Assembly: GCF_014836545.1 (NCBI RefSeq)
Contig: NZ_JACSQS010000005.1
Coordinates: forward strand, 97,594 to 161,593
Reading direction: 5' to 3'
DNA: 64,000 nucleotides
Source: Stenotrophomonas lacuserhaii
Lineage (GTDB): Bacteria > Pseudomonadota > Gammaproteobacteria > Xanthomonadales > Xanthomonadaceae
The translations under genes and the position numbers were made by a program. Numbering within the stretch: the first letter of the stretch is position 1; each line of letters starts with the position of its first letter. The notes under the pieces were generated by a model. That model did not search any database, was not told the origin of the DNA, and was given only the letters and a program-made list of their open reading frames with translations. Positions 1 to 64,000 of the stretch are shown here, in pieces.

Positions 1-75
1 CCGTCCGGGGCGCGTGACCTTTCCAGGGTTGCGCGTTTTTTTTTGCGCCCGGTCTTTGGCAGGCACGCTCGGGCG

Positions 76-177
76 AGTGGGCGAAGGGAGCTGGGCAGGA
101 CACGCCGCAAGTACGTCCTTGTAGGCTTCTGTTCGGCTCCTGCCTCACAGAGTCCTGCCCAGCTCCCTTCGCCCACT
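76..177. repeat. Perfect 26-bp inverted repeat with 50-bp spacer
   Basis: The arms at 76-101 and 152-177 are exact reverse complements over 26 bases (left arm begins AGTGGGCGAAGGGAG). The 50-base spacer holds the motif CGCCGCAAGTACGTCC, a type of sequence I associate with dispersed intergenic repeats in Xanthomonadaceae. No convincing gene lies in 1-398, although two short overlapping open frames exist there. As RNA it would form a very stable long hairpin about 220 bases upstream of pstS. It may be the 3' end structure of a gene outside the window or a dispersed repeat. Confidence 0.75.
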
Positions 178-316
178 CCTGACAGACTGCGGGCGCGGTG
201 GGGGGGGGAGCGAAGAGCAGAAGCCGCGCAGTTCTGGTCGCCCGCGCGGGAAGCGGGCGCTGGCGTGGGGGTGTGAAAGGCCCGTCATATGGTGACGTGG
301 CGGGTGTTCGTGACCT

Positions 317-334
317 GCGTCATCAGGCTGTAAC
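317..334 (+). promoter_or_regulatory. Candidate Pho box upstream of pstS
   Basis: Two 7-base half sites, GCGTCAT (317-323) and CTGTAAC (328-334), are separated by 4 bases, matching the PhoB pattern of CTGTCAT-like direct repeats with 11-base periodicity (5/7 and 6/7 matches). An A-rich stretch follows and a weak -10-like TTTCAT lies about 10 bases downstream. The site is 65 bases before the pstS start. PhoB control of pst operons is well known; this instance is inferred from the motif only. Confidence 0.55.
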
Positions 335-398
335 AAAAACATCATTTCATAGCCGCAACCGCCGGACAGACCGGCAACCTACCGCTATGGAGTGACGC

Positions 399-1490
399 AT
401 GAAACTGCAGAAGGCCGGCCTGGCCACCCTTTCCCTGGCCATTGCCCTCGGGCTGTCGGCCTGCGGCGGCAACGAAGCGCCGACCGCCCAGCAGCCGGCC
501 GATGGTTCCACTGCCGCGGCCCCGGCCGCCGGTGACAAGGTCAGCGCCGAAGTCTCCGGCGCCGGCGCTTCCTTCATCTTCCCGCTGGTGTCCAAGTGGT
601 CGGCCGATTACAACGCGGCCAGCGGCGCCAAGATCAACTACCAGTCGATCGGCTCCGGCGGCGGCATCGCCCAGATCAAGGCAGGCACCGTTGATTTCGG
701 TTCGTCGGACAAGCCGCTCAGCAGCGAAGAGCTGGCCCAGTCCGGCCTGGCGCAGTTCCCGTCGGCCATCGGCGGCGTGGTGCCGGTGGTCAACATCGAA
801 GGCCTGGAGCCGGGCAAGCTGCGCCTGAGCGGCGCCCTGCTGGCCGACATCTTCCTGGGCAAGATCAAGACCTGGAACGACCCGGCCATCGTCGCCGCCA
901 ACCCGGGCGTGACCCTGCCGGAAGGCAAGATCACCCTGGTGCACCGCTCCGATGGTTCGGGCACCACCTTCAACTTCACCAACTACCTGTCCAAGGTCAG
1001 CGCGGACTGGAAGGGCAAGGTCGGCGAAGGCACTTCGGTGCAGTGGCCGGACGGCGTGGGTGGCAAGGGCAACGAAGGCGTGGCTTCGTACGTGAAGCAG
1101 ATCAAGGGCTCGATCGGCTATGTCGAACTGGCCTACGCCCTGCAGAACAGCATGCCATACACCTCCATGCAGAACGCGGCCGGCACCTGGGTGCAGCCGA
1201 GCGCTGAAACCTTCGCCGCCGCTGCCGCCAGCGCCGACTGGGCCAGCGCCAAGGACTTCAACCTGGTCATCACCAATGCACCGGGTGAGCAGGCATGGCC
1301 GATCACCGCCACCAACTTCATGCTGATGCAGAAGCAGCCCAAGGATGCCAAGCGCAACCAGGACGCACTGGCGTTCTTCAAGTGGGCCTTCGAAAACGGC
1401 CAGGCGCAGGCCAACGAGCTGCACTACGTGCCGCTGCCGGCCGAGCTGGTCACCCAGATCGAAGCCTACTGGGGTACTGAACTGAAGTGA
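399..1490 (+). CDS. pstS: Phosphate ABC transporter, periplasmic phosphate-binding lipoprotein PstS
   Basis: High-affinity phosphate receptor that delivers phosphate to the PstCA channel. 363 residues. The N-terminus is a lipoprotein signal peptide: basic MKLQK, a hydrophobic stretch, then a lipobox LSAC with the lipidated Cys near residue 22, followed by a low-complexity Ala/Pro linker (about 23-48). The mature part opens with the family motif SGAGASFIFP and continues with GSGGGI and SDGSGTT, both typical phosphate-contacting segments. The start is preceded by GGAG at suitable spacing. First gene of pstS-pstC-pstA-pstB-phoU; a candidate Pho box lies upstream. Lipid anchoring, rather than a freely soluble PstS as in E. 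coli, is inferred from the lipobox. Confidence 0.95.
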   Translation: MKLQKAGLATLSLAIALGLSACGGNEAPTAQQPADGSTAAAPAAGDKVSAEVSGAGASFIFPLVSKWSADYNAASGAKINYQSIGSGGGIAQIKAGTVDFGSSDKPLSSEELAQSGLAQFPSAIGGVVPVVNIEGLEPGKLRLSGALLADIFLGKIKTWNDPAIVAANPGVTLPEGKITLVHRSDGSGTTFNFTNYLSKVSADWKGKVGEGTSVQWPDGVGGKGNEGVASYVKQIKGSIGYVELAYALQNSMPYTSMQNAAGTWVQPSAETFAAAAASADWASAKDFNLVITNAPGEQAWPITATNFMLMQKQPKDAKRNQDALAFFKWAFENGQAQANELHYVPLPAELVTQIEAYWGTELK

Positions 1491-1497
1491 TGCCGGC

Positions 1498-1524
1498 ACG
1501 GTGCCCGCCCCGCGCGGGCACCGT
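1498..1524 (+). promoter_or_regulatory. Intercistronic hairpin between pstS and pstC
   Basis: An 11-bp perfect stem (ACGGTGCCCGC at 1498-1508 with its complement at 1514-1524) with a 5-base loop begins 8 bases after the pstS stop. It is followed by CCTTTCG, a poor U tract. Such a structure between a binding-protein gene and its permease genes commonly stabilises the upstream mRNA or partly terminates transcription, giving excess PstS over the membrane parts. That role is inferred here. Confidence 0.6.
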
Positions 1525-1575
1525 CCTTTCGAGTACCGCGTCACCCCGCCCCCAACTGGCCGCGTCGCCTATCCC

Positions 1576-2544
1576 ATGAATGCCATCGCACAGCCTGCCG
1601 CCGTACCTTCCACGCGTGATGCGCGTGACGCCCGCAATGACCGCCTGTTCCGATGGGTGCTGGTCGGCACCGTCATCTTCGTCCTGGCCGCGCTGGCCTG
1701 CGCCGCGCTGTCCATGCTGTGGGGCGGACGCCACGCCCTGGAAGCGCAGGGCCTGAGCTTCTTCTACTCCTCCGAATGGAATCCGGTGGAGAACAAATTC
1801 GGTGCGCTGGCACCGATCTACGGCACCCTGGTCACCGCGCTGATCGCCATGGTCATCGCCGTACCGGTGAGCTTCGGCATCGCCTTCTTCCTGACCGAAG
1901 TCGCCCCGCGCTGGATGCGCGGCCCGGTCGGTACGGCCATCGAACTGCTGGCCGGCATTCCTTCGATCATCTACGGCATGTGGGGCCTGTTCGTGCTGGT
2001 GCCGGTGATGACCGAGTACGTAACCCCCTTCCTCAATGAAACCCTGGGCGAATGGCCGATCATCGGCCCGATGTTCCAGGGTCCGCCGCTGGGCATCGGC
2101 ATGCTCACCGCCGGCTTCGTGCTGGCCATCATGGTCATTCCCTTCATCTCTTCGGTGATGCGCGAAGTGTTCCTGACCGTACCGACCCGCCTTAAGGAAT
2201 CGGCTTATGCGCTGGGTTCGACCAAATGGGAAGTCAGCTGGGACATCGTGCTGCCCTACACCCGCTCGGCGGTGATCGGCGGCATCTTCCTCGGCCTGGG
2301 GCGCGCCCTTGGCGAGACCATGGCGGTGGCCTTCGTGATCGGCAACAGCGTGCGCCTGTCGCCTTCGCTGCTGGAGCCAGGCACCACCATCGCCGCGCTG
2401 ATCGCCAATGACTTCGGCGAAGCCACCGAGACCTACCGTTCCGCCCTGCTGCTGCTCGGCTTCGTCCTGTTCATCGTCACCTTCGTGGTGCTCGCCATCG
2501 CCCGCCTGATGCTGATGCGCCTGTCCCGCAAGGAGGGCAACTGA
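1576..2544 (+). CDS. pstC: Phosphate ABC transporter permease PstC
   Basis: Inner-membrane permease pairing with PstA to form the phosphate channel. From ATG 1576 it is 322 residues; the open frame extends upstream to 1501, but that part overlaps the intercistronic hairpin and is Pro/Arg rich, so the internal ATG is preferred. A hydrophobic segment follows residue 25 and several more helices follow. The cytoplasmic coupling motif typical of binding-protein-dependent permeases is present ([20 protein letters not shown]), as is the [11 protein letters not shown] segment characteristic of PstC. The stop overlaps the pstA start (TGATG at 2542-2546), which suggests translational coupling. Confidence 0.94.
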
Positions 2545-3407
2545 TGTCCACTGCCACTGAATCGCTGTATCTGCGCCGCCGCATCGGCAACGTCGTGGCG
2601 ATCCTGCTGTCCGTCGTCACCGCGCTGTTCGGCCTGTTCTTCCTCGGCTGGATCCTGTGGACGCTGTTTTCCAAGGGATTGCCGGGCATCAACTGGGCGC
2701 TGTTCACCCAGATGACCCCGCCGCCGATGCAGGAAGGCGGCCTGGCCAATGCCTTCTACGGCAGTGCGGTGATGTGCGCCATGGCGATCGGCATCGGTAC
2801 CCCGCTGGGCGTGCTGGCCGGCACCTGGCTGGCCGAGTACGGCAACTTCCGCAAGGCTGGCACGGTGGTCCGTTTCGTCAACGACATCCTGCTGTCGGCC
2901 CCGTCGATCGTGCTGGGCCTGTTCGTCTACACGCTGTTCGTGATGCAGACCGGAGGCAGCTTCTCCGCCTTCGCCGGTGCATTGGCACTGGCCTTCATCG
3001 TGCTGCCGGTGGTGGTACGCACCACCGACGAGATGCTGCGCCTGGTGCCTTCGCAGATGCGCGAAGCGGCGCTGTCGCTGGGCATCCCGCAGTGGAAGGT
3101 CACCGTGCAGGTGCTGTACCGCAGCGCCTCGGCCGGCATCGTCACCGGCATCCTGCTGGCGCTGGCACGCATTTCCGGCGAGACCGCCCCGCTGCTGTTC
3201 ACCGCCTTCGGCAACCAGTACTGGAGCAGCAACGTGTTCCAGCCGATGGCTTCGGTGCCGGTGGTGATGAACCAGTTCGCCGGCAGCCCGTACGAATCCT
3301 GGCAGGTGCTGGCCTGGGCCGGCGCGCTGGTGCTGACCGTCTTCGTGCTCCTTATCAGCCTGAGCGCACGCGGCATCCTGCTGCGCAACCGTATCTCCCA
3401 TGACTGA
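2544..3407 (+). CDS. pstA: Phosphate ABC transporter permease PstA
   Basis: Second channel subunit of the Pst importer. 287 residues with about six hydrophobic segments. The loop with [12 protein letters not shown] followed by [18 protein letters not shown] is the PstA-type coupling and signature region. The ATG overlaps the pstC stop by one base and is preceded by AAGGAGGG inside pstC. The 3' end overlaps the annotated pstB start by 8 bases. Works with PstC, PstB and PstS; the complex with PhoU also signals phosphate status to PhoR in well-studied relatives. Confidence 0.94.
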
Positions 3408-4257
3408 CCTTTCCGCGGACACTGCCATGAACGATCTTTCCAACGCCGTGCCGATGCAGCGCATCGTGGTCCCGGCCTCGCATGAATCGCTTGCCACCCC
3501 GGCGCCGGTCAAGCTGGCCGCGCGTGGACTGGACTTCTACTACGACAAGTTCCATGCCCTGAAGAGCATCGACATCGAAGTGCCGGAGAAGCGCGTCACC
3601 GCGCTGATCGGCCCTTCCGGCTGCGGCAAGTCGACCCTGCTGCGCATCTTCAACCGCATCTACGCGCTGTACCCGAAGCTGGAAGCGCGTGGTGAGGTGC
3701 TGCTGGATGGCGAGAACATCCTGTCGCCGAAGTACCCGATGAACCGCCTGCGCAGCAAGGTCGGCATGGTGTTCCAGAAGCCGGTGCCGTTCCCGATGAC
3801 CATCTTCGAGAACGTGGCCTACGGCATCCGCCACCACGAAAAACTGTCCAAGGCGGACATGAACGACCGCGTCGAGCATGCGCTGCGCCAGGGCGCGCTG
3901 TGGGACGAAGTGAAGGACAAGCTGGGCCAGAGCGCGCTGGGCCTGTCCGGTGGCCAGCAGCAGCGCCTGTGCATCGCACGCGCCGTCGCCCTGCGCCCGG
4001 ACGTGCTGCTGCTGGACGAACCGACCTCCGCGCTGGATCCGATCTCCACCAGCCGCATCGAACAGCTGGTGGAAGAGCTCAAGCACGATTACACCATCGT
4101 CATCGTGACCCACAACATGCAGCAGGCCGCGCGTGTTTCCGACTACACCGCCTTCATGTACCTGGGCGACCTGATCGAGCACGACCGGACCGAGGTGATC
4201 TTCTCGCAGCCCAGCAAGCAGCAGACCGAAGACTACATCACCGGCCGCTTCGGCTGA
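3400..4257 (+). CDS. pstB: Phosphate ABC transporter ATP-binding protein PstB
   Basis: ATPase that energises phosphate import. 285 residues from ATG 3400. Walker [10 protein letters not shown] at residues 71-79, ABC signature LSGGQQQR, Walker [12 protein letters not shown], and the switch His in [11 protein letters not shown] are all intact. The Q-loop context [18 protein letters not shown] is typical of PstB. The chosen start overlaps pstA by 8 bases; an in-frame ATG at 3427 (276 residues, beginning MNDLSNAV) is an equally plausible start because neither has a strong ribosome-binding site. An N-terminal extension of about 35 residues precedes the ABC domain. Confidence 0.94.
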
Positions 4258-4289
4258 TCCGCCGCACGCCCTTTTTCGAGAGCATAGAC

Positions 4290-4994
4290 ATGAACCTTCC
4301 CAACGACCACATCGTCAAGAGTTACGACGAAGAGCAGCAGCGCCTGGTCGCCGAAATCGTGCGCATGGGCGAGATGGCCGTGGCGCAGCTCGAGGCGTCG
4401 ATGGACGTGATCGAGAAGCGCGACGAGAATGCCGCCCGCCGCATCATCGCCAATGATGAGGCCATCGACGCGCTGGAACAGCAGATCAGCCACGACGTCA
4501 TGCGCCTGTCGCTGCGTGGCCCGATGGCGCGCGACCTGCGCGAGATCCTCGCTGGCCTGCGCATCCCGGCCGACATCGAACGCATCGGCGACTATGCCGC
4601 CAACGTGGCCAAGCGCTCCATCGCGCTGGGCAAGGTGCCGCCCCTGCCGCAGATCCAGGGCCTGCGGGCACTCGGCCGCTTGGCTGCGGTGCAGGTGCGC
4701 CGGGCCATCGAGGCCTACCGGGACAACGATGTGGAAGCGGCACTGGCGCTGCGCGAGGACGACGCCCGCCTGGATGCGCAGTACACCGCGCTGTTCCGCG
4801 AGCTGCTGACCTACATGATGGAAGACCCGCGCAACATCACCCCCTGCACCCACCTGCTGTTCATGGCCAAGAACCTGGAACGGGTCGGCGACCACGCCAC
4901 CAACATCGCCGAGAACGTCTGGTTCCTGGTGCATGGCGAACAGCCGCTGCCGCCGCGCGAGAAGCGCGACGAGACCTCCAGCGCGGCGGAGTGA
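4290..4994 (+). CDS. phoU: Phosphate-specific transport system accessory protein PhoU
   Basis: Negative regulator linking the Pst transporter to the PhoR/PhoB system. 234 residues from ATG 4290; the frame is open further upstream inside pstB, but that part is a shadow of pstB. The protein is all-helical with two repeated three-helix PhoU units. Each has the metal-binding signature: DLREILAGLRIPADIERIGD in the first half and HLLFMAKNLERVGDHATNIAE near the C-terminus. It starts 32 bases after pstB and is the last gene of the operon, followed by a terminator hairpin at 5019-5039. Confidence 0.94.
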   Translation: MNLPNDHIVKSYDEEQQRLVAEIVRMGEMAVAQLEASMDVIEKRDENAARRIIANDEAIDALEQQISHDVMRLSLRGPMARDLREILAGLRIPADIERIGDYAANVAKRSIALGKVPPLPQIQGLRALGRLAAVQVRRAIEAYRDNDVEAALALREDDARLDAQYTALFRELLTYMMEDPRNITPCTHLLFMAKNLERVGDHATNIAENVWFLVHGEQPLPPREKRDETSSAAE

Positions 4995-5018
4995 TCCCCC
5001 CGGCGTGGCAGTGCCCGG

Positions 5019-5039
5019 AAGCCGAGCCCTGCTCGGCTT
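5019..5039 (+). terminator. Terminator of the pst-phoU operon
   Basis: AAGCCGAGC and GCTCGGCTT form a 9-bp perfect stem with a 3-base loop, ending in TTTCCTCG. The T run is short, but the position 24 bases after the phoU stop fits operon termination. Confidence 0.65.
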
Positions 5040-5081
5040 TCCTCGTTCATGCCCCTGGAGGGGGCGACCGGCGGCCTCTGT

Positions 5082-5087
5082 TAGAAT
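5082..5087 (+). promoter_or_regulatory. -10 element of rnt, possible leaderless start
   Basis: TAGAAT lies only 6 bases before the rnt ATG (5094), so transcription would begin at or next to the A of the start codon. There is no Shine-Dalgarno sequence between the two. No clear -35 hexamer is visible 17 bases upstream. Confidence 0.45.
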
Positions 5088-5093
5088 TCGGGT

Positions 5094-5744
5094 ATGACTG
5101 ACACCCCGCTGCCCCCGCCCGTCGACGCCCCTGCCCCGCCTCCTGCCACGCACCGTGCGATGTCGCAGCGCTTCCGCGGCTTCCTGCCGGTGGTGGTGGA
5201 CGTGGAAACCGGCGGCTTCGACTGCCGACGCAATGCCCTGCTGGAAATCGCGGCCGTTCCCATCGAAATGGACGACAACGGGCTGCTGTACCCGGGCCAG
5301 ACGGCCAGCGCGCACGTAGTGCCGGCCGAGGGCCTGGAGATCGATCCCAAGTCGCTGGAGATCACCGGCATCATCCTGGACCACCCGTTCCGGCTGGCCA
5401 AGGAAGAGAAACACGCGCTGGACCACATCTTCACCCCGGTGCGTGCGGCGATGAAGAAGTACGGTTGCCAGCGCGCGATCCTGGTCGGCCATAACGCGCA
5501 TTTCGACCTGGGTTTCGTCAACGCTGCGGTCGAGCGCGTGGGCCACAAGCGCAACCCGTTCCATCCCTTCAGCGTGTTCGACACGGTGACCATGGCCGGC
5601 ATCGCCTACGGCCAGACCGTACTGGCCCGCGCCGCCACTGCGGCAGGACTCGGCTGGGATGCCGAAGAGGCGCACAGCGCGGTGTATGACACCGAGCAGA
5701 CCGCCAAACTGTTCTGCACGATCGCCAATGCCTGGCCGCGCTGA
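5094..5744 (+). CDS. rnt: Ribonuclease T
   Basis: 3'-5' exoribonuclease that trims tRNA and other stable RNA 3' ends and turns over the tRNA CCA end. 216 residues. DEDDh exonuclease motifs are in order: [11 protein letters not shown] (Exo I, about 34-44), [12 protein letters not shown] (Exo II) and [12 protein letters not shown] (Exo III with the catalytic His and Asp). A 23-residue Pro-rich N-terminal tail precedes the usual family start; an internal Met at residue 23 could be an alternative start. Single gene, convergent with the diguanylate cyclase gene at 5813-8845. Confidence 0.93.
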
Positions 5745-5758
5745 GCTGCGTTGGAAGC

Positions 5759-5779
5759 GTGACGACCACCGGTCGTCAC
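5759..5779. repeat. Short GTGACGACC hairpin repeat
   Basis: GTGACGACC (5759-5767) and GGTCGTCAC (5771-5779) form a 9-bp stem with a 3-base loop. The same stem sequence recurs at 16085-16105 with a different loop, so this is a dispersed REP/SMAG-like element. Confidence 0.6.
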
Positions 5780-5790
5780 CCACGTGGACG

Positions 5791-5824
5791 AGCATCGGCT
5801 GACCCGAATGGGTCAGCCGATGCT
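5791..5824. terminator. 15-bp hairpin shared by the convergent rnt and diguanylate cyclase genes
   Basis: The arms 5791-5805 and 5810-5824 (AGCATCGGCTGACCC and its complement) pair perfectly around a GAAT loop. The hairpin includes the minus-strand stop codon at 5813-5815, so the last codons of that gene form one arm. No long T run follows on either strand. A role in termination or mRNA 3' protection is inferred. Confidence 0.5.
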
Positions 5825-8800
5825 TGTGCGATCGCGGCCGTCGCTCTTGGCGCGGTAAAGCGCGCGGTCGGCGCGCTGGTACAGCAGCTTGGGCGTGCGG
5901 TCGGCCGGGTCCAGCTCCACCAGGCCGGCGCTGAAGGTGACCCGCAGGTCCGGGATCCCGGCCCAGTCCGGATGGTCGTGGAACAGCCCGTGCAGGCGAG
6001 CGCAGACCTGCGCCGCTTCCTCCAGCCGGGTGTCGTTGAGCAACAGGGCGAACTCTTCACCGCCGGTGCGCGCAGGCAGGTCCGAATCGCGGCAGGCGGA
6101 GGCCAGCACCTGCGCCACCTCGACCAGCACCGCGTCGCCCACGCTGTGCGAATGGCGGTCGTTGACGTTCTTGAAGTGATCCACGTCAAGCACCACCAAG
6201 CACAGCGGATGCCCGCTGCGCTGCGAACGGGCGAAGTCACGCGCCATCGTTTCGTCGAAGGCGCGGCGGTTCGGCAGGCCGGTCAGTGCATCTTCGCGGG
6301 CCTGGCGTTCGAACGCCTCGGACTGCAGTGCCAGCCGGTCCACCAGGTCGCTCTTCTCTGAATTCAACGCCTGTAGGTGCACGGTCTGCGCCTGCAGGTC
6401 GCGCGTGGCCTCGTCCACCATGCGCGCCAGGCGGATATTGGAGGTCTTGTAGCGGTTGATCAGGAAACGGTACAGGGCGATCAGCGCGGCCAGCAGCAGC
6501 AGCGCCGCCACCGCCTGCACGCTGTGCCGCTGCCACCAGAACGGCTCGATGGTGAACGACCACACCGCTTCACTGTCACTCCAGGCACCGCCTGGATGCG
6601 CCGCCGATACATGCAGGGTGTAATCGCCTGGCGGCAGGCCGATGAACTCCACGCTGCGTTGCTGCCCGCGCTCCACCCAGCCACTGTCCAGTCCGTCCAG
6701 CCGGGTGCGGTAGCGGATCCGTTCGGACATCAGGTAGCTCAAGCCGACAAAGCTCACCGCCAGCCGTCGCCCGCCTTCGATGCGATTGCGCTCGCTGCCT
6801 TCCCAATGGATCGGTGCGCCGTCCACCTGCACGTTCTCGATCGCCGCCGGCGGCGCCAGCCGCTCGCGGAAGCGCTGCAGCCGCAGCGGATCAACCATGC
6901 TCAAGCCACCGGCGGTCACCACCCAGTAGGTGCCGTCCTGGCGCAACAGCGCCGCCGGCCCGGAACTGCCGTTGGCCTGCGAGTTCGCCATCCCGTCGAT
7001 TTCGTTGTAACGCTCCACGTCCAGGCGCGCGGCGCGGCCGTCGGCCACTTCGTTGAGCATGCCCATGTCGGTACGCAGCACGCCGCGGTTGCTGCTGATC
7101 CAGACGTTGCCCACTTTGTCCGGCACCAGCTGGAACACGGTATCCACCGGCATGCCCTGCTCCAGCCCGACGCGCGAAAGCACGCCCTGCTGGTAGCGAT
7201 AGAGACCGCGGTCGCTGCTGATCCACATCGCATCGCCGATCTGCTGGAAGCCGAACACACTGCGCCCCCCGCCCAGTCCGGCCAGGTCGATGTACTGCAC
7301 GGTGTCGCCGCGCAGCACGCGGATGCCTTCGATGGTGCCGATCCACAGGTTGCCGGCGGCATCGTGGGCCAGCGCGGTGATCAATGCGGTCGGCATGCCT
7401 TCCATGCGCGGCAGGCTGGCACCGTTCTCATCGATGCGTGCCACGCCCCTCTGGGTACCGGCCCACACCACGCCCTGCGCATCGATGCTGATCGCGCGGA
7501 TGTTGCCGATAGGCACCCCGTCGACGCTGTCATAGGTGCGTTCGGGATGCCCGCTTTCGTCCAGCCGCATCACCCCGTCACCGAAGGTGCCTACCCATAC
7601 AGCGCGGTCCCGGCCCTGTGCCAGGCTCAGCACCGATGGGGGCTTGCCGCCCCGGTTATGCAGGATGACCGGTGCGAAACGACCGTCCGCGCCGCGCCGG
7701 TCCAGGCCGCTGGCGCTGCCGACCCACAGCGTGCGCTGCGCATCTTCCAGCACCGTGCGCACGTAGTCACCGCTCAGGCCGTCGCGCTCGGTGTAGCTGG
7801 CGAACAGGGTTTCGCGCAGCCGGTACAGCCCGCCATTGGCGCCGACCCAGATGCTGCCTTCGGCATCCTCGCGCAGGCTCACCACCCGCCCGCCGGGCAG
7901 GTTCAGGCCCGCCGGCAGGCGCTCCAGTCCGTGCTGTGAAATGCGCAGCAGGCCCTGGTTCTCCGTACCCAGCCACAGATCGCCGTGGCGATCCTGCAGC
8001 ATGGCGGTCAGGTGGATCTGCCCTGGCAGACGATGGACCAGGTGCGGTGTATCGTCCTGCAACCGGTACAGGCTCTCCCCGCCGACGATCCACAGCACCC
8101 CATCGGGAGCGCGGTAGGGCCACACCAGACCGCTACCCACGCCCCAGGCGGCTGGCGCGCGCTTGAGCGTGCCATCGGTATCGCGCAGCACCAGGCCGTC
8201 CAGGGTTCCGATCCAGACCCGGTCCTGCGCATCGACCACCAGCTTGGTGAAGTTGAGCGCGAACGGCAGATCCTTCGGTGGCGCCTCGTAGACCATCTTC
8301 CCGTCCGGCCCCAGATAGCCGATCCCCTTGCCTTCGAACAACAGCCACAGGCGGCCATGGCTGTCCATCTGCATCGCCTGGATCAGCACCTGTGGAGTGT
8401 GTTGCTGGCGTTGCCACACGTCCCACTGGCCATCGGTCGAACGCCGGGTGATGTTGCCGCGCGAATCGCTGATCCACAGCCCGCCCTGCCGGTCCACCAG
8501 TAGCGAGCCCACGCCGTTGTCGCGCAGGCCGGGGCGCGTGCTGCGGTCGAAGACGGTGAAATCCAGGCCGTTGTAACGCACCAGGCCTTCCCAGGTGGCG
8601 AACCACAGGTGGCCTTCGGGGGTCTGGGCGATGTCGCGCAGCGAGTTGTGCGGCAGGCCATTGCGTGAGGTCCATACATCGATGGCGTAGTCGCGCAGCG
8701 GCGGCGCGCCGCCGCCGTGCGCGGATGCCGGCAGGCAGCCCACCAGCATCAGCAGCCCCAGCAGCACGTAAAGCGCCAGGCGCCGCAAGCCGGCCACGTC

Positions 8801-8845
8801 TCCATCGCGCCGCCGCGCGATGGCTTGAATCCCCCGGTGCCTCAT
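5813..8845 (-). CDS. Propeller-sensor diguanylate cyclase (Y_Y_Y and GGDEF domains)
   Basis: Makes the second messenger cyclic di-GMP in response to an unknown periplasmic signal. 1010 residues. A signal peptide or anchor lies at about 22-42, then around a dozen beta-propeller repeats of the two-component-regulator type with recurring GxVWxGT/GxLWIGT motifs. A Y_Y_Y domain follows (about 690-765), one membrane helix near 770-790, a short coiled coil and a C-terminal GGDEF domain. The active site is GGEEF near residue 929, and an RxxD (RDSD) five residues upstream matches an inhibitory product-binding site. Monocistronic. The ligand cannot be deduced. Confidence 0.9.
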   Translation of the reverse strand: MRHRGIQAIARRRDGDVAGLRRLALYVLLGLLMLVGCLPASAHGGGAPPLRDYAIDVWTSRNGLPHNSLRDIAQTPEGHLWFATWEGLVRYNGLDFTVFDRSTRPGLRDNGVGSLLVDRQGGLWISDSRGNITRRSTDGQWDVWQRQQHTPQVLIQAMQMDSHGRLWLLFEGKGIGYLGPDGKMVYEAPPKDLPFALNFTKLVVDAQDRVWIGTLDGLVLRDTDGTLKRAPAAWGVGSGLVWPYRAPDGVLWIVGGESLYRLQDDTPHLVHRLPGQIHLTAMLQDRHGDLWLGTENQGLLRISQHGLERLPAGLNLPGGRVVSLREDAEGSIWVGANGGLYRLRETLFASYTERDGLSGDYVRTVLEDAQRTLWVGSASGLDRRGADGRFAPVILHNRGGKPPSVLSLAQGRDRAVWVGTFGDGVMRLDESGHPERTYDSVDGVPIGNIRAISIDAQGVVWAGTQRGVARIDENGASLPRMEGMPTALITALAHDAAGNLWIGTIEGIRVLRGDTVQYIDLAGLGGGRSVFGFQQIGDAMWISSDRGLYRYQQGVLSRVGLEQGMPVDTVFQLVPDKVGNVWISSNRGVLRTDMGMLNEVADGRAARLDVERYNEIDGMANSQANGSSGPAALLRQDGTYWVVTAGGLSMVDPLRLQRFRERLAPPAAIENVQVDGAPIHWEGSERNRIEGGRRLAVSFVGLSYLMSERIRYRTRLDGLDSGWVERGQQRSVEFIGLPPGDYTLHVSAAHPGGAWSDSEAVWSFTIEPFWWQRHSVQAVAALLLLAALIALYRFLINRYKTSNIRLARMVDEATRDLQAQTVHLQALNSEKSDLVDRLALQSEAFERQAREDALTGLPNRRAFDETMARDFARSQRSGHPLCLVVLDVDHFKNVNDRHSHSVGDAVLVEVAQVLASACRDSDLPARTGGEEFALLLNDTRLEEAAQVCARLHGLFHDHPDWAGIPDLRVTFSAGLVELDPADRTPKLLYQRADRALYRAKSDGRDRTSIG

Positions 8846-8969
8846 CGCAGCGCGTCAGCTCCCGGCATACGATGGCACCGACGCACGCGCACGCAAGTGC
8901 GCCGTGCGCCCTTGCGGGCAGAGGCGGGATCGATCTGGTTCATCGGGTTGACGCTGGGAAGGTATGCGC

Positions 8970-9001
8970 ATCATAGGCAAATCCGCGCCCGCCTGTGTCA
9001 A
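8970..9001 (-). promoter_or_regulatory. Possible promoter of the diguanylate cyclase gene
   Basis: On the minus strand, TTGACA (9001-8996) and TATGAT (8975-8970) are near-consensus hexamers, but the 20-base spacing is longer than the preferred 17. The TTGACA overlaps the stop of the upstream histidine kinase gene. Confidence 0.3.
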
Positions 9002-10413
9002 GCCCCGCCGCGCGAGGCGGCCATCACCGGCGCGGGCCAGTAAACGACTGCATCCAGACCGCCGCCTGCGCGGTTCTCCAGGCTCACCCGGGCGCCGTCC
9101 TTGCCGGCCAGGGCGCGGGCGATGGTCAGGCCCAGTCCGGCCCCGCCGGTTTCCCGCGAACGCGAGGTTTCCAGCCGCACGAAGGGATCGAACACGCTGC
9201 GCAGCTCGTCGTCGGCCAGCCCGGGGCCCTGATCGCTGATGCGCACCCGCACGCCCTTGCCATCCCGTTCGGCCCGCACACTGGCCGACTGCCCGTACAT
9301 CAGCGCGTTGTCCAGCAGGTTGCTGAAAAGGCGGCGCATGGCCAGCGGCCGCAGCATCAGCACCGCGCCACAGCCGCCATCGAAGCGGGCGTCGGCCCCA
9401 GCTTCCACGGCATCTTCCACCAGGCTTTCCAGCAGCGAATCCAGGTCCAGCGGCGCCCGCTGTTCCGCGCTTTCGGCGCTGCGCGCCAGCTCCAGCCCCT
9501 CGCGGATCAGCGCCTGCATGGCCGCCAGGTCAGCGACCAGGCGCTCGCGCAGGGCTTCGTCTTCCACGTTCTCAAGCCGCAGGCGCAAGCGCGTGACCGG
9601 CGTCTGCAGGTCATGGGTGATCGCCGCCAGCATGTGGGTGCGCTCGGCCAGGTGCCGCTGCAGTTGCTGCTGCATGGCATTGAAGGCCTCGGCGGCGCGC
9701 TGGACCTCCAGCGGCCCGGTAACCGGCATCGGCTCGCGGTGCAGGTCCTGTCCCAGCTCCTGCGCAGCGCTGGCCAACCGCTGCAGCGGCGCACTGGCCA
9801 TCCGCGCGACGGCATACGCCAGCACGGCGATGGCCAGCACCAGCAGGCTGAGGAACAGCGGATCCACCGCCAGCACGCCGTTGTGCGCCACTGCAGGCGA
9901 TTCCAGCGCCAGCGCCAGCGCGGTGCCATCGGACAGGGTCAACTGCACTGCGCGGCAACGCGGTGGGATGAAGGCCGGATCGCGCTCGCGCGGCGGCCGG
10001 TTGCGGTGCTTGTCCTTGTCCTGCGGCGGCGGCAGCAGGTCTTCCATGCGCGGCAGGCAGGCCCGGAAGGACGTGAAATGCACCGACGCACTGGCCACCG
10101 GACCGGGGCGCGCCGCCAGCACGTCCATCAACGCGCTGTCCGCCCTGCCCTGGCGGGCACCGGGCAGCAGCACGCGCACGCTCGGACCGCCCGCCGCCAG
10201 CAGCCGCTCGCGCAGTTCCGGATTGCCGTCCAGCAGGTTCACGTAGCCCTGCAGGCGGTCAGCGATGCGGGTCAGGTTCTGCCGTTCGAACTCCTGCTGC
10301 CGCTTGGCGCCGGCCAGCAAGGTCGCGCCGATCGCCGCCACGCCCATGCCCAGCAGCAGGATCACGAACAGCCGGCCCACCATCGAAGACAGGAAGCGGC
10401 GCAGCCGGCTCAT
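8998..10413 (-). CDS. Membrane sensor histidine kinase of OmpR/EnvZ type, probable MacS
   Basis: Sensor of a two-component pair divergent from the macAB genes. 471 residues. A membrane helix at about 13-35, a periplasmic domain to about 180, a second helix at about 183-205, a HAMP-like linker, the dimerisation and phosphoacceptor motif HDLQTP with His267, an N box (FSNLLDNALMYG) and G boxes (DQGPGL, GGAGLGL). The periplasmic domain has two Cys (119 and 153) bracketing a Pro/Lys/Arg-rich loop, so a disulfide-closed loop is possible. Its ATG overlaps the stop of the response regulator gene by 4 bases. Control of the Mac pump is inferred from position and from MacRS-MacABC in S. maltophilia. Confidence 0.88.
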   Translation of the reverse strand: MSRLRRFLSSMVGRLFVILLLGMGVAAIGATLLAGAKRQQEFERQNLTRIADRLQGYVNLLDGNPELRERLLAAGGPSVRVLLPGARQGRADSALMDVLAARPGPVASASVHFTSFRACLPRMEDLLPPPQDKDKHRNRPPRERDPAFIPPRCRAVQLTLSDGTALALALESPAVAHNGVLAVDPLFLSLLVLAIAVLAYAVARMASAPLQRLASAAQELGQDLHREPMPVTGPLEVQRAAEAFNAMQQQLQRHLAERTHMLAAITHDLQTPVTRLRLRLENVEDEALRERLVADLAAMQALIREGLELARSAESAEQRAPLDLDSLLESLVEDAVEAGADARFDGGCGAVLMLRPLAMRRLFSNLLDNALMYGQSASVRAERDGKGVRVRISDQGPGLADDELRSVFDPFVRLETSRSRETGGAGLGLTIARALAGKDGARVSLENRAGGGLDAVVYWPAPVMAASRGGA

Positions 10414-11138
10414 TCCAGCGTCACCGCCGCAGCCAGCACATAGCCTTCGTTGCGCACGGTCTTGATCAGGCCATCAGGGCCACCGTCGTCGGCCAGCTTG
10501 TTGCGCAGGCGACTGACCTGCAGGTCGATCGCGCGGTCCTGGGATTCGTAGTTGCGCCCGGTACTGAGGGCGACCAGCTGTTCGCGCGAGAGCACCTTGT
10601 TGGCGTGCCCAACGAATACCCGCAGCAGGCGGAACTCAGCACCGGACAGCACCACCACGCGACCATCGGGATCGACCAGATGGCGGTGTTCAAGGTCGAA
10701 GATCCAGCGCGAGAAGCGCGCACGGCGGATCGCCAGCGGCTCCAGGTTGGCCGGCAACGCTTCGGTCCTGCGCAGCACGTTGCGGATGCGCGCCAGCAGC
10801 TCACGCGGTTCGAACGGCTTGGCCAGGTAATCGTCGGCCCCCATTTCCAGCCCCAGCACGCGATCGATGGGTTCGGCGCGTGCAGTGAGCATGATCACCG
10901 GCGTGGCCGAGCGTGCGCGCAGGTCGCGGCAGAGGGTCAGCCCATCCTCGCGAGGAAGGTTCAGGTCCAGCACGATCAGGTCGACATGCTCGCGCTCCAG
11001 TACCTGGCGCATGCCCGCGCCATCGGCGGCGGTACTGACCTGGTAGCCGGCGCGACCGAGCTGCTCGGCCAGCAGGCTGCGGATGTCGTTGTCGTCATCG
11101 ACGATGAGCAGGCGGTGCATCGGGTGGGTGGTCTCCAT
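10410..11138 (-). CDS. OmpR-family response regulator, probable MacR
   Basis: DNA-binding partner of the adjacent kinase. 242 residues from ATG 11138 (an ATG at 11120 is the alternative). The receiver domain has acidic residues at IVDDDND, phospho-acceptor Asp58 in VLDLNLP, Thr in MLTAR and Lys107 in LAKPFEP. A winged-helix output domain follows with the recognition-helix region DRAIDLQVSRLRNKL. The frame stays open far upstream across the divergent macA gene, but that extension is antisense and was excluded. An AGGGGA ribosome-binding site lies 10-12 bases before the start. It forms an ATGA overlap with the kinase. Confidence 0.9.
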   Translation of the reverse strand: METTHPMHRLLIVDDDNDIRSLLAEQLGRAGYQVSTAADGAGMRQVLEREHVDLIVLDLNLPREDGLTLCRDLRARSATPVIMLTARAEPIDRVLGLEMGADDYLAKPFEPRELLARIRNVLRRTEALPANLEPLAIRRARFSRWIFDLEHRHLVDPDGRVVVLSGAEFRLLRVFVGHANKVLSREQLVALSTGRNYESQDRAIDLQVSRLRNKLADDGGPDGLIKTVRNEGYVLAAAVTLE

Positions 11139-11268
11139 GGCGGCATCATCCCCTGTCGGCAGCTGAACCGCACTCGGGCCAATGCGTTGCAGTGTATCCA
11201 GTGGCAGACGCGATACACGGTGAAACACGCTTGATGCCGCCATGTTACACACGGACACATCTTGAGGA

Positions 11269-11298
11269 TTGAGCCTGCAGGCAAACGGTTCGCACAAT
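11269..11298 (+). promoter_or_regulatory. Candidate promoter of macA-macB
   Basis: TTGAGC (11269-11274) and CACAAT (11293-11298) with an 18-base spacer lie in the 201-base divergent region between the response regulator gene and macA. The rest of that gap (11139-11268) should carry the regulator's own promoter and binding sites, but I could not assign them. Confidence 0.35.
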
Positions 11299-11339
11299 GA
11301 ACACGATGCCGCTGGACGGCCTGTCGAGTACACCCCACC

Positions 11340-12584
11340 GTGAATTTCCGCCTGCTGCCCAAGACCCGCCGCGGTCGCCTGTTGCTGTCCCTGCTGGTCA
11401 TCGTGTTGCTCGCCGCGATTGCCTGGTGGCTGCTGCGCAAGCCGGCTGCACCGACGCTGGCCACCTCCCCGGTGACCCGCGCCGACGTAGAGCAGACGGT
11501 GGACGCCACCGGGGTCATCGACGCCTACCGGCTGGTCAGCGTCGGCGCGCAGGCTTCCGGCCAGGTGCGCTCGCTGAAGGTCCAGCTCGGCGATACGGTG
11601 AAGGAAGGCGAGCTGATCGCTGAGATCGACGCCACCACCCAGCAGAACACTGTGCTCAAGGCCGAAGCCACCCTGCAGCAGCAGCGCGCGCAGTTGGCGG
11701 TACAGCAGGCCAGCCTGCGCCAGGCCGAACTGGACTTCGCCCGCCAGCAGCAGATGCTCGCCGCCGAAGCCACGTCGCGGCAGGAATACGACGCGGCCGA
11801 AGCCGCGCTGAAGACCGCCCGCGCGCAGATCCAGGCCAACCAGGCGCAGATCAAGGGCAGCGAAACCGAAGTCGCCACCGCGCGTGCCGACCTGGCCTAC
11901 ACCCGCATCACCGCGCCGATGGATGGCACCGTGGTGGCGGTGGTGACCGAAGAAGGCCGGACCGTGAATGCCAACCAGACCGCACCGACCATCGTGATGC
12001 TCGCGCGGCTGGACCTGGTCACGGTGAATGCGGAGATCTCCGAAGCCGACGTGGTCAAGATCAAGCCGGGCATGCCGGTGTACTTCACCACCCTGGGCGA
12101 ACCGGACCGCAGGTACCACGCCACGCTGCGCCAGGTGAATCCGGCGCCGGCATCGATCGCCAACGAGAGCGCTTCCAGCTCCAGCAGTTCGTCCAGTTCG
12201 AGTTCCAGCACGGCGGTCTACTACAACGCGCTGTTCGACGTTGAAAACCCCGATGGCACCCTGCGCATCGACATGACCGCGCAGGTTTCGGTACTGCTGA
12301 AGCAGGCCAAGGATGCGCTGACCGTGCCATCGGTCGCGTTGGGGCCGAAGACCCGTGATGGCCAGCAGGTGGTGCGCGTGGTCGGTGAAGACGGCCAGCC
12401 GCAGCCGCGCCGGGTCAAGGTGGGGATCAACAACGGCGCCAATGCCGAGATCCTGTCCGGCCTGGCCGAAGGCGAGCGCGTGGTGGTCGGCGAAGGCGGC
12501 TCGGCCAGCGCCTCGGCCTCGTCCAACCGTGCCCCCGGGATGCGCATGGGTCCGGGCATGGGCGGCGGCGGGCCACGCCGATGA
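11340..12584 (+). CDS. macA: MacA-type periplasmic adaptor of an ABC efflux pump
   Basis: Membrane-fusion protein linking the MacB ABC transporter to an outer-membrane channel. 414 residues from GTG 11340. Membrane anchor at about 14-32, lipoyl halves around residues 65-100 and 185-205, an alpha-helical hairpin (about 105-180, Gln/Ala/Arg rich), then beta-barrel and membrane-proximal domains. A Ser-rich insert (277-289, twelve Ser in thirteen) interrupts the beta-barrel region; its codons are mixed AGC/TCC/TCG/AGT, so it is not a simple microsatellite. The C-terminus is Gly/Met rich. Its end overlaps macB by 4 bases. Confidence 0.92.
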
Positions 12585-14548
12585 GCACGCCGGCCGCTTC
12601 CGCCGTGCTGCTGCGACTGCGCGACCTGCGCCGCGAATTCCCTGCCGGCGAAGACACCATCGCTGTGCTGCGTGACGTCAACCTGGACATCCATGCCGGT
12701 GAGATGGTCGCCATCGTCGGCCAGTCCGGCTCCGGCAAGTCGACGCTGATGAACATCCTGGGATGCCTGGACCGCCCTACCCGCGGCAGTTACCAGGTGG
12801 CCGGCCGCGAGACCGGTCGCATGGATCCGGATGAACTGGCGGAACTGCGCCGCGAGCACTTCGGCTTCATCTTCCAGCGCTACCACCTGCTCGGCGACCT
12901 GGATGCGCGTGGCAACGTGGAAGTGCCGGCCATCTATGCCGGCAACCCGAGCGAACAGCGCAGCGCGCGTGCGGTGCAGCTGCTGCAACGCCTGGGACTG
13001 GGCGATCGCATGCAGCACAAGCCGGGACAGTTGTCCGGTGGACAGCAGCAGCGCGTGTCCATCGCGCGTGCGCTGATGAACGGCGGCGAGGTGATCCTGG
13101 CCGACGAACCCACCGGCGCACTGGATACGCGTTCCGGCGAAGAAGTGATGGGCATCCTGGGCGAGCTGCATGCCGAAGGCCACACCATCATCATCGTCAC
13201 CCACGACATGAGCGTGGCCGAGCACGCCCAGCGCATCATCGAAATCCGCGACGGCGAGATCATCGCCGACCGCATCAACGAGAAGGCGCCGGCCTACCGT
13301 GCGCAGCGCGCGCCGAGCATCGATGCCGGCAAGGGCAACAGCTGGCGTGCGGCCCGCGACCGCTTCACCGAAGCCTTCCGCATGGCCCTGCTGGCCATGA
13401 ACGCGCACCGCCTGCGCACCTTCCTGACCATGCTCGGCATCATCATCGGCATCGCCTCGGTGGTGTCGGTGGTGGCACTGGGCAATGGCTCGCAACAGCA
13501 GATCCTGCAGAACATCAGTTCGCTGGGCACCAACACCATCGATGTCTATCCAGGACGTGGCTTCGGTGACATGCGTTCGGGGCGGGTGCAGACGCTCAAG
13601 GCCAGCGACGCCGATGCGCTGGCCGGGCAGAGCTACGTGGACAGCGCCACGCCCAGCGTCTCCACCTCGGTGACCGCACGTTACCGCAACCTGTCGGCCA
13701 CCGCGTCGGTGAGCGGCGTGGGCGAGCAGTTCTTCCGGGTGAAAGGGGTGAGCCTGGTCAGTGGCAGCTTCTTCGATACCGACGCGGTGAAGTCACTGGC
13801 GCAGGTCGCGGTGATCGATGAAAACACCAGGACCCAGTTCTTCCCGGACAGCGACCCGATCGGCCAGGTGATCCTGCTCGGCAACGTACCGGCGCGCGTG
13901 GTCGGCGTGGCGAAGCGGCAGAGTTTCGGCTTTGGCGGCAGCACCAGCCTGAGTGTCTGGGTGCCGCACACCACGGCGATGTCGCGCATGCTGGGACAGA
14001 ATTATGTGTCCAGCATCACCGTGCGGGTGAAGGACGATACGCCGATGGACGCCGCCCAGGCGGCGATCACCAACGTGCTGACGATGCGCCACGGCACCGA
14101 AGATTTCTTCCTGAGCAACAGCGCGGAGATCCGCGAGACCATCGAGCAGACCACCCGCACGATGACCCTGCTGATCGGGGCGATCGCCGCCATAGCGCTG
14201 CTGGTCGGCGGCATCGGAGTGATGAACATCATGCTGGTGTCGGTGACCGAGCGCACCCGCGAGATCGGCGTGCGCATGGCCGTGGGGGCGCGCCAGAGTG
14301 ACATCCGACAGCAGTTCCTGATCGAAGCGGTGCTGGTCTGCCTGCTGGGCGGGCTGATCGGCGTCAGCCTCGCGCTGGCGCTGGGCTGGGCGTTCGGCCG
14401 GTTCTCCAACGATTTCCAGATGGTGTTCTCCACCGGGTCCATCATTGCTGCCTTTGCCTGTTCCACCCTGATCGGCGTGGCCTTCGGCTTCCTGCCCGCG
14501 CGCAGTGCCGCGCAGCTGGATCCGGTCGACGCGCTGGCCCGCGAATGA
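12581..14548 (+). CDS. macB: MacB-type ABC efflux transporter (ATPase fused to permease)
   Basis: Exports macrolides, peptides or other substrates from the periplasm in a tripartite complex. 655 residues. The N-terminal ABC domain has Walker [10 protein letters not shown] (about 47-55), signature LSGGQQQR, Walker [13 protein letters not shown] and switch His (IVTHD). A linker leads to the MacB fold: first membrane helix near 285-305, a large periplasmic domain, then three C-terminal helices with the conserved stretch [20 protein letters not shown]. Overlaps macA by 4 bases and the next gene by 4 bases, so all three are translationally coupled. Confidence 0.94.
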
Positions 14549-15996
14549 GGATCCCCATGACCCGTTCCTGCTCGATGCCTTCGCGCCTGCTGCTGGCCGG
14601 TTCGCTGCTCGCCGCGCTGGCCGGCTGCGCCACAGCGGGCCGCTACCCGGTGCAGGACGCCGCGGTTCCCGCCCGCTATGGCACCCACAGCGCCGGCCTC
14701 GGCACGGCCGATGCAGCACCGCTGAGCGGACTGGACCAGCCCCGCCCGGATGTACGCGCCGATGCCTGGTGGACCGGCTTCGGTGATGCCGGGCTGGACC
14801 GCCTGGTCAGCCGCGTACTGGACGCCAACAACGACCTCGCCGTGGCCGGGCTGAACGTGCAACGGGCCCGCCTCCAGGCTGGCCTCGCGCGCAATGCGCT
14901 GTGGCCGGACCCGTCCCTGTCCGGCATCAGCACCAGCACGGCGCGGCCGATCGACCGCAGTGCGGACTGGCAGCGTACGGGCGACTACAGCACCGGCGTT
15001 TCGCTGCAGTGGGAAGTGGACCTGTGGGGCAGACTGCGCGCCCAGCGTGACATCGCGGCGTGGTCGGCGCAGGCCAGCGAGGAAGACCGGCAGAACACCG
15101 CGCTGATCGCCATCGGCGATGCGGTCAACTACTACTGGAACCTGGCCTATCTCAACCAGTCCATCGCCGCGGGCGCGGAGGACCTCGCGCGCCTGCAGCG
15201 CACCCTGGAACTGGTGCAGGCGCGGCTGGATGCCGGCGCGGCATCGGGCATGGAAGTGCGCCAGGCCCGGCAAAGCCTTGAAGCCCAACGTGCGGGGCAA
15301 TCCGCGCTGGAACAGCAGCGGGTGGAGGCACGCAACGCGCTGACCGTGCTGCTGGATGGCCAGCCGTGGCCGCAGGCGGAGGAGCCGCAGAGCCTGGCCG
15401 GTGCCAGCAGCCCGTCGCTGCAGGCCGGCCTGCCAGCCGAGCTGCTGGCGCGCCGGCCGGACCTGCGTGCGGCCGAACTGCGCCTGCGCAACAGCCTCAA
15501 GCAGATCCACGTGACGGCCACCAGCTACTACCCGACGCTGAGCCTGAACGGCGGCATCGGCACCAGCGGTCCGAACCTGGGCGATGTGCTGCGCAATCCG
15601 GTGGCTACGCTGGGCGCCGGACTTGCCCTTCCGTTCCTCAACCTGCAGCGTGCGCAGCTGGACACGGATGTGGCCGGCACGGACTACCAGATCGCCGCCA
15701 CCACGTTCCGCAAGACGCTGTATACCGCGCTTTCCGAAGTGGACAACGCGCTGTCCGCACGTGACCAGCTGGCCATCCAGGTGGCCGCATCGCAAGCCTC
15801 GTTCAACGAGGCGGTGGCGGTGGAGCGTGCCGAAGAAGTGCGGTACCGGGTCGGTGCGACCGACCTGCGCGATTGGCTGCTGGCGCAGCAGACCCGGCGC
15901 CAGGCCGAGCTGTCACTGGCGCGCGTGCGGCAGAGCCAGCTGGCCAATGACGTCACGCTGTTCAAAGCACTGGGAGGCAGCGCAGCCGGGCAGTGA
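14545..15996 (+). CDS. Outer-membrane efflux lipoprotein (NodT/OprM family), channel of the Mac pump
   Basis: TolC-like trimeric outer-membrane channel. 483 residues from ATG 14545; a second ATG at 14557 has a better ribosome-binding site (GAGG) and may be the true start. Lipobox LAGC near residue 28. Two tandem outer-membrane-factor repeats, with the family segments [16 protein letters not shown] and [16 protein letters not shown]. Overlap with macB indicates a dedicated channel, consistent with the MacABC arrangement reported for S. maltophilia, unlike E. coli where MacAB shares TolC. A hairpin repeat overlaps the stop codon. Confidence 0.9.
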
Positions 15997-16105
15997 CGGC
16001 CGCTGGCCGTCCTCCTGACGCCGGTAGTGACGGCCGCTGGCCGTCAGGCTTTCCGCCTTGGTGGGTGACGACCCGCCCTGGTGGGTGACGACCGTTGGTC
16101 GTCAC
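15995..16105. repeat. Cluster of three SMAG-like hairpin repeats
   Basis: Three short palindromes lie in the convergent gap after the Mac channel gene: GACGGCC-gct-GGCCGTC at 15995-16011; GTAG followed by TGACGGCC-gct-GGCCGTCA at 16024-16046; and GTGACGACC-gtt-GGTCGTCAC at 16085-16105. The GTAG lead of the second is the mark of the S. maltophilia GTAG (SMAG) repeat family. The first begins inside the stop codon of the channel gene. Such elements are usually mobilised by REP-associated transposases and may act as terminators. Confidence 0.7.
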
Positions 16106-16212
16106 GCTGTTGCTGCGTTACCGCTGCGCTCGCCGAGCATGGCTATGCCGGTCGTCCTGACCGACACCCTCCGGGCCGTCGCAAGCGACGTTGGCAGCGG
16201 CTCCAGGCCCGG

Positions 16213-16237
16213 CCCCCCCCCCCCCCCCCCCCCCCCC
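16213..16237. repeat. Homopolymer of 25 C
   Basis: An uninterrupted run of 25 C lies 17 bases downstream of the rlmB stop (rlmB is on the minus strand, where the run reads as G). It is outside any supported gene. Long homopolymers slip during replication and are also prone to sequencing and assembly error. Confidence 0.9.
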
Positions 16238-16254
16238 GCTACCGGTACGGTGGC

Positions 16255-17001
16255 TCAGCCGCGCTGGCGTACCACTTCGAACAGGCTCACGCCGGTGGCG
16301 ACCGACACGTTCAGGCTTTCGATCTCGCCCGGCATCGGGATCTTGACCAGCCCGTCGCAGTTCTCGCGGGTCAGCCGGCGCAGGCCGTCCGCCTCGCCGC
16401 CCAGCACCAGCGCGATGTTGCCCTTCAGGTCCAGGTCGTACAGCGAGGCGGTCGCTTCACCGGCCAGCCCGTAGATCCACACACCCTGCTTCTGCAGGTC
16501 CTTCAGGCAGCGCGACAGGTTGGTCACCGCGACCACCGGGATACGGTCGGCCGCGCCGGCCGAGGTCTTGCGCACGGTGGCGTTCACCGTCGCCGACTTG
16601 TCCTTCGGAATGATCACCGCAGTGGCACCGGCCGCCGCCGCACTGCGCAGGCAGGCACCGAGGTTGTGCGGATCCTGCACTTCATCCAGCACCAGCAGCA
16701 GCGCCTTGCCCTCGGCAGCTTCCACCAGCGCTTCCAGCTCGTTTTCGTTGTAGGTGCGCGCAGCGGCATAGCGTGCGGCAACGCCCTGGTGACGCACCGA
16801 CCCACCGACACCGTCCAGCGCCTGGCTGTTCACCTTGCGCACATCGATGCCCTTGCGGCGGGCATTCTCTTCGATCTCGACCAGCCGCGGGTTCTTCGCG
16901 CCTGCTTCGACCAGCACCTCGCGGACGTTCTCGGCATCGTTTTCGATGGAGGAAGCGACGGCGTTGACGCCGACAATCCACTGGCTGCTCTTGCTGCTCA
17001 T
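16255..17001 (-). CDS. rlmB: 23S rRNA (guanosine(2251)-2'-O)-methyltransferase RlmB
   Basis: SPOUT-class methyltransferase that modifies the ribosomal P-loop of 23S rRNA. 248 residues. An N-terminal substrate-binding domain (IVGVNAVAS, about 9-17) is followed by the SPOUT knot: motif 1 LVLDEVQDPHNLGACLRSA, motif 2 NIALVLGGEADGLRRLTRENCD and motif 3 IPMPGEIESLNVSVATGVSLFE. All three are complete. Convergent with the Mac channel gene. No clear terminator follows; the poly-C run lies just beyond its 3' end. Confidence 0.95.
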   Translation of the reverse strand: MSSKSSQWIVGVNAVASSIENDAENVREVLVEAGAKNPRLVEIEENARRKGIDVRKVNSQALDGVGGSVRHQGVAARYAAARTYNENELEALVEAAEGKALLLVLDEVQDPHNLGACLRSAAAAGATAVIIPKDKSATVNATVRKTSAGAADRIPVVAVTNLSRCLKDLQKQGVWIYGLAGEATASLYDLDLKGNIALVLGGEADGLRRLTRENCDGLVKIPMPGEIESLNVSVATGVSLFEVVRQRG

Positions 17002-17064
17002 GCTCGGCGTGACCGGTAAGGGGGGTGGGTATGGTAGAGCATCGGCCGCGCCGGCGCAGGCACC

Positions 17065-17547
17065 TCAGCGACTCTGCGGGGGCCAGTGCGGGGTGTCGTG
17101 GTCCGGATGCTGGTGGGAGACCAGCCGGGCCAGGAATTCCAGCGACTCCACGTCCTGCTCGGTACGCGAGGACGGCAACGCGCCCAGCGCATCGATGAAC
17201 GGCAGCCGCGCTTCCATGCCGTACTGGCGCACCGGCGGCAGCCGCGCAGGCTGGTCGAAGGCCCCGGCGGCGATGGCCATTCCGTCCGGCGCGTCGTAGG
17301 TGAGCGGGGTTCCGCACTGGTTGCAGAAGCCGCGCCGCACCAGGTTGGACGACTGGAAGTGGCTGGGCTGGCCGCGGGTCCAGCTGAACTGCGCGCCGCG
17401 CACTGAAACCAACGGCGCGTAGTACGCACCGACGGCTTTCTGGCACATCCGGCAGTGGCATATCGAGCTGTCCTTCAGCTCACCGCGGACTTCGAAGCGG
17501 ACGGCACCGCACTGGCAGCCGCCGCTGTGTTCGGGTTGGCCCTGCAT
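17065..17547 (-). CDS. GFA-family (glutathione-dependent formaldehyde-activating-like) zinc protein
   Basis: Small zinc-binding protein of the GFA/CENP-V family; substrate unknown. 160 residues from ATG 17547, with GGAGG 8 bases upstream. Zinc ligands appear in the usual order: GGCQCGAVRF (Cys pair, about 9-18), CHCRMCQ (about 30-36) and FCNQCGTPL (about 74-82). The frame stays open upstream as an antisense shadow. It lies between rlmB and rnr on the same strand; a SMAG-like element separates it from rnr. The name of the family does not prove formaldehyde activity. Confidence 0.88.
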   Translation of the reverse strand: MQGQPEHSGGCQCGAVRFEVRGELKDSSICHCRMCQKAVGAYYAPLVSVRGAQFSWTRGQPSHFQSSNLVRRGFCNQCGTPLTYDAPDGMAIAAGAFDQPARLPPVRQYGMEARLPFIDALGALPSSRTEQDVESLEFLARLVSHQHPDHDTPHWPPQSR

Positions 17548-17572
17548 GGTGTTCGCCTCCCTCTGCAGCGGA

Positions 17573-17595
17573 CGCCGGGCAGGACCCGGCGCTAC
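17573..17595 (-). repeat. SMAG-like hairpin between rnr and the GFA-family gene
   Basis: Read on the minus strand it begins GTAGCGCCGGG, then TCCT, then GCCCGGCG: a GTAG-headed palindrome like the element at 16024-16046. It starts 11 bases after the rnr stop. Confidence 0.6.
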
Positions 17596-17605
17596 CCGCG
17601 TCTTC

Positions 17606-20077
17606 TCAGTACTTCTTCTTGGTTCGCTTGGCCGGCTTGCCGTGCTCGGGCAACGGTGCCGCGCGCGGCGCTTCTTCTTCCTCGCCCTTGTGCTCGACCA
17701 GGCGGAAGTCGATCTTGCGCTCTTCCATGCTGGCCTTGAGCACCAGTACGCGGACGCTGTCGCCCAAGCGGTAACTCGTGCCACGACGCTCGCCACCGAG
17801 CGTCTTACGCACCGCATCGAACTTGTAATAGTCATGCGGCAGCTGGGTGACATGCACCAGGCCCTGCACCTTGGAATCGGTCAATTCAACGAACAGACCG
17901 AAGCTGGTGACGCCACTGATCACGCCGTCGAACTGGCCGCCGACATGCTTTTCCATCCAGGCAGCGCGGTAGCGCTCATCCACCTCGCGCTCGGCCTCGT
18001 CCGCACGGCGCTCGCGCTCGGAACACTGCAGTGCCAGCGCGGCCATCTCGCGCGCGGTGTAGAGGTACTTGTCCGCGCGTGCGCCGGTGAGTGCGTGCTT
18101 GATTGCACGGTGCACCAGCAGATCGGGGTAGCGACGGATCGGCGAGGTGAAGTGCGCGTACGCCTCCAGGGCCAGCCCGAAGTGGCCATTGTTGTCGGGG
18201 TGGTACACCGCCATGCTCTGGCTGCGCAGCAACACCGACTCCAGCAGCGCCGCATCGGGGCGATCACGGATCTTCTTCAGCAGCTTGGTGTAGTCGCCCG
18301 GCACCACCTTCGACCACGGCGGCAGGCTCAGCTTGAATTCCTTCAGGAACTCCAGCAGGTCGGCGAACTTGGTCTCCGGCGGCTTGTCATGCACGCGGTA
18401 AGGCGCCGGTACGCCGTTGGCCAGCAGGTAGCGCGCGGCCTCCACGTTGGCGGCGATCATGCATTCTTCGATCAGCTTGTGCGCATCGTTGCGCATCAGC
18501 ATGCCGGCCTGGGTGACCTCGCCGGTATTGTCCAGCACGAAGCGCACTTCGCTGGATTCGAACTCGATCGCACCGCGCTTGCTGCGCGCTTTGGCCAACA
18601 CGTGGTACAGCTGGTACAGGCGTTCCACCTGCGGCAGCAGCGGTCCGATCACCGCCTTGGCGCCGGCATCGTCCTCGCCCACCGCCTGCCACACCTGGGT
18701 GTAGGTCAGGCGCGCGTGCGAGTTCATCACCGCTTCGTAGAATTTCGAGCTGCTGACCTGGCCGTCGCGGTCCACCTGCATGTCGCAGACAAAGCACATG
18801 CGGTCGACCTTGGGCATCAGCGAGCAGATGCCGTTGGACAGCGTCTCCGGCAGCATCGGCACCACGAAGCCCGGGAAATACACCGAGGTGGCGCGCTTCT
18901 GCGCTTCATCATCCAGCGGGGTGCCGGGACGCACGTAGTTGGAGACATCGGCGATGGCCACCACCAGCCGGAAGCCGTTGGCATTGGGTTCGCAGTAGAC
19001 CGCGTCGTCGAAGTCCTTGGCATCCTCGCCATCGATGGTGACCAGCGGGGTGCTGCGCAGGTCCACGCGGTTGCCGATCATCGCCGGTTCGACCACCAGC
19101 GGTACCGAGGCGGCTTCATCGAGCACTTCCTGCGGGAATTCGAACGGCAGTTCGTGGCCGTGGATGGCCGTTTCCACCACCAGTGAAGCGGTCAGCTTGT
19201 CGCCGAGCACGGCGATGATGCGGCCGATCGGCGGACGGCGGCTGTCCGGGGCCTGGGTCAGTTCGCACACCACCAACTGTCCATCGCGCGCGCCACCGGT
19301 GTGGTCCGGCGGTACCTGCACATTGCGCTGGATGCGCTTGTCATCGGGCACCACGTAATTGATGCCCATCTCCACGCTGAAGCGGCCGATCAGCCGGGTC
19401 ATGCCGCGCTCAAGCACGCGGGCGATGCTGCCCTCGCGGCGACCGCGGTGGTCGATGCCGGTCACGTTGGCCAGCACCTTGTCACCGTGCATGACCTTGC
19501 GCATTTCATAGGGTGGCAGGAACAGGTCATCACCGCCTTCCACCGGGCGCAGGAAGCCGAAGCCTTCCGGATTGGCGATCACCACGCCGGTCACCAGGTT
19601 CAGCGCCTGGATCGGGGCGAAGCCACCGCGGCGGTTCTGCACCAGCTGGCCATCGCGGACCATCGCGCCCAACCGGCGCGACAGCGCTTCAGCGCGATCC
19701 GGTGCGGTCAGGCCCAGGCGGGCACCGACTTCCTCGGCGGTCTGCGGCCCTTCGCAGCGTTCAAGCAAAGCCAGGATGGCCTCGCGGCTGGCAATGGGCT
19801 GCTCGTATTTTTCCGCCTCGCGGGCGGCATGCGGATCATCCACCGGTGCGCCCAGCGGCGGCAACGGACGGCGACCGCGCGGGCCGGACGGGGGCGGCCC
19901 GCGGCGGCCTGCGCCACGCGGGGCAGCAGCCGCACCGGCGCCTCCACCGGTCAGGGTTTCCGGCATCCACGGCGGCAGGCTCTTCTTCTTCGGGCCCTTC
20001 GGCGATCCGGCGGGGGCGCCCTGGGGCGGCGATGTGCGGGAGCTCTTCCCGCCCTTGCTTGGTTTTTTGGTGTTCAT
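17606..20077 (-). CDS. rnr: Ribonuclease R
   Basis: Processive 3'-5' exoribonuclease of the RNB family that degrades structured RNA and takes part in rRNA and tmRNA-linked quality control. 823 residues from ATG 20077, with GGAGGG close upstream. About 90 N-terminal residues are Lys/Pro/Gly-rich low complexity. Then a winged-helix segment (SREAILALLERCEGPQTAEEV), cold-shock domains, the RNB catalytic core with the Asp cluster in DGEDAKDFDDAVY, and a C-terminal S1 domain (FDGVISGVTSFGLFVEL). A short basic tail ends KRTKKKY. Divergent from the first tRNA-Leu gene. Confidence 0.95.
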   Translation of the reverse strand: MNTKKPSKGGKSSRTSPPQGAPAGSPKGPKKKSLPPWMPETLTGGGAGAAAAPRGAGRRGPPPSGPRGRRPLPPLGAPVDDPHAAREAEKYEQPIASREAILALLERCEGPQTAEEVGARLGLTAPDRAEALSRRLGAMVRDGQLVQNRRGGFAPIQALNLVTGVVIANPEGFGFLRPVEGGDDLFLPPYEMRKVMHGDKVLANVTGIDHRGRREGSIARVLERGMTRLIGRFSVEMGINYVVPDDKRIQRNVQVPPDHTGGARDGQLVVCELTQAPDSRRPPIGRIIAVLGDKLTASLVVETAIHGHELPFEFPQEVLDEAASVPLVVEPAMIGNRVDLRSTPLVTIDGEDAKDFDDAVYCEPNANGFRLVVAIADVSNYVRPGTPLDDEAQKRATSVYFPGFVVPMLPETLSNGICSLMPKVDRMCFVCDMQVDRDGQVSSSKFYEAVMNSHARLTYTQVWQAVGEDDAGAKAVIGPLLPQVERLYQLYHVLAKARSKRGAIEFESSEVRFVLDNTGEVTQAGMLMRNDAHKLIEECMIAANVEAARYLLANGVPAPYRVHDKPPETKFADLLEFLKEFKLSLPPWSKVVPGDYTKLLKKIRDRPDAALLESVLLRSQSMAVYHPDNNGHFGLALEAYAHFTSPIRRYPDLLVHRAIKHALTGARADKYLYTAREMAALALQCSERERRADEAEREVDERYRAAWMEKHVGGQFDGVISGVTSFGLFVELTDSKVQGLVHVTQLPHDYYKFDAVRKTLGGERRGTSYRLGDSVRVLVLKASMEERKIDFRLVEHKGEEEEAPRAAPLPEHGKPAKRTKKKY

Positions 20078-20162
20078 CGCCCTCCATGGTAGCCGGTGCG
20101 GGCGTGCAGAACGGGTCATGGCCCGGTGTAAATGAATGGCGGCCCTTTTTTCAGGAAAACCG

Positions 20163-20191
20163 TTGACAAGCGCCTCTCTCGTGTTCAAAAT
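20163..20191 (+). promoter_or_regulatory. Promoter of the first tRNA-Leu
   Basis: TTGACA (20163-20168), a 17-base spacer, and CAAAAT (20186-20191), 14 bases before the tRNA 5' end. Same architecture as the two other tRNA-Leu promoters in the window. Confidence 0.8.
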
Positions 20192-20205
20192 CGCCCGCTC
20201 TGCAA

Positions 20206-20292
20206 GCCCAGATGGCGGAATTGGTAGACGCACTAGCTTCAGGTGCTAGCGGGGGCAACTTCGTGGAGGTTCGAGTCCTCTTCTGGGCACCA
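20206..20292 (+). tRNA. tRNA-Leu (anticodon CAG), copy 1
   Basis: 87 bases including encoded CCA. Acceptor stem GCCCAGA/TCTGGGC, anticodon loop TTCAGGT giving anticodon CAG, a long class II variable arm, T loop GGTTCGAGTCC. It reads CUG, the main Leu codon in this GC-rich genome. It differs from copies 2 and 3 only at the seventh acceptor pair (A:T instead of G:C). Confidence 0.98.
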
Positions 20293-20302
20293 AAACAAAC
20301 AA

Positions 20303-20326
20303 CCCTCGCGCAAGCGGGGGTTTTTT
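20303..20326 (+). terminator. Terminator of tRNA-Leu copy 1
   Basis: CCCTCGC, loop GCAA, GCGGGGG (one G:U pair), then six T. Confidence 0.85.
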
Positions 20327-20358
20327 GTTGGGCGCGATGAAACGCCTGAAAAACAGGG

Positions 20359-20387
20359 TTGACAGCCTCTTCACGCCTCTGCATAAT
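20359..20387 (+). promoter_or_regulatory. Promoter of the second tRNA-Leu
   Basis: TTGACA (20359-20364), 17 bases, CATAAT (20382-20387). Confidence 0.88.
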
Positions 20388-20400
20388 TCGCTCCCTCGAT

Positions 20401-20487
20401 GCCCAGGTGGCGGAATTGGTAGACGCACTAGCTTCAGGTGCTAGCGGGGGCAACTTCGTGGAGGTTCGAGTCCTCTCCTGGGCACCA
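20401..20487 (+). tRNA. tRNA-Leu (anticodon CAG), copy 2
   Basis: 87 bases with encoded CCA; acceptor stem GCCCAGG/CCTGGGC, anticodon CAG in loop TTCAGGT, class II variable arm. Identical in sequence to copy 3. It lies 108 bases after copy 1 but has its own promoter and terminator, so the two are separate units. Confidence 0.98.
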
Positions 20488-20493
20488 TCGATG

Positions 20494-20525
20494 AAAAAAA
20501 CCCCGCTGATGCGGGGTTTTTTTTT
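20494..20525. terminator. Bidirectional terminator between tRNA-Leu copy 2 and the TauE-like gene
   Basis: CCCCGC, loop TGAT, GCGGGG, flanked by seven A on one side and nine T on the other, so it can end transcription in both directions. Confidence 0.9.
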
Positions 20526-20531
20526 GCCTTC

Positions 20532-21281
20532 TCATCCGATCCACGGACGCACCACCAGCTCGATTCCCAGCAGCAGCAGGAAACCGAGAAAGCACAGCCG
20601 GAACGCGCGCGCGCTGATCCGCCCGCGGATCTTCTGCCCCAGCCACATTCCCGCCAGCGCCGGCACGATCGCCAGTGCGCTCAGCCCCAGCTGCTGCACA
20701 CCGAACGCCCCGTGCACCAGCAGCCCGGTGGTCAGTGAGATCGTGGATACGGTGAACGCCAGGCCCAGCGCCTGCACCAGCTCATCGCGATCCAGCCCGA
20801 GCGATTGCAGGTACGGCACGGCCGGCATCACGAACACCCCGGTGGCGCCGGTGACCAGGCCGGATATCGCACCGACCAGCGGCGACAGCCAGCGCTCCTT
20901 TCGCGGCGGCACGCGGAAGGCCGGCGCGAGCGCCGAGTACAGGGCATACACGATCAGCGCCACGCCCAGTGCCAGGCCGGACCAGCGCGCCTGCACCCGC
21001 ACCAGCAGCGCTGCGCCGGCCACGGTGGCCACCACCACGCCCAGCATCATCGGCCACAGCCGGCGCACGATGCGCCCGATCGACGGCCCGGCCAGGATCT
21101 GCCACGCGTTGGTGACCAGCGTCGGCACGAACAGCATCGAGGCGGCGGCCACCGGTGAAAGCGCGCTGCCCAGCAGGCCCATCGCAACCGTCGGCAGGCC
21201 CATCCCGGTCACGCCCTTGACCACGCCGGCCAACACGAACACCACCACCAACAGGAAATAGAAGTAGAGCGAATCATTCAT
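20532..21281 (-). CDS. TauE/SafE-family membrane permease
   Basis: Inner-membrane protein of the family that exports sulfonates and related organic anions; substrate unknown. 249 residues from ATG 21281 with GAGG just upstream (a start at 21317 is possible). About eight hydrophobic helices in two repeats, the first containing GVVKGVTGMGLPTVAMGLLG and the second GLVTGATGVFVMPAVPYL, the paired glycine-rich motifs of this family. Divergent from a LysR-type regulator over 89 bases, which makes control by that regulator likely. Confidence 0.88.
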   Translation of the reverse strand: MNDSLYFYFLLVVVFVLAGVVKGVTGMGLPTVAMGLLGSALSPVAAASMLFVPTLVTNAWQILAGPSIGRIVRRLWPMMLGVVVATVAGAALLVRVQARWSGLALGVALIVYALYSALAPAFRVPPRKERWLSPLVGAISGLVTGATGVFVMPAVPYLQSLGLDRDELVQALGLAFTVSTISLTTGLLVHGAFGVQQLGLSALAIVPALAGMWLGQKIRGRISARAFRLCFLGFLLLLGIELVVRPWIG

Positions 21282-21335
21282 TCCCTCATTAGGACCTGCC
21301 ACCCGCCTGCGGCACAATGCGGCCTGGATGAGCGA

Positions 21336-21356
21336 GCCTTCGGCTGGGCCGAAGGC
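21336..21356 (+). promoter_or_regulatory. Palindrome ahead of the LysR gene
   Basis: GCCTTCGG (21336-21343), CTGGG, CCGAAGGC (21349-21356): an 8-bp perfect inverted repeat ending 14 bases before the LysR start and inside the divergent promoter region. It may be an operator or a leader hairpin; the sequence alone does not decide. Confidence 0.4.
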
Positions 21357-21370
21357 AGGGAGCAGCGGAT

Positions 21371-22267
21371 ATGCGAATGGACCTGGCCGACCTGCGCCTG
21401 TTCCTGATGGTGGTTGAAGCCGGCAGCATCACGGCAGGCGCCGAACGCGCGCACCTTGCACTGGCCTCGACCAGCGAACGGCTGCGCACGATGGAGGCCG
21501 AAGCGGGCATCGCCCTGCTGACCCGCCACCCGCGCGGGGTCACCACCACCGAGGCCGGTGAAGCCCTCGCCCACCATGCACGGCTGATGCTGCGCCAGCA
21601 GTCGCTGCTGCGCGAAGAACTGCAGGAGTTCGCCAGCGGTGCGCGTGGCACCCTGCATCTGTATGCCAACACCGGCGCACTCACCACCTTCCTGCCGGGC
21701 CGGCTGGCGCCCTGGATGGCTGCGCGACCGCGCCTGCACGTGGACCTGAAGGAACGCACCAGCAAGGAGATCGTGCGCGCGGTACGCGGCGGACAGGCCG
21801 AGGCCGGTATCACCTCCGATGCGGTGGACAGCGCCCCGCTGCAGCTGCAGCCGGTGGCCGATGATCCGCTGCTGCTGATCGTGCCGCCCAACCACCGCCT
21901 CGCGCACCGCACCGCGATCGGCTTCGCCGAGGTACTGGGCGATACCTTCGTCGCCCTCGCCGATGGCAACGCGCTGCAGGAACACATCGAAGACAACGCG
22001 CGTACGCTCGGCCGCAGCCTTTCACCGCGCATCCGCATGAAGACCTTCGAAGGCGTGTGCGAGATGGTCGGCCACGGTATCGGCATCGGCATCGTGCCGC
22101 GCTCGATCTGCCGGCAGCATCGGCGACGTTACGGCTTCCACGCCATCGCGCTGGAAGATGCCTGGGCGCGCCGCCAGCTGAGCCTGTGCTTCGTCCGCTG
22201 GAACGGCCTTTCACGCTCGATGCAGAGCCTGCTGCTGCACCTCGGCGGGCATGCCGTAGAGGACTGA
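21371..22267 (+). CDS. LysR-family transcriptional regulator
   Basis: 298 residues. N-terminal winged helix-turn-helix (about 6-65) with the typical pattern LRLFLMVVEAGSITAGAERA and the turn through RHPRGVTTTEAG, followed by a substrate-binding domain of periplasmic-binding-protein type. Start preceded by AGGGAG 11 bases upstream; Met3 is an alternative. Likely target is the divergent TauE-like permease gene, by the usual arrangement of LysR regulators. The inducer is unknown. Confidence 0.9.
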   Translation: MRMDLADLRLFLMVVEAGSITAGAERAHLALASTSERLRTMEAEAGIALLTRHPRGVTTTEAGEALAHHARLMLRQQSLLREELQEFASGARGTLHLYANTGALTTFLPGRLAPWMAARPRLHVDLKERTSKEIVRAVRGGQAEAGITSDAVDSAPLQLQPVADDPLLLIVPPNHRLAHRTAIGFAEVLGDTFVALADGNALQEHIEDNARTLGRSLSPRIRMKTFEGVCEMVGHGIGIGIVPRSICRQHRRRYGFHAIALEDAWARRQLSLCFVRWNGLSRSMQSLLLHLGGHAVED

Positions 22268-22299
22268 CGAGGCGGCGTCATCGGAATGCAGAAATAGTG

Positions 22300-22328
22300 T
22301 TGACACGAATTAATTCGTTCCCCATAAT
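22300..22328 (+). promoter_or_regulatory. Promoter of the third tRNA-Leu
   Basis: TTGACA (22300-22305), 17 bases, CATAAT (22323-22328): the same hexamers and spacing as copy 2, with a different AT-rich spacer. Confidence 0.88.
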
Positions 22329-22342
22329 TCTCCTCCTGAGTC

Positions 22343-22429
22343 GCCCAGGTGGCGGAATTGGTAGACGCACTAGCTTCAGGTGCTAGCGGGGGCAACTTCG
22401 TGGAGGTTCGAGTCCTCTCCTGGGCACCA
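22343..22429 (+). tRNA. tRNA-Leu (anticodon CAG), copy 3
   Basis: 87 bases with encoded CCA, identical to copy 2 including acceptor stem GCCCAGG/CCTGGGC. Separated from copy 2 by the TauE-like and LysR genes. Confidence 0.98.
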
Positions 22430-22446
22430 CGACTCGGAAAATGATC

Positions 22447-22469
22447 AAACCCGCGCAAGCGGGTTTTTT
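22447..22469 (+). terminator. Terminator of tRNA-Leu copy 3
   Basis: CCCGC, loop GCAA, GCGGG, then six T. Confidence 0.85.
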
Positions 22470-22499
22470 CATGCCTGGCGTTCGGCTTTGATGGCGCCG

Positions 22500-22532
22500 T
22501 GCAAAAGAAAACGCCGAGCAATGCTCGGCGTT
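22500..22532 (-). terminator. Terminator of the emr operon
   Basis: ACGCCGAGC and GCTCGGCGT pair over 9 bases around a 3-base loop (22511-22531). On the minus strand the stem is followed by TTTTCTTTTGC. It lies just after the emrB stop. Confidence 0.8.
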
Positions 22533-22544
22533 CTCGATTGCGGA

Positions 22545-24128
22545 TCAGTGCCCCCCGGCGGCCGCCGCACTTCCCGCGCCTGCGCCGAACGGCGGCTTGG
22601 CCAACCACAGGAACGCGATGATGGCCAGGAAAATCCAGCCCAGCAGGAAGAAGATGTCGTTGAATCCCATCTGCGATGCCTGATGGTTGATCATCGTATT
22701 GAGCGCCGCCGCGCCATGTTGCAGGTCGCCCTGCCCCATCGCGGTCACCTGCTCCTGGATGCCCGGCTGGTACACCGATATGTGCTCGGTGATGTCGGCA
22801 TGGTGCACCTGGGTGCGCCGTGACCACAGCCAGGTGGTCAACGAAGCCGCGAAGCTGCCGCCCAGCGTGCGCAGGAACGTGGCCAGGCCGGAGCCGGCGG
22901 CGATCTCGCGCCCGTCCAGGTCGGACAACAGGATCTGCAGCACCGGCATGAAGAACAGCGCCACGCCCACGCCCATCAGCAACTGCACGCCGGCGACGTG
23001 CTGGAAGTCCACCTGCAGGTTGAACCCGGAACGCAGGAAGCTGGTGAAGGAAAGGAACACGAACGCCACCGAAGCCAGCATGCGCATGTCGAAGCGCGAT
23101 GCGTACTTGCCCACGAAGGGGGTCATGATCACCGGCAGGATGCCGATCGGCGCGGTGGCCAGGCCGGCCCAGATCGCGGTGTAGCCCATGTCACGCTGCA
23201 GCCATTGCGGGATCAGCAGCGACACGCTGAAGAACGCCGCGTAGGCCACCACCATCGCCATCGTGCCTGCACGGAAGTTGCGATGGCGGAACAGCCGCAG
23301 ATCGACGATGGGGTCCTTGTCGGTCAGTTCCCAGATCAGGAACACCGCCAGCGCGACCACCGAAACGCAGGACAGCGCGACGATCATCGGCGAACTGAAC
23401 CAGTCTTCGTCGTTGCCCAGATCGAGCACCAACTGCAGCGCGCCGACGCCGATCACCAGGGTGACCAGGCCGACGTAATCCATCTTCGGCTTTTCGATCT
23501 GCTCCGGGCGGCCCTTCATCTGGTTGCCCACTACCAGCGCGGCGAAGATGCCCAGCGGCACGTTGATCAGGAAGATCCACTCCCAACTGTAGTTGTCGGT
23601 GATCCACCCCCCCAGGATCGGCCCGCAGATAGGCGCCACCACGGTGATCATCGCCAGCAGCGCCAGCGCCTGTCCGCGCTTCTCACGCGGGTAGATCGAC
23701 ACCAGCAGCGACTGGGTGATGGGATACATCGGGCCGGCGACGAAGCCCTGCAACGCGCGTGACACCACCAGCATGCCCATGCTCTGGGCCAGGCCGCACA
23801 GCAGCGAGGCGATGGTGAAGGCCAACGTGGCCCAGACGAACAGCTTGGTCTCGCCGACCCGGCGGCTGAGCCAGCCGGTCAGCGGCAGCGCGATGGCGGT
23901 GCTGACCGCGAACGAGGTGATCACCCAGGTGGCCTGCTGCGAACTGGCCCCCAGGTTGCCAGCGATGGTCGGCAGGGACACGTTGGCGATGGTGGTGTCC
24001 AGCACCTGCATGAACGAGGCCATCGCCAAGCCGGCGGTGCACAGGGCGATGTTGGGCGGCAGGAAACCGGTCGCCGGGGCGGCCGGCGGGCCCGGCGTAC
24101 CGGGCACGGCAGGGACTTGGGAAGACAT
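22545..24128 (-). CDS. emrB: EmrB-type multidrug efflux permease (MFS, DHA2, 14 helices)
   Basis: Proton-driven inner-membrane drug transporter of a tripartite pump. 527 residues with about 14 hydrophobic segments. Motif C region for antiporters (VVAPICGPILGGWI), motif A-like loop (LSRRVGETKLFVWA) and the DHA2 hallmark LDTTIANVSLPTIAGNL near residue 43 are present. Pro/Ala-rich N-terminus and Ala/Gly-rich C-terminus. Follows emrA by 6 bases. Matches the EmrB member of EmrCABsm, a pump reported in S. maltophilia for hydrophobic compounds and uncouplers; substrate range here is inferred. Confidence 0.93.
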   Translation of the reverse strand: MSSQVPAVPGTPGPPAAPATGFLPPNIALCTAGLAMASFMQVLDTTIANVSLPTIAGNLGASSQQATWVITSFAVSTAIALPLTGWLSRRVGETKLFVWATLAFTIASLLCGLAQSMGMLVVSRALQGFVAGPMYPITQSLLVSIYPREKRGQALALLAMITVVAPICGPILGGWITDNYSWEWIFLINVPLGIFAALVVGNQMKGRPEQIEKPKMDYVGLVTLVIGVGALQLVLDLGNDEDWFSSPMIVALSCVSVVALAVFLIWELTDKDPIVDLRLFRHRNFRAGTMAMVVAYAAFFSVSLLIPQWLQRDMGYTAIWAGLATAPIGILPVIMTPFVGKYASRFDMRMLASVAFVFLSFTSFLRSGFNLQVDFQHVAGVQLLMGVGVALFFMPVLQILLSDLDGREIAAGSGLATFLRTLGGSFAASLTTWLWSRRTQVHHADITEHISVYQPGIQEQVTAMGQGDLQHGAAALNTMINHQASQMGFNDIFFLLGWIFLAIIAFLWLAKPPFGAGAGSAAAAGGH

Positions 24129-24134
24129 GGAAAC

Positions 24135-25388
24135 TCAGCCTGCCTTGGAGGCGTGGGGCGGCGTGGTCGGCTGCTGGCCCACCGCGGCGGTCGCCTTCGT
24201 GCCGGCCGCTGCGGCCGCGTCGGCGCGCTGCGGCAGGTTGCCCTGGATGATGCTGTGGATCGCCTCGTCGGCATCGTGCATCTGCTTGGAATACACATCG
24301 GTGTCGAACACCGAACCGGTAGCGACCTGGCTGGGCAGCACTTCGCCCTTCTGGTCACGCAGGCTCACCTCGGCCTTCATCGACAGGCCGATGCGCAGCG
24401 GGTGTTCGGCCAGTTGCTTGGCATCGATGGCGATGCGCACCGGCACGCGCTGGACGATCTTGATCCAGTTGCCGCTGGCATTCTGCGCCGGCAGCAGCGA
24501 GAACGCTGAGCCGGTGCCCATGCCCAGGCTGGTCAGGTGGCCGGTATAGCGCACGTCGCCGCCGTACAGGTCCGAACGCAGCTCCACTTCCTGGCCCAGG
24601 CGCATGTGCCGCAACTGGGTTTCCTTGAAGTTGGCTTCCACCCACATCTGCTCGGTCGGCACCACCGCCATCAGCGCATTGCCCGGCTGCACGCGCTGGC
24701 CCACCTGCACCGAACGACGCGCAACGTAGCCGCTGACCGGCGAAACGATGCCGGCACGCGCATTGTTGAGCCACGCCTGGCGCAGCTGCGCCGCGGCTGC
24801 CTGCACGTCCGGCTGGGTGGCGATCACGGTGTCATCCACCAATGCCCGGCTGCGCTCGAAGGTCTCGCGCGAACCGGCCACGGCTGCTTCGGCAGCGGCC
24901 AGTTCATCGCGCGCATGCGCCAGCTCTTCATTGGAAATGGCGCCGGTGGCCGCCAGGTCCTTGCGGCGTGCGAAGTCATCACGGGCGCGCTTCAGGGTGA
25001 CCTGGCGGGCATTGAGTTCGGCCTGCGCTCCTTCCACGCTGCGGTACAGACCGCGTACCTGGCGCACGGTACCGGCCAGCTTGGCTTCGGCCTGCTGCAG
25101 GGCGACTTCGGTATCGGACCGATCCAGCTGCACCAGCACCTGGCCACGCTCCACGCGCATGCCGTCATCGGCGGCGATGCCAACCACCGTGCCGGTGATC
25201 ATCGAGGTGATCTGCACCTGGTTGCCACCGACATAGGCATCGTCGGTTTCTTCGAACCAACGGCCGAACATGAAGTACCACAGCGCGGCCGCAGCGATCA
25301 GCAGCAGCACGATGACAAGCAGTCCGCGCAGCAGCTTGCCGCGGCGGCTGGGAGCGGCGGGGGCCGCGGAATTGGGAGTCTGGCTCAT
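24135..25388 (-). CDS. emrA: EmrA-type membrane-fusion protein
   Basis: Periplasmic adaptor joining EmrB to the outer-membrane channel. 417 residues. One N-terminal membrane helix (about 22-42), then GRWFEETDDAYVGGNQVQI, the EmrA start of the lipoyl/barrel module, a long coiled-coil hairpin (about 100-200) and the return strand SPVSGYVARRSVQVGQRVQPG. The C-terminal tail is Ala/Thr rich. It lies 11 bases after emrC and 6 before emrB. Confidence 0.93.
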   Translation of the reverse strand: MSQTPNSAAPAAPSRRGKLLRGLLVIVLLLIAAAALWYFMFGRWFEETDDAYVGGNQVQITSMITGTVVGIAADDGMRVERGQVLVQLDRSDTEVALQQAEAKLAGTVRQVRGLYRSVEGAQAELNARQVTLKRARDDFARRKDLAATGAISNEELAHARDELAAAEAAVAGSRETFERSRALVDDTVIATQPDVQAAAAQLRQAWLNNARAGIVSPVSGYVARRSVQVGQRVQPGNALMAVVPTEQMWVEANFKETQLRHMRLGQEVELRSDLYGGDVRYTGHLTSLGMGTGSAFSLLPAQNASGNWIKIVQRVPVRIAIDAKQLAEHPLRIGLSMKAEVSLRDQKGEVLPSQVATGSVFDTDVYSKQMHDADEAIHSIIQGNLPQRADAAAAAGTKATAAVGQQPTTPPHASKAG

Positions 25389-25399
25389 GGGAGGCTTCT

Positions 25400-26893
25400 T
25401 CAGGAATGCGAGGAATCGGAAAGGGAGGCGGCGCGGCGGCTGTCATCGGCGGAGGGCTCGAAGCCCCCGCCCAGCGCCTGGCTGAGGCGCACCGAGGACA
25501 GCACCTGTTGCGACTGCAGCCCGGCCAACCGCTGCTGTGCCTGCAACAAGGTGGACTGCGCGGTCAGCACGTCGAGATAGCCGCCGATGCCGGCGCGGTA
25601 GCGTTGTTCGGCCAGGCCATGCGCGGCGCGGGCGGTATCCACCGCCTGCTGCTGCGACTGCGCCTGCTGTTGCAGCGAGCGCACCGCGTTGACCTGGTCG
25701 GCCACCTCGTGCAGCGCGTCCACCAGCCGCTGGTTGTAGGTGGCCACCGCCAGATCGTAGTCGGCGTCCTTGCTGTCCAGTCCCGCGCGGAGGCGGCCGC
25801 CATCGAAGATCGGCAGGCTCAACGCAGGGCCGATGTAGGCGAAGGTGGAGCTGCTCTGCAACAGGTCGCCAACGTTCGGGGCGACCACCCCGGCCAGCGC
25901 GGTGAGGTTGAGGCTGGGATAGAACTTTGCCTTGGCTGCATCGATCTGCTTGCCGGCCGCTTCCACCCGCCAGCGCGCCGCCACGATGTCCGGACGACGG
26001 CCCAGCAGCGCGCTGGGCAGCACGCCCGGCAGCTGCAGCGCTATTGGATCAAGCGCATGGGGGCGTTCGATCCGCAGGCCACGATCCGGCCCCTGCCCGA
26101 CCAGCGCAGCCAAAGCGGTACGGCCTTCGTCGATCTGCTGCTGGGCGGCCTGCAACTGCTGCTGCGCCGCCGGCACGCGGGATTCCGCCTGGCGCACCTG
26201 CAGGTCGCTGTCGATGCCGGCCGCGCGACGCTGGCGGGTCAACTGCAGCGCCTTCTGCGAGCGCGCCAGTTCTTCGGCCGCCACGTCGTGCAGTTGCCAC
26301 GCGTAGGCCAGCCCGGCATACGCCTGGGTGATGTTGGCCGAAAGGTTCAGTCGAGCGGCCTGCGCATCGATGGCGGCCGCGTGGGCGCTGTCCACCGCCG
26401 CTTCCCAGGTCGCGCGCTTGCCGCCCCACAGGTCCACGCCGTAGCTGAAATTGAATGCGACCTGCCCGCTGCCGGCGTAATGGCCACCGGTCTCCTCGCC
26501 GAGCATCGACTCGGGCAGGCGCAGGCCGGTGTAACCACCGGAAACAGACAGGTTCGGCAACTGGTCGGCACGTGCACCGCCCACCTGCGAACGGGCCTGG
26601 CGCAGGCGTGCGTCAGCCGCTTCCAGGCTGGGGTGGCTGGCCAGCCCTTCGCTGATCAGGGCATCCAGCTGCGGGTCGCCCAGCGCGGTCCACCAGTCGC
26701 GCGCAGGGAAACCGGCCGCACCCAGCGAGGCATCGGCCAGCGTGCGCTCGCTGTGCAGGGAATCGACATCGCGCAGGGTGCCTTGCGGCTGCAGGCCGCG
26801 GCTGCTGGCGCACGCTGCCAGCGCCAGCGCAAGGCCAGCAAGCAGCAACGGCCGGCCGTGCCGCCATTTGGAAGAGAGAGTGATGGGAGTCAT
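25400..26893 (-). CDS. emrC: EmrC-type outer-membrane efflux lipoprotein
   Basis: Outer-membrane channel of the Emr pump (NodT/OprM family). 497 residues. Signal peptide with lipobox LAAC near residue 28; two outer-membrane-factor repeats; segments DWWTALGDPQLDALI and LLGRRPDIVAARWRVEAA are family marks. Its start overlaps the emrR stop by 4 bases. Having the channel gene inside the emr operon is the EmrCABsm arrangement, not that of E. coli emrAB. Confidence 0.92.
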   Translation of the reverse strand: MTPITLSSKWRHGRPLLLAGLALALAACASSRGLQPQGTLRDVDSLHSERTLADASLGAAGFPARDWWTALGDPQLDALISEGLASHPSLEAADARLRQARSQVGGARADQLPNLSVSGGYTGLRLPESMLGEETGGHYAGSGQVAFNFSYGVDLWGGKRATWEAAVDSAHAAAIDAQAARLNLSANITQAYAGLAYAWQLHDVAAEELARSQKALQLTRQRRAAGIDSDLQVRQAESRVPAAQQQLQAAQQQIDEGRTALAALVGQGPDRGLRIERPHALDPIALQLPGVLPSALLGRRPDIVAARWRVEAAGKQIDAAKAKFYPSLNLTALAGVVAPNVGDLLQSSSTFAYIGPALSLPIFDGGRLRAGLDSKDADYDLAVATYNQRLVDALHEVADQVNAVRSLQQQAQSQQQAVDTARAAHGLAEQRYRAGIGGYLDVLTAQSTLLQAQQRLAGLQSQQVLSSVRLSQALGGGFEPSADDSRRAASLSDSSHS

Positions 26894-27333
26894 GGAGTCG
26901 CCAGGGAGTCGCGGATTCGGGTCAACAGGGAGAGCAGCTGCGCGCGTTCGTCGGCGCTGAGCTCACGGGAGGCGTAATCGATCACGTCTTCGCCACGTTT
27001 CTGCAGCCGCAGCCACAGCGCGCGGCCTTCTTCGGTCAGTACGATCTGCAGCGCGCGCCGGTCCTGCGCGTGCGCTTCACGGCGAACACAGCCCAGCGCC
27101 TCAAGCTTGTCCAGCAGGCGGGTCACCGCGCTGGGCACCTGGTCGATGGCCTTGGCCAGTTCGTTGGCGGTGCACGGCGCCATCCGCGCAAGCACTTTCA
27201 GGCCGATGTAGTGGGTGAAGTTGAGGCCAAGGTCTTCTTCGGCCATCGAGGCATCAAGCTGCCGGACCAGGCCGTCGCGCACCTGGCGCAACAACAGCCC
27301 GAAGCTGGGGGGAGAGTCGGAAGGACAGATCAT
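26890..27333 (-). CDS. emrR: MarR-family repressor EmrR
   Basis: Predicted repressor of the downstream emrCAB genes. 147 residues from ATG 27333; a TTG at 27369 would add 12 residues. MarR winged helix-turn-helix: recognition region NELAKAIDQVPSAVTRLLDK, wing RREAHAQDRRALQIVLTEEG with the conserved DxR. First gene of the operon, overlapping emrC by 4 bases. A palindromic candidate operator lies at 27359-27378, upstream of the start. In MarR-type control, ligand binding releases the repressor and induces the pump. Confidence 0.9.
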   Translation of the reverse strand: MICPSDSPPSFGLLLRQVRDGLVRQLDASMAEEDLGLNFTHYIGLKVLARMAPCTANELAKAIDQVPSAVTRLLDKLEALGCVRREAHAQDRRALQIVLTEEGRALWLRLQKRGEDVIDYASRELSADERAQLLSLLTRIRDSLATP

Positions 27334-27358
27334 GGCGTTGCATTCTCTTCCAAAAAAT

Positions 27359-27378
27359 ATATTTCTCAATGGAAATAT
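27359..27378. promoter_or_regulatory. Candidate EmrR operator
   Basis: ATATTTC (27359-27365) and GAAATAT (27372-27378) form a 7-bp inverted repeat with a 6-base spacer, 20 bases overall, the usual size of a MarR-family site. It is strikingly AT-rich for this GC-rich chromosome and sits 26 bases upstream of emrR, where a repressor would block transcription. Confidence 0.6.
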
Positions 27379-27463
27379 TTCGATCTGGCTGGGAATGCTG
27401 TGTTGCAGCAGTGACGTGATCGGCAGGTCGCCACGTTAATGGCGTACGCAGTTGGCCTGGTAG

Positions 27464-27469
27464 TACAAT
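27464..27469 (+). promoter_or_regulatory. -10 element of the AraC-type regulator gene
   Basis: TACAAT ends 7 bases before the ATG at 27477, leaving no room for a ribosome-binding site and suggesting a leaderless transcript. No good -35 hexamer is seen. Confidence 0.4.
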
Positions 27470-27476
27470 CCAGCCA

Positions 27477-28382
27477 ATGAATGACAGTTTCCAGCCAACT
27501 TCACCGGCCCTCGTCCGCCAAGGCCCCGATATCGAGGCGGGCCGGCAGGTCCTGCGCGAGAGTGCGCTGGAGTGGTTTGAACGCGAGGATGGGCTGCCGG
27601 TGGTGGGCTTCCGCATCGACAGCCCGACCGGCCTGGCCAACGAGGTGGACTGGCACACCCATGGCCGTGCCCAGCTGATCTGCGTGGAAAGTGGCCTGCT
27701 GACCACCCGCACCCGCCACGGGACGTGGTCACTGGCGCCCGGGTCCGCCGGCTGGATGCCTGCTGCCGAACCGCACACGGTGGCCATCGATGGGCCGCTG
27801 CGGGGCTGGGGCATGGTGCTGGCGCCGACGCTGTGCCGCGATCTGCCGGCTGATCCCTGCGTGATCGGCATTTCCCCGTTGCTGCAGGCGGTGGCGCTGC
27901 GGGTCTGCGACTGGCCGGTCGCCGATACAGCCAGCGCACCCCAGCAGCACCTTATCCAGGTGCTGCTGGACGAGATCCGCGCCGCCCCGCGCCAGCGCAT
28001 GCACCTGCCGATGCCGCGCGACCGGCGCCTGCTGAAGATCGCCTCGCAGCTGCTGGCCGAACCGGCCGATGACCGCAGCCTGGCGCAGTGGGCGGCCTGG
28101 GCGGGCCTGTCGACCCGTTCGCTGACCCGCCATTTCCGCGAAGAGACCACGTTGAGCTTTGCCCACTGGCGCCAGCAGGCGCGGCTGGCCGAGGCGCTGC
28201 GCCAGCTCAGCGAGGGCCGCGCGGTGGCCGATATCGCCCACGCACTGGGCTTCAGCAGCTCCAGCGCCTTCGTCACCGTGTTCCGCCGCCACTTCGGGGT
28301 ACCGCCCGGACGCTATCTGGCTCGTGCCGCGCACGGACTGGATCCACCACGTGGCTTGGCTTCTCCGGCCGCATCCGGATAA
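27477..28382 (+). CDS. AraC-family transcriptional regulator (cupin plus helix-turn-helix)
   Basis: 301 residues. An N-terminal cupin-like sensor domain with DWHTHGRAQLICVESG (about 59-74) and a C-terminal double helix-turn-helix (about 185-285) with WAAWAGLSTRSLTRHFREET and IAHALGFSSSSAFVTVFRRH. The domain order is that of the NimR/YdiP-like AraC group, which often control a neighbouring transporter. Here the flanking genes are the divergent emrR and the downstream parC, so the target is not obvious. A 58-base gap separates it from parC. Confidence 0.85.
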   Translation: MNDSFQPTSPALVRQGPDIEAGRQVLRESALEWFEREDGLPVVGFRIDSPTGLANEVDWHTHGRAQLICVESGLLTTRTRHGTWSLAPGSAGWMPAAEPHTVAIDGPLRGWGMVLAPTLCRDLPADPCVIGISPLLQAVALRVCDWPVADTASAPQQHLIQVLLDEIRAAPRQRMHLPMPRDRRLLKIASQLLAEPADDRSLAQWAAWAGLSTRSLTRHFREETTLSFAHWRQQARLAEALRQLSEGRAVADIAHALGFSSSSAFVTVFRRHFGVPPGRYLARAAHGLDPPRGLASPAASG

Positions 28383-28440
28383 TCAACGCATTGCGAGGGC
28401 GACGGCCGTCGCCGCCTCCGAACACAGGTAACAACCCCGC

Positions 28441-30684
28441 ATGACCGATCTTGCCCGCCCCGTCTTCCACGGCTTCGAACAACTGCCGCTGCGCGAGTAT
28501 GCCGAGCGCGCCTACCTCGATTACTCGATGTACGTCGTGCTGGACCGTGCGCTGCCTTTCCTCGGCGACGGCCTCAAGCCGGTGCAGCGCCGCATCATCT
28601 ATGCGATGAGCGAGCTGGGGCTGAACGCTGCCTCCAAGCCGAAGAAGTCCGCCCGCACCGTCGGCGACGTCATCGGTAAGTACCACCCGCATGGTGACAG
28701 CGCCTGCTACGAGGCACTGGTGCTGATGGCGCAGCCGTTTTCATACCGCTATCCGCTGATCGAAGGCCAGGGCAACTTCGGTTCCAGCGACGACCCGAAA
28801 TCCTTCGCGGCGATGCGCTACACCGAATCCAAGCTGACCCCGATCGCCGAAGTGCTGCTGGGCGAGCTGGGCCACGGCACGACCGACTGGACGCCGAACT
28901 TCGACGGCACGATGCAGGAGCCGACCTGGATGCCGGCGCGGCTGCCGCACCTGCTGCTCAACGGCACCACCGGCATCGCCGTGGGCATGGCCACCGACGT
29001 GCCGCCGCACAACCTCAACGAGATCGTCAGCGCCCTGCTGCACCTGCTGGAAGATCCCGATGCCAGCGTGCGCGACCTGTGCGAACACGTGAAGGGCCCG
29101 GACTATCCATCCAACGCGGAGATCATCACCCCGGCCGCCGATCTGCTGCACATGTACGAGACCGGCCATGGCAGCGTCCGCGCGCGTGCGACGTTCTTCA
29201 AGGAAAACGGCAACGTGGTGGTCAACGCCCTGCCCTTCCAGGTATCACCGTCCAAGGTGATCGAGCAGATCGCCGCGCAGATGCGCGCCAAGAAGCTGCC
29301 GTGGATCGAGGACGTGCGCGATGAATCCGACCATGCCAACCCGGTACGGGTGGTGCTGGTGCCGCGCTCCAACCGGGTCGACGCCGACCAGCTGATGGGC
29401 CACCTGTTCGCCACCACGGACATGGAACGCAGCTACCGGGTCAACCTCAACGTGATCGGCCTGGATGGCCGCCCGCAGGTCAAGAACCTCAAGACCCTGC
29501 TGAGCGAATGGCTGGCCTTCCGCAGCAGCACCGTGACCCGCCGCCTGCAGCATCGCCTGCAGAAGGTGGAGCGTCGCCTGCACCTGTTGGAAGGCCTGCT
29601 GGTCGCCTTCCTCAACCTGGACGAGGTGATCCACATCATCCGTACCGAAGACGAGCCGAAGGCCGCGTTGATCGCGCGCTTCGGCCTGTCCGACGACCAG
29701 GCCGAGTACATCCTGGAAACCAAGCTGAAGCAGTTGGCCCGCCTGGAAGAAATGAAGATCCGCGGCGAACAGGACGAGCTCGCCAAGGAACGCGACAAGA
29801 TCCTCGGCATCCTGGACAGCAAGGCCAAGCTGAAGAAGCTGATCAAGGACGAACTGACCGCCGATGCGAAAAAGTTCGGCGACGCGCGTCGTTCGCCGCT
29901 GGTGCAGCGCACTGCCGCCCAGGCCATCGACGAAACCGAGCTGGTGCCCAGCGAGCCGATGACCGTGGTGCTGTCGGAGAAGGGCTGGATCCGCGCGGCC
30001 AAGGGCCACGACGTGGATGCGTCGTCGCTGAATTACCGCGATGGCGACAGCATGCTGGCTTCGGTGCGCGCGCGCAGCACCCAGCAGGTCGCCTTCCTGG
30101 ACAGCGAGGGCCGCGCGTATTCCACGCCGGTGCACACGCTGCCGTCGGCACGCGGCAACGGTGAACCGCTTACCGGCCGCTTCTCGCCGGCCCCGGGCAC
30201 CAGCTTCGTCACCCTGGCCAGTGCCGAGCCGAACGGCCGCTTCGTGCTGGCCTCCACCCATGGCTACGGCTTCGTGACCCGCTTCGAGAACCTCATCGGC
30301 CGCAACAAGGCCGGCAAGGCGATGCTCAACCTGGCATCGGGCTCGTCGGTGCTGCAGCCGGCGCTGGTGGCCAACGTGGATACCGACCGCATCGTGGCGG
30401 TGACCAGTTCGGGCAACCTGCTGGCGATCGCCGCCAGTGACCTGCCGGAACTGGACAAGGGCAAGGGCAACAAGATCATCGAGATCCCGAAAGCCAAGCT
30501 GGCCACCGAGCGGGTGGTGGCGGTAGTGGCGATCAGCCCCGGCCAGACCCTGCAGGTCCGCAGTGGCCAACGCACCATGGGCCTGAAGTTCGGCGAGCTG
30601 GACACCTACCTTGGTTCGCGCGCCACGCGTGGCCACCTGCTGCCGCGTGGCTGGCAGAAGGTGGAAGGACTGTCGGTGGAATGA
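28441..30684 (+). CDS. parC: DNA topoisomerase IV subunit A
   Basis: Breaks and rejoins DNA to decatenate daughter chromosomes, with ParE. 747 residues. The breakage-reunion domain begins around residue 20 ([19 protein letters not shown]); the catalytic Tyr127 is in AAMRYTES. The quinolone-resistance region reads [11 protein letters not shown], with Ser87 and Glu91 at the positions of E. coli Ser80 and Glu84, i.e. the wild-type residues. A reduced-blade C-terminal domain follows from about 500. Terminated by a hairpin at 30736-30766. parE is not in the window. Confidence 0.96.
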
Positions 30685-30689
30685 GGGAG

Positions 30690-30709
30690 GTAGCGTCGGG
30701 CCCTGCCCG
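30690..30709 (+). repeat. SMAG-like hairpin after parC
   Basis: GTAG followed by CGTCGGGC-cct-GCCCG, a GTAG-headed palindrome like those at 16024 and 17573 (minus), 6 bases after the parC stop. Confidence 0.45.
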
Positions 30710-30735
30710 GCGCCACGCACGGCCTGGAATCGAAC

Positions 30736-30766
30736 AAAAAAAAGCCGGGGACATCCCCGGCTTTTT
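30736..30766. terminator. Bidirectional terminator between parC and the bacterioferritin-like gene
   Basis: AAGCCGGGG, loop ACAT, CCCCGGCTT, flanked by A and T runs on the two sides. It serves both convergent genes. Confidence 0.9.
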
Positions 30767-30802
30767 CGTTGCTGGCTGGCGCGAGGCTGGCTGGCTGCGA
30801 GG

Positions 30803-31291
30803 TCAGTGCGCGGCAGCGCCCTTCCCGTCGATCTTGCTCAGCTGGTACAGCTCCAGGCCGATGCGCTGGATCAAACCGAGCTGCTGCTCAAGCCACCAGG
30901 CGTGGTCTTCTTCGGTGTCCTTCAACTGCACCAGCAACATGTCACGACTGACATAGTCGCCGTTGGCTTCGCACAGCTTCATGCCGGCGGCCAGGTTGTT
31001 GCGCACCGCATATTCGGTGTCCAGGTCCTTGCGCAGCATCTCTTCCACGGTCTTGCCGGGTTCGAAGGCATGCGCGCGCATGTCCGGGTCGCCGCCCAGG
31101 AACAGGATCCGGCGCAGCAGCGCATCGGCGTGCTGGGTCTCTTCTTCCATTTCGTGGTTCAGGCGTTCATACAGCGCGAACAGGCCCTGGTCCTCGTAAC
31201 GGCGGGAATGGATGAAGTACTGGTCGCGGGCAGCAAGCTCGCCGCGCAGCAGTTCTTTCAGGCAGGCGATGACGTCCGGATTGCCTTTCAT
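30803..31291 (-). CDS. bfr: Bacterioferritin-like protein lacking the haem-ligand Met
   Basis: Iron-storage protein forming 24-subunit shells. 162 residues, near the usual 155-160. Di-iron ferroxidase ligands align with E. coli Bfr: Glu18 (RGELAA), Glu51 and His54 (EETQHAD), Glu94-region (DLDTEYAV) and the C-terminal EEDHAWW pair. The haem axial ligand Met52 of E. coli is Thr52 here ([12 protein letters not shown]), so haem binding between subunits is doubtful. AAAGGAG lies 9 bases before the start. No ferredoxin gene (bfd) is adjacent. Monocistronic; iron regulation is likely but no Fur box was identified. Confidence 0.9.
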
Positions 31292-31442
31292 GGGGGATGC
31301 TCCTTTGACTCGATGGCGCCATGGTGCCCTATCCGGAAATCCCGTGATCTAATCGGAATCAATCGCAGTCGCGTCACGTCTGCGATCTGCCATACCGGCT
31401 GTCTACACTCGTTCCCACTCTTTCCCTGCAAGGAAGCGCCCC

Positions 31443-33752
31443 ATGCGTCGATGGTTGTTGCGGCTGTTCTGGCTGCTGCTGATACTGGCCTTGGGACTCG
31501 GCCTGATGGCCTGGTGGTTGCTGCGCGGCAGCCTTGCGCCGCTGGACGGCGAGCAGGTCCTCGGTGGCCTGCAGGCCCCGGTGACCGTCAGCCGCGACGG
31601 CCTGGGCGTGGTCACCATCGAAGGCGCCAGCCAACGCGATGTGATGCGCGCCCTGGGCCAGGTGCACGCACAGGAACGCGGTTTCGAGATGGACCTGATG
31701 CGCCGCAGCGCCGCCGGCGAGTTGTCCGCGCTGTTTGGCCCGGCCGCGCTGGAGGTGGACAAACGCATGCGCGTGCATCGCCTGCGCCACCGCGCATCGA
31801 AAGAACCGGTGAGTGCCGAACTGCAGGCTTACGTGGAAGGGGTGAACGCAGGAATCGCCAGCCTGCACGTGCGGCCCTGGCCCTACCTGCTGCTGCGCCA
31901 GCGGCCCGCGCCGTGGCAGGCCAGCGACAGCCTGCTTACCGGCTATGCGATGTATGCCGACCTGCAGGATCCGGCCAACCAGAGCGAGCTGGCGTACAGC
32001 CGCCTGCGTGCCGTAGTGCCACCGGCGCTGTACGCACTGCTGAGCCACGATGGCAGCAGTTGGGACGCGCCGTTGATGGGCGGACCGCGCGGCGATGCCG
32101 TGTTGCCCGGCGCCGATGTGCTGGACCTGCGTGGCCAGCCTGCCGCGCCTGCCGCTGCCGTGGCGGATACGGATGTCAAAGGCAGCAACAACTTCGCCGT
32201 CGGCGCGGCGCTGACCACCGATGGCCGCGCGATCCTCGCCGACGACATGCACCTGGGCCTGCGCGCACCGAATATCTGGTTCCGCGTGCGCCTGCGCTAC
32301 CCTGATCCGCAGGCGCCCGGTGGGCAGGTCGACGTGAGTGGATTTTCGCTGCCTGGCCTGCCGGCGATCATCGTCGGCAGCAACGGACACGTGGCGTGGG
32401 GCTTCACCAACAGCTACATCGATACCGCGGATTTCCAGCCGGTGCCGGCCGGCACGAAACTGTCCGAGTACCACGAAAAGATCGAGGTGGCCGGTGCTGC
32501 GCCGGTGGATTTCACCGTGCGCGAGAGCGCATGGGGGCCGTTGCTGCACCAGCGTGCCGATGGCAGCGGCGATGCGCTGCGCTGGGTTGCCCACCAACCC
32601 GGCGCGGTGAGCCTGGCGCTGACCGAGCTTGCACGCGTCGCCGATCTTGACCAGGCATTGCAGGTCGCCGACCGCACCCGCATCCCGGCGCAGAACCTGC
32701 TGCTGGCCGACAGCAACGGACGCATTGCCTGGCGTGTGCTGGGTGCGCGCCCGGACCGTGCTGCCGGCTGCGCGCCCACCGGCATGCGCACCACCACGGC
32801 CGATGGCTGCCCGGCATGGGGCATCCGCAGTGATGCGGCGCCCTCGCTGGTCGACCCGCCAAGCCACCGCCTGTGGACCGCCAACGGACGTGTGATGGAC
32901 GGCGAAGCACTGGCTCTCGCCGGTGACGGCGGCTACGACCTCGGCGCGCGCGGCGCACAGATCCGCGATGCACTGCAGGCCAGCGGACGTTTCAGCGAAG
33001 CGGACCTGCTGGCGATCCAGCTGGATGACCGCGCGGTATTCCTGCAGCGCTGGTGGCACCTGCTGCGCCGGGTGGTGGAGGGCTCGAATGACCCGCAACT
33101 GCAGCGGCTGGAGGCCATCACGCGCAGCTGGGAGGGCCATGCGTCGGTGGATTCGGTGAGCTATCGGGTAGTGCGTGGTTTCCGAGGCATGCTGCTGGAC
33201 GAAGTATCCGGTGCGATGCTGGCACCGGCGAAACAAGCGCTGGGCGAGGACTGGCTGGAACCGCGGCTGGCGCAGTTCGAAGGTGTGCTGTGGCCGCTGG
33301 TCGACCAGCGCCCGGCGCATCTACTGCCGCCTGGCCACGCAAGCTGGGACGCGCTGCTGGCCGACACCGCCAAGCGCCTGGAAGCGGACCTGACCGCGCA
33401 GGGGCCGCTGGCCGACCGCACCTGGGGTGAGCGCAATACCGCTGCGATCTGCCACCCGATCAGTCGTGCCCTGCCCGCCTTCGCAGAACGCTGGCTGTGC
33501 ATGCCGGCCGAGCCGCTGCCCGGCGACAACAACATGCCGCGCGTGCAGGGGCCAGGCTTCGGCGCTTCGCAGCGCATGGTGGTATCCCCTGGCCACGAAG
33601 ACCAGGGCATCATCCACATGCCGGGCGGCCAGAGCGGCCATCCGTTGTCACCGTTCTGGGCGGCCGGCCACGAGGACTACGTGCACGGACGTCCGACCCC
33701 GTTCCTGCCCGGTCCCAGCCGCCACACGCTTACCCTGCGGCCTGCCCGCTGA
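31443..33752 (+). CDS. Penicillin acylase-family N-terminal nucleophile hydrolase
   Basis: Self-cleaving amidase of the Ntn family; related enzymes hydrolyse beta-lactam side chains or acyl-homoserine lactones. 769 residues. An N-terminal membrane or signal segment (about 5-28), an alpha chain, a spacer, and the beta-chain start at Ser in KGSNNFAVG near residue 244, the autocatalytic nucleophile position. Further family segments are DDMHLGLRAPNIWF and GHVAWGFTNSYIDTADFQ. AAGGAAG precedes the start. Substrate not predictable: penicillin, acyl-homoserine lactone or peptide amides are all possible. Confidence 0.87.
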   Translation: MRRWLLRLFWLLLILALGLGLMAWWLLRGSLAPLDGEQVLGGLQAPVTVSRDGLGVVTIEGASQRDVMRALGQVHAQERGFEMDLMRRSAAGELSALFGPAALEVDKRMRVHRLRHRASKEPVSAELQAYVEGVNAGIASLHVRPWPYLLLRQRPAPWQASDSLLTGYAMYADLQDPANQSELAYSRLRAVVPPALYALLSHDGSSWDAPLMGGPRGDAVLPGADVLDLRGQPAAPAAAVADTDVKGSNNFAVGAALTTDGRAILADDMHLGLRAPNIWFRVRLRYPDPQAPGGQVDVSGFSLPGLPAIIVGSNGHVAWGFTNSYIDTADFQPVPAGTKLSEYHEKIEVAGAAPVDFTVRESAWGPLLHQRADGSGDALRWVAHQPGAVSLALTELARVADLDQALQVADRTRIPAQNLLLADSNGRIAWRVLGARPDRAAGCAPTGMRTTTADGCPAWGIRSDAAPSLVDPPSHRLWTANGRVMDGEALALAGDGGYDLGARGAQIRDALQASGRFSEADLLAIQLDDRAVFLQRWWHLLRRVVEGSNDPQLQRLEAITRSWEGHASVDSVSYRVVRGFRGMLLDEVSGAMLAPAKQALGEDWLEPRLAQFEGVLWPLVDQRPAHLLPPGHASWDALLADTAKRLEADLTAQGPLADRTWGERNTAAICHPISRALPAFAERWLCMPAEPLPGDNNMPRVQGPGFGASQRMVVSPGHEDQGIIHMPGGQSGHPLSPFWAAGHEDYVHGRPTPFLPGPSRHTLTLRPAR

Positions 33753-33822
33753 CCTGTGTCCCGGTATCCATCCGCGGCCTTCGACAAGGAGTCGCCGAAC
33801 ACGGCTCGGCGATACCCACATG

Positions 33823-35514
33823 TCAGGCCAACGCCGCTTCGTGCACGCCGGCGATCGCCCGACCGGACGGGTCCGCGGCGGCGGCGAAACTGGCATCCCA
33901 CGCGATCGCCGCCGGTGACGAACAGGCGATCGACTTGCCACCCGGCACCGTTTCCGCCGCCGCATGGCTGGGGAAGTACTGCTCGAAAACGTGCCGGTAG
34001 TAATACGCCTCTTTGGTCTGCGGCGGGTTGTGCGGGAAGCGCTTGTCGGCGGCAGCCAGCACACGGTCGCTGACCTGCGCTTCGGCGTGTGCCTTCAGGC
34101 CGTCGATCCACCCGTAGCCCACGCCATCGCTGAACTGTTCCTTCTGCCGCCACAGGATGCTCTCCGGCAGATAGCCTTCGAACGCCGCACGCAGCACACC
34201 CTTCTCCACCCGGCGCCCACCGGAGGCTTCACTGCCGACCATCTTGTGCGCGGCATCGAAACGCATCGCCACGTCCAGGAACTCGCGGTCCAGGAACGGC
34301 ACGCGCGGCTCCACGCCCCACGCCATCATCGACTTGTTGGCGCGCAGGCAGTCGTAGTTGTGCAGGGCGTCCAGCTTGCGCACCAGCTCGCTGTGGAACT
34401 CCCGTGCATCCGGCGCCTTGTGGAAGTACAGGTAGCCCCCGAAGATCTCGTCGCTGCCCTCGCCGGACAGCACCATCTTCACGCCCATCGCCTTGATCCG
34501 CCGTGCCAGCAGGAACATCGGGGTGGAGGCGCGGATGGTGGTGACGTCGTAGGTTTCGATGTGGCGGATCACCTCCGGCAGCACGTCCAGGCCTTCCTCG
34601 AAGGTGTATTCGAACCCGTGGTGCACCGTACCCAGCGCCTCGGCGGCAATGGCGGCGGCGGCAAGATCGGGCGAGCCCTTGAGCCCGATGGCGAAGGAAT
34701 GCAGGCGCGGCCACCACGCTTCACTCTCACCACCGTCTTCAATGCGTCGGCGCGCATAGCGTGCGGCCACCGCAGCCACCAGCGAAGAATCCAGGCCACC
34801 GGAGAGCAGCACGCCGTAAGGCACGTCGCTCATCAGCTGGCGCTCCACCGCGCGCTCGAACGCTTCACGCAGTTCGGCCAGGTCCACCGGCTTGCCCTGC
34901 ACGGCGTCGTACTCGCGCCAGGACTGCTGGTAGTAACGCACCAGCTCGCCGGTTGCGCTGTCGTAGTAATGACCCGGCGGGAACTGCGCGGCATCGGCGC
35001 AGCTATCCACCAGCGCCTTCAATTCGGACGCTACGCGCAGGCGCCCCTGTGCATCGTGGCCCCAGTACAGCGGCACCACCCCGATCGGGTCACGCGCCAC
35101 CAGCACCCGCGCAGCCGCCTTGTCCCACAACGCAAAGGCGAAGATGCCGTTGAGTTGTTCCAGCCACTGCGACGGTTCACCCTGGCGGTACAGCGCGTTG
35201 ATCACTTCGCAGTCCGAGCCGGTCTGGAACGCATACGGCTGGCTCAGTCCGGCCTTCAGCTGCTGGTGGTTGTAGATCTCGCCGTTGACCGCCAGCGCCA
35301 GGCCACCGTCTTCGGACAGCAGCGGCTGCGAGCCGCCAGCGGGATCGACGATGGCCAACCGCTCGTGCACCAGCAGTGCGCCGTCGTCCAGGTAGACACC
35401 GCTCCAGTCCGGCCCGCGGTGGCGCTGGCGCTGCGATGATTCCAATGCGTGCCGGCGCAGCGCGGGGAGGTCGTCACCGGCCTGCAGGCCGAATATTCCG
35501 AAGATCGAACACAT
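33823..35514 (-). CDS. asnB: Asparagine synthetase B, glutamine-hydrolysing
   Basis: Makes asparagine from aspartate, ATP and glutamine amide nitrogen. 563 residues from ATG 35514 (E. coli AsnB about 554). Cys2 in MCSIFGIFG is the glutaminase nucleophile after Met removal; HERLAIVDPAGGSQPL and AVNGEIYN are the other glutaminase motifs. The synthetase domain has the PP-loop LLSGGLDSSLVAA and the conserved GEGSDEIFGGY. AGGAG lies 9 bases upstream. The frame continues upstream but that part overlaps the leader terminator. The gene sits behind a predicted attenuator (35594-35750) with an Asn-rich leader peptide. Confidence 0.95.
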   Translation of the reverse strand: MCSIFGIFGLQAGDDLPALRRHALESSQRQRHRGPDWSGVYLDDGALLVHERLAIVDPAGGSQPLLSEDGGLALAVNGEIYNHQQLKAGLSQPYAFQTGSDCEVINALYRQGEPSQWLEQLNGIFAFALWDKAAARVLVARDPIGVVPLYWGHDAQGRLRVASELKALVDSCADAAQFPPGHYYDSATGELVRYYQQSWREYDAVQGKPVDLAELREAFERAVERQLMSDVPYGVLLSGGLDSSLVAAVAARYARRRIEDGGESEAWWPRLHSFAIGLKGSPDLAAAAIAAEALGTVHHGFEYTFEEGLDVLPEVIRHIETYDVTTIRASTPMFLLARRIKAMGVKMVLSGEGSDEIFGGYLYFHKAPDAREFHSELVRKLDALHNYDCLRANKSMMAWGVEPRVPFLDREFLDVAMRFDAAHKMVGSEASGGRRVEKGVLRAAFEGYLPESILWRQKEQFSDGVGYGWIDGLKAHAEAQVSDRVLAAADKRFPHNPPQTKEAYYYRHVFEQYFPSHAAAETVPGGKSIACSSPAAIAWDASFAAAADPSGRAIAGVHEAALA

Positions 35515-35593
35515 GGGGGAAGCTCCTGTTTGGTGTCTATACGCGGTAGGGGTGTTCGACCGGCCAGCCTGGCCCGGGAGGTTTCCCGGGCAC

Positions 35594-35625
35594 AAAAAAA
35601 ACCCGCATCGGCCGATGCGGGTTTT
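35594..35625 (-). terminator. Leader terminator (attenuator) upstream of asnB
   Basis: The perfect 20-base palindrome CCCGCATCGGCCGATGCGGG (35602-35621) forms an 8-bp stem with GGCC loop; adjoining A and T bases can extend it. On the minus strand it is followed by eight T (35601-35594). It lies 80 bases before the asnB start, so transcription initiated upstream must pass it to reach asnB. It would also work as an ordinary terminator for a minus-strand gene, but none longer than the leader peptide lies upstream. Confidence 0.85.
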
Positions 35626-35681
35626 CTGGTGTCCGGGTGTGTAGTGTCTTATCTACCCAGGGCGCAGTCCCGCATCGGCCG
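35602..35681 (-). promoter_or_regulatory. Antiterminator/terminator switch of the asnB leader
   Basis: On the transcript, CGGCCGATGCGGG occurs twice: segment A (35681-35669) inside the leader peptide frame, and segment C (35614-35602), the 3' arm of the terminator. Segment B (35621-35610, CCCGCATCGGCC) can pair with either. A:B gives a 12-bp antiterminator with a 47-base loop; B:C gives the terminator. A weaker upstream hairpin (CGCGC/GCGCG at 35699-35695 and 35684-35680) could occupy the start of A once a ribosome has passed the Asn codons. The mutually exclusive pairings are visible; the regulatory behaviour is inferred. Confidence 0.75.
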
Positions 35682-35750
35682 CGCACGATTATTCGCGCGC
35701 AGGTTATTGCGGTTGGTATTGCGGACGGCGGTGGCGGGGAGCAAGGACAT
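35649..35750 (-). CDS. Asn-rich leader peptide of asnB
   Basis: A 33-codon frame, ATG 35750 to TAA 35649, encoding a peptide that begins MSLLPATAV and continues RNTNRNNLRANN. Six of residues 11-21 are Asn (AAT/AAC codons at 11, 13, 15, 16, 20 and 21), far above expectation in a genome this GC-rich. The antiterminator strand A lies in codons 24-27, just after the Asn codons, as expected for ribosome-stalling control. No strong ribosome-binding site is seen, which is the weakest point. Asparagine is also the product of the downstream gene, so low Asn-tRNA charging would favour asnB transcription. Confidence 0.7.
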   Translation of the reverse strand: MSLLPATAVRNTNRNNLRANNRARPMRDCALGR

Positions 35751-35877
35751 GGATCGACCGTAACCGGGTTCCGGCGGCGGCGCAACTGTTGCGATGGCAA
35801 CCGTTCCTGCGCCGACGTTCAGCCGCCACGCGGTAGACGTCCCGGATAATCTCCCGCCCCCCTTGAGGACTTCACGG

Positions 35878-36771
35878 ATGATTCCCTTCCCCCGCCGCGC
35901 ACTGTTGCATGCGCTGGCACTGCTTGCCCTGGCCGGCTGTGCCAGCACGCCCACCCGCCCGCCCAGCGACACCGAGCGCGACGCCCTCGCCGCGGCCGCC
36001 GATGGTCGTTTCGACTCGGCGTTGCGCGTGGCCCGGATGTACCAAGCCTGGAATGATCCGCGCGCGCTGGACTGGTATGCGCGCGCGGCCGCGACGACCC
36101 CGCGCACGCACCACAGCACCAGTGCCGAGGAAACGCTCGGCACACTGTACGCACGCGGCCGCCTGGACAGCGGCGAGGGCCCACAGAAGCCCGCCGACGT
36201 GGTCATGAAGGCGTCACCGCGCAAGGCGTTCGGCTGGTTCCAGAGTGCGGCCTACCACGGCTCGCCCTATGCGATGCACGACCTGGAGCGCTGGTACGAA
36301 GGTCGCGGCGACATGACCGGCGCGCTGCGCTGGCGGCTGCGTTCGGCGGTGTACCTGCGCGAGCTGTACAAGCTGAAGCCGCTGCGCGAGGCAACCCGTG
36401 GCTCGGCACCGCATGGCCAGCCGATCGATACAGGCCCGGCGCCGAACCCGGTCATCGCCGGTATCCAGCGCCGCGCCGCGCGTGGCGATGCCGAGGCCCA
36501 GGTCGACCTCGGTGCACTGCATGAAGCCGGCATCGGCGTGGTGCAGGACAAGGCCGAAGCATTGCGCTGGTATGAACGTGCCGGCAGGCAGGGCAACGTG
36601 TATGGCCAGTACCTGGCCGGGCTGGCCGTGGGCCGTGGCGGCGACGGACTGGCCAAGGACGTGGATGCGGCGGCGGCATGGTTCGCCCTGGCCGAAGCAC
36701 AGGGCTTCTACATGGCGGCCGAATCGTATTGGCGCGAGGCGATCGCACCGCCCTTCTGGACGTTCGAGTAA
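35878..36771 (+). CDS. Sel1-repeat (TPR-like) lipoprotein
   Basis: 297 residues from ATG 35878 (GAGG about 11 bases upstream; the longer frame from 35794 overlaps the divergent asnB leader promoter region). Lipobox LAGC near residue 21. Helical repeats of Sel1 type: ALDWYARAA, AFGWFQSAAYHGSPYAMHDL, GDAEAQVDLGALHEAGIGV, EALRWYERAGRQGNVYGQYL and AAAWFALAEAQG. Such proteins scaffold envelope complexes; the partner is unknown. Divergent from asnB. Confidence 0.85.
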   Translation: MIPFPRRALLHALALLALAGCASTPTRPPSDTERDALAAAADGRFDSALRVARMYQAWNDPRALDWYARAAATTPRTHHSTSAEETLGTLYARGRLDSGEGPQKPADVVMKASPRKAFGWFQSAAYHGSPYAMHDLERWYEGRGDMTGALRWRLRSAVYLRELYKLKPLREATRGSAPHGQPIDTGPAPNPVIAGIQRRAARGDAEAQVDLGALHEAGIGVVQDKAEALRWYERAGRQGNVYGQYLAGLAVGRGGDGLAKDVDAAAAWFALAEAQGFYMAAESYWREAIAPPFWTFE

Positions 36772-36852
36772 CGCCGTTCCGCTGGCTTCGTACACACTCC
36801 AACGCAATGCTCAAGTCTATTGTGAGCGGTGCACATCGCCCAGAATGGCAGC

Positions 36853-37536
36853 ATGACGACTGCCATTTTCCGCGCTGAAACCCTCACCCGCGAACGCATG
36901 CAGGCGATCATCGCCGCGCACCCCCGCGCGGCGATATTCGAAGGCTGCAGCTTCGATCATGGCGACTTTTCGCGGCTGGACATGGACGGCTTCCAGTTCA
37001 ACCAGTGTTCGCTGGCGGGTGCGAACTGGTTGGCGGCTTCGCTGGAGGAAAGCCAGTGGAACAAGTGCCGCGGCGCGGCCTGCGACTTCAGTTCGGCCCT
37101 GCTCAGCGACGCGCGCTTTTCGCACTGCGATCTCAACAACAGCCACTGGCGGCGCGCTACGTTGTCTTCGGTGCAGTTCCTGGATTGCAAGCTGACCGGC
37201 GCGCACCTGCAGGAGGCAGGCGGATGGGCACTGGAGTTCCGCGACTGCCTGATGGTCAGTGCCGACCTGCGCGGCCTGTCGTTCCGCAAGGCCCAGTTGC
37301 AGGGCATGGATTTCTCCGATGCGGATCTTTCCGGCTGCGACTTCCGCGAGGCGGTGTTCAATGGCGGCAGCCTGCGCCACGCGCAGACCCGGCTGACCCG
37401 CTTCGAAGGCGCGGACCTGCGCGGGACCGACATCACCGGGCTCAACGTGATGGAGGCCAAGCTGTTCCGGAAAGCGGTGATTTCGCAGCGCCAGGCCGCC
37501 GCAGCGCTGGCCGCGTTCGGCCTGGTGGTGGCCTAG
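36853..37536 (+). CDS. Pentapeptide-repeat protein (Qnr/McbG-like)
   Basis: 227 residues from ATG 36853; an in-frame ATG at 36829 would add 8. Most of the chain is a right-handed beta-helix of A(D/N)LXX-type pentapeptides, e.g. FEGCSFDHGDFSRLDMDGF, FSHCDLNNSHWRRATL and FSDADLSGCDFREAVF, in two blocks. A short C-terminal helix follows. Proteins of this fold can mimic DNA and protect gyrase from quinolones, but most have unknown roles. It is not next to a LysR-type smqnrR-like gene, so I do not call it Smqnr. Converges on dapE over 13 bases. Confidence 0.85.
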   Translation: MTTAIFRAETLTRERMQAIIAAHPRAAIFEGCSFDHGDFSRLDMDGFQFNQCSLAGANWLAASLEESQWNKCRGAACDFSSALLSDARFSHCDLNNSHWRRATLSSVQFLDCKLTGAHLQEAGGWALEFRDCLMVSADLRGLSFRKAQLQGMDFSDADLSGCDFREAVFNGGSLRHAQTRLTRFEGADLRGTDITGLNVMEAKLFRKAVISQRQAAAALAAFGLVVA

Positions 37537-37549
37537 CCGCGATCCGCCT

Positions 37550-38677
37550 TCACCCCAGCAGGCGTTCGATCAATCGCTGGTACAGCGCCGGCAGCCGCTC
37601 AAGCTCGTCCACGCGCACGTTCTCGTCCACTTGGTGGATGCTCGCATTGACCGGACCTACTTCGATGCATTGCGCGCCCAACGGCGCAATGAAACGCGCG
37701 TCCGACGTCCCGCCGCCGGTGCTTTCTTCCGGCGGTGCACCGGCGAATTCGCCGAGCACCTCGCGTGCCACGCGCCGCAGCGTGCCTTCCGGGGTATGGA
37801 ACGGCTCGCCGCTGCGATGCCACTTCACGGTGTACTCCAGCCCGTGCCGGTCCAGCAGCGCAGCGATCTCCGTTTCCAGCTTGTCTGCGTTCCAATGCGG
37901 GTTGTAGCGCAGGTTGAAATCGACCTGCAGCTGACCGGGAATCACGTTGTTGGCACCGGTCCCGGCATGCACGTTGGACACCTGCAGGCTGGTCGGCGGA
38001 AAGCTCTCAAAGCCCTCGTCCCACTGTCGGGCGGCCAGTTCGGCCAGCGCAGGCGCGGCCTGGTGGATCGGGTTGCGCGCTTTGTCCGGATACGCGACAT
38101 GGCCCTGCACGCCCTGCACCAGCAGGCGCGCGGACAGGCTGCCGCGGCGACCTACCCGCAACAGATCACCCAGCCTGGCAGTCGACGACGGCTCACCGGT
38201 GATGCACCAGTCGATACGCTCGCCACGCTCGGCGAACAGCCGCGCGACATGGCGCACGCCATCGATCGCATCGCCTTCTTCGTCGCTGGTAAGCAGTACC
38301 GCCAGCGTTCCCGGATGGTCAGGGTGCGCGGCAACGAACTGTTCGGCTGCGACCACGAAGGCGGCCACGCTGCCCTTCATGTCGGCCGCCCCGCGCCCGT
38401 ACAGCACGCCATCGCGCACGGTCGGCACGAACGGATCACTGGTCCAGTCCGCCACCGGCCCGGTCGGCACCACATCGGTGTGGCCGAGCAGTACCAGCAC
38501 CGGCCCATCGCTGCCATGGGTGGCCCACAGATTGTCGACCTCGCCCAGCCGCAGGTGCTCGCACTGGAAGCCGGCGGCCTGCAGCCGCGTGGCCAGCAGC
38601 TGCTGGCAGCCCGCATCATCGGGGGTGACCGACGGCCGTGCGATCAGCTCGCAGGCCAGGTCGAGCACCGCACTCAC
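37550..38677 (-). CDS. dapE: Succinyl-diaminopimelate desuccinylase
   Basis: Zinc peptidase-family enzyme of the succinylase route to diaminopimelate and lysine. 375 residues from GTG 38677, with GGAG 8 bases upstream; the start overlaps the stop of the ArsC-like gene (GTGA). Metal-site motifs: [13 protein letters not shown] (His), [14 protein letters not shown] (bridging Asp), [10 protein letters not shown] (catalytic Glu pair), and near the C-terminus a GGGTSDARF segment and [15 protein letters not shown]. Last gene of the map-glnD-dapD-arsC-like-dapE operon. Confidence 0.95.
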
Positions 38678-39036
38678 GCGCCCACTCCGAAGCGCTGCTT
38701 GAAGCCGTTGTCCGAGAAGCCCTGGCTGACCTTGCCATCGGCGGTCACCACCACCGGCCGCTTGATCAACTGCGGGTATTCGCGCAGCAGCAGCTTCCAC
38801 TCGGCATCCGAATCGGCCGCCTTGCGGTTGTCCGGCAGTTGCCGCCACGTGGTGGAGGATTTATTGACCAGCGCGGGGAAGCCACCGGCCTGGCTGGCCC
38901 AGTCGATCAGCGTCTCGGGCGAGGGCTTGTCCTGGCGATAATCAACGAAGGTGTACGGCACCTGGAAACGGTCCAGCCACCTGGTGGCCTTCCTGCAGGT
39001 ATCGCAGTTCTTCAACCCGTGCACGGTGGTGGTCAT
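38674..39036 (-). CDS. ArsC/Spx-family (YffB-like) thioredoxin-fold protein
   Basis: 120 residues. CDTCRKAT near the N-terminus (about 11-18) is the CxxC-containing active-site-like motif of the ArsC-related YffB group, and IKRPVVV with Arg is the other family mark. It lacks signs of a dedicated arsenic operon. Position 5 bases after dapD and overlapping dapE by 4 bases is a conserved arrangement in many proteobacteria (YffB next to dapE in E. coli), so a role linked to the dap genes or general redox is more likely than arsenate reduction. Confidence 0.87.
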
Positions 39037-39041
39037 GGCGG

Positions 39042-40103
39042 TCAGTCAGCCAGGCCGCGCAGCAGGTCGTTGACGCTGGTCTTGCTGCGGGTACGCGCGT
39101 CCACCTGCTTGACGATCACCGCGCAGTACAGCGAATGGGTGCCGTCGGCCGAAGGCAGCGAGCCGGACACCACCACGCTGTACGGCGGGATGTAGCCGTA
39201 GCTGATTTCGCCGGTGGCGCGGTTGTAGATGCGGGTGCTCTGGCTGAGGAACACGCCCATGCCGATCACGCTGTGATGGCCAACGACAACGCCCTCCACC
39301 ACTTCCGAACGCGCACCGATGAAGCAATGGTCTTCGATGATGGTCGGGCTGGCCTGCAGCGGTTCCAGCACGCCACCGATGCCGGCACCACCGGACAGGT
39401 GGCAGTGCTGGCCGATCTGCGCGCAGGAACCGACGGTGGCCCAGGTGTCGACCATGGTGCCTTCGCCGACGTACGCACCGATGTTGGTGAAGCTCGGCAT
39501 CAACACCACGTCCTTGCCGAAGTACGTGCCGCGGCGCGCGATCGCACCTGGCACCACGCGTACGCCAGCGCGGCGGAATTTCGCTTCGTCATGGCCGGCG
39601 AAGCGCGATTCGACCTTGTCCCAGAACGGTGCCGGGCGCGCATCGACCACCGCCATGTCGTTGACGCGGAAGTACAGCAGCACCGCCTTCTTCAACCATT
39701 CGTTGACCTTCCAGCCGCCGTGCCCGTCCGGCTCGGCGACGCGGAACTCGCCGCTTTCCAGGCCATCGATGACCCGGCCGACCAGCGGCTTGGTGGAGCC
39801 CTCCAGCTCATGCAGGGTCAAGGTGGCACGGCGCTCGAAGGCGCTCTCGATGCCGAACTTCAATTCTTCCACGCCCACCGCCGGTGGCTTGCGCAGCGAC
39901 TTGCGGGCGATGTTCTCCGCGCGGGCCTTCTCCGCCGGCACCTTCTTCGCGACGGCCTTGCTGGCAGCCGGCTTCCTGGAAGCGGCCGGCTTGGCAGCGG
40001 CCTTTTTCACGGCCGGCTTGACTGCCACGGCCTTGCCGGCGGCGCTCTTTTTGGTTGCCACGGTCTTGGCAGCGGCGGTTCTCTTGGTCGGCTTGGTGGC
40101 CAT
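39042..40103 (-). CDS. dapD: Tetrahydrodipicolinate N-succinyltransferase with Lys/Ala-rich N-terminal extension
   Basis: Transfers succinyl from succinyl-CoA in diaminopimelate synthesis. 353 residues from ATG 40103, against about 274 in E. coli. The catalytic part aligns from about residue 77 ([15 protein letters not shown]) and includes a left-handed beta-helix of hexapeptides ([19 protein letters not shown]). The first 72 residues are almost only Ala, Lys, Pro, Thr and Val, resembling histone-H1-like tails. A GTG near codon 76 (VGVEELKF) could give a protein of normal length. The ATG overlaps the glnD stop by one base (TGATG), which supports the long form. Confidence 0.92.
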
Positions 40104-42739
40104 CAGCGGGTATCTCCGGCGTTTCGGTCTGGGTCCAGGCAGCACAGCATGGCGTCCTGCAGCTGTTGCCTGGCGGTTTCATCCAGGGGGAGGTCGTGTT
40201 CGTCAGTGATCACGAAAGTATCTTCGGCGCGCTCGCCGAACGTGGCGATGCGTGCATCGTGCACGCGCAGCCGCTGGTTGCGCAGCACGTGCGCCACGTC
40301 GGCCAGCAGGCCGGGGCGGTCGGGTGCGACCAGGCTGAAGCGAGTGCCGGCGGCATCGCCCGCTTCATCGCGGAACTCGATGCGCGGGGCGAAGCGGAAG
40401 TGCCGCAGCTGGCGCGGGATCGCGCGTCGCGAAGGACGCAGCCGCGACAGGTCGCCGGACAGCGCTTCGCGCAGGGCGGCCTCAAGCCGCAGCGGGTCGC
40501 CATCGGCGAAGCTGTCGGCCGGGTTCACTTCGAAGGTATCGAAGATGGTGTCGGAGGGTCCATCCAGCACGCGCGCCCGGTGGATGCCGTAGCCCTTGCG
40601 GTCCAGCGTCATCACGATCGCGGCGAACAGGCCATCGCGGTCGGGCGAATGCACGAACACTTCCAGCGCCGGGTCATCCGGGCTGATCGGGCGTACCTTC
40701 ACCAGCGTGTGGCCCTGGCGTACCGGCACCAGTGCACCCGCCTGCCACGCCAGCTGCTCCGGGCGCAGGCGGATGAAGCCTTCATCGGGCATCACCGCGA
40801 ACTGGCGGTTGATCGTGGCATCGTCATAGCCCTGCTCGCGCACCAGCTGGCGCACGTATTCGCGCGCCTCGATCACCCGCTCAGCGGCCGGCAGCGGCGG
40901 CTCCAGGCCCTCACGCAGTGCGCGACGGGTAGCGAAATACAGGTCGGCCAGCAGACGGTCTTTCCATGCATTCCACAACTTCGGACTGGTGCCGGCGATG
41001 TCGGCGCAGGTCAGCAGGTACAGGTAATCCAGCCGCTCGCGGCTGGCAACCAGCGTGGCGAAGCGATGGATCACGGCCGGATCGGAAATGTCCTGCTTCT
41101 GCGCGGTCACCGACATGCGCAGGTGCTGTTCCACCAGCCAGGCCACCAGGTCGGTGTCGGCGGTACTCATTTCCAGGGTCTGGCAGAAGGCGCGCGCGTC
41201 GACCGCGCCGAGCTCGGAATGGTCGCCGCCGCGGCCCTTGGCGATGTCATGGAACAGCCCGGCAAGCAGCAGCAGTTCGGGCTTGCGCAGGCGCGGCCAC
41301 ACCTCATGGGCGATGGAGAAGCGTTCGGCGGCCCGGCTGCTGGAAAACTCGCCCATGTTCCGCAGCACCATCAGGGTGTGCTGGTCCACGGTATAGACAT
41401 GGAACAGATCGAACTGCATGCGCCCGCTGACCTGGGCGAAGGCCGGGACCCACTGGCCGAGCACGCCCAGCCGCGCCATGCGCGACAGCGTGTCGACCGG
41501 CCGCGGCTGGCGCAGCAGCGACAGGAACTGCTGACGCGTGTGTGGGGAGGCCTGCTCGTATCCGGGCAGCTGCGGCAATGCTTCGGCCAGCGCGCGCGCG
41601 GTGAGCGAATGCAGCCCGCGGACCTGCGGATTGTTGGCCCAGCTGGAAAACAGGGCGAAGACCTCGCCGATCTCCCCGCGCGGCCAGTCCGCATCATTGG
41701 CTGCCAGATACCCCCGGCGCAGCGAGAAGCCGACCGTCAAGGGCTCCGGCACCGCCTCGCCATCGAACTGTTCCTCGAAGCGCTGCAGCAGCCGGTCGCT
41801 GATCCGCCGCACCACCGATGCGGCGCGGTAGAAGCCCTGCATCATTTTCTCGACGCCCAGGCTTTCCGCGTCGTCTTCAAACCCCAGCCGCGCGGCCAGG
41901 GTCTTCTGGTAATCAAAGCGCAATCGTTCTTCAGGGCGTCCGGCGACCAGGTGCAGTCCATAGCGCAGCCCGGCCAGCACCGCGCGCTCGCGCTGCAGTG
42001 CCACCGCTTCATCGGCGCCCAGGTGGCCCAGCCCGACCAGCGCTTCCAGTTCGCGCACGCCGAAGGCACGCAACGCCATCCAGCCCAGCGTATTGAGATC
42101 GCGCAGCCCCCCGGGGCCATCCTTCAGATCCGGCTCCAGGTTGTCAGCGGTATCGCCGAAGCGGGCATGCCGCGTGCGCAGTTCCTCCAGCTTGGCCAGG
42201 AAGAAGGCACGCGGTGGCCACAGCGATCCAGCATCGGTGGCCTGGCGCAGGGCACCCCGCGCGCCGTCTGCGGTGACCAGCGGACGTGCTTCGATCAGCG
42301 CGGTGAGTACGGTCTGGTCGGCAGCGGCGTCACGGCATTGCTGCAGCGAGCGCACCGCATGGCTGACCGGCAGGCCGCAATCCCACAGCAGCGCGAACAG
42401 CCGCGACAGCCCCGCTTCGGCGGCGTGCTGGGCCGAGGTTTCGCCCAGCACCAGCACGTCGATGTCCGAGTGCGGGAACAGTTCGCCGCGACCGTAGCCG
42501 CCTACGGCAAACAGCGAAAGGCCTTGCCCGGCCGGCATGCAGCGCTGCCAGGCGAGCCGGATCAGATGATCGGCGGCGCGTGCACGCAGTGCCAGCAGGC
42601 GCTCGATCCGATCGCCCTGGTCGAAGCGGCGGTGCAGGCGCGCGTCGGCCTGCTGCAGCGCCTGGCGCGCCGCGGCAGCCCATTCGGCATCGGGCACCGA
42701 CGAAGCCGGCGTGTCCAGCAACGAACCCGCCGGCAGCAT
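40103..42739 (-). CDS. glnD: Bifunctional uridylyltransferase/uridylyl-removing enzyme GlnD
   Basis: Nitrogen sensor that uridylylates PII proteins when glutamine is low and deuridylylates them when it is high. 878 residues from ATG 42739. Nucleotidyltransferase motif [20 protein letters not shown] (about 79-98), GlnD-linker, HD domain with [21 protein letters not shown] (about 495-515), and two C-terminal ACT domains ([37 protein letters not shown]). The start is 2 bases after the map stop, and the end overlaps dapD by one base. Together these place nitrogen sensing and diaminopimelate synthesis in one transcript. Confidence 0.95.
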
Positions 42740-42741
42740 CG

Positions 42742-43518
42742 TCAAGCGACCTGCGATTCGCCCGGCGAGAGGGTCAGCACGTCCACGCCGGTCTCGGTGA
42801 CCGCGATCATGTGCTCCCACTGCGCCGACAACTTGCGATCCTTGGTGACCACGGTCCAGCCGTCCGGCAGCACCTTGTTGTAGCGGGTGCCCTCGTTGAT
42901 CATCGGTTCGATGGTGAAGGTCATGCCCGGCTGCAGCACCAGGCCCTGTCCCGGGCGGCCGTAATGCACCACCTGCGGTTCATCGTGGTAGACCTTGCCG
43001 ATGCCATGGCCGCAGTACTCGCGCACCACGCTGAAGCGCTCGCTTTCGGCGTAGCTCTGGATGGCATGGCCGATATCGCCCAAGGTGGCGCCCGGCTTGA
43101 CCGCACGGATGCCGCGCCACATCGCTTCATAGGTCGCATCGACCAGGCGCTTGGCCATCACCGAGGGCGTGCCCACGTAATACATGCGGCTGGTGTCGCC
43201 GTGCCAGCCGTCCTTGATCACGGTGACGTCGATGTTGACGATGTCGCCGTCCTTGAGCACCTTGGCCTCGCTGGGGATGCCATGGCAGATCACGTTGTTG
43301 ACCGACGTGCATACGCTCTTGGGAAAGCCGCGGTAGCCGACGTTGGCAGGGATCGTCTTCTGCACGTTGACGATGTGGTCATGGCAGATGCGGTCCAGCT
43401 CTTCGGTGGTGACACCGGGCTTGACGAAGGGCGTGACGATGTCCAGCACTTCGCTGGCCAGTCGCCCGGCCTCGCGCATCAACTCGATTTCCTGGGGGGT
43501 TTTCAGATTTACGCTCAT
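42742..43518 (-). CDS. map: Methionine aminopeptidase, type I
   Basis: Removes N-terminal Met from nascent proteins. 258 residues from ATG 43518 (MSVNLKTPQEIELM); an ATG at 43527 adds three residues. Metal ligands in order: Asp pair in DIVNIDVTVIKDGWHGDTS, His in YCGHGIGKVYHDEP, Glu in FTIEPMIN and QWEH. Divergent from rpsB, as in many proteobacteria, and first gene of the map-glnD-dapD-arsC-like-dapE operon. Confidence 0.96.
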   Translation of the reverse strand: MSVNLKTPQEIELMREAGRLASEVLDIVTPFVKPGVTTEELDRICHDHIVNVQKTIPANVGYRGFPKSVCTSVNNVICHGIPSEAKVLKDGDIVNIDVTVIKDGWHGDTSRMYYVGTPSVMAKRLVDATYEAMWRGIRAVKPGATLGDIGHAIQSYAESERFSVVREYCGHGIGKVYHDEPQVVHYGRPGQGLVLQPGMTFTIEPMINEGTRYNKVLPDGWTVVTKDRKLSAQWEHMIAVTETGVDVLTLSPGESQVA

Positions 43519-43715
43519 GCCTGCCATTATCGCCGATCCGGGCCCGATGCTGAACGGGTTGGTGACACAGCGACGTGCGGGGCTGACCGAGGGCACGGGA
43601 ACATAAAGGAAGCTGAATACGGGCCGGCAGGCACTCTCGCCTGGGACCCAAAGCCCTGCCGGGTGGCCGCTCCAGCCCCGTCGCGCCGTCGCCGTTGTCG
43701 CTCACCTGGAGCGGA

Positions 43716-43744
43716 TTGCAGCGTGCGCCCTGCTGGCCTATAAT
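43716..43744 (+). promoter_or_regulatory. Promoter of rpsB-tsf
   Basis: TTGCAG (43716-43721), a 17-base spacer, and consensus TATAAT (43739-43744). The predicted start near 43751 gives a leader of about 230 bases. Confidence 0.85.
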
Positions 43745-43750
43745 CGGCGG

Positions 43751-43981
43751 ATTGCCTGCCGCATCCCTGCGCGGGACATCGTCCACACCGGACGTCACCG
43801 GTGAATCCACACCCATCGTCCCGATCCGTGCCGGGGTGCCCCGCAAGGGGTTCGGCCACGGAGACGATGGGGAAGCCCAACCCCGGAACCATCAATGCGC
43901 GCCCGCGCAGTCCCGCACACTTTCCGCGGGCGTCCCGCAAGGGACAACGGAGCACGCCGGTTCCCTGCCAGGAGTTTTGCA
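43751..43981 (+). promoter_or_regulatory. Long 5' leader of rpsB
   Basis: About 230 untranslated bases rich in short hairpins, for example CCCCGCAAGGGG near 43834 and GTCCCGCAAGGGAC near 43930, with a Shine-Dalgarno CAGGAG just before the ATG. Autogenous control of rpsB-tsf by protein S2 through an rpsB leader is known in gammaproteobacteria; I infer the same type of element. The remainder of the map-rpsB gap (43519-43715) shows nothing else I can name. Confidence 0.5.
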
Positions 43982-44791
43982 ATGCCCCAGATCACCATGC
44001 GCCAGATGCTCGAAGCCGGCGTCCATTTCGGTCACCAGACCCGTTACTGGAACCCGAAGATGGCTCCGTACATCTTCGGTGCCCGTGGCAAGATTCACAT
44101 CATCAACCTGGAAAAGACCGTCCCGCTGTTCAACGATGCGATGAACTTCATCTCCTCGGTGGCCCAGAAGCGCGGCACCATCCTTTTCCTGGGCACCAAG
44201 CGCAGCGCGCGTGAGTCGATCCGCGAAGAAGCCGAGCGTTGCGGCATGCCGTTCATGAACCAGCGTTGGCTGGGCGGCACCCTGACCAACTTCCGTACCG
44301 TCAAGCAGTCGGTTGCCCGCCTGAAGGAACTGGAAGCCGGCGAAAACGACGGCAGCTTCGAGAAGCTGGTCAAGCACGAAGTGCTGGGCCTGCGTCGCGA
44401 GCGCGACAAGCTGGAAGCTTCGCTGGGCGGCATCAAGGACATGAACCGCCTGCCGGACGCGATCTTCGTGATCGATATCGGCCATGAAGACATCGCCATC
44501 AAGGAAGCCAAGAAGCTCGGCATCCCGGTGATCGCCGTGGTCGACACCAACTACAACCCGGAACTGGTGGACTACGCCATCCCGGGCAACGACGACGCCA
44601 TCCGTGCCGTGCAGCTGTACGCCCGCGCCGCCGCTGACTCCGTGCTGGAAGGCAAGGCCGCCGCGCCGCATGCCGCCACCGTGCGCGAAGAAGAGTTCGC
44701 CGAAGCCGCTGAAGGCGAAGAGGCCAAGCCGGCCCGTCGCGCTCCGGCCAAGAAGGCTGCGCCGAAGAAGTCCGACGACGCACAGGCCTGA
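43982..44791 (+). CDS. rpsB: Small-subunit ribosomal protein S2
   Basis: 269 residues from ATG 43982 (CAGGAG upstream). Conserved [43 protein letters not shown] and the C-terminal [20 protein letters not shown]. After about residue 240 it carries a Lys/Ala/Pro tail ([13 protein letters not shown]) longer than in E. coli S2. Followed by a hairpin and then tsf. Confidence 0.97.
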
Positions 44792-44866
44792 TCCAGGCCC
44801 CGGGTGGATGCGCTGCGTCCACCCGCCCTGCCGGCCGCTTCGGCGGCTGACAGCACCTTGTCATAC

Positions 44867-44888
44867 GGGCCGGCCAGCATGCCGGCCC
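44867..44888 (+). promoter_or_regulatory. Hairpin between rpsB and tsf
   Basis: GGGCCGGC, loop CAGCAT, GCCGGCCC: an 8-bp stem ending 27 bases before the tsf start, followed by a pyrimidine-rich stretch. It may partly terminate transcription so that S2 exceeds or differs from EF-Ts, or process the mRNA; inferred. Confidence 0.5.
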
Positions 44889-44915
44889 AACCCCTTTCTT
44901 TTGTGAGGTAATCCC

Positions 44916-45794
44916 ATGGAAATCACTGCTTCCCTGGTCAAGGAACTGCGCGAGCGCACCGGCGCCGGCATGATGGAATGCAAGAAGGCGCTCGTTGAGA
45001 ACAACGGCGACATCGAGGCATCCATCGAAGCGCTGCGCAAGTCCGGCCTGGCCAAGGCTGACAAGAAGTCCGACCGCGTTGCCGCCGAAGGCGTCATCGT
45101 GGCCGCCCAGGAAGCCGGCAAGGCCGTGCTGGTCGAGATCAACTCCGAAACCGACTTCGTCGCCAAGGATGAGAACTTCACCAACTTCGCCAAGTCGGTC
45201 GTCGACGTTGCGCTGTCCTCCGGCGCTGCCGACATCGATTCGCTGAAGGCCGCCAAGCTGGCTTCGGGCGACACCGTCGACGAGACCCGCGCTGCGGTCA
45301 TCGCCAAGGTCGGCGAGAAGGTCGACGTGCGTCGCATCGTGCGCCTGGAAAGCAGCAACAACGTGGCCGCCTACGTCCACGGCGGTCGCATCGGCGTGCT
45401 GGTGGAACTGGCCGGCGGCGATGCCGAACTGGCCCGTGGCCTGGCCATGCACGTGGCGGCGATGAATCCCCCGCACAACAAGGCGTCCGATGTTCCGGCC
45501 GACTTCGTTGCCAAGGAGAAGGAAATCGAGCTGGCCAAGATGACCGACAAGGACAAGGCCAAGCCGGCCGACATCCTGGAAAAGATCATCAGCGGCAAGA
45601 TCGCCAAGATCGTCAACGAAGTCACCCTGTACGGCCAGCCGTACGTGCTGAACACCGACCAGACCGTCGAGCAGGTGCTGAAGGCTGCCGGCGCCGACGT
45701 GGTGGGCTTCAAGCGCCTGGCTGTGGGCGAAGGCATCGAGAAGGTGGTGGAAGACTACGCCGCCGAGGTGATGAAGCAGGCCGGCCTGGCTTGA
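44916..45794 (+). CDS. tsf: Translation elongation factor Ts
   Basis: Nucleotide-exchange factor for EF-Tu. 292 residues. N-terminal UBA-like module with [18 protein letters not shown], then the core with [15 protein letters not shown] (EF-Tu contact) and the C-terminal module including [20 protein letters not shown] ribosome-binding site upstream. Last gene of the rpsB transcript; a strong terminator follows. Confidence 0.97.
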
Positions 45795-45820
45795 TTGCCG
45801 GGTTGACCTGATTCACGAAG

Positions 45821-45845
45821 AAGCCGCGCTTTGCGCGGCTTTTTT
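45821..45845 (+). terminator. Terminator of rpsB-tsf
   Basis: AAGCCGCGC, loop TTT, GCGCGGCTT, ending in six T. Confidence 0.9.
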
Positions 45846-46004
45846 GTGCGTGCGGCGCAGGGGCCCCGGGCCAGCGCCGCACTGCCTTTGCGTTATGTGG
45901 CGTTCGGACCGATACTTCTTCCGGGGGAGTTCGTTTAGTGCAAGGGCCACTATGCAGATCTGTGACGGAACCCTCATCCCGCACCCTTGAACGATCGACT
46001 CGAT

Positions 46005-47543
46005 ATGCCTCCCGAGCTGACAGCCGTCCTGGCGCTCTGCCGCAATCTCCCGTCGCCTCCCGGCATCGCGCTGCGCATCATCGAACTGGCCCAGGATCCC
46101 GAAGCGGACCTCAGCACCGCCGCCGATATCATCGCCATCGACATGGCGCTCAGCGCGCGCATGCTGCGCATCGCCAATTCCCCGCTGTATGCCAGCCGCC
46201 GCCGGATCGACAACCTGGGCCAGGCGCTGACCATGCTCGGGCTCAATGCCACCCTCAGCCTGGCCCTGGGCTTCACCATTACCCAGGGCGTGGCAGGGAC
46301 GGCGGGCAGCCCCGAACAGGACCTGCGCGAACGCGCTTGGCGCCGCAGCATCCTCAGCGCGCTGGCCGCCAGCCAGCTGGGCCAGGCGCGCGGCCTGCGC
46401 CGGCTGGAAGAACTGATGCTGGCCGGCCTGCTGCAGGACATCGGTGTGCTTGCGCTGGCCCAGTCACACCCCGATACCTACCTGCCGCTGCTGCGTGACG
46501 CCGACAGCAACGCGGCCCTGCTGGACGCCGAACGCGCGCAGCTGCAGTGCACCCACGCCGAGGTCGGGGCCTACATGGCCGCGCAGTGGGACCTGCCCCG
46601 CTACCTCAGCGAAGCGATCGCGCGCAGTGAAGACGGCACCCCGTCCCAGGACACCTTCCAGGCCTGTGTCCAGCTGTCCGGCACGGTGGCCGACATCTGG
46701 CTGGACAGCGACCCCGACGCCGCACGCGAGCGCGCGCTTGAGCAGGTCCATGCCCGCCTGCAGCTGGACAGCGCGCAGTTCGACCAGGTGCTGGCGCAGA
46801 TCAGCCAGGCCCTGCCGACCATCGCCAGCCTGTTCGACACCGCGCCGACCACCCCGGCGCGCGTGCAGCTGCTGATCGACCACGCACAGGAGCTGGCGAC
46901 CCTGCGCAACCTGCGCCAGATGCAGGACGCCGAGCAGGCCCGCCGCCGCGCCGACGAGTTTGAAGCGCGGGCCAACCGGCTTACCGAACAGGCCCACCGC
47001 GATGCCCTGACCGGCGTGCTCAACCGCCGCCAGCTGGAAACCGTGCTGGAACAGGAATTCCTTCGCGCTACGCGGCACGGCTGGCCGCTTTCGGTGGCCT
47101 TCATCGACCTGGACGACTTCAAGAAGATCAACGATGCGCACGGCCACCTGACCGGCGATGAAGTGCTGCGCGAGTTCGCCGGCACGCTGCAGGGACAGCT
47201 GCGCACCAGCGACACGGTGGCGCGTTTTGGTGGCGAAGAGTTCGTCGCGCTGCTGCCCAACACCACCGAATCGGTCGCCCTGGATGTGATCCGCCGCGTG
47301 CTGGCGCGCATCGTGTCCACGCCGATGGCAATGCTGGAAGGCGGGCCGCTGTTCATCACCTTCTCCGCCGGCGTGGCGACCCAGGGGGGCTATGAACGCT
47401 TCGCCGACGTGCAGGACCTGCTGCGTGCCGCCGATGATGTGCTCTACCGCTCCAAGAACCTTGGCCGCAACCGGGTGATCGCGCGCTCCCCGGGCGATGG
47501 AGCGGCCCTGGCCCCACCGACCGAAGCCCCGTCCGCCGCCTGA
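46005..47543 (+). CDS. HDOD-GGDEF signalling protein, predicted diguanylate cyclase
   Basis: Cytosolic c-di-GMP synthase with an HDOD sensor or partner-binding domain. 512 residues from ATG 46005 (a TTG at 45987 adds six; neither has a good ribosome-binding site). The HDOD region is about 1-195 ([33 protein letters not shown]), then a linker helix and GGDEF domain ([15 protein letters not shown] near 330). The active site is GGEEF near residue 409, with RTSD five residues before it, matching an inhibitory I site. It lies between tsf and pyrH, genes usually adjacent in gammaproteobacteria. Confidence 0.9.
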
Positions 47544-47628
47544 ACCAGAGCCCGCGCGCGAAATAACTACAGCAGCGCCGCGCTTGCCAGTAGAATCTGC
47601 CGGGAATTCACGCACCCTGAGGTCCCCC

Positions 47629-48360
47629 ATGTCCAAGCTCGCCTATCGCCGCATCCTGTTGAAACTTTCCGGGGAGGCGCTGATGGGGGACGAGGACTAC
47701 GGCATCGATCCCAAGATCATCAACCGCCTGGCCCGTGAAGTGGTCGAAGCCCAGCAGGCTGGCGCGGAAGTGGCACTGGTGATCGGTGGCGGCAACATCT
47801 TCCGCGGCGCCGGGCTGGCTGCAGGCGGCATGGATCGCGTCACCGGCGACCAGATGGGCATGCTGGCCACGGTGATCAATGCGCTGGCCATGCAGGACGC
47901 ACTGGAAAAAGTCGGCGCCAAGGCCCGCGTGATGAGCGCCATCAAGATAAACGACGTGTGCGAGGACTACATCCGCCGCCGCGCCATCCGCCACCTGGAA
48001 AAGGGCCGCCTGGTGATCTTCGCCGCCGGCGTCGGCAGTCCGTTCTTCACCACCGATTCGGGCGCCGCCCTGCGCGCCATCGAGATCGGCGCGGACCTGC
48101 TGCTGAAGGCCACCAAGGTCGATGGCGTCTACGACAAGGATCCGAACAAGTACAGCGATGCGGTGCGCTTCGACAGCCTGACCTACGACGAAGTGATCAT
48201 CCGCGGCCTGGAAGTGATGGATACCGCGGCCTTCGCCCTGGCGCGCGACAGCGACCTGCCGATGCGCGTGTTCGACATGGGCCAGCCGGGTGAGCTGCTG
48301 AAGATCCTGCACGGCGAGAACATCGGCACCCTGGTCAGCGGCCGCAATCCCGCCGCCTGA
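47629..48360 (+). CDS. pyrH: UMP kinase
   Basis: Phosphorylates UMP to UDP, feeding RNA and cell-wall nucleotide synthesis. 243 residues from ATG 47629, preceded by GAGG. Amino-acid-kinase fold: [46 protein letters not shown]-like [17 protein letters not shown] and [13 protein letters not shown] weak -10 (TAGAAT at 47591) could serve pyrH separately. Leads into frr after 90 bases. Confidence 0.97.
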
Positions 48361-48412
48361 GCGCCGGATGCATGACCGGGGCCCTGCGGTCCCGGCTGGG
48401 CGCCTATTCGCC

Positions 48413-48418
48413 TATAAT
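48413..48418 (+). promoter_or_regulatory. -10 element ahead of frr
   Basis: Consensus TATAAT, 33 bases before the frr start, in the 90-base pyrH-frr gap. No good -35 is seen at 17 bases, so its strength is uncertain. Confidence 0.45.
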
Positions 48419-48450
48419 CGCCCGATTCCAGTAATACCCAGGACCGGGCG

Positions 48451-49008
48451 ATGCTCAACGACATCAAGCAGAACGCGCAGACGCGCATGGCCAAGAGCAT
48501 CGACGCTCTGCGCCACACCCTGACCACCATCCGCACCGGCCGCGCCTCGCCGGCGCTGCTGGACGGCATTTCCGTGCTGGCCTATGGCTCGCAGTCGCCG
48601 CTGGCCAACGTGGCCACCATCAGCGTTTCCGAAGGTCGTTCGCTGGTGATCTCGGTATTCGACAAGTCGCTGGTCGCAGCGGTCGAAAAGTCGATCTACG
48701 CCTCCGACCTGGGCCTGACCCCGACCGTGGTCGGCACCGTCATCCGCCTGAACCTGCCGCCGCTCACCGAAGAGCGCCGCAAGGAACTGGCCAAGACCGT
48801 GGGCAAGGAAGGCGAGGAAACCAAGGTCGCCATCCGCAACATCCGCCGTGATGCCAACCAGGAAGTAGCCAAGCTGCTCAAGGACAAGGAAATCACCGAG
48901 GACGACAAGAAGCGCGCCGAGGACGATATCCAGAAGCTGACCGACAGCAGCATCAAGGACGTGGACAAGGTCGTGGCGGAAAAAGAAAAGGAACTGATGG
49001 CGGTCTGA
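48451..49008 (+). CDS. frr: Ribosome recycling factor
   Basis: Splits post-termination ribosomes with EF-G. 185 residues, the family norm. Three-helix bundle plus small domain: RTGRASPALLDGI, LANVATISVSEGRSLVI, LNLPPLTEERRKELAKTV and the Lys/Asp/Glu-rich C-terminal helix DKKRAEDDIQKLTD. uppS follows after 5 bases. Confidence 0.97.
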   Translation: MLNDIKQNAQTRMAKSIDALRHTLTTIRTGRASPALLDGISVLAYGSQSPLANVATISVSEGRSLVISVFDKSLVAAVEKSIYASDLGLTPTVVGTVIRLNLPPLTEERRKELAKTVGKEGEETKVAIRNIRRDANQEVAKLLKDKEITEDDKKRAEDDIQKLTDSSIKDVDKVVAEKEKELMAV

Positions 49009-49013
49009 AGTCG

Positions 49014-49781
49014 ATGCCTTCAGCCCCGCCCCCGCTGCCCAGCGCGCTGCCGCGCCACGTTGCCATCATCATGGATGGCAACGGGCGTTGGGCGCAGCAG
49101 CGCCGCCGCCCGCGCATGATCGGCCATCGTGCCGGTGCCCGCGCGGTCAACCGCACCATCGACCGCTGCCTGGAACTGGGCATCCCGGCGCTGACCCTGT
49201 TCGCGTTCTCCAGCGAAAACTGGGGCCGCCCGGATGACGAGGTACAGGCCCTGATGAAGCTGTTCCTGCACGCGCTGGATCGCGAAGTGGACGAGCTGCA
49301 CCGGCGTGGCGTGCGCGTACGCTTCATCGGCGAACGCGAGCGATTCGGTGCCTCGCTGGTGAGCCGCATGCAACTGGCCGAACAGCGCACCGTGGACAAC
49401 ACGGCGATGACCCTGTCCATCGCCGCCAGCTACGGCGGCCGCCAGGACATCGCCCGTGCCGCGCGTACGCTGGCCCAGGAAGTGGCCGCCGGCCGCCTGT
49501 TGCCCGAACAGATCGATGAAGACCTGCTGGGCAGCCACGTGGCGCTGGCCGACATACCGGCCCCGGACCTGTTCATCCGCACCGGTGGCGACACCCGCAT
49601 CAGCAACTTCCTGCTGTGGCAGCTGGCCTACACCGAACTCTGGTTCACCGATGTACTGTGGCCGGACTTCGACACCGACCAGCTGCAGCGCGCGCTGGAC
49701 ACCTACGCCGGGCGGGAGCGCCGTTTCGGCCTGACCAGTGCCCAGATCGCTGCCCTGGCCACCGAGACGTCCAGCCCATGA
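49014..49781 (+). CDS. uppS: Undecaprenyl diphosphate synthase
   Basis: Makes the C55 lipid carrier for peptidoglycan and O-antigen. 255 residues. Active-site motif [16 protein letters not shown] with the catalytic Asp near residue 22, then [19 protein letters not shown] and [22 protein letters not shown]. Overlaps cdsA by 4 bases (ATGA). Confidence 0.96.
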
Positions 49782-50620
49782 CCAAGACCCGAGTCCTCGC
49801 CGCGCTGATCATGGCGCCGGCGGCCATCGCCGCGATCCTGCTGCTGCCCAGCCAATGGCTCGCCGCCGCCGCCGCCGCGGTGTTCCTGATCGGCCTGTGG
49901 GAATGGCTGAAGCTGGCGGGCGTGGAAGACACGCTGGCCCGCACCACCCTGCTGCTGCTCAACCTGGTGCTGATGGTGCTGGTGGTCTGGGACCGCGACG
50001 CGTCGCTGTTCCTGTTCCGCGTGGCTGCGCTGATCGGCGTCGGCTGGTGGCTGCTGGCCCTGCTGTGGCTGCGTTTCTTCAACTTCGGTGCACAGCCGGA
50101 CAGCCCGGCGCGCGCGCTCAAGCTGCTCGCCGGCACCCTAGCGATCCTGCCGGCGTGGGCCTCGCTGGTGCTGCTGCACGCCACCAGCGACCAGGGCCAC
50201 CTGTGGCTGCTGACCGCGCTGGCCGTGGTCTGGGCCGCCGATTCGGGCGCCTATTTCGCCGGCCGCACCTTCGGCCGCCACAAGCTGGCCCCGCGCATCA
50301 GCCCCAACAAGACCTGGGAAGGCCTGTTCGGTGGGCTGGTCGCCGGCCTGCTGGTGGCTACCGCGTTCGGCCTTGGTTTCGGCGTGGATGCCTGGCAGCT
50401 GGTCACCCCTGCACAGTTGCCCTGGCTGCTGCTGGTGACGGTGGTGGCGGTGTTCGCCTCGGTGCTCGGCGACCTGTTCGAGAGCCTGCTCAAGCGCCAT
50501 GCCGGCGCCAAGGATTCGGGCCACATCATTCCCGGCCATGGCGGCGTGCTGGACCGTATCGACGGCGTATTGGCCGCATTGCCGGTGTTTGCCATCGGCA
50601 AGGAAATCTTCGGACTCTGA
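49778..50620 (+). CDS. cdsA: Phosphatidate cytidylyltransferase
   Basis: Integral membrane enzyme making CDP-diacylglycerol for all phospholipids. 280 residues from ATG 49778, which overlaps the uppS stop. About eight hydrophobic helices; the C-terminal CDS signature is complete ([20 protein letters not shown] followed by [14 protein letters not shown]), as is [13 protein letters not shown]. dxr starts 2 bases after its stop. Confidence 0.95.
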
Positions 50621-50622
50621 CC

Positions 50623-51813
50623 ATGCATGCTGCCCCTGCCCTGCGCCGTGTCGCCGTGTTCGGCGCCACCGGCTCGATCGGCGCATCGGCGCTGGATGTC
50701 ATCGCGCGCCACCCGGACCGCTTCCAGCCAACCGTGCTGGCTGCCGGGACCCAGGTCGATGCGCTGATCGCGCTGTGCCTCGTCCACCGTCCGCTGCACG
50801 CGGTGATCGCCGATCAGGCGCTGTACCCGCGCCTGCGTGATGGCCTGCGCGAGGCCGGGCTGGCAACCACCGCCCACGCCGGCAGCGCTGCACTGGACAC
50901 GCTGGCCGCCGGCGATGACTGCGATACGGTGATCGCCGCGATCGTCGGTGCCGCCGGGTTGTCCTCCACGCTCGCCGCTGCGGCGGCAGGCAAGCGCCTC
51001 CTGCTGGCCAACAAGGAATCGCTGGTACTGGCCGGCGAACTGCTGATGCGCACCGCGCAGCAGGCGGGGGCGGAAATCATCCCGATCGACAGCGAACACA
51101 GCGCCATTTTCCAGTGCCTGCGCTCCCGCGACGCTACCCTGGAAGGCGCCGGCGTACGCCGCATCCTGCTGACCGCTTCCGGCGGCCCGTTCCGTGGCCG
51201 CAGCCGCGCCGAACTGGAACAGGTCACCCCGGCACAGGCCGTGGCGCACCCCAAGTGGTCGATGGGACCCAAGATTTCGGTGGATTCAGCCACCCTGATG
51301 AACAAGGGGCTGGAAGTCATCGAAGCCCACCACCTGTTCAACGTGCCGGCTTCGCGGATCGAGGTGCTGGTGCATCCGCAGAGCCTGGTCCATTCACTGG
51401 TCGAGTTCGTCGATGGCTCCACCCTGGCGCAGATGGGCCTGCCGGACATGCGCACCACCCTGGCGGTGGGGCTGGGCTGGCCGCAGCGCATCGATGCCGG
51501 GGTGGCCGGCCTGGATCTGCTGCGCCAGGGCCGGCTGGATTTCGAAGCTCCCGATACCGACGCCTTCCCCTGCCTGGCGCTGGCCTGGCAGGCCATGCAG
51601 GCCGGCGGCACCGCCGCGGCGGTCCTCAACGCGGCCAACGAGGAGGCCGTTTCAGCGTTTCTTCAGGGAAGGATAGGCTTCCTGACCATTCCCGCGCTTG
51701 TGGATAACGCGCTGTCAACACTGCCGGTCGAGCCTGCCGATACACTGGGTGGCCTGCTCGCCGCCGACCAGCGTGCCCGCCTGCTCACCCGGACTGCCAT
51801 CGAAGCCCTCTGA
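50623..51813 (+). CDS. dxr: 1-deoxy-D-xylulose 5-phosphate reductoisomerase
   Basis: First committed step of the non-mevalonate isoprenoid route; supplies the precursor used by UppS. 396 residues from ATG 50623; the frame is open far upstream as a cdsA shadow. NADPH site [14 protein letters not shown] at the N-terminus, then [14 protein letters not shown], metal and substrate motif [38 protein letters not shown], and a C-terminal helical domain. Confidence 0.96.
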
Positions 51814-51847
51814 ATGCACTGCCCTGCCACCACCACCGTGAGCTGCC

Positions 51848-53206
51848 ATGACTGAGTTCCTCGGATCGGTATGGTGGATGATCGTCAGCCTGGGCCTGCT
51901 CGTGACCATCCACGAGTTCGGGCACTACTGGGTGGCGCGCCGGTGCGGGATCAAGGTGCTGCGCTTTTCGGTGGGCTTCGGCAAGCCGCTGTGGTCGCGC
52001 CGCGACCGCCATGGCACCGAGTTCGCCATCGCCGCCATTCCGCTCGGCGGCTACGTGAAGATGCTGGATGAGCGCGAGGTGGAGGTGCACCCCCACGAGC
52101 GCGGACAGGCCTTCAACCACAAGACCGTCTGGCAGCGCATCGCGGTGGTCGCCGCCGGTCCGCTGGCCAACCTGCTGTTGTGCATGCTGCTGCTGTGGGC
52201 GATGTTCGTGATCGGCAAGCAGGATTATTCAGCTACCGTCGGCCGCGCCACGGGCATGGCCCAGGCCGCCGGCCTGCAGGGCGGCGAGCGCATCGTGTCG
52301 GTGGACGGCCGCAGCGTGGCCACCGTGGGCGAGGCCAGCATGGCGCTCACCGCGGCGGCGATGGACCGCCACGACGTCACCCTGCAGGTGGTCGACGCCC
52401 AGGAACGCCAGCACCAGCGTGTGCTGCCGCTGTCCCAGCTGCCGGCCGGCTTCGACGAACGCCGGGTCGCCCCGCTGGCCGGGATCAACTGGCAGTTCTG
52501 GCTGCAGCCGGCGCTGGTGGACCGGCTGGTGGACGACTCCGCCGTACGCGGCGTACTGCAACCCGGCGACCTGATCGTGGCGGTGGACGGCGAGCGCATC
52601 GATGCGGCAGACCAGGTCTACCCGGCCGTGCAGGCACTGGGCAAGCGCGGCGGGCCCGGCATGATCGACTTGCTGCGGGGCGGCGAGCGGCTGGCGCTGG
52701 AAGTCACCCCCCGGCAGGGTCTGGATGGCAACCGGCAGCCCGTCTGGCAGCTCGGCATCGGTTTTTCCGAGTCGCACGCCCCCGCCTACGACACCGTGCT
52801 GAAGTACGGCGCTTTCGCCGCCGTGCCCGTCGCCATCGGCGAAACCGGGCGCATGGCCGCCGATTCGCTGGGCATGATGCGCCGGATCGTCACCGGCAGC
52901 GCCTCGCTGCAGAACGTTTCCGGGCCGGTCACCATCGCCCGGGTAGCCAATGTTTCCGCGCAGCGGGGGCTGGATTGGTTCCTCCAGTTCCTGGCTTTGC
53001 TGTCGCTCAGCCTGTGCATCATCAACCTGTTGCCCATTCCCGTCTTGGACGGCGGGCACCTGCTGTATTACCTTATCGAGTTGGTCAAGGGCAGCCCGCT
53101 CAGTGAGCGCGCCATGGCCGCCGGGCAGTTTGTTGGCCTGGCGCTGCTGGCAGGGCTGATGGGATTGGCGTTCTACAACGACATCCTTGGCCTGGTCACC
53201 CGATGA
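51848..53206 (+). CDS. rseP: Site-2 intramembrane zinc protease RseP
   Basis: Cleaves the anti-sigma factor RseA in the sigma-E envelope stress cascade. 452 residues. Zinc motif HEFGH at residues 22-26 in the first helix; a PDZ tandem in the periplasm (about 110-300, e.g. GLQGGERIVSVDGRSV and VLQPGDLIVAVDGERID); and the third zinc ligand in LPIPVLDGGHLLYY near 395. 34 bases after dxr and just before bamA, the usual neighbourhood. Confidence 0.95.
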   Translation: MTEFLGSVWWMIVSLGLLVTIHEFGHYWVARRCGIKVLRFSVGFGKPLWSRRDRHGTEFAIAAIPLGGYVKMLDEREVEVHPHERGQAFNHKTVWQRIAVVAAGPLANLLLCMLLLWAMFVIGKQDYSATVGRATGMAQAAGLQGGERIVSVDGRSVATVGEASMALTAAAMDRHDVTLQVVDAQERQHQRVLPLSQLPAGFDERRVAPLAGINWQFWLQPALVDRLVDDSAVRGVLQPGDLIVAVDGERIDAADQVYPAVQALGKRGGPGMIDLLRGGERLALEVTPRQGLDGNRQPVWQLGIGFSESHAPAYDTVLKYGAFAAVPVAIGETGRMAADSLGMMRRIVTGSASLQNVSGPVTIARVANVSAQRGLDWFLQFLALLSLSLCIINLLPIPVLDGGHLLYYLIELVKGSPLSERAMAAGQFVGLALLAGLMGLAFYNDILGLVTR

Positions 53207-53301
53207 ACCTGGGCTCCTTGATGAACTTTTTCCTGCTGTCGCCGTCTACACGTCGGCATCCCGCATCCCGCAACACGCAATCGACCTCAACCGGACGTGA
53301 C

Positions 53302-55656
53302 ATGACGCGACTCCCGAACCGCCGCCTGCTGGCCCTCGCCCTCGCTGTTGGCATCGGCGCCCCCGCACTGGCCCAGGCTGCCGCCCCCTTCACGGTCAGC
53401 GACATCCGCGTTGACGGCCTGCAGCGCATCAGCTCCGGTACCGTTTTCACCTATCTTCCGGTGGAACGCGGCCAGGCACTGACCGACGCCAAGATCAGTG
53501 AAACCATCCGCGCCCTGTACAAGACCGGCTTCTTCGAAGACGTGCAGCTGGACCGGCAGGGCGACATCCTGGTGGTCACGGTCAAGGAACGTCCGGCCAT
53601 CAACAAGCTGACCGTCACCGGCAACAAGGACATCAAGTCCGACCAGCTGCTGAAGGGCCTGAGCGATATCGGCCTGACCGAGGGCGGTACCTTTGATCGC
53701 CTGAGCCTGGACCGGGTGACCCAGGAGCTTCGCCGCCAGTACAACGACCGTGGCAAGTACAACGTGGAAATCACCCCGGTGGTGAGCCCGCTGGACCGAA
53801 ACCGGGTGGACATCGCGATCACCATCAAGGAAGGCAAGGCGGCCAAGATCCGCCACGTCAACCTGATCGGCACGGAGAAGTTCGAAGCCGAAGACATCCT
53901 GGATACCTGGGAGTCGAAGGAACACAACTGGGCCTCGTGGTATCGCCGCGACGACCAGTACTCCAAGGAAAAGATGTCCGGCGACCTGGAAAAGCTCAAT
54001 TCCTGGTACCTGGACCGCGGCTACGTGGACTTCAGCATCGACTCCACCCAGGTGTCGATCAGCCCCGACAAGCGCGACATGTTCATCAGCGCCGGCGTCA
54101 CCGAAGGCGAGCAGTACAAGATCTCCGAGATCAAGGTCAGCGGCGATACCGTGCTGCCGCAGGAAGATGTCGAGCGCATGGTCATCCAGAAGCCCGGCGA
54201 TACGTTCTCGCGCGCGCTGCTGGAGTTCAGCAGCAACAGCATCACCAATTCGCTGTCCAACATCGGTTATGCGTTCGCCAAGGTGAACCCGATCCCGACC
54301 AGCAACCGTGCCGACCGCACCGTGGCGATCAACATGCAGGTCGTCCCCGGCCCGCGCGTTTCGGTCCGCCAGATCGTGTTCCGCGGCAATACCCGCACGT
54401 CCGACGAAGTGCTGCGCCGTGAAATGCGCCAGTTCGAGAACAGCTGGTACTCGCAGGCCGCCATCGACCGTTCCAAGATCCGCCTGCAGCGCCTGGGTTA
54501 CTTCGAGGCGGTGGAAGTGGAAACTCCCGCGGTCACCGGCAGCAATGACCAGGTCGACGTTGTGTACAACGTCAAGGAAACCACCTCGGGCAGCTTCGTG
54601 TTCGGCCTGGGTTATTCGCAGTCCTACGGCATGACCACCTCGGTGCAGTTGTCGCAGAACAACTTCCTGGGCGGCGGCAACCGCGTGTCGGTGGAAGCAT
54701 CGCGCAGCAGCTACCTGCAGCGTTACGGCTTCAGCTACACCAATCCGTACTTCACCGATGACGGCGTGTCGCTGGGTTACAACCTGTCCTGGCGCGAGCT
54801 GGACTACTCCGACTTCAACACCGCGCAGTACAACAGCACCAATGGTGCCGCGCAGATGGTGTTCGGCGTGCCGATCACCGAGACCGACACGGTTTCGCTG
54901 ATGTTTGGCATTGACAGCAACCAGATCACGACGTACCCGGGCTCGACGCCGCAGTCCATCATCGACTACATCAATGCTGTAGGCCGCAAGACCTTCCATG
55001 CTTGGCGTAGTGAGCTGGGCTGGGCACGCGATTCGCGGAATGACTACTTCATGCCGACCCGCGGCACCTACCAGCGCGTCGGCCTGGAGGCCACCCTGCC
55101 GGGCTCGACCGTCGAGTACTACAAGCTGAACTACCAGATCAGCAAGTACTGGCCGATCATTCCTTCGCTGGTGATCAACACCCGCGCAGAGGTCGGCTAT
55201 GGCGACAGCTATGGCAACGACAGCACAGTCGTTTTGCCCGACGGGCGTACTGTTACTGCCTCCGGCTTGCCGTTCTATGAGAACTTCTATGCTGGCGGTA
55301 CCAACTCGGTGCGCGGCTTCGAAGACAACACCCTCGGTCCGCGTTCGGAAATCACCAACGGCTACCGTAACGGCCAGCCGCTCGGCGGCTCGCTGAAGAC
55401 GGTCGGTTCGGTCGAAGCCTACTTCCCGCGTCTGTTCGACAGCCCATCGGCGCGTGTGTCGGCGTTCCTGGACTTCGGCAACGTCTACACCGGGGTGGAC
55501 AACTTCAAGGCCAACGAACTGCGCGTCTCCACCGGTGTCGCCCTGCTGTGGCGCGCCCCGGTGGGTCCGATCTCGATCAGCTACGCCTTCCCGCTGAAGA
55601 AGGAAGACGGCGACGAAGTCGAACGCCTGCAGTTCACCTTCGGCGGCCAGTTCTAA
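53302..55656 (+). CDS. bamA: Outer-membrane protein assembly factor BamA
   Basis: Core of the BAM machine that inserts beta-barrel proteins. 784 residues from ATG 53302, giving a clean signal peptide ending ALAQA. An in-frame ATG at 53203 overlaps the rseP stop but would place 33 polar residues before the signal peptide. Five POTRA domains (about 24-420, starting FTVSDIRVDGLQRISSGTVF) are followed by a 16-strand barrel with the loop-6 motif SVRGFEDN and terminal Phe. A strong terminator follows. Confidence 0.96.
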   Translation: MTRLPNRRLLALALAVGIGAPALAQAAAPFTVSDIRVDGLQRISSGTVFTYLPVERGQALTDAKISETIRALYKTGFFEDVQLDRQGDILVVTVKERPAINKLTVTGNKDIKSDQLLKGLSDIGLTEGGTFDRLSLDRVTQELRRQYNDRGKYNVEITPVVSPLDRNRVDIAITIKEGKAAKIRHVNLIGTEKFEAEDILDTWESKEHNWASWYRRDDQYSKEKMSGDLEKLNSWYLDRGYVDFSIDSTQVSISPDKRDMFISAGVTEGEQYKISEIKVSGDTVLPQEDVERMVIQKPGDTFSRALLEFSSNSITNSLSNIGYAFAKVNPIPTSNRADRTVAINMQVVPGPRVSVRQIVFRGNTRTSDEVLRREMRQFENSWYSQAAIDRSKIRLQRLGYFEAVEVETPAVTGSNDQVDVVYNVKETTSGSFVFGLGYSQSYGMTTSVQLSQNNFLGGGNRVSVEASRSSYLQRYGFSYTNPYFTDDGVSLGYNLSWRELDYSDFNTAQYNSTNGAAQMVFGVPITETDTVSLMFGIDSNQITTYPGSTPQSIIDYINAVGRKTFHAWRSELGWARDSRNDYFMPTRGTYQRVGLEATLPGSTVEYYKLNYQISKYWPIIPSLVINTRAEVGYGDSYGNDSTVVLPDGRTVTASGLPFYENFYAGGTNSVRGFEDNTLGPRSEITNGYRNGQPLGGSLKTVGSVEAYFPRLFDSPSARVSAFLDFGNVYTGVDNFKANELRVSTGVALLWRAPVGPISISYAFPLKKEDGDEVERLQFTFGGQF

Positions 55657-55676
55657 GCCCTGCCGCACGTAATACG

Positions 55677-55708
55677 AAATCGCCGGGCATTGCCCGGCGA
55701 TTTTTTTT
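55677..55708 (+). terminator. Terminator of bamA
   Basis: CGCCGGGC, loop ATT, GCCCGGCG, then A and eight T. The rest of the 235-base gap to lpxD holds a GGGAGGGG/CCCCTCCC inverted repeat (55765-55772 and 55799-55806) and the lpxD promoter, and no skp gene. Confidence 0.9.
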
Positions 55709-55856
55709 CCGGCAGCGGCCGCCCGCCACCGCGCTTCGCGCTTGGGGCGGGACCCTGAGCTGCAGGGAGGGGTCTGCGGCGTGTCCTGCCCAGCCCGGCC
55801 CCTCCCCGCCCCCGTTGCAGGGAGGTGCTGCACGGCCAATCCACCGAAGCCGGACA

Positions 55857-55885
55857 ATGACCCCCGTCACGCCACGCGGTAAACT
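55857..55885 (+). promoter_or_regulatory. Candidate promoter of lpxD, possibly leaderless
   Basis: ATGACC (55857-55862), a 17-base spacer, and TAAACT (55880-55885). The GTG start is 6 bases after the -10, so the mRNA would begin at the start codon and lack a ribosome-binding site. Confidence 0.45.
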
Positions 55886-55891
55886 CCCCGC

Positions 55892-56914
55892 GTGAACACT
55901 CCTACCTACACCGCCCAGCAACTCGCCGAGCAGTTCGGCCTGCAGGTCCATGGCGATGCCTCCACCGTGATCGGTGGCGTGGCGACGCTGGCCCATGCCG
56001 GACCCGGCCAGCTCACCTTCCTGGCCAACCCGCGCTATCGCGCGCAGCTGGCCGACAGCCAGGCCGGCATCGTGGTGCTGCGCGCCGACGACGCCGAGGC
56101 CGCCCCCGGCACCGCGCTGGTCGCCAAGGATCCCTACAACACCTTCGCCCGCATCGCCGCCCTGTTCGACGTGGCGCCCACGCGCGCGCCGGGCATCCAT
56201 CCCAGCGCGGTCATCGACCCCAGCGCGCAGGTGGCCGCCAGCGCCCACGTCGGCCCCTTCGTCACCATCGGCGAGCGCAGCGTGGTCGGTGAGAACTGCA
56301 TCATCGGCGCCGGCAGCGTGATCGGCGAAGACTGCACGCTGGACAGCGGCTGCGAACTGATCGCCCGGGTCACCCTGGTCACCCGGGTGAAGCTGGGCAA
56401 GCGCGTGCGCATCCATCCCGGCGCGGTGCTGGGCGCCGATGGCTTCGGCCTGGCGATGGACGCCGGCAAGTGGATCAAGGTGCCGCAGCTGGGCGGCGTG
56501 CGTATCGGCGATGACTGCGAGATCGGCGCCAATACCTGCGTGGACCGTGGCGCCCTGGAAGACACCGTGCTGGCCGAAGACGTGCGCCTGGACAACCTGG
56601 TGCAGATTGCCCACAACGTGCAGATCGGCGCCCATTCGGCGATCGCCGGCTGCACCGGCATCGCCGGCAGCGCCAAGATCGGCCGCTACTGCCTGCTGGG
56701 CGGTGCGGTGGGCGTGGTCGGCCACCTCGAAATCTGCGACAAGGTCGTGATCACCGGCAAATCGGTGGTGCGCAACTCCATTACCGAGCCAGGCGAATAC
56801 TCGTCCGGCACCCCGTTGACCGACAACCGCACGTGGCGCAAGAACGCCGCGCGCTTCAAACAGCTCGATGCGCTGGCCCGTCGCATCCTGTCTGTGAGCA
56901 AGGAGAAGGAATGA
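55892..56914 (+). CDS. lpxD: UDP-3-O-(3-hydroxyacyl)glucosamine N-acyltransferase
   Basis: Third step of lipid A synthesis; adds the N-linked hydroxyacyl chain. 340 residues from GTG 55892. An N-terminal uridine-binding domain (TAQQLAEQFGLQVHGDA, GQLTFLANPRYRAQL) is followed by a left-handed beta-helix of hexapeptide repeats and a C-terminal helix. The catalytic-type His lies in QIAHNVQIGAHSAIAG. fabZ overlaps its end by 4 bases. Confidence 0.96.
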   Translation: MNTPTYTAQQLAEQFGLQVHGDASTVIGGVATLAHAGPGQLTFLANPRYRAQLADSQAGIVVLRADDAEAAPGTALVAKDPYNTFARIAALFDVAPTRAPGIHPSAVIDPSAQVAASAHVGPFVTIGERSVVGENCIIGAGSVIGEDCTLDSGCELIARVTLVTRVKLGKRVRIHPGAVLGADGFGLAMDAGKWIKVPQLGGVRIGDDCEIGANTCVDRGALEDTVLAEDVRLDNLVQIAHNVQIGAHSAIAGCTGIAGSAKIGRYCLLGGAVGVVGHLEICDKVVITGKSVVRNSITEPGEYSSGTPLTDNRTWRKNAARFKQLDALARRILSVSKEKE

Positions 56915-57366
56915 GCCAGGAACAGACCCTGCCGGACATCGCCCAGATCCGGGCATTGATCCCGCACCGCTACCCTTTCCTGCTGGTGGACAAGGTCGTA
57001 TCGCTCGACTTCGAGAACCGCAGGATCGTCGCGCACAAGAACGTCAGCATCAACGAGCCGTTTTTCCAGGGACATTTCCCGGAACAACCGATCATGCCCG
57101 GCGTGCTGATCATCGAAGCCATGGCCCAGGCCGGTGGCGTGCTGACCCAGCTCACCCTGGGCCGCGATGCACAGTCCAAGCTGTTCTACATGGTGAAGGT
57201 CGACAACGTCCGTTTCAGTGACAAGGTCGTTCCCGGCGATGTGCTGGAGATGCACGTGGAGATCAAGCGCGTGATCCGCAACATGGCGGTGTACGACTGC
57301 AAGGCCTTCGTCGACGGCAAGATCGTCGCGTGCGCCGAAGTCATGTGTGCCGGCACCCGCGAATAA
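56911..57366 (+). CDS. fabZ: 3-hydroxyacyl-ACP dehydratase FabZ
   Basis: Dehydrates 3-hydroxyacyl-ACP in fatty-acid synthesis, competing with lipid A synthesis for the same substrate. 151 residues from ATG 56911, overlapping lpxD (ATGA) with AAGGAGAAGG upstream. Hot-dog fold; catalytic His in [15 protein letters not shown] and Glu in [11 protein letters not shown]. Clusters with lpxD, lpxA and lpxB. Confidence 0.97.
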
Positions 57367-57385
57367 CCCAACAGGAGGACCACCG

Positions 57386-58177
57386 ATGAGCGGACACGCT
57401 CCGTTGATCCATCCCACGGCGGCAATCGATCCGTCGGCGAAACTCGCCGACGGCGTCCGCGTGGGCGCCTTCACCCTGATCGGTGCCGATGTTGAAATCG
57501 GCGAGAACACCGAGATCGGACCGCATTGCAGTGTGCACGGTCCCACCCGGATCGGGCGCGACAACCGCTTCATCGGCCATGTGGCGGTGGGCGGCGAACC
57601 GCAGGACAAGAAGTACGCCGGCGAACGCACCGAACTGGTGATCGGCGACCGCAACGTGTTCCGTGAGTTCGTCACCCTCAACCGCGGCACCGGCGGCGGC
57701 GGTGGCATCACCACCGTGGGCAACGACAACTGGATGCTGGCCTACACACACGTGGCGCATGACTGCCACGTCGGCAACCACTGCGTGTTTTCCAACAACA
57801 CCACGTTGGCTGGCCATGTGACCGTGGGCGACCACGTGATCATCAGCGGCTTTGCCGGTGCGCACCAGTTCTGCCGCATCGGCGCGCATGCCTTCCTCGG
57901 CATGGGCGCGCTGACCAATGGCGACGTGCCGCCGTTCACCATGGTCGGCAGCGATTCGCTCGGCCGCCCGCGCGGCATCAACAGCGAAGGCCTCAAGCGC
58001 CGCGGTTTCGATGCCGAGCGCATCGCCAGCATCAAGCGCGCCTACCGCACGCTGTACGTGGCCGGCCTGCCCCTGGCCGAAGCCAAGGTGCAGCTGGCCG
58101 AGCAGGCCCGCAGCAGCGAAGACGTGGCCGAGCTGTTGGCGTTCATCGAGCAGGCCGAGCGGCCGCTGCTGCGATGA
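57386..58177 (+). CDS. lpxA: UDP-N-acetylglucosamine acyltransferase
   Basis: First step of lipid A synthesis. 263 residues from ATG 57386 with AGGAGG 8 bases upstream. Left-handed beta-helix from residue 6 ([20 protein letters not shown]), [18 protein letters not shown], catalytic His segment [13 protein letters not shown], and a C-terminal helical domain ([16 protein letters not shown]). Overlaps lpxB by 4 bases. Confidence 0.97.
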
Positions 58178-59421
58178 ATCCTGCGCCGCTGCCGCCGACC
58201 GCTGCGGTCATCCCATTCCGCGTGCACAACGCCAGCTTGCCGGCACACGTGGATCCGCGGCCGCTGCGCGTTGCGCTGGTGGCCGGCGAGGCCTCCGGCG
58301 ACCTGCTCGGCGCAGGCCTGGTGAGCGAGCTCAAGGCCCGTTTCCCGAATGCCGAGTTCGCCGGCATCGGCGGTGACAGCATGCGCGGTGCGGGCTGCCA
58401 GACCTGGTTCGATGCCAGCGAGCTGGCGGTGATGGGCCTGACCGAAGTATTGCGCCACCTGCCGCGCCTGCTGAAGCTGCGCGCGCAGTTCCGCCAGCGC
58501 GTGCTGGAGTGGCGGCCGGACGTGTTCATCGGCATCGATGCCCCGGACTTCAACCTGCCGGTGGAGCGCTGGCTGAAGCAGCGTGGCATCCGCACGGTGC
58601 ACTACGTCAGCCCCTCGGTCTGGGCCTGGCGTGAGAAGCGTGCCGAGAAGATCGGCGCCAGCGCCGACCTGGTGCTGTGCCTGTTCCCGATGGAACCGCC
58701 GATCTATGCCCGGCACGGCATCGATGCGCGTTTCGTCGGCCACCCGATGGCCGATGACATTCCCCTGCACGTGGACCGCGAGCAGGCGCGCGCGGCGCTG
58801 GGCCTTCCGTCCAATGCCAAGGTCCTGGCGGTGCTGCCCGGCAGCCGGCTGGGTGAAATCAGCCGGCTCGGTGAACCGTTCTTCGAGGCGGCCTGGCAGG
58901 TATGCGAGCGCATCCCCGGGCTGCACGTGGTGGTACCGGCGGCCAACGCGGCCTGCCGTGCGCTGATCGACGAACAGTTGTCGCGCTCGGCGTTGCCGGT
59001 GGTGCATTCGCATGTGCTGGATGGCCAGGCACGCACTGCGATGATCGCCGCCGACGTGGTGGTGCTCGCTTCCGGTACCGCCACTCTGGAAGCGATGCTG
59101 GTGAAGCGGCCGATGGTGGTGGGCTACCGGGTCAACGAGCTGACCTACCGTCTCGTCAAGGCGCTGGGCCTGCTCAAGGTGGACCGCTATGCACTGCCCA
59201 ACATCCTGGCCAACAAGGATCTTGCGCCGGAATTGATGCAGCACGACTGCGTGCCGGAAAAGCTGGCCGCGGCGATCCAGCAGTGGTTCGACCATCCGCA
59301 GAAGATCATCGACCTGCAAGCGACCTACGAGCAGCTGCACGGAGCGTTGCGCCGCGATGCGTCGGCACGCGCGGCCGACGCGGTAGCCGAACTGGTCGCG
59401 CGCGCAGCGGTGGCCTCGTGA
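58174..59421 (+). CDS. lpxB: Lipid A disaccharide synthase
   Basis: GT19 glycosyltransferase joining two acylated glucosamines. 415 residues, with about 30 extra N-terminal residues before [20 protein letters not shown]. Other marks: [44 protein letters not shown] and [13 protein letters not shown]. Overlaps lpxA and rnhB by 4 bases on each side. Confidence 0.96.
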
Positions 59422-60095
59422 GCCGTCGCGGCGCTGCCGCCGCCTCGCTGGCGCTGTTCGGCGCGGGCGTTCCGGCCCCCGTGGTGGTGCGGCGCATTGC
59501 CGGCGTGGACGAAGCCGGTCGCGGTCCACTGGCCGGCCCGGTCGCGGTGGCTGCGGTGGTGTTTGATCCGGCGCGGCCACGCATCAACGGCCTGGACGAT
59601 TCCAAACAGCTGACTGCCGCCCGCCGCGAGCAGTTGTACGACCGCATCATCGATCGCGCACTGGCCTTCCATGTGGTGCTGGTGGATGCGCCCACCGTGG
59701 ACCGGCTGAACATCTACCAGGCCACGCTGCAGGGCATGCGCGAGGTGGTGGCCGCCGTCGCCCACGTGGCCGAACTGGCCCGCATCGATGGCAACGTGGT
59801 GCCCAAGGGCCTGGTGCTGCCGGGCGAGGCGCTGATCGGCGGCGATGCCATCGACCGCGCGATCATGGCCGCCTCGATCCTGGCCAAGGTCAGCCGTGAC
59901 CGGTACATGCAGCAGGCGCACGTGCAGTACCCGCATTTTGGTTTCGACCAGCACAAAGGGTATGGCACACCGGCGCATCTGGCTGCGTTGCGCGCGCACG
60001 GCCCATGCGAGGAACACCGACGCAGTTTCGCGCCCGTGCGGGAGTGCCTGCCGGTGCCTGCTCCTGCTCCGGTGGAGATGGCGCTGGCGCTGTGA
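59418..60095 (+). CDS. rnhB: Ribonuclease HII
   Basis: Removes ribonucleotides and RNA primers from DNA hybrids. 225 residues from GTG 59418, which overlaps the lpxB stop (GTGA). Acidic active site: [14 protein letters not shown] (Asp-Glu), the third Asp in [10 protein letters not shown] and the fourth in [21 protein letters not shown]. The C-terminal motif [29 protein letters not shown] is usual. An N-terminal stretch of about 27 residues is longer than in E. coli. The frame is open upstream inside lpxB, but that is a shadow. Confidence 0.95.
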
Positions 60096-60414
60096 GTGGG
60101 TCGTCGAACGGGTGACCCCCTCGCGGGTGGCTTGAAAGCCGCAGCGCTGGGTTGGGCCGGGCGGTGGGGCTGTGCGGGGGACGGCAAGAGCCGCTCCTGC
60201 GTGCCTCGCTTCGCCAACCCATAGCAATGCAGCTGTTGACGTTGACGTTGCTTCGGCTTCGAAGCCCACGCGCAGCGCGCCCACACCCCCACGTCAAGAC
60301 CTTGTCCGTACAGGCCCTCGCCGCTACCCTGAGCACGCACTCCTGCGCACCTGTGACCCCGGCGGCCGTTCCTACGCCTGCTCCCGGGGCCGGTGCGCTC
60401 CAACCTGGTCCGGC
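60096..60414. other. Intergenic gap between rnhB and dnaE
   Basis: 319 bases with no supported gene. The dnaE frame is open upstream to 60172, but the residues encoded there do not resemble DnaE. There is a tandem GTTGACGTTGACGTTGC near 60234, and a weak promoter-like pair TTGTCC/TACCCT with 17-base spacing at about 60303-60331. No terminator is obvious. Confidence 0.5.
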
Positions 60415-63400
60415 ATGTCCAACTCCCGTTTCGTCCATCTCCACGTCCACACCGAATTTTCGCTGGCGGATTCCACCATCCGCGTGCCGGCGAAGCCGGA
60501 ACAGGCTGACCCGAAGAAGGCCAAACAGGCCAACCTGCTGTCGCGTGCGGTCGAACTCGGCCTGCCCGCGCTGGCCGTCACCGACCTGAACAACCTGTTC
60601 GCGCTGGTCAAGTTCTACAAGGCCGCCGAAGGCGTGGGCATCAAGCCCATCGCCGGCGCCGACGTGATGATCGCCGAGGAAGGCCAGGATCCCTGGCGGA
60701 TGACCCTGCTGTGCCGTGACCGCGAGGGCTACCTCAGCCTGTCGCGCCTGCTGACACGTGCGTGGATGGAAGGCCATCGCCCGGAAGGCGGCGTGGCCGT
60801 GCACCCTGAATGGCTGAAAGCCGGCTGCCAGAACCTGTTCGCACTCAGTGGCCGCGACAGCCTGGCAGGCCGCCTGGCCGCCGCCGGCAAGCACGACCTC
60901 GCCGAACAACAGCTGGCCGACTGGCAGCGGGTGTTCGGCGATGGCCTGCACCTGGAACTGACCCGCACCGGGCGCGAAGGCGAAGAGGCGTTCAACCAGT
61001 TCGCGCTGATGGCGGCCGGCCAGCGCGGCCTGCCGGTCATCGCCAGCAACGATGTGCGCTTCCTGCAACCCACCGATTTCAGCGCCCACGAAGCGCGCGT
61101 GTGCATCGCCTCCGGGCGCGTGCTGGATGATCCCAAGCGTCCGCGTGACTACAGCGACCAGCAGTACCTGAAGTCATCCGAAGAGATGTGCGCGCTGTTC
61201 GCCGACATCCCCGATGCGATCGACAACACCCGCGCGCTGGCCGAGCGCTGCAACATCGAAATGCGGCTGGGCACCTACTTCCTGCCCAACTACCCGGTGC
61301 CCGACGAGGAGACGCTGGACAGTTGGATCCGCAGCGAAGCGCGCAAGGGCCTGGCGCTGCGCATGGAGAAGAATCCCGTAGCGCCTGGCATGACCTTGCA
61401 GGACTACAGCGACCGCCTGGAATTCGAGCTGGATACCATCATCAAGATGGGCTTCCCCGGCTACTTCCTGATCGTGGCCGACTTCATCCAGTGGGGCAAG
61501 AACCAGGGCATCCCGATCGGCCCGGGCCGCGGTTCCGGTGCCGGTTCGCTGGTGGCCTGGGCGCTGCAGATCACCGATCTCGACCCCCTGCCCTACAACC
61601 TGCTGTTCGAGCGCTTCCTGAATCCCGAACGCGTGTCGATGCCCGACTTCGACATCGACTTCTGCATGGACCGCCGCGACGAAGTCATCGACTACGTGGC
61701 GCGCAAGTACGGACGCGAACGGGTCAGCCAGATCATCACCTACGGCACCATGGCGGCCAAGGCCGTAGTGCGCGACTGCGGGCGTGTGCTTGGCTTCCCG
61801 TACGGCCTGGTGGACAGCGTGGCCAAGCTGATCCCCAACATCCTGGGCATTTCGCTGAAGGATGCGATGGGCGAAGGCAAGGACAGCGAGATGGCCTCGC
61901 CGGAGCTGATCCAGCGCTACCAGAGCGAGGACGATGTCCGCGACCTGATCGACCTGGCCCGGCAGCTGGAAGACCTGACCCGCAACGCCGGCAAGCACGC
62001 CGGTGGCGTGGTCATCGCGCCGGAGCCGCTGGCCGAGTTCTGCCCGCTGTTCGCCGAGCACGATGAAAACGGCATCGGCCGCAATCCGGTCACCCAGTTC
62101 GACAAGAACGACGTGGAAGAAGTCGGCCTGGTGAAGTTCGACTTCCTCGGCCTGCGCACGCTGACCATCATCGACTGGGCGGTGAAGGCGATCAACAAGC
62201 GCCATGAGCGCGCCGGCATCCCGCCGGTGGACATCACCCAGTTGCCGCTGGACGACGCCCCCACCTACAAGGACATCTTCGCCTCGGGCAACACCGGCGC
62301 GGTGTTCCAGTTCGAATCCTCCGGCATGCGCCGCCTGCTGAAGGACGCCAAGCCGGACCGCTTCGAAGACCTGATCGCGCTGGTGTCGCTGTACCGCCCC
62401 GGCCCGATGGACCTGATTCCCTCCTTCGTCGACCGCAAGCATGGGCGCGAAGACGTGGAATACCCCGATCCGCGCACCGAGCGCATCCTGCGCGACACCT
62501 ACGGCATCATGGTGTACCAGGAGCAGGTGATGCAGATGGCGCAGATCGTCGGCGGATATTCGCTGGGCGGCGCCGACCTGCTGCGTCGTGCGATGGGCAA
62601 GAAAGTGCCGGCCGAGATGGCCAAGCACCGCGAGATCTTCCGCGAAGGTGCGGCCAAGGACGGCGTCGGCGAGGCCAAGGCCGATGCGATCTTCGACCTG
62701 ATGGAGAAGTTCGCCGGCTACGGTTTCAACAAATCCCACGCCGCCGCCTACGCACTGGTCAGCTACCAGACGGCTTGGTTGAAACGGCATTACCCGGCCG
62801 AGTTCATGGCCGCCACGCTGTCTTCGGACATGGACAATACCGAGAAGGTGGTCGGCTTCCTGGATGAGGTGCGCAACCTCGGCCTGACCGTGCTGCCGCC
62901 GAAGGTCAACCAGTCCGCCTACATGTTCGAAGCGGCCACGCCGGACACCATCCAGTACGGTCTGGGCGCGATCAAGGGCGTCGGCCAGGGCGCCTGCGAA
63001 GCGGTGGTCGACGAGCGCCTGCAGAACGGGCCCTATACCGACCTGCTGGATTTCTGCACGCGCATCGGTTCGGCCAAGCTCAACCGCCGCACGCTGGAAG
63101 CGATGATCAACTGCGGCGCACTGGATGAGCTGGGGCGCAATCGTGCCTCGCTGGCCCTGCAGTTGCCCGAAGTGATCAAGGCGACCGAGCAGATGGCGCG
63201 CGAGCGCGCGTCCGGCCAGAACTCGCTGTTCGGCGGTCCGGATCCGAATGCACCGGCGATCCACCTGGAACTGCAGGAAACCGACGAATGGCCGCTGCTG
63301 CAGCGCCTGACCGGTGAGCGCGATACGCTGGGCTTCTACCTCAGCGGACACCCCTTCGATCCGCATCGCGAGGACGTGCGCGACCTGGTCGGCACCGATC

Positions 63401-63996
63401 TCGGCGCGGTCGAGAAGATCTGGAGTGCCGCCAGCGGCGGGGGCGGCGGTGGCGAAAAGCGCTGGCGCCCGGAAGTGCAGACGGTGCTGGCAGGCCAGGT
63501 CGTCGGGGTGCGCCGCAAGGGTGAAAGCCAGATCTTCATCCAGCTTGAAGACGGTCGCGGCCGGGTCGAGTGCAGTGCGTTTTCCGATGCAATGGCCGAG
63601 TTCGGCCACCTGATGACCAAGGACCGCATCCTGGTGGTCAAGGGCGGTCTGCGCGAGGACGAATTCAATGGCGGCTTCGCCCTGCGCATCCGCCAGTGCT
63701 GGGACTTCGACGAGGTCTGCGCGAACTACGCCACGCGGCTGTCGCTGCGCGTGGACCTGCGCCGCGAACGGCCGGTCTGGGAGCGCGTCAATGCCCTGCT
63801 CGACCGCCATCGGCCCGGTCGCACGCCACTGCGCCTGGACCTGCTGCTGAAGGACCCGGAAGGGTCGCTGGCGGGGATGTTGGACGTAGGCGGCGACAGC
63901 GCTGTACGCATCGATTCCAAGCTGATCCAGGCCCTGCGCGCCGACCCCGCCGTGCGCACGCTGAAGGTACGCTACAGCCCGCCGTGGGCGAGCTGA
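60415..63996 (+). CDS. dnaE: DNA polymerase III alpha subunit
   Basis: Replicative polymerase, C family. 1193 residues from ATG 60415; complete, ending just inside the window. N-terminal PHP domain with FVHLHVHTEFSLADS (about 6-20). The polymerase core has GPGRGSGAGSLVAW and catalytic PDFDIDF at about 410-416, RNAGKHAGGVVIAPEPL and GYGFNKSHAAAYALVSY. After that come a helix-hairpin-helix, an OB domain (LAGQVVGVRRKGESQIFIQLED near 1025) and the tau-binding C-terminus. The first PHP motif keeps three His, more than E. coli DnaE, so metal binding is possible. Confidence 0.97.
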   Translation: MSNSRFVHLHVHTEFSLADSTIRVPAKPEQADPKKAKQANLLSRAVELGLPALAVTDLNNLFALVKFYKAAEGVGIKPIAGADVMIAEEGQDPWRMTLLCRDREGYLSLSRLLTRAWMEGHRPEGGVAVHPEWLKAGCQNLFALSGRDSLAGRLAAAGKHDLAEQQLADWQRVFGDGLHLELTRTGREGEEAFNQFALMAAGQRGLPVIASNDVRFLQPTDFSAHEARVCIASGRVLDDPKRPRDYSDQQYLKSSEEMCALFADIPDAIDNTRALAERCNIEMRLGTYFLPNYPVPDEETLDSWIRSEARKGLALRMEKNPVAPGMTLQDYSDRLEFELDTIIKMGFPGYFLIVADFIQWGKNQGIPIGPGRGSGAGSLVAWALQITDLDPLPYNLLFERFLNPERVSMPDFDIDFCMDRRDEVIDYVARKYGRERVSQIITYGTMAAKAVVRDCGRVLGFPYGLVDSVAKLIPNILGISLKDAMGEGKDSEMASPELIQRYQSEDDVRDLIDLARQLEDLTRNAGKHAGGVVIAPEPLAEFCPLFAEHDENGIGRNPVTQFDKNDVEEVGLVKFDFLGLRTLTIIDWAVKAINKRHERAGIPPVDITQLPLDDAPTYKDIFASGNTGAVFQFESSGMRRLLKDAKPDRFEDLIALVSLYRPGPMDLIPSFVDRKHGREDVEYPDPRTERILRDTYGIMVYQEQVMQMAQIVGGYSLGGADLLRRAMGKKVPAEMAKHREIFREGAAKDGVGEAKADAIFDLMEKFAGYGFNKSHAAAYALVSYQTAWLKRHYPAEFMAATLSSDMDNTEKVVGFLDEVRNLGLTVLPPKVNQSAYMFEAATPDTIQYGLGAIKGVGQGACEAVVDERLQNGPYTDLLDFCTRIGSAKLNRRTLEAMINCGALDELGRNRASLALQLPEVIKATEQMARERASGQNSLFGGPDPNAPAIHLELQETDEWPLLQRLTGERDTLGFYLSGHPFDPHREDVRDLVGTDLGAVEKIWSAASGGGGGGEKRWRPEVQTVLAGQVVGVRRKGESQIFIQLEDGRGRVECSAFSDAMAEFGHLMTKDRILVVKGGLREDEFNGGFALRIRQCWDFDEVCANYATRLSLRVDLRRERPVWERVNALLDRHRPGRTPLRLDLLLKDPEGSLAGMLDVGGDSAVRIDSKLIQALRADPAVRTLKVRYSPPWAS

Positions 63997-64000
63997 CCAG

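Follow-up and report, generated by a model that had tools for sequence, protein, structure and literature searches.

The leader of asnB in the analysed window (the whole stretch of DNA studied, 64,000 nt long) is very probably a ribosome-mediated transcription attenuator that reads asparagine. An Asn-responsive attenuator ahead of asnB was predicted in the initial annotation, and conserved leaders, covariation of two competing helices (A:B and B:C), and gene content support it. By sequence comparison, the Asn-rich frame, both helices, the promoter position, and the gene context are conserved; translation of the leader, stalling, termination, and the response to asparagine are what we infer. 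An Asn-enriched upstream ORF was identified, with an intrinsic terminator between it and asnB and an antiterminator that excludes this terminator. Segment A of the antiterminator coincides with the final codons of the ORF, where a ribosome translating the leader could reach it.

Leader locus, promoter, and asparagine genes

The minus-strand order is TTGCGC-17-TACGGT, 6 bases, AUG, a 33-codon ORF with six Asn, terminator, eight U, 79 nt, and asnB (Table 1). Translation of 35750-35649 gives the leader peptide MSLLPATAVRNTNRNNLRANNRARPMRDCALGR*, and the Asn residues at 11, 13, 15, 16, 20, and 21 are exactly as annotated in both sequence and translation. The 13-base CGGCCGATGCGGG, noted as present twice on the transcript, has two exact copies at leader nt 70-82 (35681-35669) and 137-149 (35614-35602). 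A single complement between the copies was also described; CCCGCATCGGCCG is exact at leader nt 130-142 (35621-35609), but it overlaps the second copy at CGGCCG. This self-complementary hexamer is common to segment B and the second CGGCCGATGCGGG copy, and so the terminator arms overlap there. The eight U placed about 80 bases ahead of asnB are the run 35601-35594, with a gap of 79 nt.

Table 1. Features of the asnB leader region in the window
Feature	Position	Strand	Basis
Predicted -35 element TTGCGC	35780..35785	-	Sequence and comparative promoter test
Predicted -10 element TACGGT, 6 nt ahead of leader AUG	35757..35762	-	Comparative promoter test
GCAACAGTTGC palindrome overlapping -35, putative operator	35782..35792	-	Sequence; function inferred only
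Asn-rich leader ORF, 33 codons + TAA, proposed sensor	35649..35750	-	Sequence, translation, relatives
Proposed regulatory Asn codons	35688..35720 (35720-35718, 35714-35712, 35708-35703, 35693-35688)	-	
Segment A, 5' arm of antiterminator, encodes part of peptide C-terminal end	35669..35681	-	Covariation with B
Antiterminator inner helices	35626..35667 (35667-35665 with 35628-35626; 35660-35655 with 35638-35633)	-	Fold
Segment B, shared arm, pairs with A or C	35609..35621	-	Covariation
Segment C, 3' arm of terminator, overlaps B by CGGCCG	35602..35614	-	Sequence, covariation
U run of intrinsic terminator, predicted 3' end of attenuated leader RNA	35594..35601	-	Sequence
AGGAG, predicted asnB ribosome binding site	35523..35527	-	Sequence
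asnB, asparagine synthase B, 563 aa, ATG at 35514	33823..35514	-	NF006949, PF00733

The product of asnB matches NCBIfam NF006949 with 860 bits (cut-off 499) as well as Pfam PF00733, and is 91% identical to AsnB of Stenotrophomonas maltophilia LMG 978, an identity that very probably places the window in Stenotrophomonas. Among 534 ORFs of the window (ATG starts, 17-60 codons, both strands, nested starts included), the asnB leader is the sole one with at least six Asn. The stretch from A to B (35692-35606) folds with -37.8 kcal/mol (z = -4.55), and z of the whole leader fold is -3.68.

The upstream neighbour, a Sel1-repeat protein on the plus strand, is divergent, and the asnB promoter should therefore lie in the gap. 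A sigma-70 consensus scan of the region returned no promoter and a terminator scan missed the leader terminator; both the leader promoter and the terminator were recovered by comparative tests. The pattern TTG-16/18-YANNNT was found 5-8 nt ahead of an in-frame start in 117/127 leaders and at 1/996 control starts of the same regions, a count in which the choice among in-frame starts somewhat favours the leaders. In a stricter test (TANNNT, 5-9 nt, one start each) the numbers were 70/127 and 2/434, respectively. The promoter position puts the expected RNA 5' end on the leader AUG or next to it, and translation probably has a leaderless start. A GTTGC-N4-GCAAC-N-GTTGC repeat at 35782-35801 (minus strand) overlaps the -35 element, and GCAACnGTTGC occurs in 26/127 upstream regions; the repeat is a possible operator of some regulator.

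Asparaginyl-tRNA synthetase (AsnRS, asnS) scored above the cut-off in all 21 genomes tested, and neither gatB nor asnA had a match in any of 13 genomes of the genus, the window's genome included. In the latter, asnB is the sole TIGR01536 match. With AsnRS present, gatB and asnA not found, and a single asnB, charging of tRNA-Asn should depend on free asparagine, either made by AsnB or imported. On this gene content, charged tRNA can report the amino acid supply. Behind the tRNA-Asn(GUU) gene of the window's genome (G000:C33:164540-164575, L003) stands a terminator closely resembling the one in the asnB leader, a likeness that may only reflect a terminator sequence in wide use.

Distribution, frame, and covariation of the leaders

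Comparison of asnB upstream regions had been suggested as a check on the predicted attenuator, and its outcome was favourable, with recurrent Asn-rich leaders and covarying A:B and B:C pairings. Relatives of AsnB were found in 178 of 198 family genomes (E at most 1e-100). The main set comprised 130 loci (30 + 100) out of these 178 genomes, with up to 450 nt upstream, and was drawn from the more similar AsnB among the matches listed, so that less similar AsnB are under-sampled in it. By the criterion of an ORF with at least three Asn, 128/130 loci had a leader. The ORF of L122 (GTG start, without terminator) was removed as spurious, and this locus was scored as a miss together with L104 and L105, which leaves 127/130. 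The 131st family locus, L172, codes for a divergent AsnB (64% identical) and has no leader. An Asn-rich ORF thus stands ahead of asnB in 127/131 family loci, 130 of them from the more similar AsnB among the matches listed, with L104, L105, L122, and L172 as the loci without it. Two chief peptide types were recognized, ...NNRARPMRVCD and ...NNNNRNNASLPRAGD.

Two more families of the same order, f12 and f2, which look Rhodanobacteraceae-like when their sequences are compared with named loci, have the leader in 15/15 loci and then in 2/3 more (17/18 in total). Among 20 further loci of the order, those three and L172 included, it was found in three only, and is absent ahead of asnB in eight loci of f9, four of five of f7, f5, f10, f4, one f12 locus with divergent AsnB, and L172. 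Locus L159 passed the crude Asn count and was judged not to be a leader. In L166, the sole leader among the five f7 loci, MFAIYNTINTTNNRLLRSAGSF and a terminator precede asnB.

In a second collection, 68/80 loci had an ORF above the cut; three of these (L272, L275, and L277) have no terminator, and leader plus terminator were therefore counted in 65/80. These leaders include ones from Stenotrophomonas, Xanthomonas, Pseudoxanthomonas, Thermomonas, Luteimonas, Lysobacter, Arenimonas, Rhodanobacter, Dyella, Luteibacter, Frateuria, and Fulvimonas. No leader was identified within 400 nt upstream of the related enzyme in Pantoea, Tatumella, Mycobacterium, Rhodococcus, and several MAGs. Of the 15 misses, 13 carry names from outside Lysobacterales, among them L225, labelled Holophagales with 80% identity, and L269, labelled Oceanospirillales. 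The two other misses are L243, with only 60 nt of upstream sequence available, and L221, which fell below the density cut; L074, seemingly from the same contig as L221, has a leader with three Asn in 39. When 143 genomes were drawn across the class and two family members among them set aside, an AsnB this close (E at most 1e-150) was found in 1/141.

Asparagine makes up 19.4% of 3964 residues in the 127 leaders, versus 1.4% expected at the G+C content of the window. AAY triplets number 770 in frame, and 5 and 8 in the other frames. Within the initial 80 columns of A1, the alignment of type i leaders, all 139 gap runs are multiples of three, and downstream gap runs are not so; rows L046, L069, and L084 have gap runs of two and one within segment A (sum of three), beyond the 80 columns counted. 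Between close leader pairs, changes at the three codon positions (175, 188, and 160) show no third-position excess, and replacement codon changes (279) exceed silent ones (80). Both the Asn number and the N-terminal sequence vary widely among genomes. By these alignments, Asn and the frame appear to be held and the remainder of the peptide to drift. AAU represents 364/770 Asn codons of the leaders versus 73/531 of asnB, the two counts being from different samples.

A 3' hairpin with a T tract was recognized by the terminator rule in 113/127 leaders; the other 14 have a G+C hairpin by eye, with a poorer T tail than the rule demands. Covariation was analysed in alignments A1 (50 of 59 type i leaders) and A2 (39 of 41 type ii leaders), from which near-duplicates and one misfit had been removed by hand. 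Ten other leaders, L124, and the 14 without a rule-based terminator are outside the alignments. All tallies count sequences and not independent events.

For the 50 type i sequences, 11 of the 19 pairs of A:B and the inner helix are changed on both sides, with a shuffle mean of 5.0 and none of 500 shuffles equal, and 82.4% of the cells are paired versus at most 36.0% when the arms are slid. Five of the six inner-helix pairs in A1 are changed on both sides, one of them being unpaired in 46/50 sequences, and pairs at both ends of A:B are broken in 14 to 17 of the sequences. Among the 39 type ii sequences, one A:B pair is never broken, being G-C in 23 and A-U in 16. The same B base also pairs in the terminator, where the 16 U cases face G in 14 (U-G wobble) and A in two. 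Near the C-terminal end of the peptide CGG becomes CAG as B changes from C to U; in the aligned type ii leaders A follows B, and the change appears as Arg to Gln in the peptide. Type ii pairs changed on both sides number four, equalled by 45/500 shuffles, and its seven pair types are below the shuffle mean of 7.5. B:C is paired in 98.5% (type i) and 94.0% (type ii) of the cells, with compensatory changes. In 91/113 leaders the cognate A:B duplex is stronger than A paired on average with foreign B arms; in 22/113 it is not. Families f2 and f12 have hairpins of other sequence (GGCCCGC...), with what looks like a matching stretch again near the end of the ORF. A hairpin over the Asn codons was considered as a '1:2' pause hairpin and set aside as weakly supported.

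Predicted switch and alternative explanations

RNA polymerase would initiate at the leader AUG or immediately next to it, and a ribosome would load on the RNA 5' end. When Asn-tRNA is scarce, the ribosome would halt on the Asn codons and segment A would stay free to pair with B as B emerges from the polymerase, with the inner helices assisting; C would then be single, no terminator would form, and asnB would be transcribed. With ample Asn, the ribosome would proceed towards the stop codon and cover A or the inner helix, B:C would form, and transcription would end near 35594.

Folding of the window leader, with RNA freed from 12 nt beyond the first base of the A-site codon, gave the antiterminator as the best fold for a stall at Asn 11, 13, 15, 16, or 20, and the terminator when the ribosome was placed at Asn 21 or the stop codon. 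The stop-codon ribosome leads to the terminator in 113/113 leaders, and without any ribosome the terminator is formed in 107/113. The antiterminator is reached at equilibrium after any Asn stall in 42/113 leaders (168/671 stalls), and in 12/565 shuffled controls. In the other 71/113 the terminator wins after every Asn stall, so the antiterminator there must win by forming first, a co-transcriptional race being assumed. In RNA truncated ahead of C, B pairs upstream for 660/671 Asn stalls, and in 26/113 leaders when the ribosome has reached the stop codon; since shuffled controls reach 69% of stalls, the truncated-RNA folding is consistent rather than decisive. The stall-dependent choice between terminator and asnB transcription, as first proposed, therefore stands as regards the conserved, mutually exclusive helices, but as an equilibrium switch it fits 42/113 leaders only and would otherwise be co-transcriptional. 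Equilibrium folding, which fits only the window and those 42 leaders, counts against a purely thermodynamic switch.

The leader ORF has its own promoter-like sequence and terminator and its peptide is Arg-rich (16.8%), as would suit a functional basic small protein rich in Asn and Arg, with the hairpin merely its terminator and the asnB promoter elsewhere. This is very unlikely, as a residue near the C-terminal end shifts from Arg to Gln when the RNA pairing changes, genomes vary widely in the number of Asn and in the N-terminal sequence, and the position ahead of asnB is retained. The consensus scan found no other promoter of asnB, a weak point given that the same scan missed the leader promoter. 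Arginine was also considered as the sensed amino acid and rejected, its 16.8% of leader residues being near the approximately 14% estimated for 67% G+C. A DNA pattern for Asn-Asn-Arg-Asn-Asn had no match in the window's genome, as the window leader itself does not contain this motif.

Control of the terminator by another RNA sensor, such as a tRNA-Asn T-box or a metabolite riboswitch, with the ORF incidental, would suit the terminator/antiterminator pair taken alone. No Rfam family reached its gathering score in the region, though, and there is no T-box among the nine weaker matches; the ORF, with conserved frame and Asn codons, fills the RNA from its predicted 5' end up to a point about 50 nt short of the U run, and a sensor of this kind is highly improbable. 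The best sub-threshold match is NsiR1 (25.6 of 39), and the amino acid leaders Thr_leader and Leu_leader scored 21.3 of 55 and 19.1 of 50 bits, respectively, all of these over the terminator. Equally remote is control at the level of translation, in which a ribosome stall would uncover or mask the asnB ribosome binding site. The AGGAG of asnB does follow the hairpins on that RNA, but in the window it lies 66 nt beyond the U run, a stem with T tract is recognized by rule in those 113/127 leaders, and the hairpin stands anywhere between 27 and 206 nt ahead of asnB.

Relation to known attenuators

The trp, his, leu, thr, ilv, and phe operons are controlled by leader-peptide (ribosome-mediated) transcription attenuators. 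The asnB leader resembles these classic systems in its short amino-acid-rich ORF, overlapping antiterminator arm, intrinsic terminator, biosynthetic gene, and covarying rival helices, and differs from them in that it reads asparagine, has asnB as its target, and has a start codon predicted at the RNA 5' end. Asn-specific T-boxes of Firmicutes sense charging of tRNA-Asn and control asn genes; there the tRNA is bound directly by the RNA without a leader ORF, whereas the asnB leader has an ORF and no T-box match.

The excerpts of PMC7298713 and PMC10117765 describe trpL of Sinorhizobium meliloti as a leader ORF that starts at the first base of the RNA, and report trans roles of rnTrpL RNA and of its peptide. 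A start at the RNA 5' end and attenuation, both predicted for asnB, are common to both leaders; trpL differs in reading tryptophan, in its alphaproteobacterial host, and in its reported trans roles. A broader reading is unlikely, though less so than the alternatives above: the asnB leader would be a leaderless mini-mRNA tuned through AAU, a codon otherwise rare, and the first leader attenuator to read asparagine, ancient enough that Xanthomonadaceae and Rhodanobacteraceae share it, which may report AAU decoding by tRNA-Asn in addition to charging, and whose terminated RNA or Arg/Asn-rich peptide would act in trans like rnTrpL/peTrpL of S. meliloti.

Model R1, built on type i asnB leaders, matched 60/99 family genomes searched (E at most 0.01), and it misses many type ii leaders because of its type i origin. 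In the window's genome there is one strong match, the asnB leader, and the next (E = 3.4e-4) is ahead of ilvC. Fourteen matched regions were inspected. Nine have runs of Leu/Val/Ile codons, ahead of ilvC in seven (L184 at G000:C31:76900-76989 on the minus strand, L185, L186, L188, L190, L193, and L194) and of ilvD in two (L192 and L197); L196 is a second copy of an asnB leader at a contig end, and four seem unrelated. The peptide SLLVLVLITEPTGAGRTGA of L185 is an example. The leader frame was read by eye in L184, L192, L193, and L197, and the ilv gene was tested by HMM in L184, L185, L192, and L197 and judged by likeness in the other five. The ilvC and ilvD leaders have the same order of parts as the asnB leader and are matched by R1, but their codons are Leu/Val/Ile, their genes are others, and the R1 match is weaker (E about 1e-5 to 1e-3). 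In bacteria of this order the classical design seems to serve branched-chain amino acids as well, and these leaders of like design support placing the asnB leader among the classical attenuators.

No asparagine leader attenuator could be recognised in the titles and abstract openings listed by searches of open-access full texts; supplementary tables and the surveys by Lopatovskaya et al. 2010 (PMID 20198868) and Vitreschak et al. 2004 lie beyond this scope, and either survey may mention one. The excerpts of PMC2965389 (with attenuator lists in its supplement), PMC10219788, PMC3771888, PMC4833913, PMC8632094, PMC11109978, PMC6429828, PMC7298713, PMC4117421, PMC10117765, and PMC5009743 describe none, and the terms sought do not occur in PMC1262725, PMC1183508, and PMC5559785. 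The asnB leader looks like a new amino acid in a known mechanism. The expression 'undescribed regulatory system' of the initial annotation is therefore too strong, since the class of mechanism is a familiar one and the apparent novelty is confined to the amino acid.

With the asnB leader, asparagine would join the amino acids that classical attenuators read, and what looks like the sole asparagine synthase of the window's Stenotrophomonas-like genome would have a control mechanism. The same control would extend to asnB of Xanthomonas, Lysobacter, Rhodanobacter, and Dyella. Well over 100 natural variants of one switch, in two main peptide/hairpin types and most with a predicted leaderless start, would be useful for testing the match between ribosome stalls and RNA folding, and the leader would offer a simple reporter of asparagine supply.

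Elsewhere in the window, a penicillin-amidase family protein (31443-33752, plus strand; PF01804, E 7.5e-122) is encoded convergently with asnB. Three near-identical tRNA-Leu(CAG) genes are at 20206-20292, 20401-20487, and 22343-22429 on the plus strand, the third about 1.9 kb past the second.
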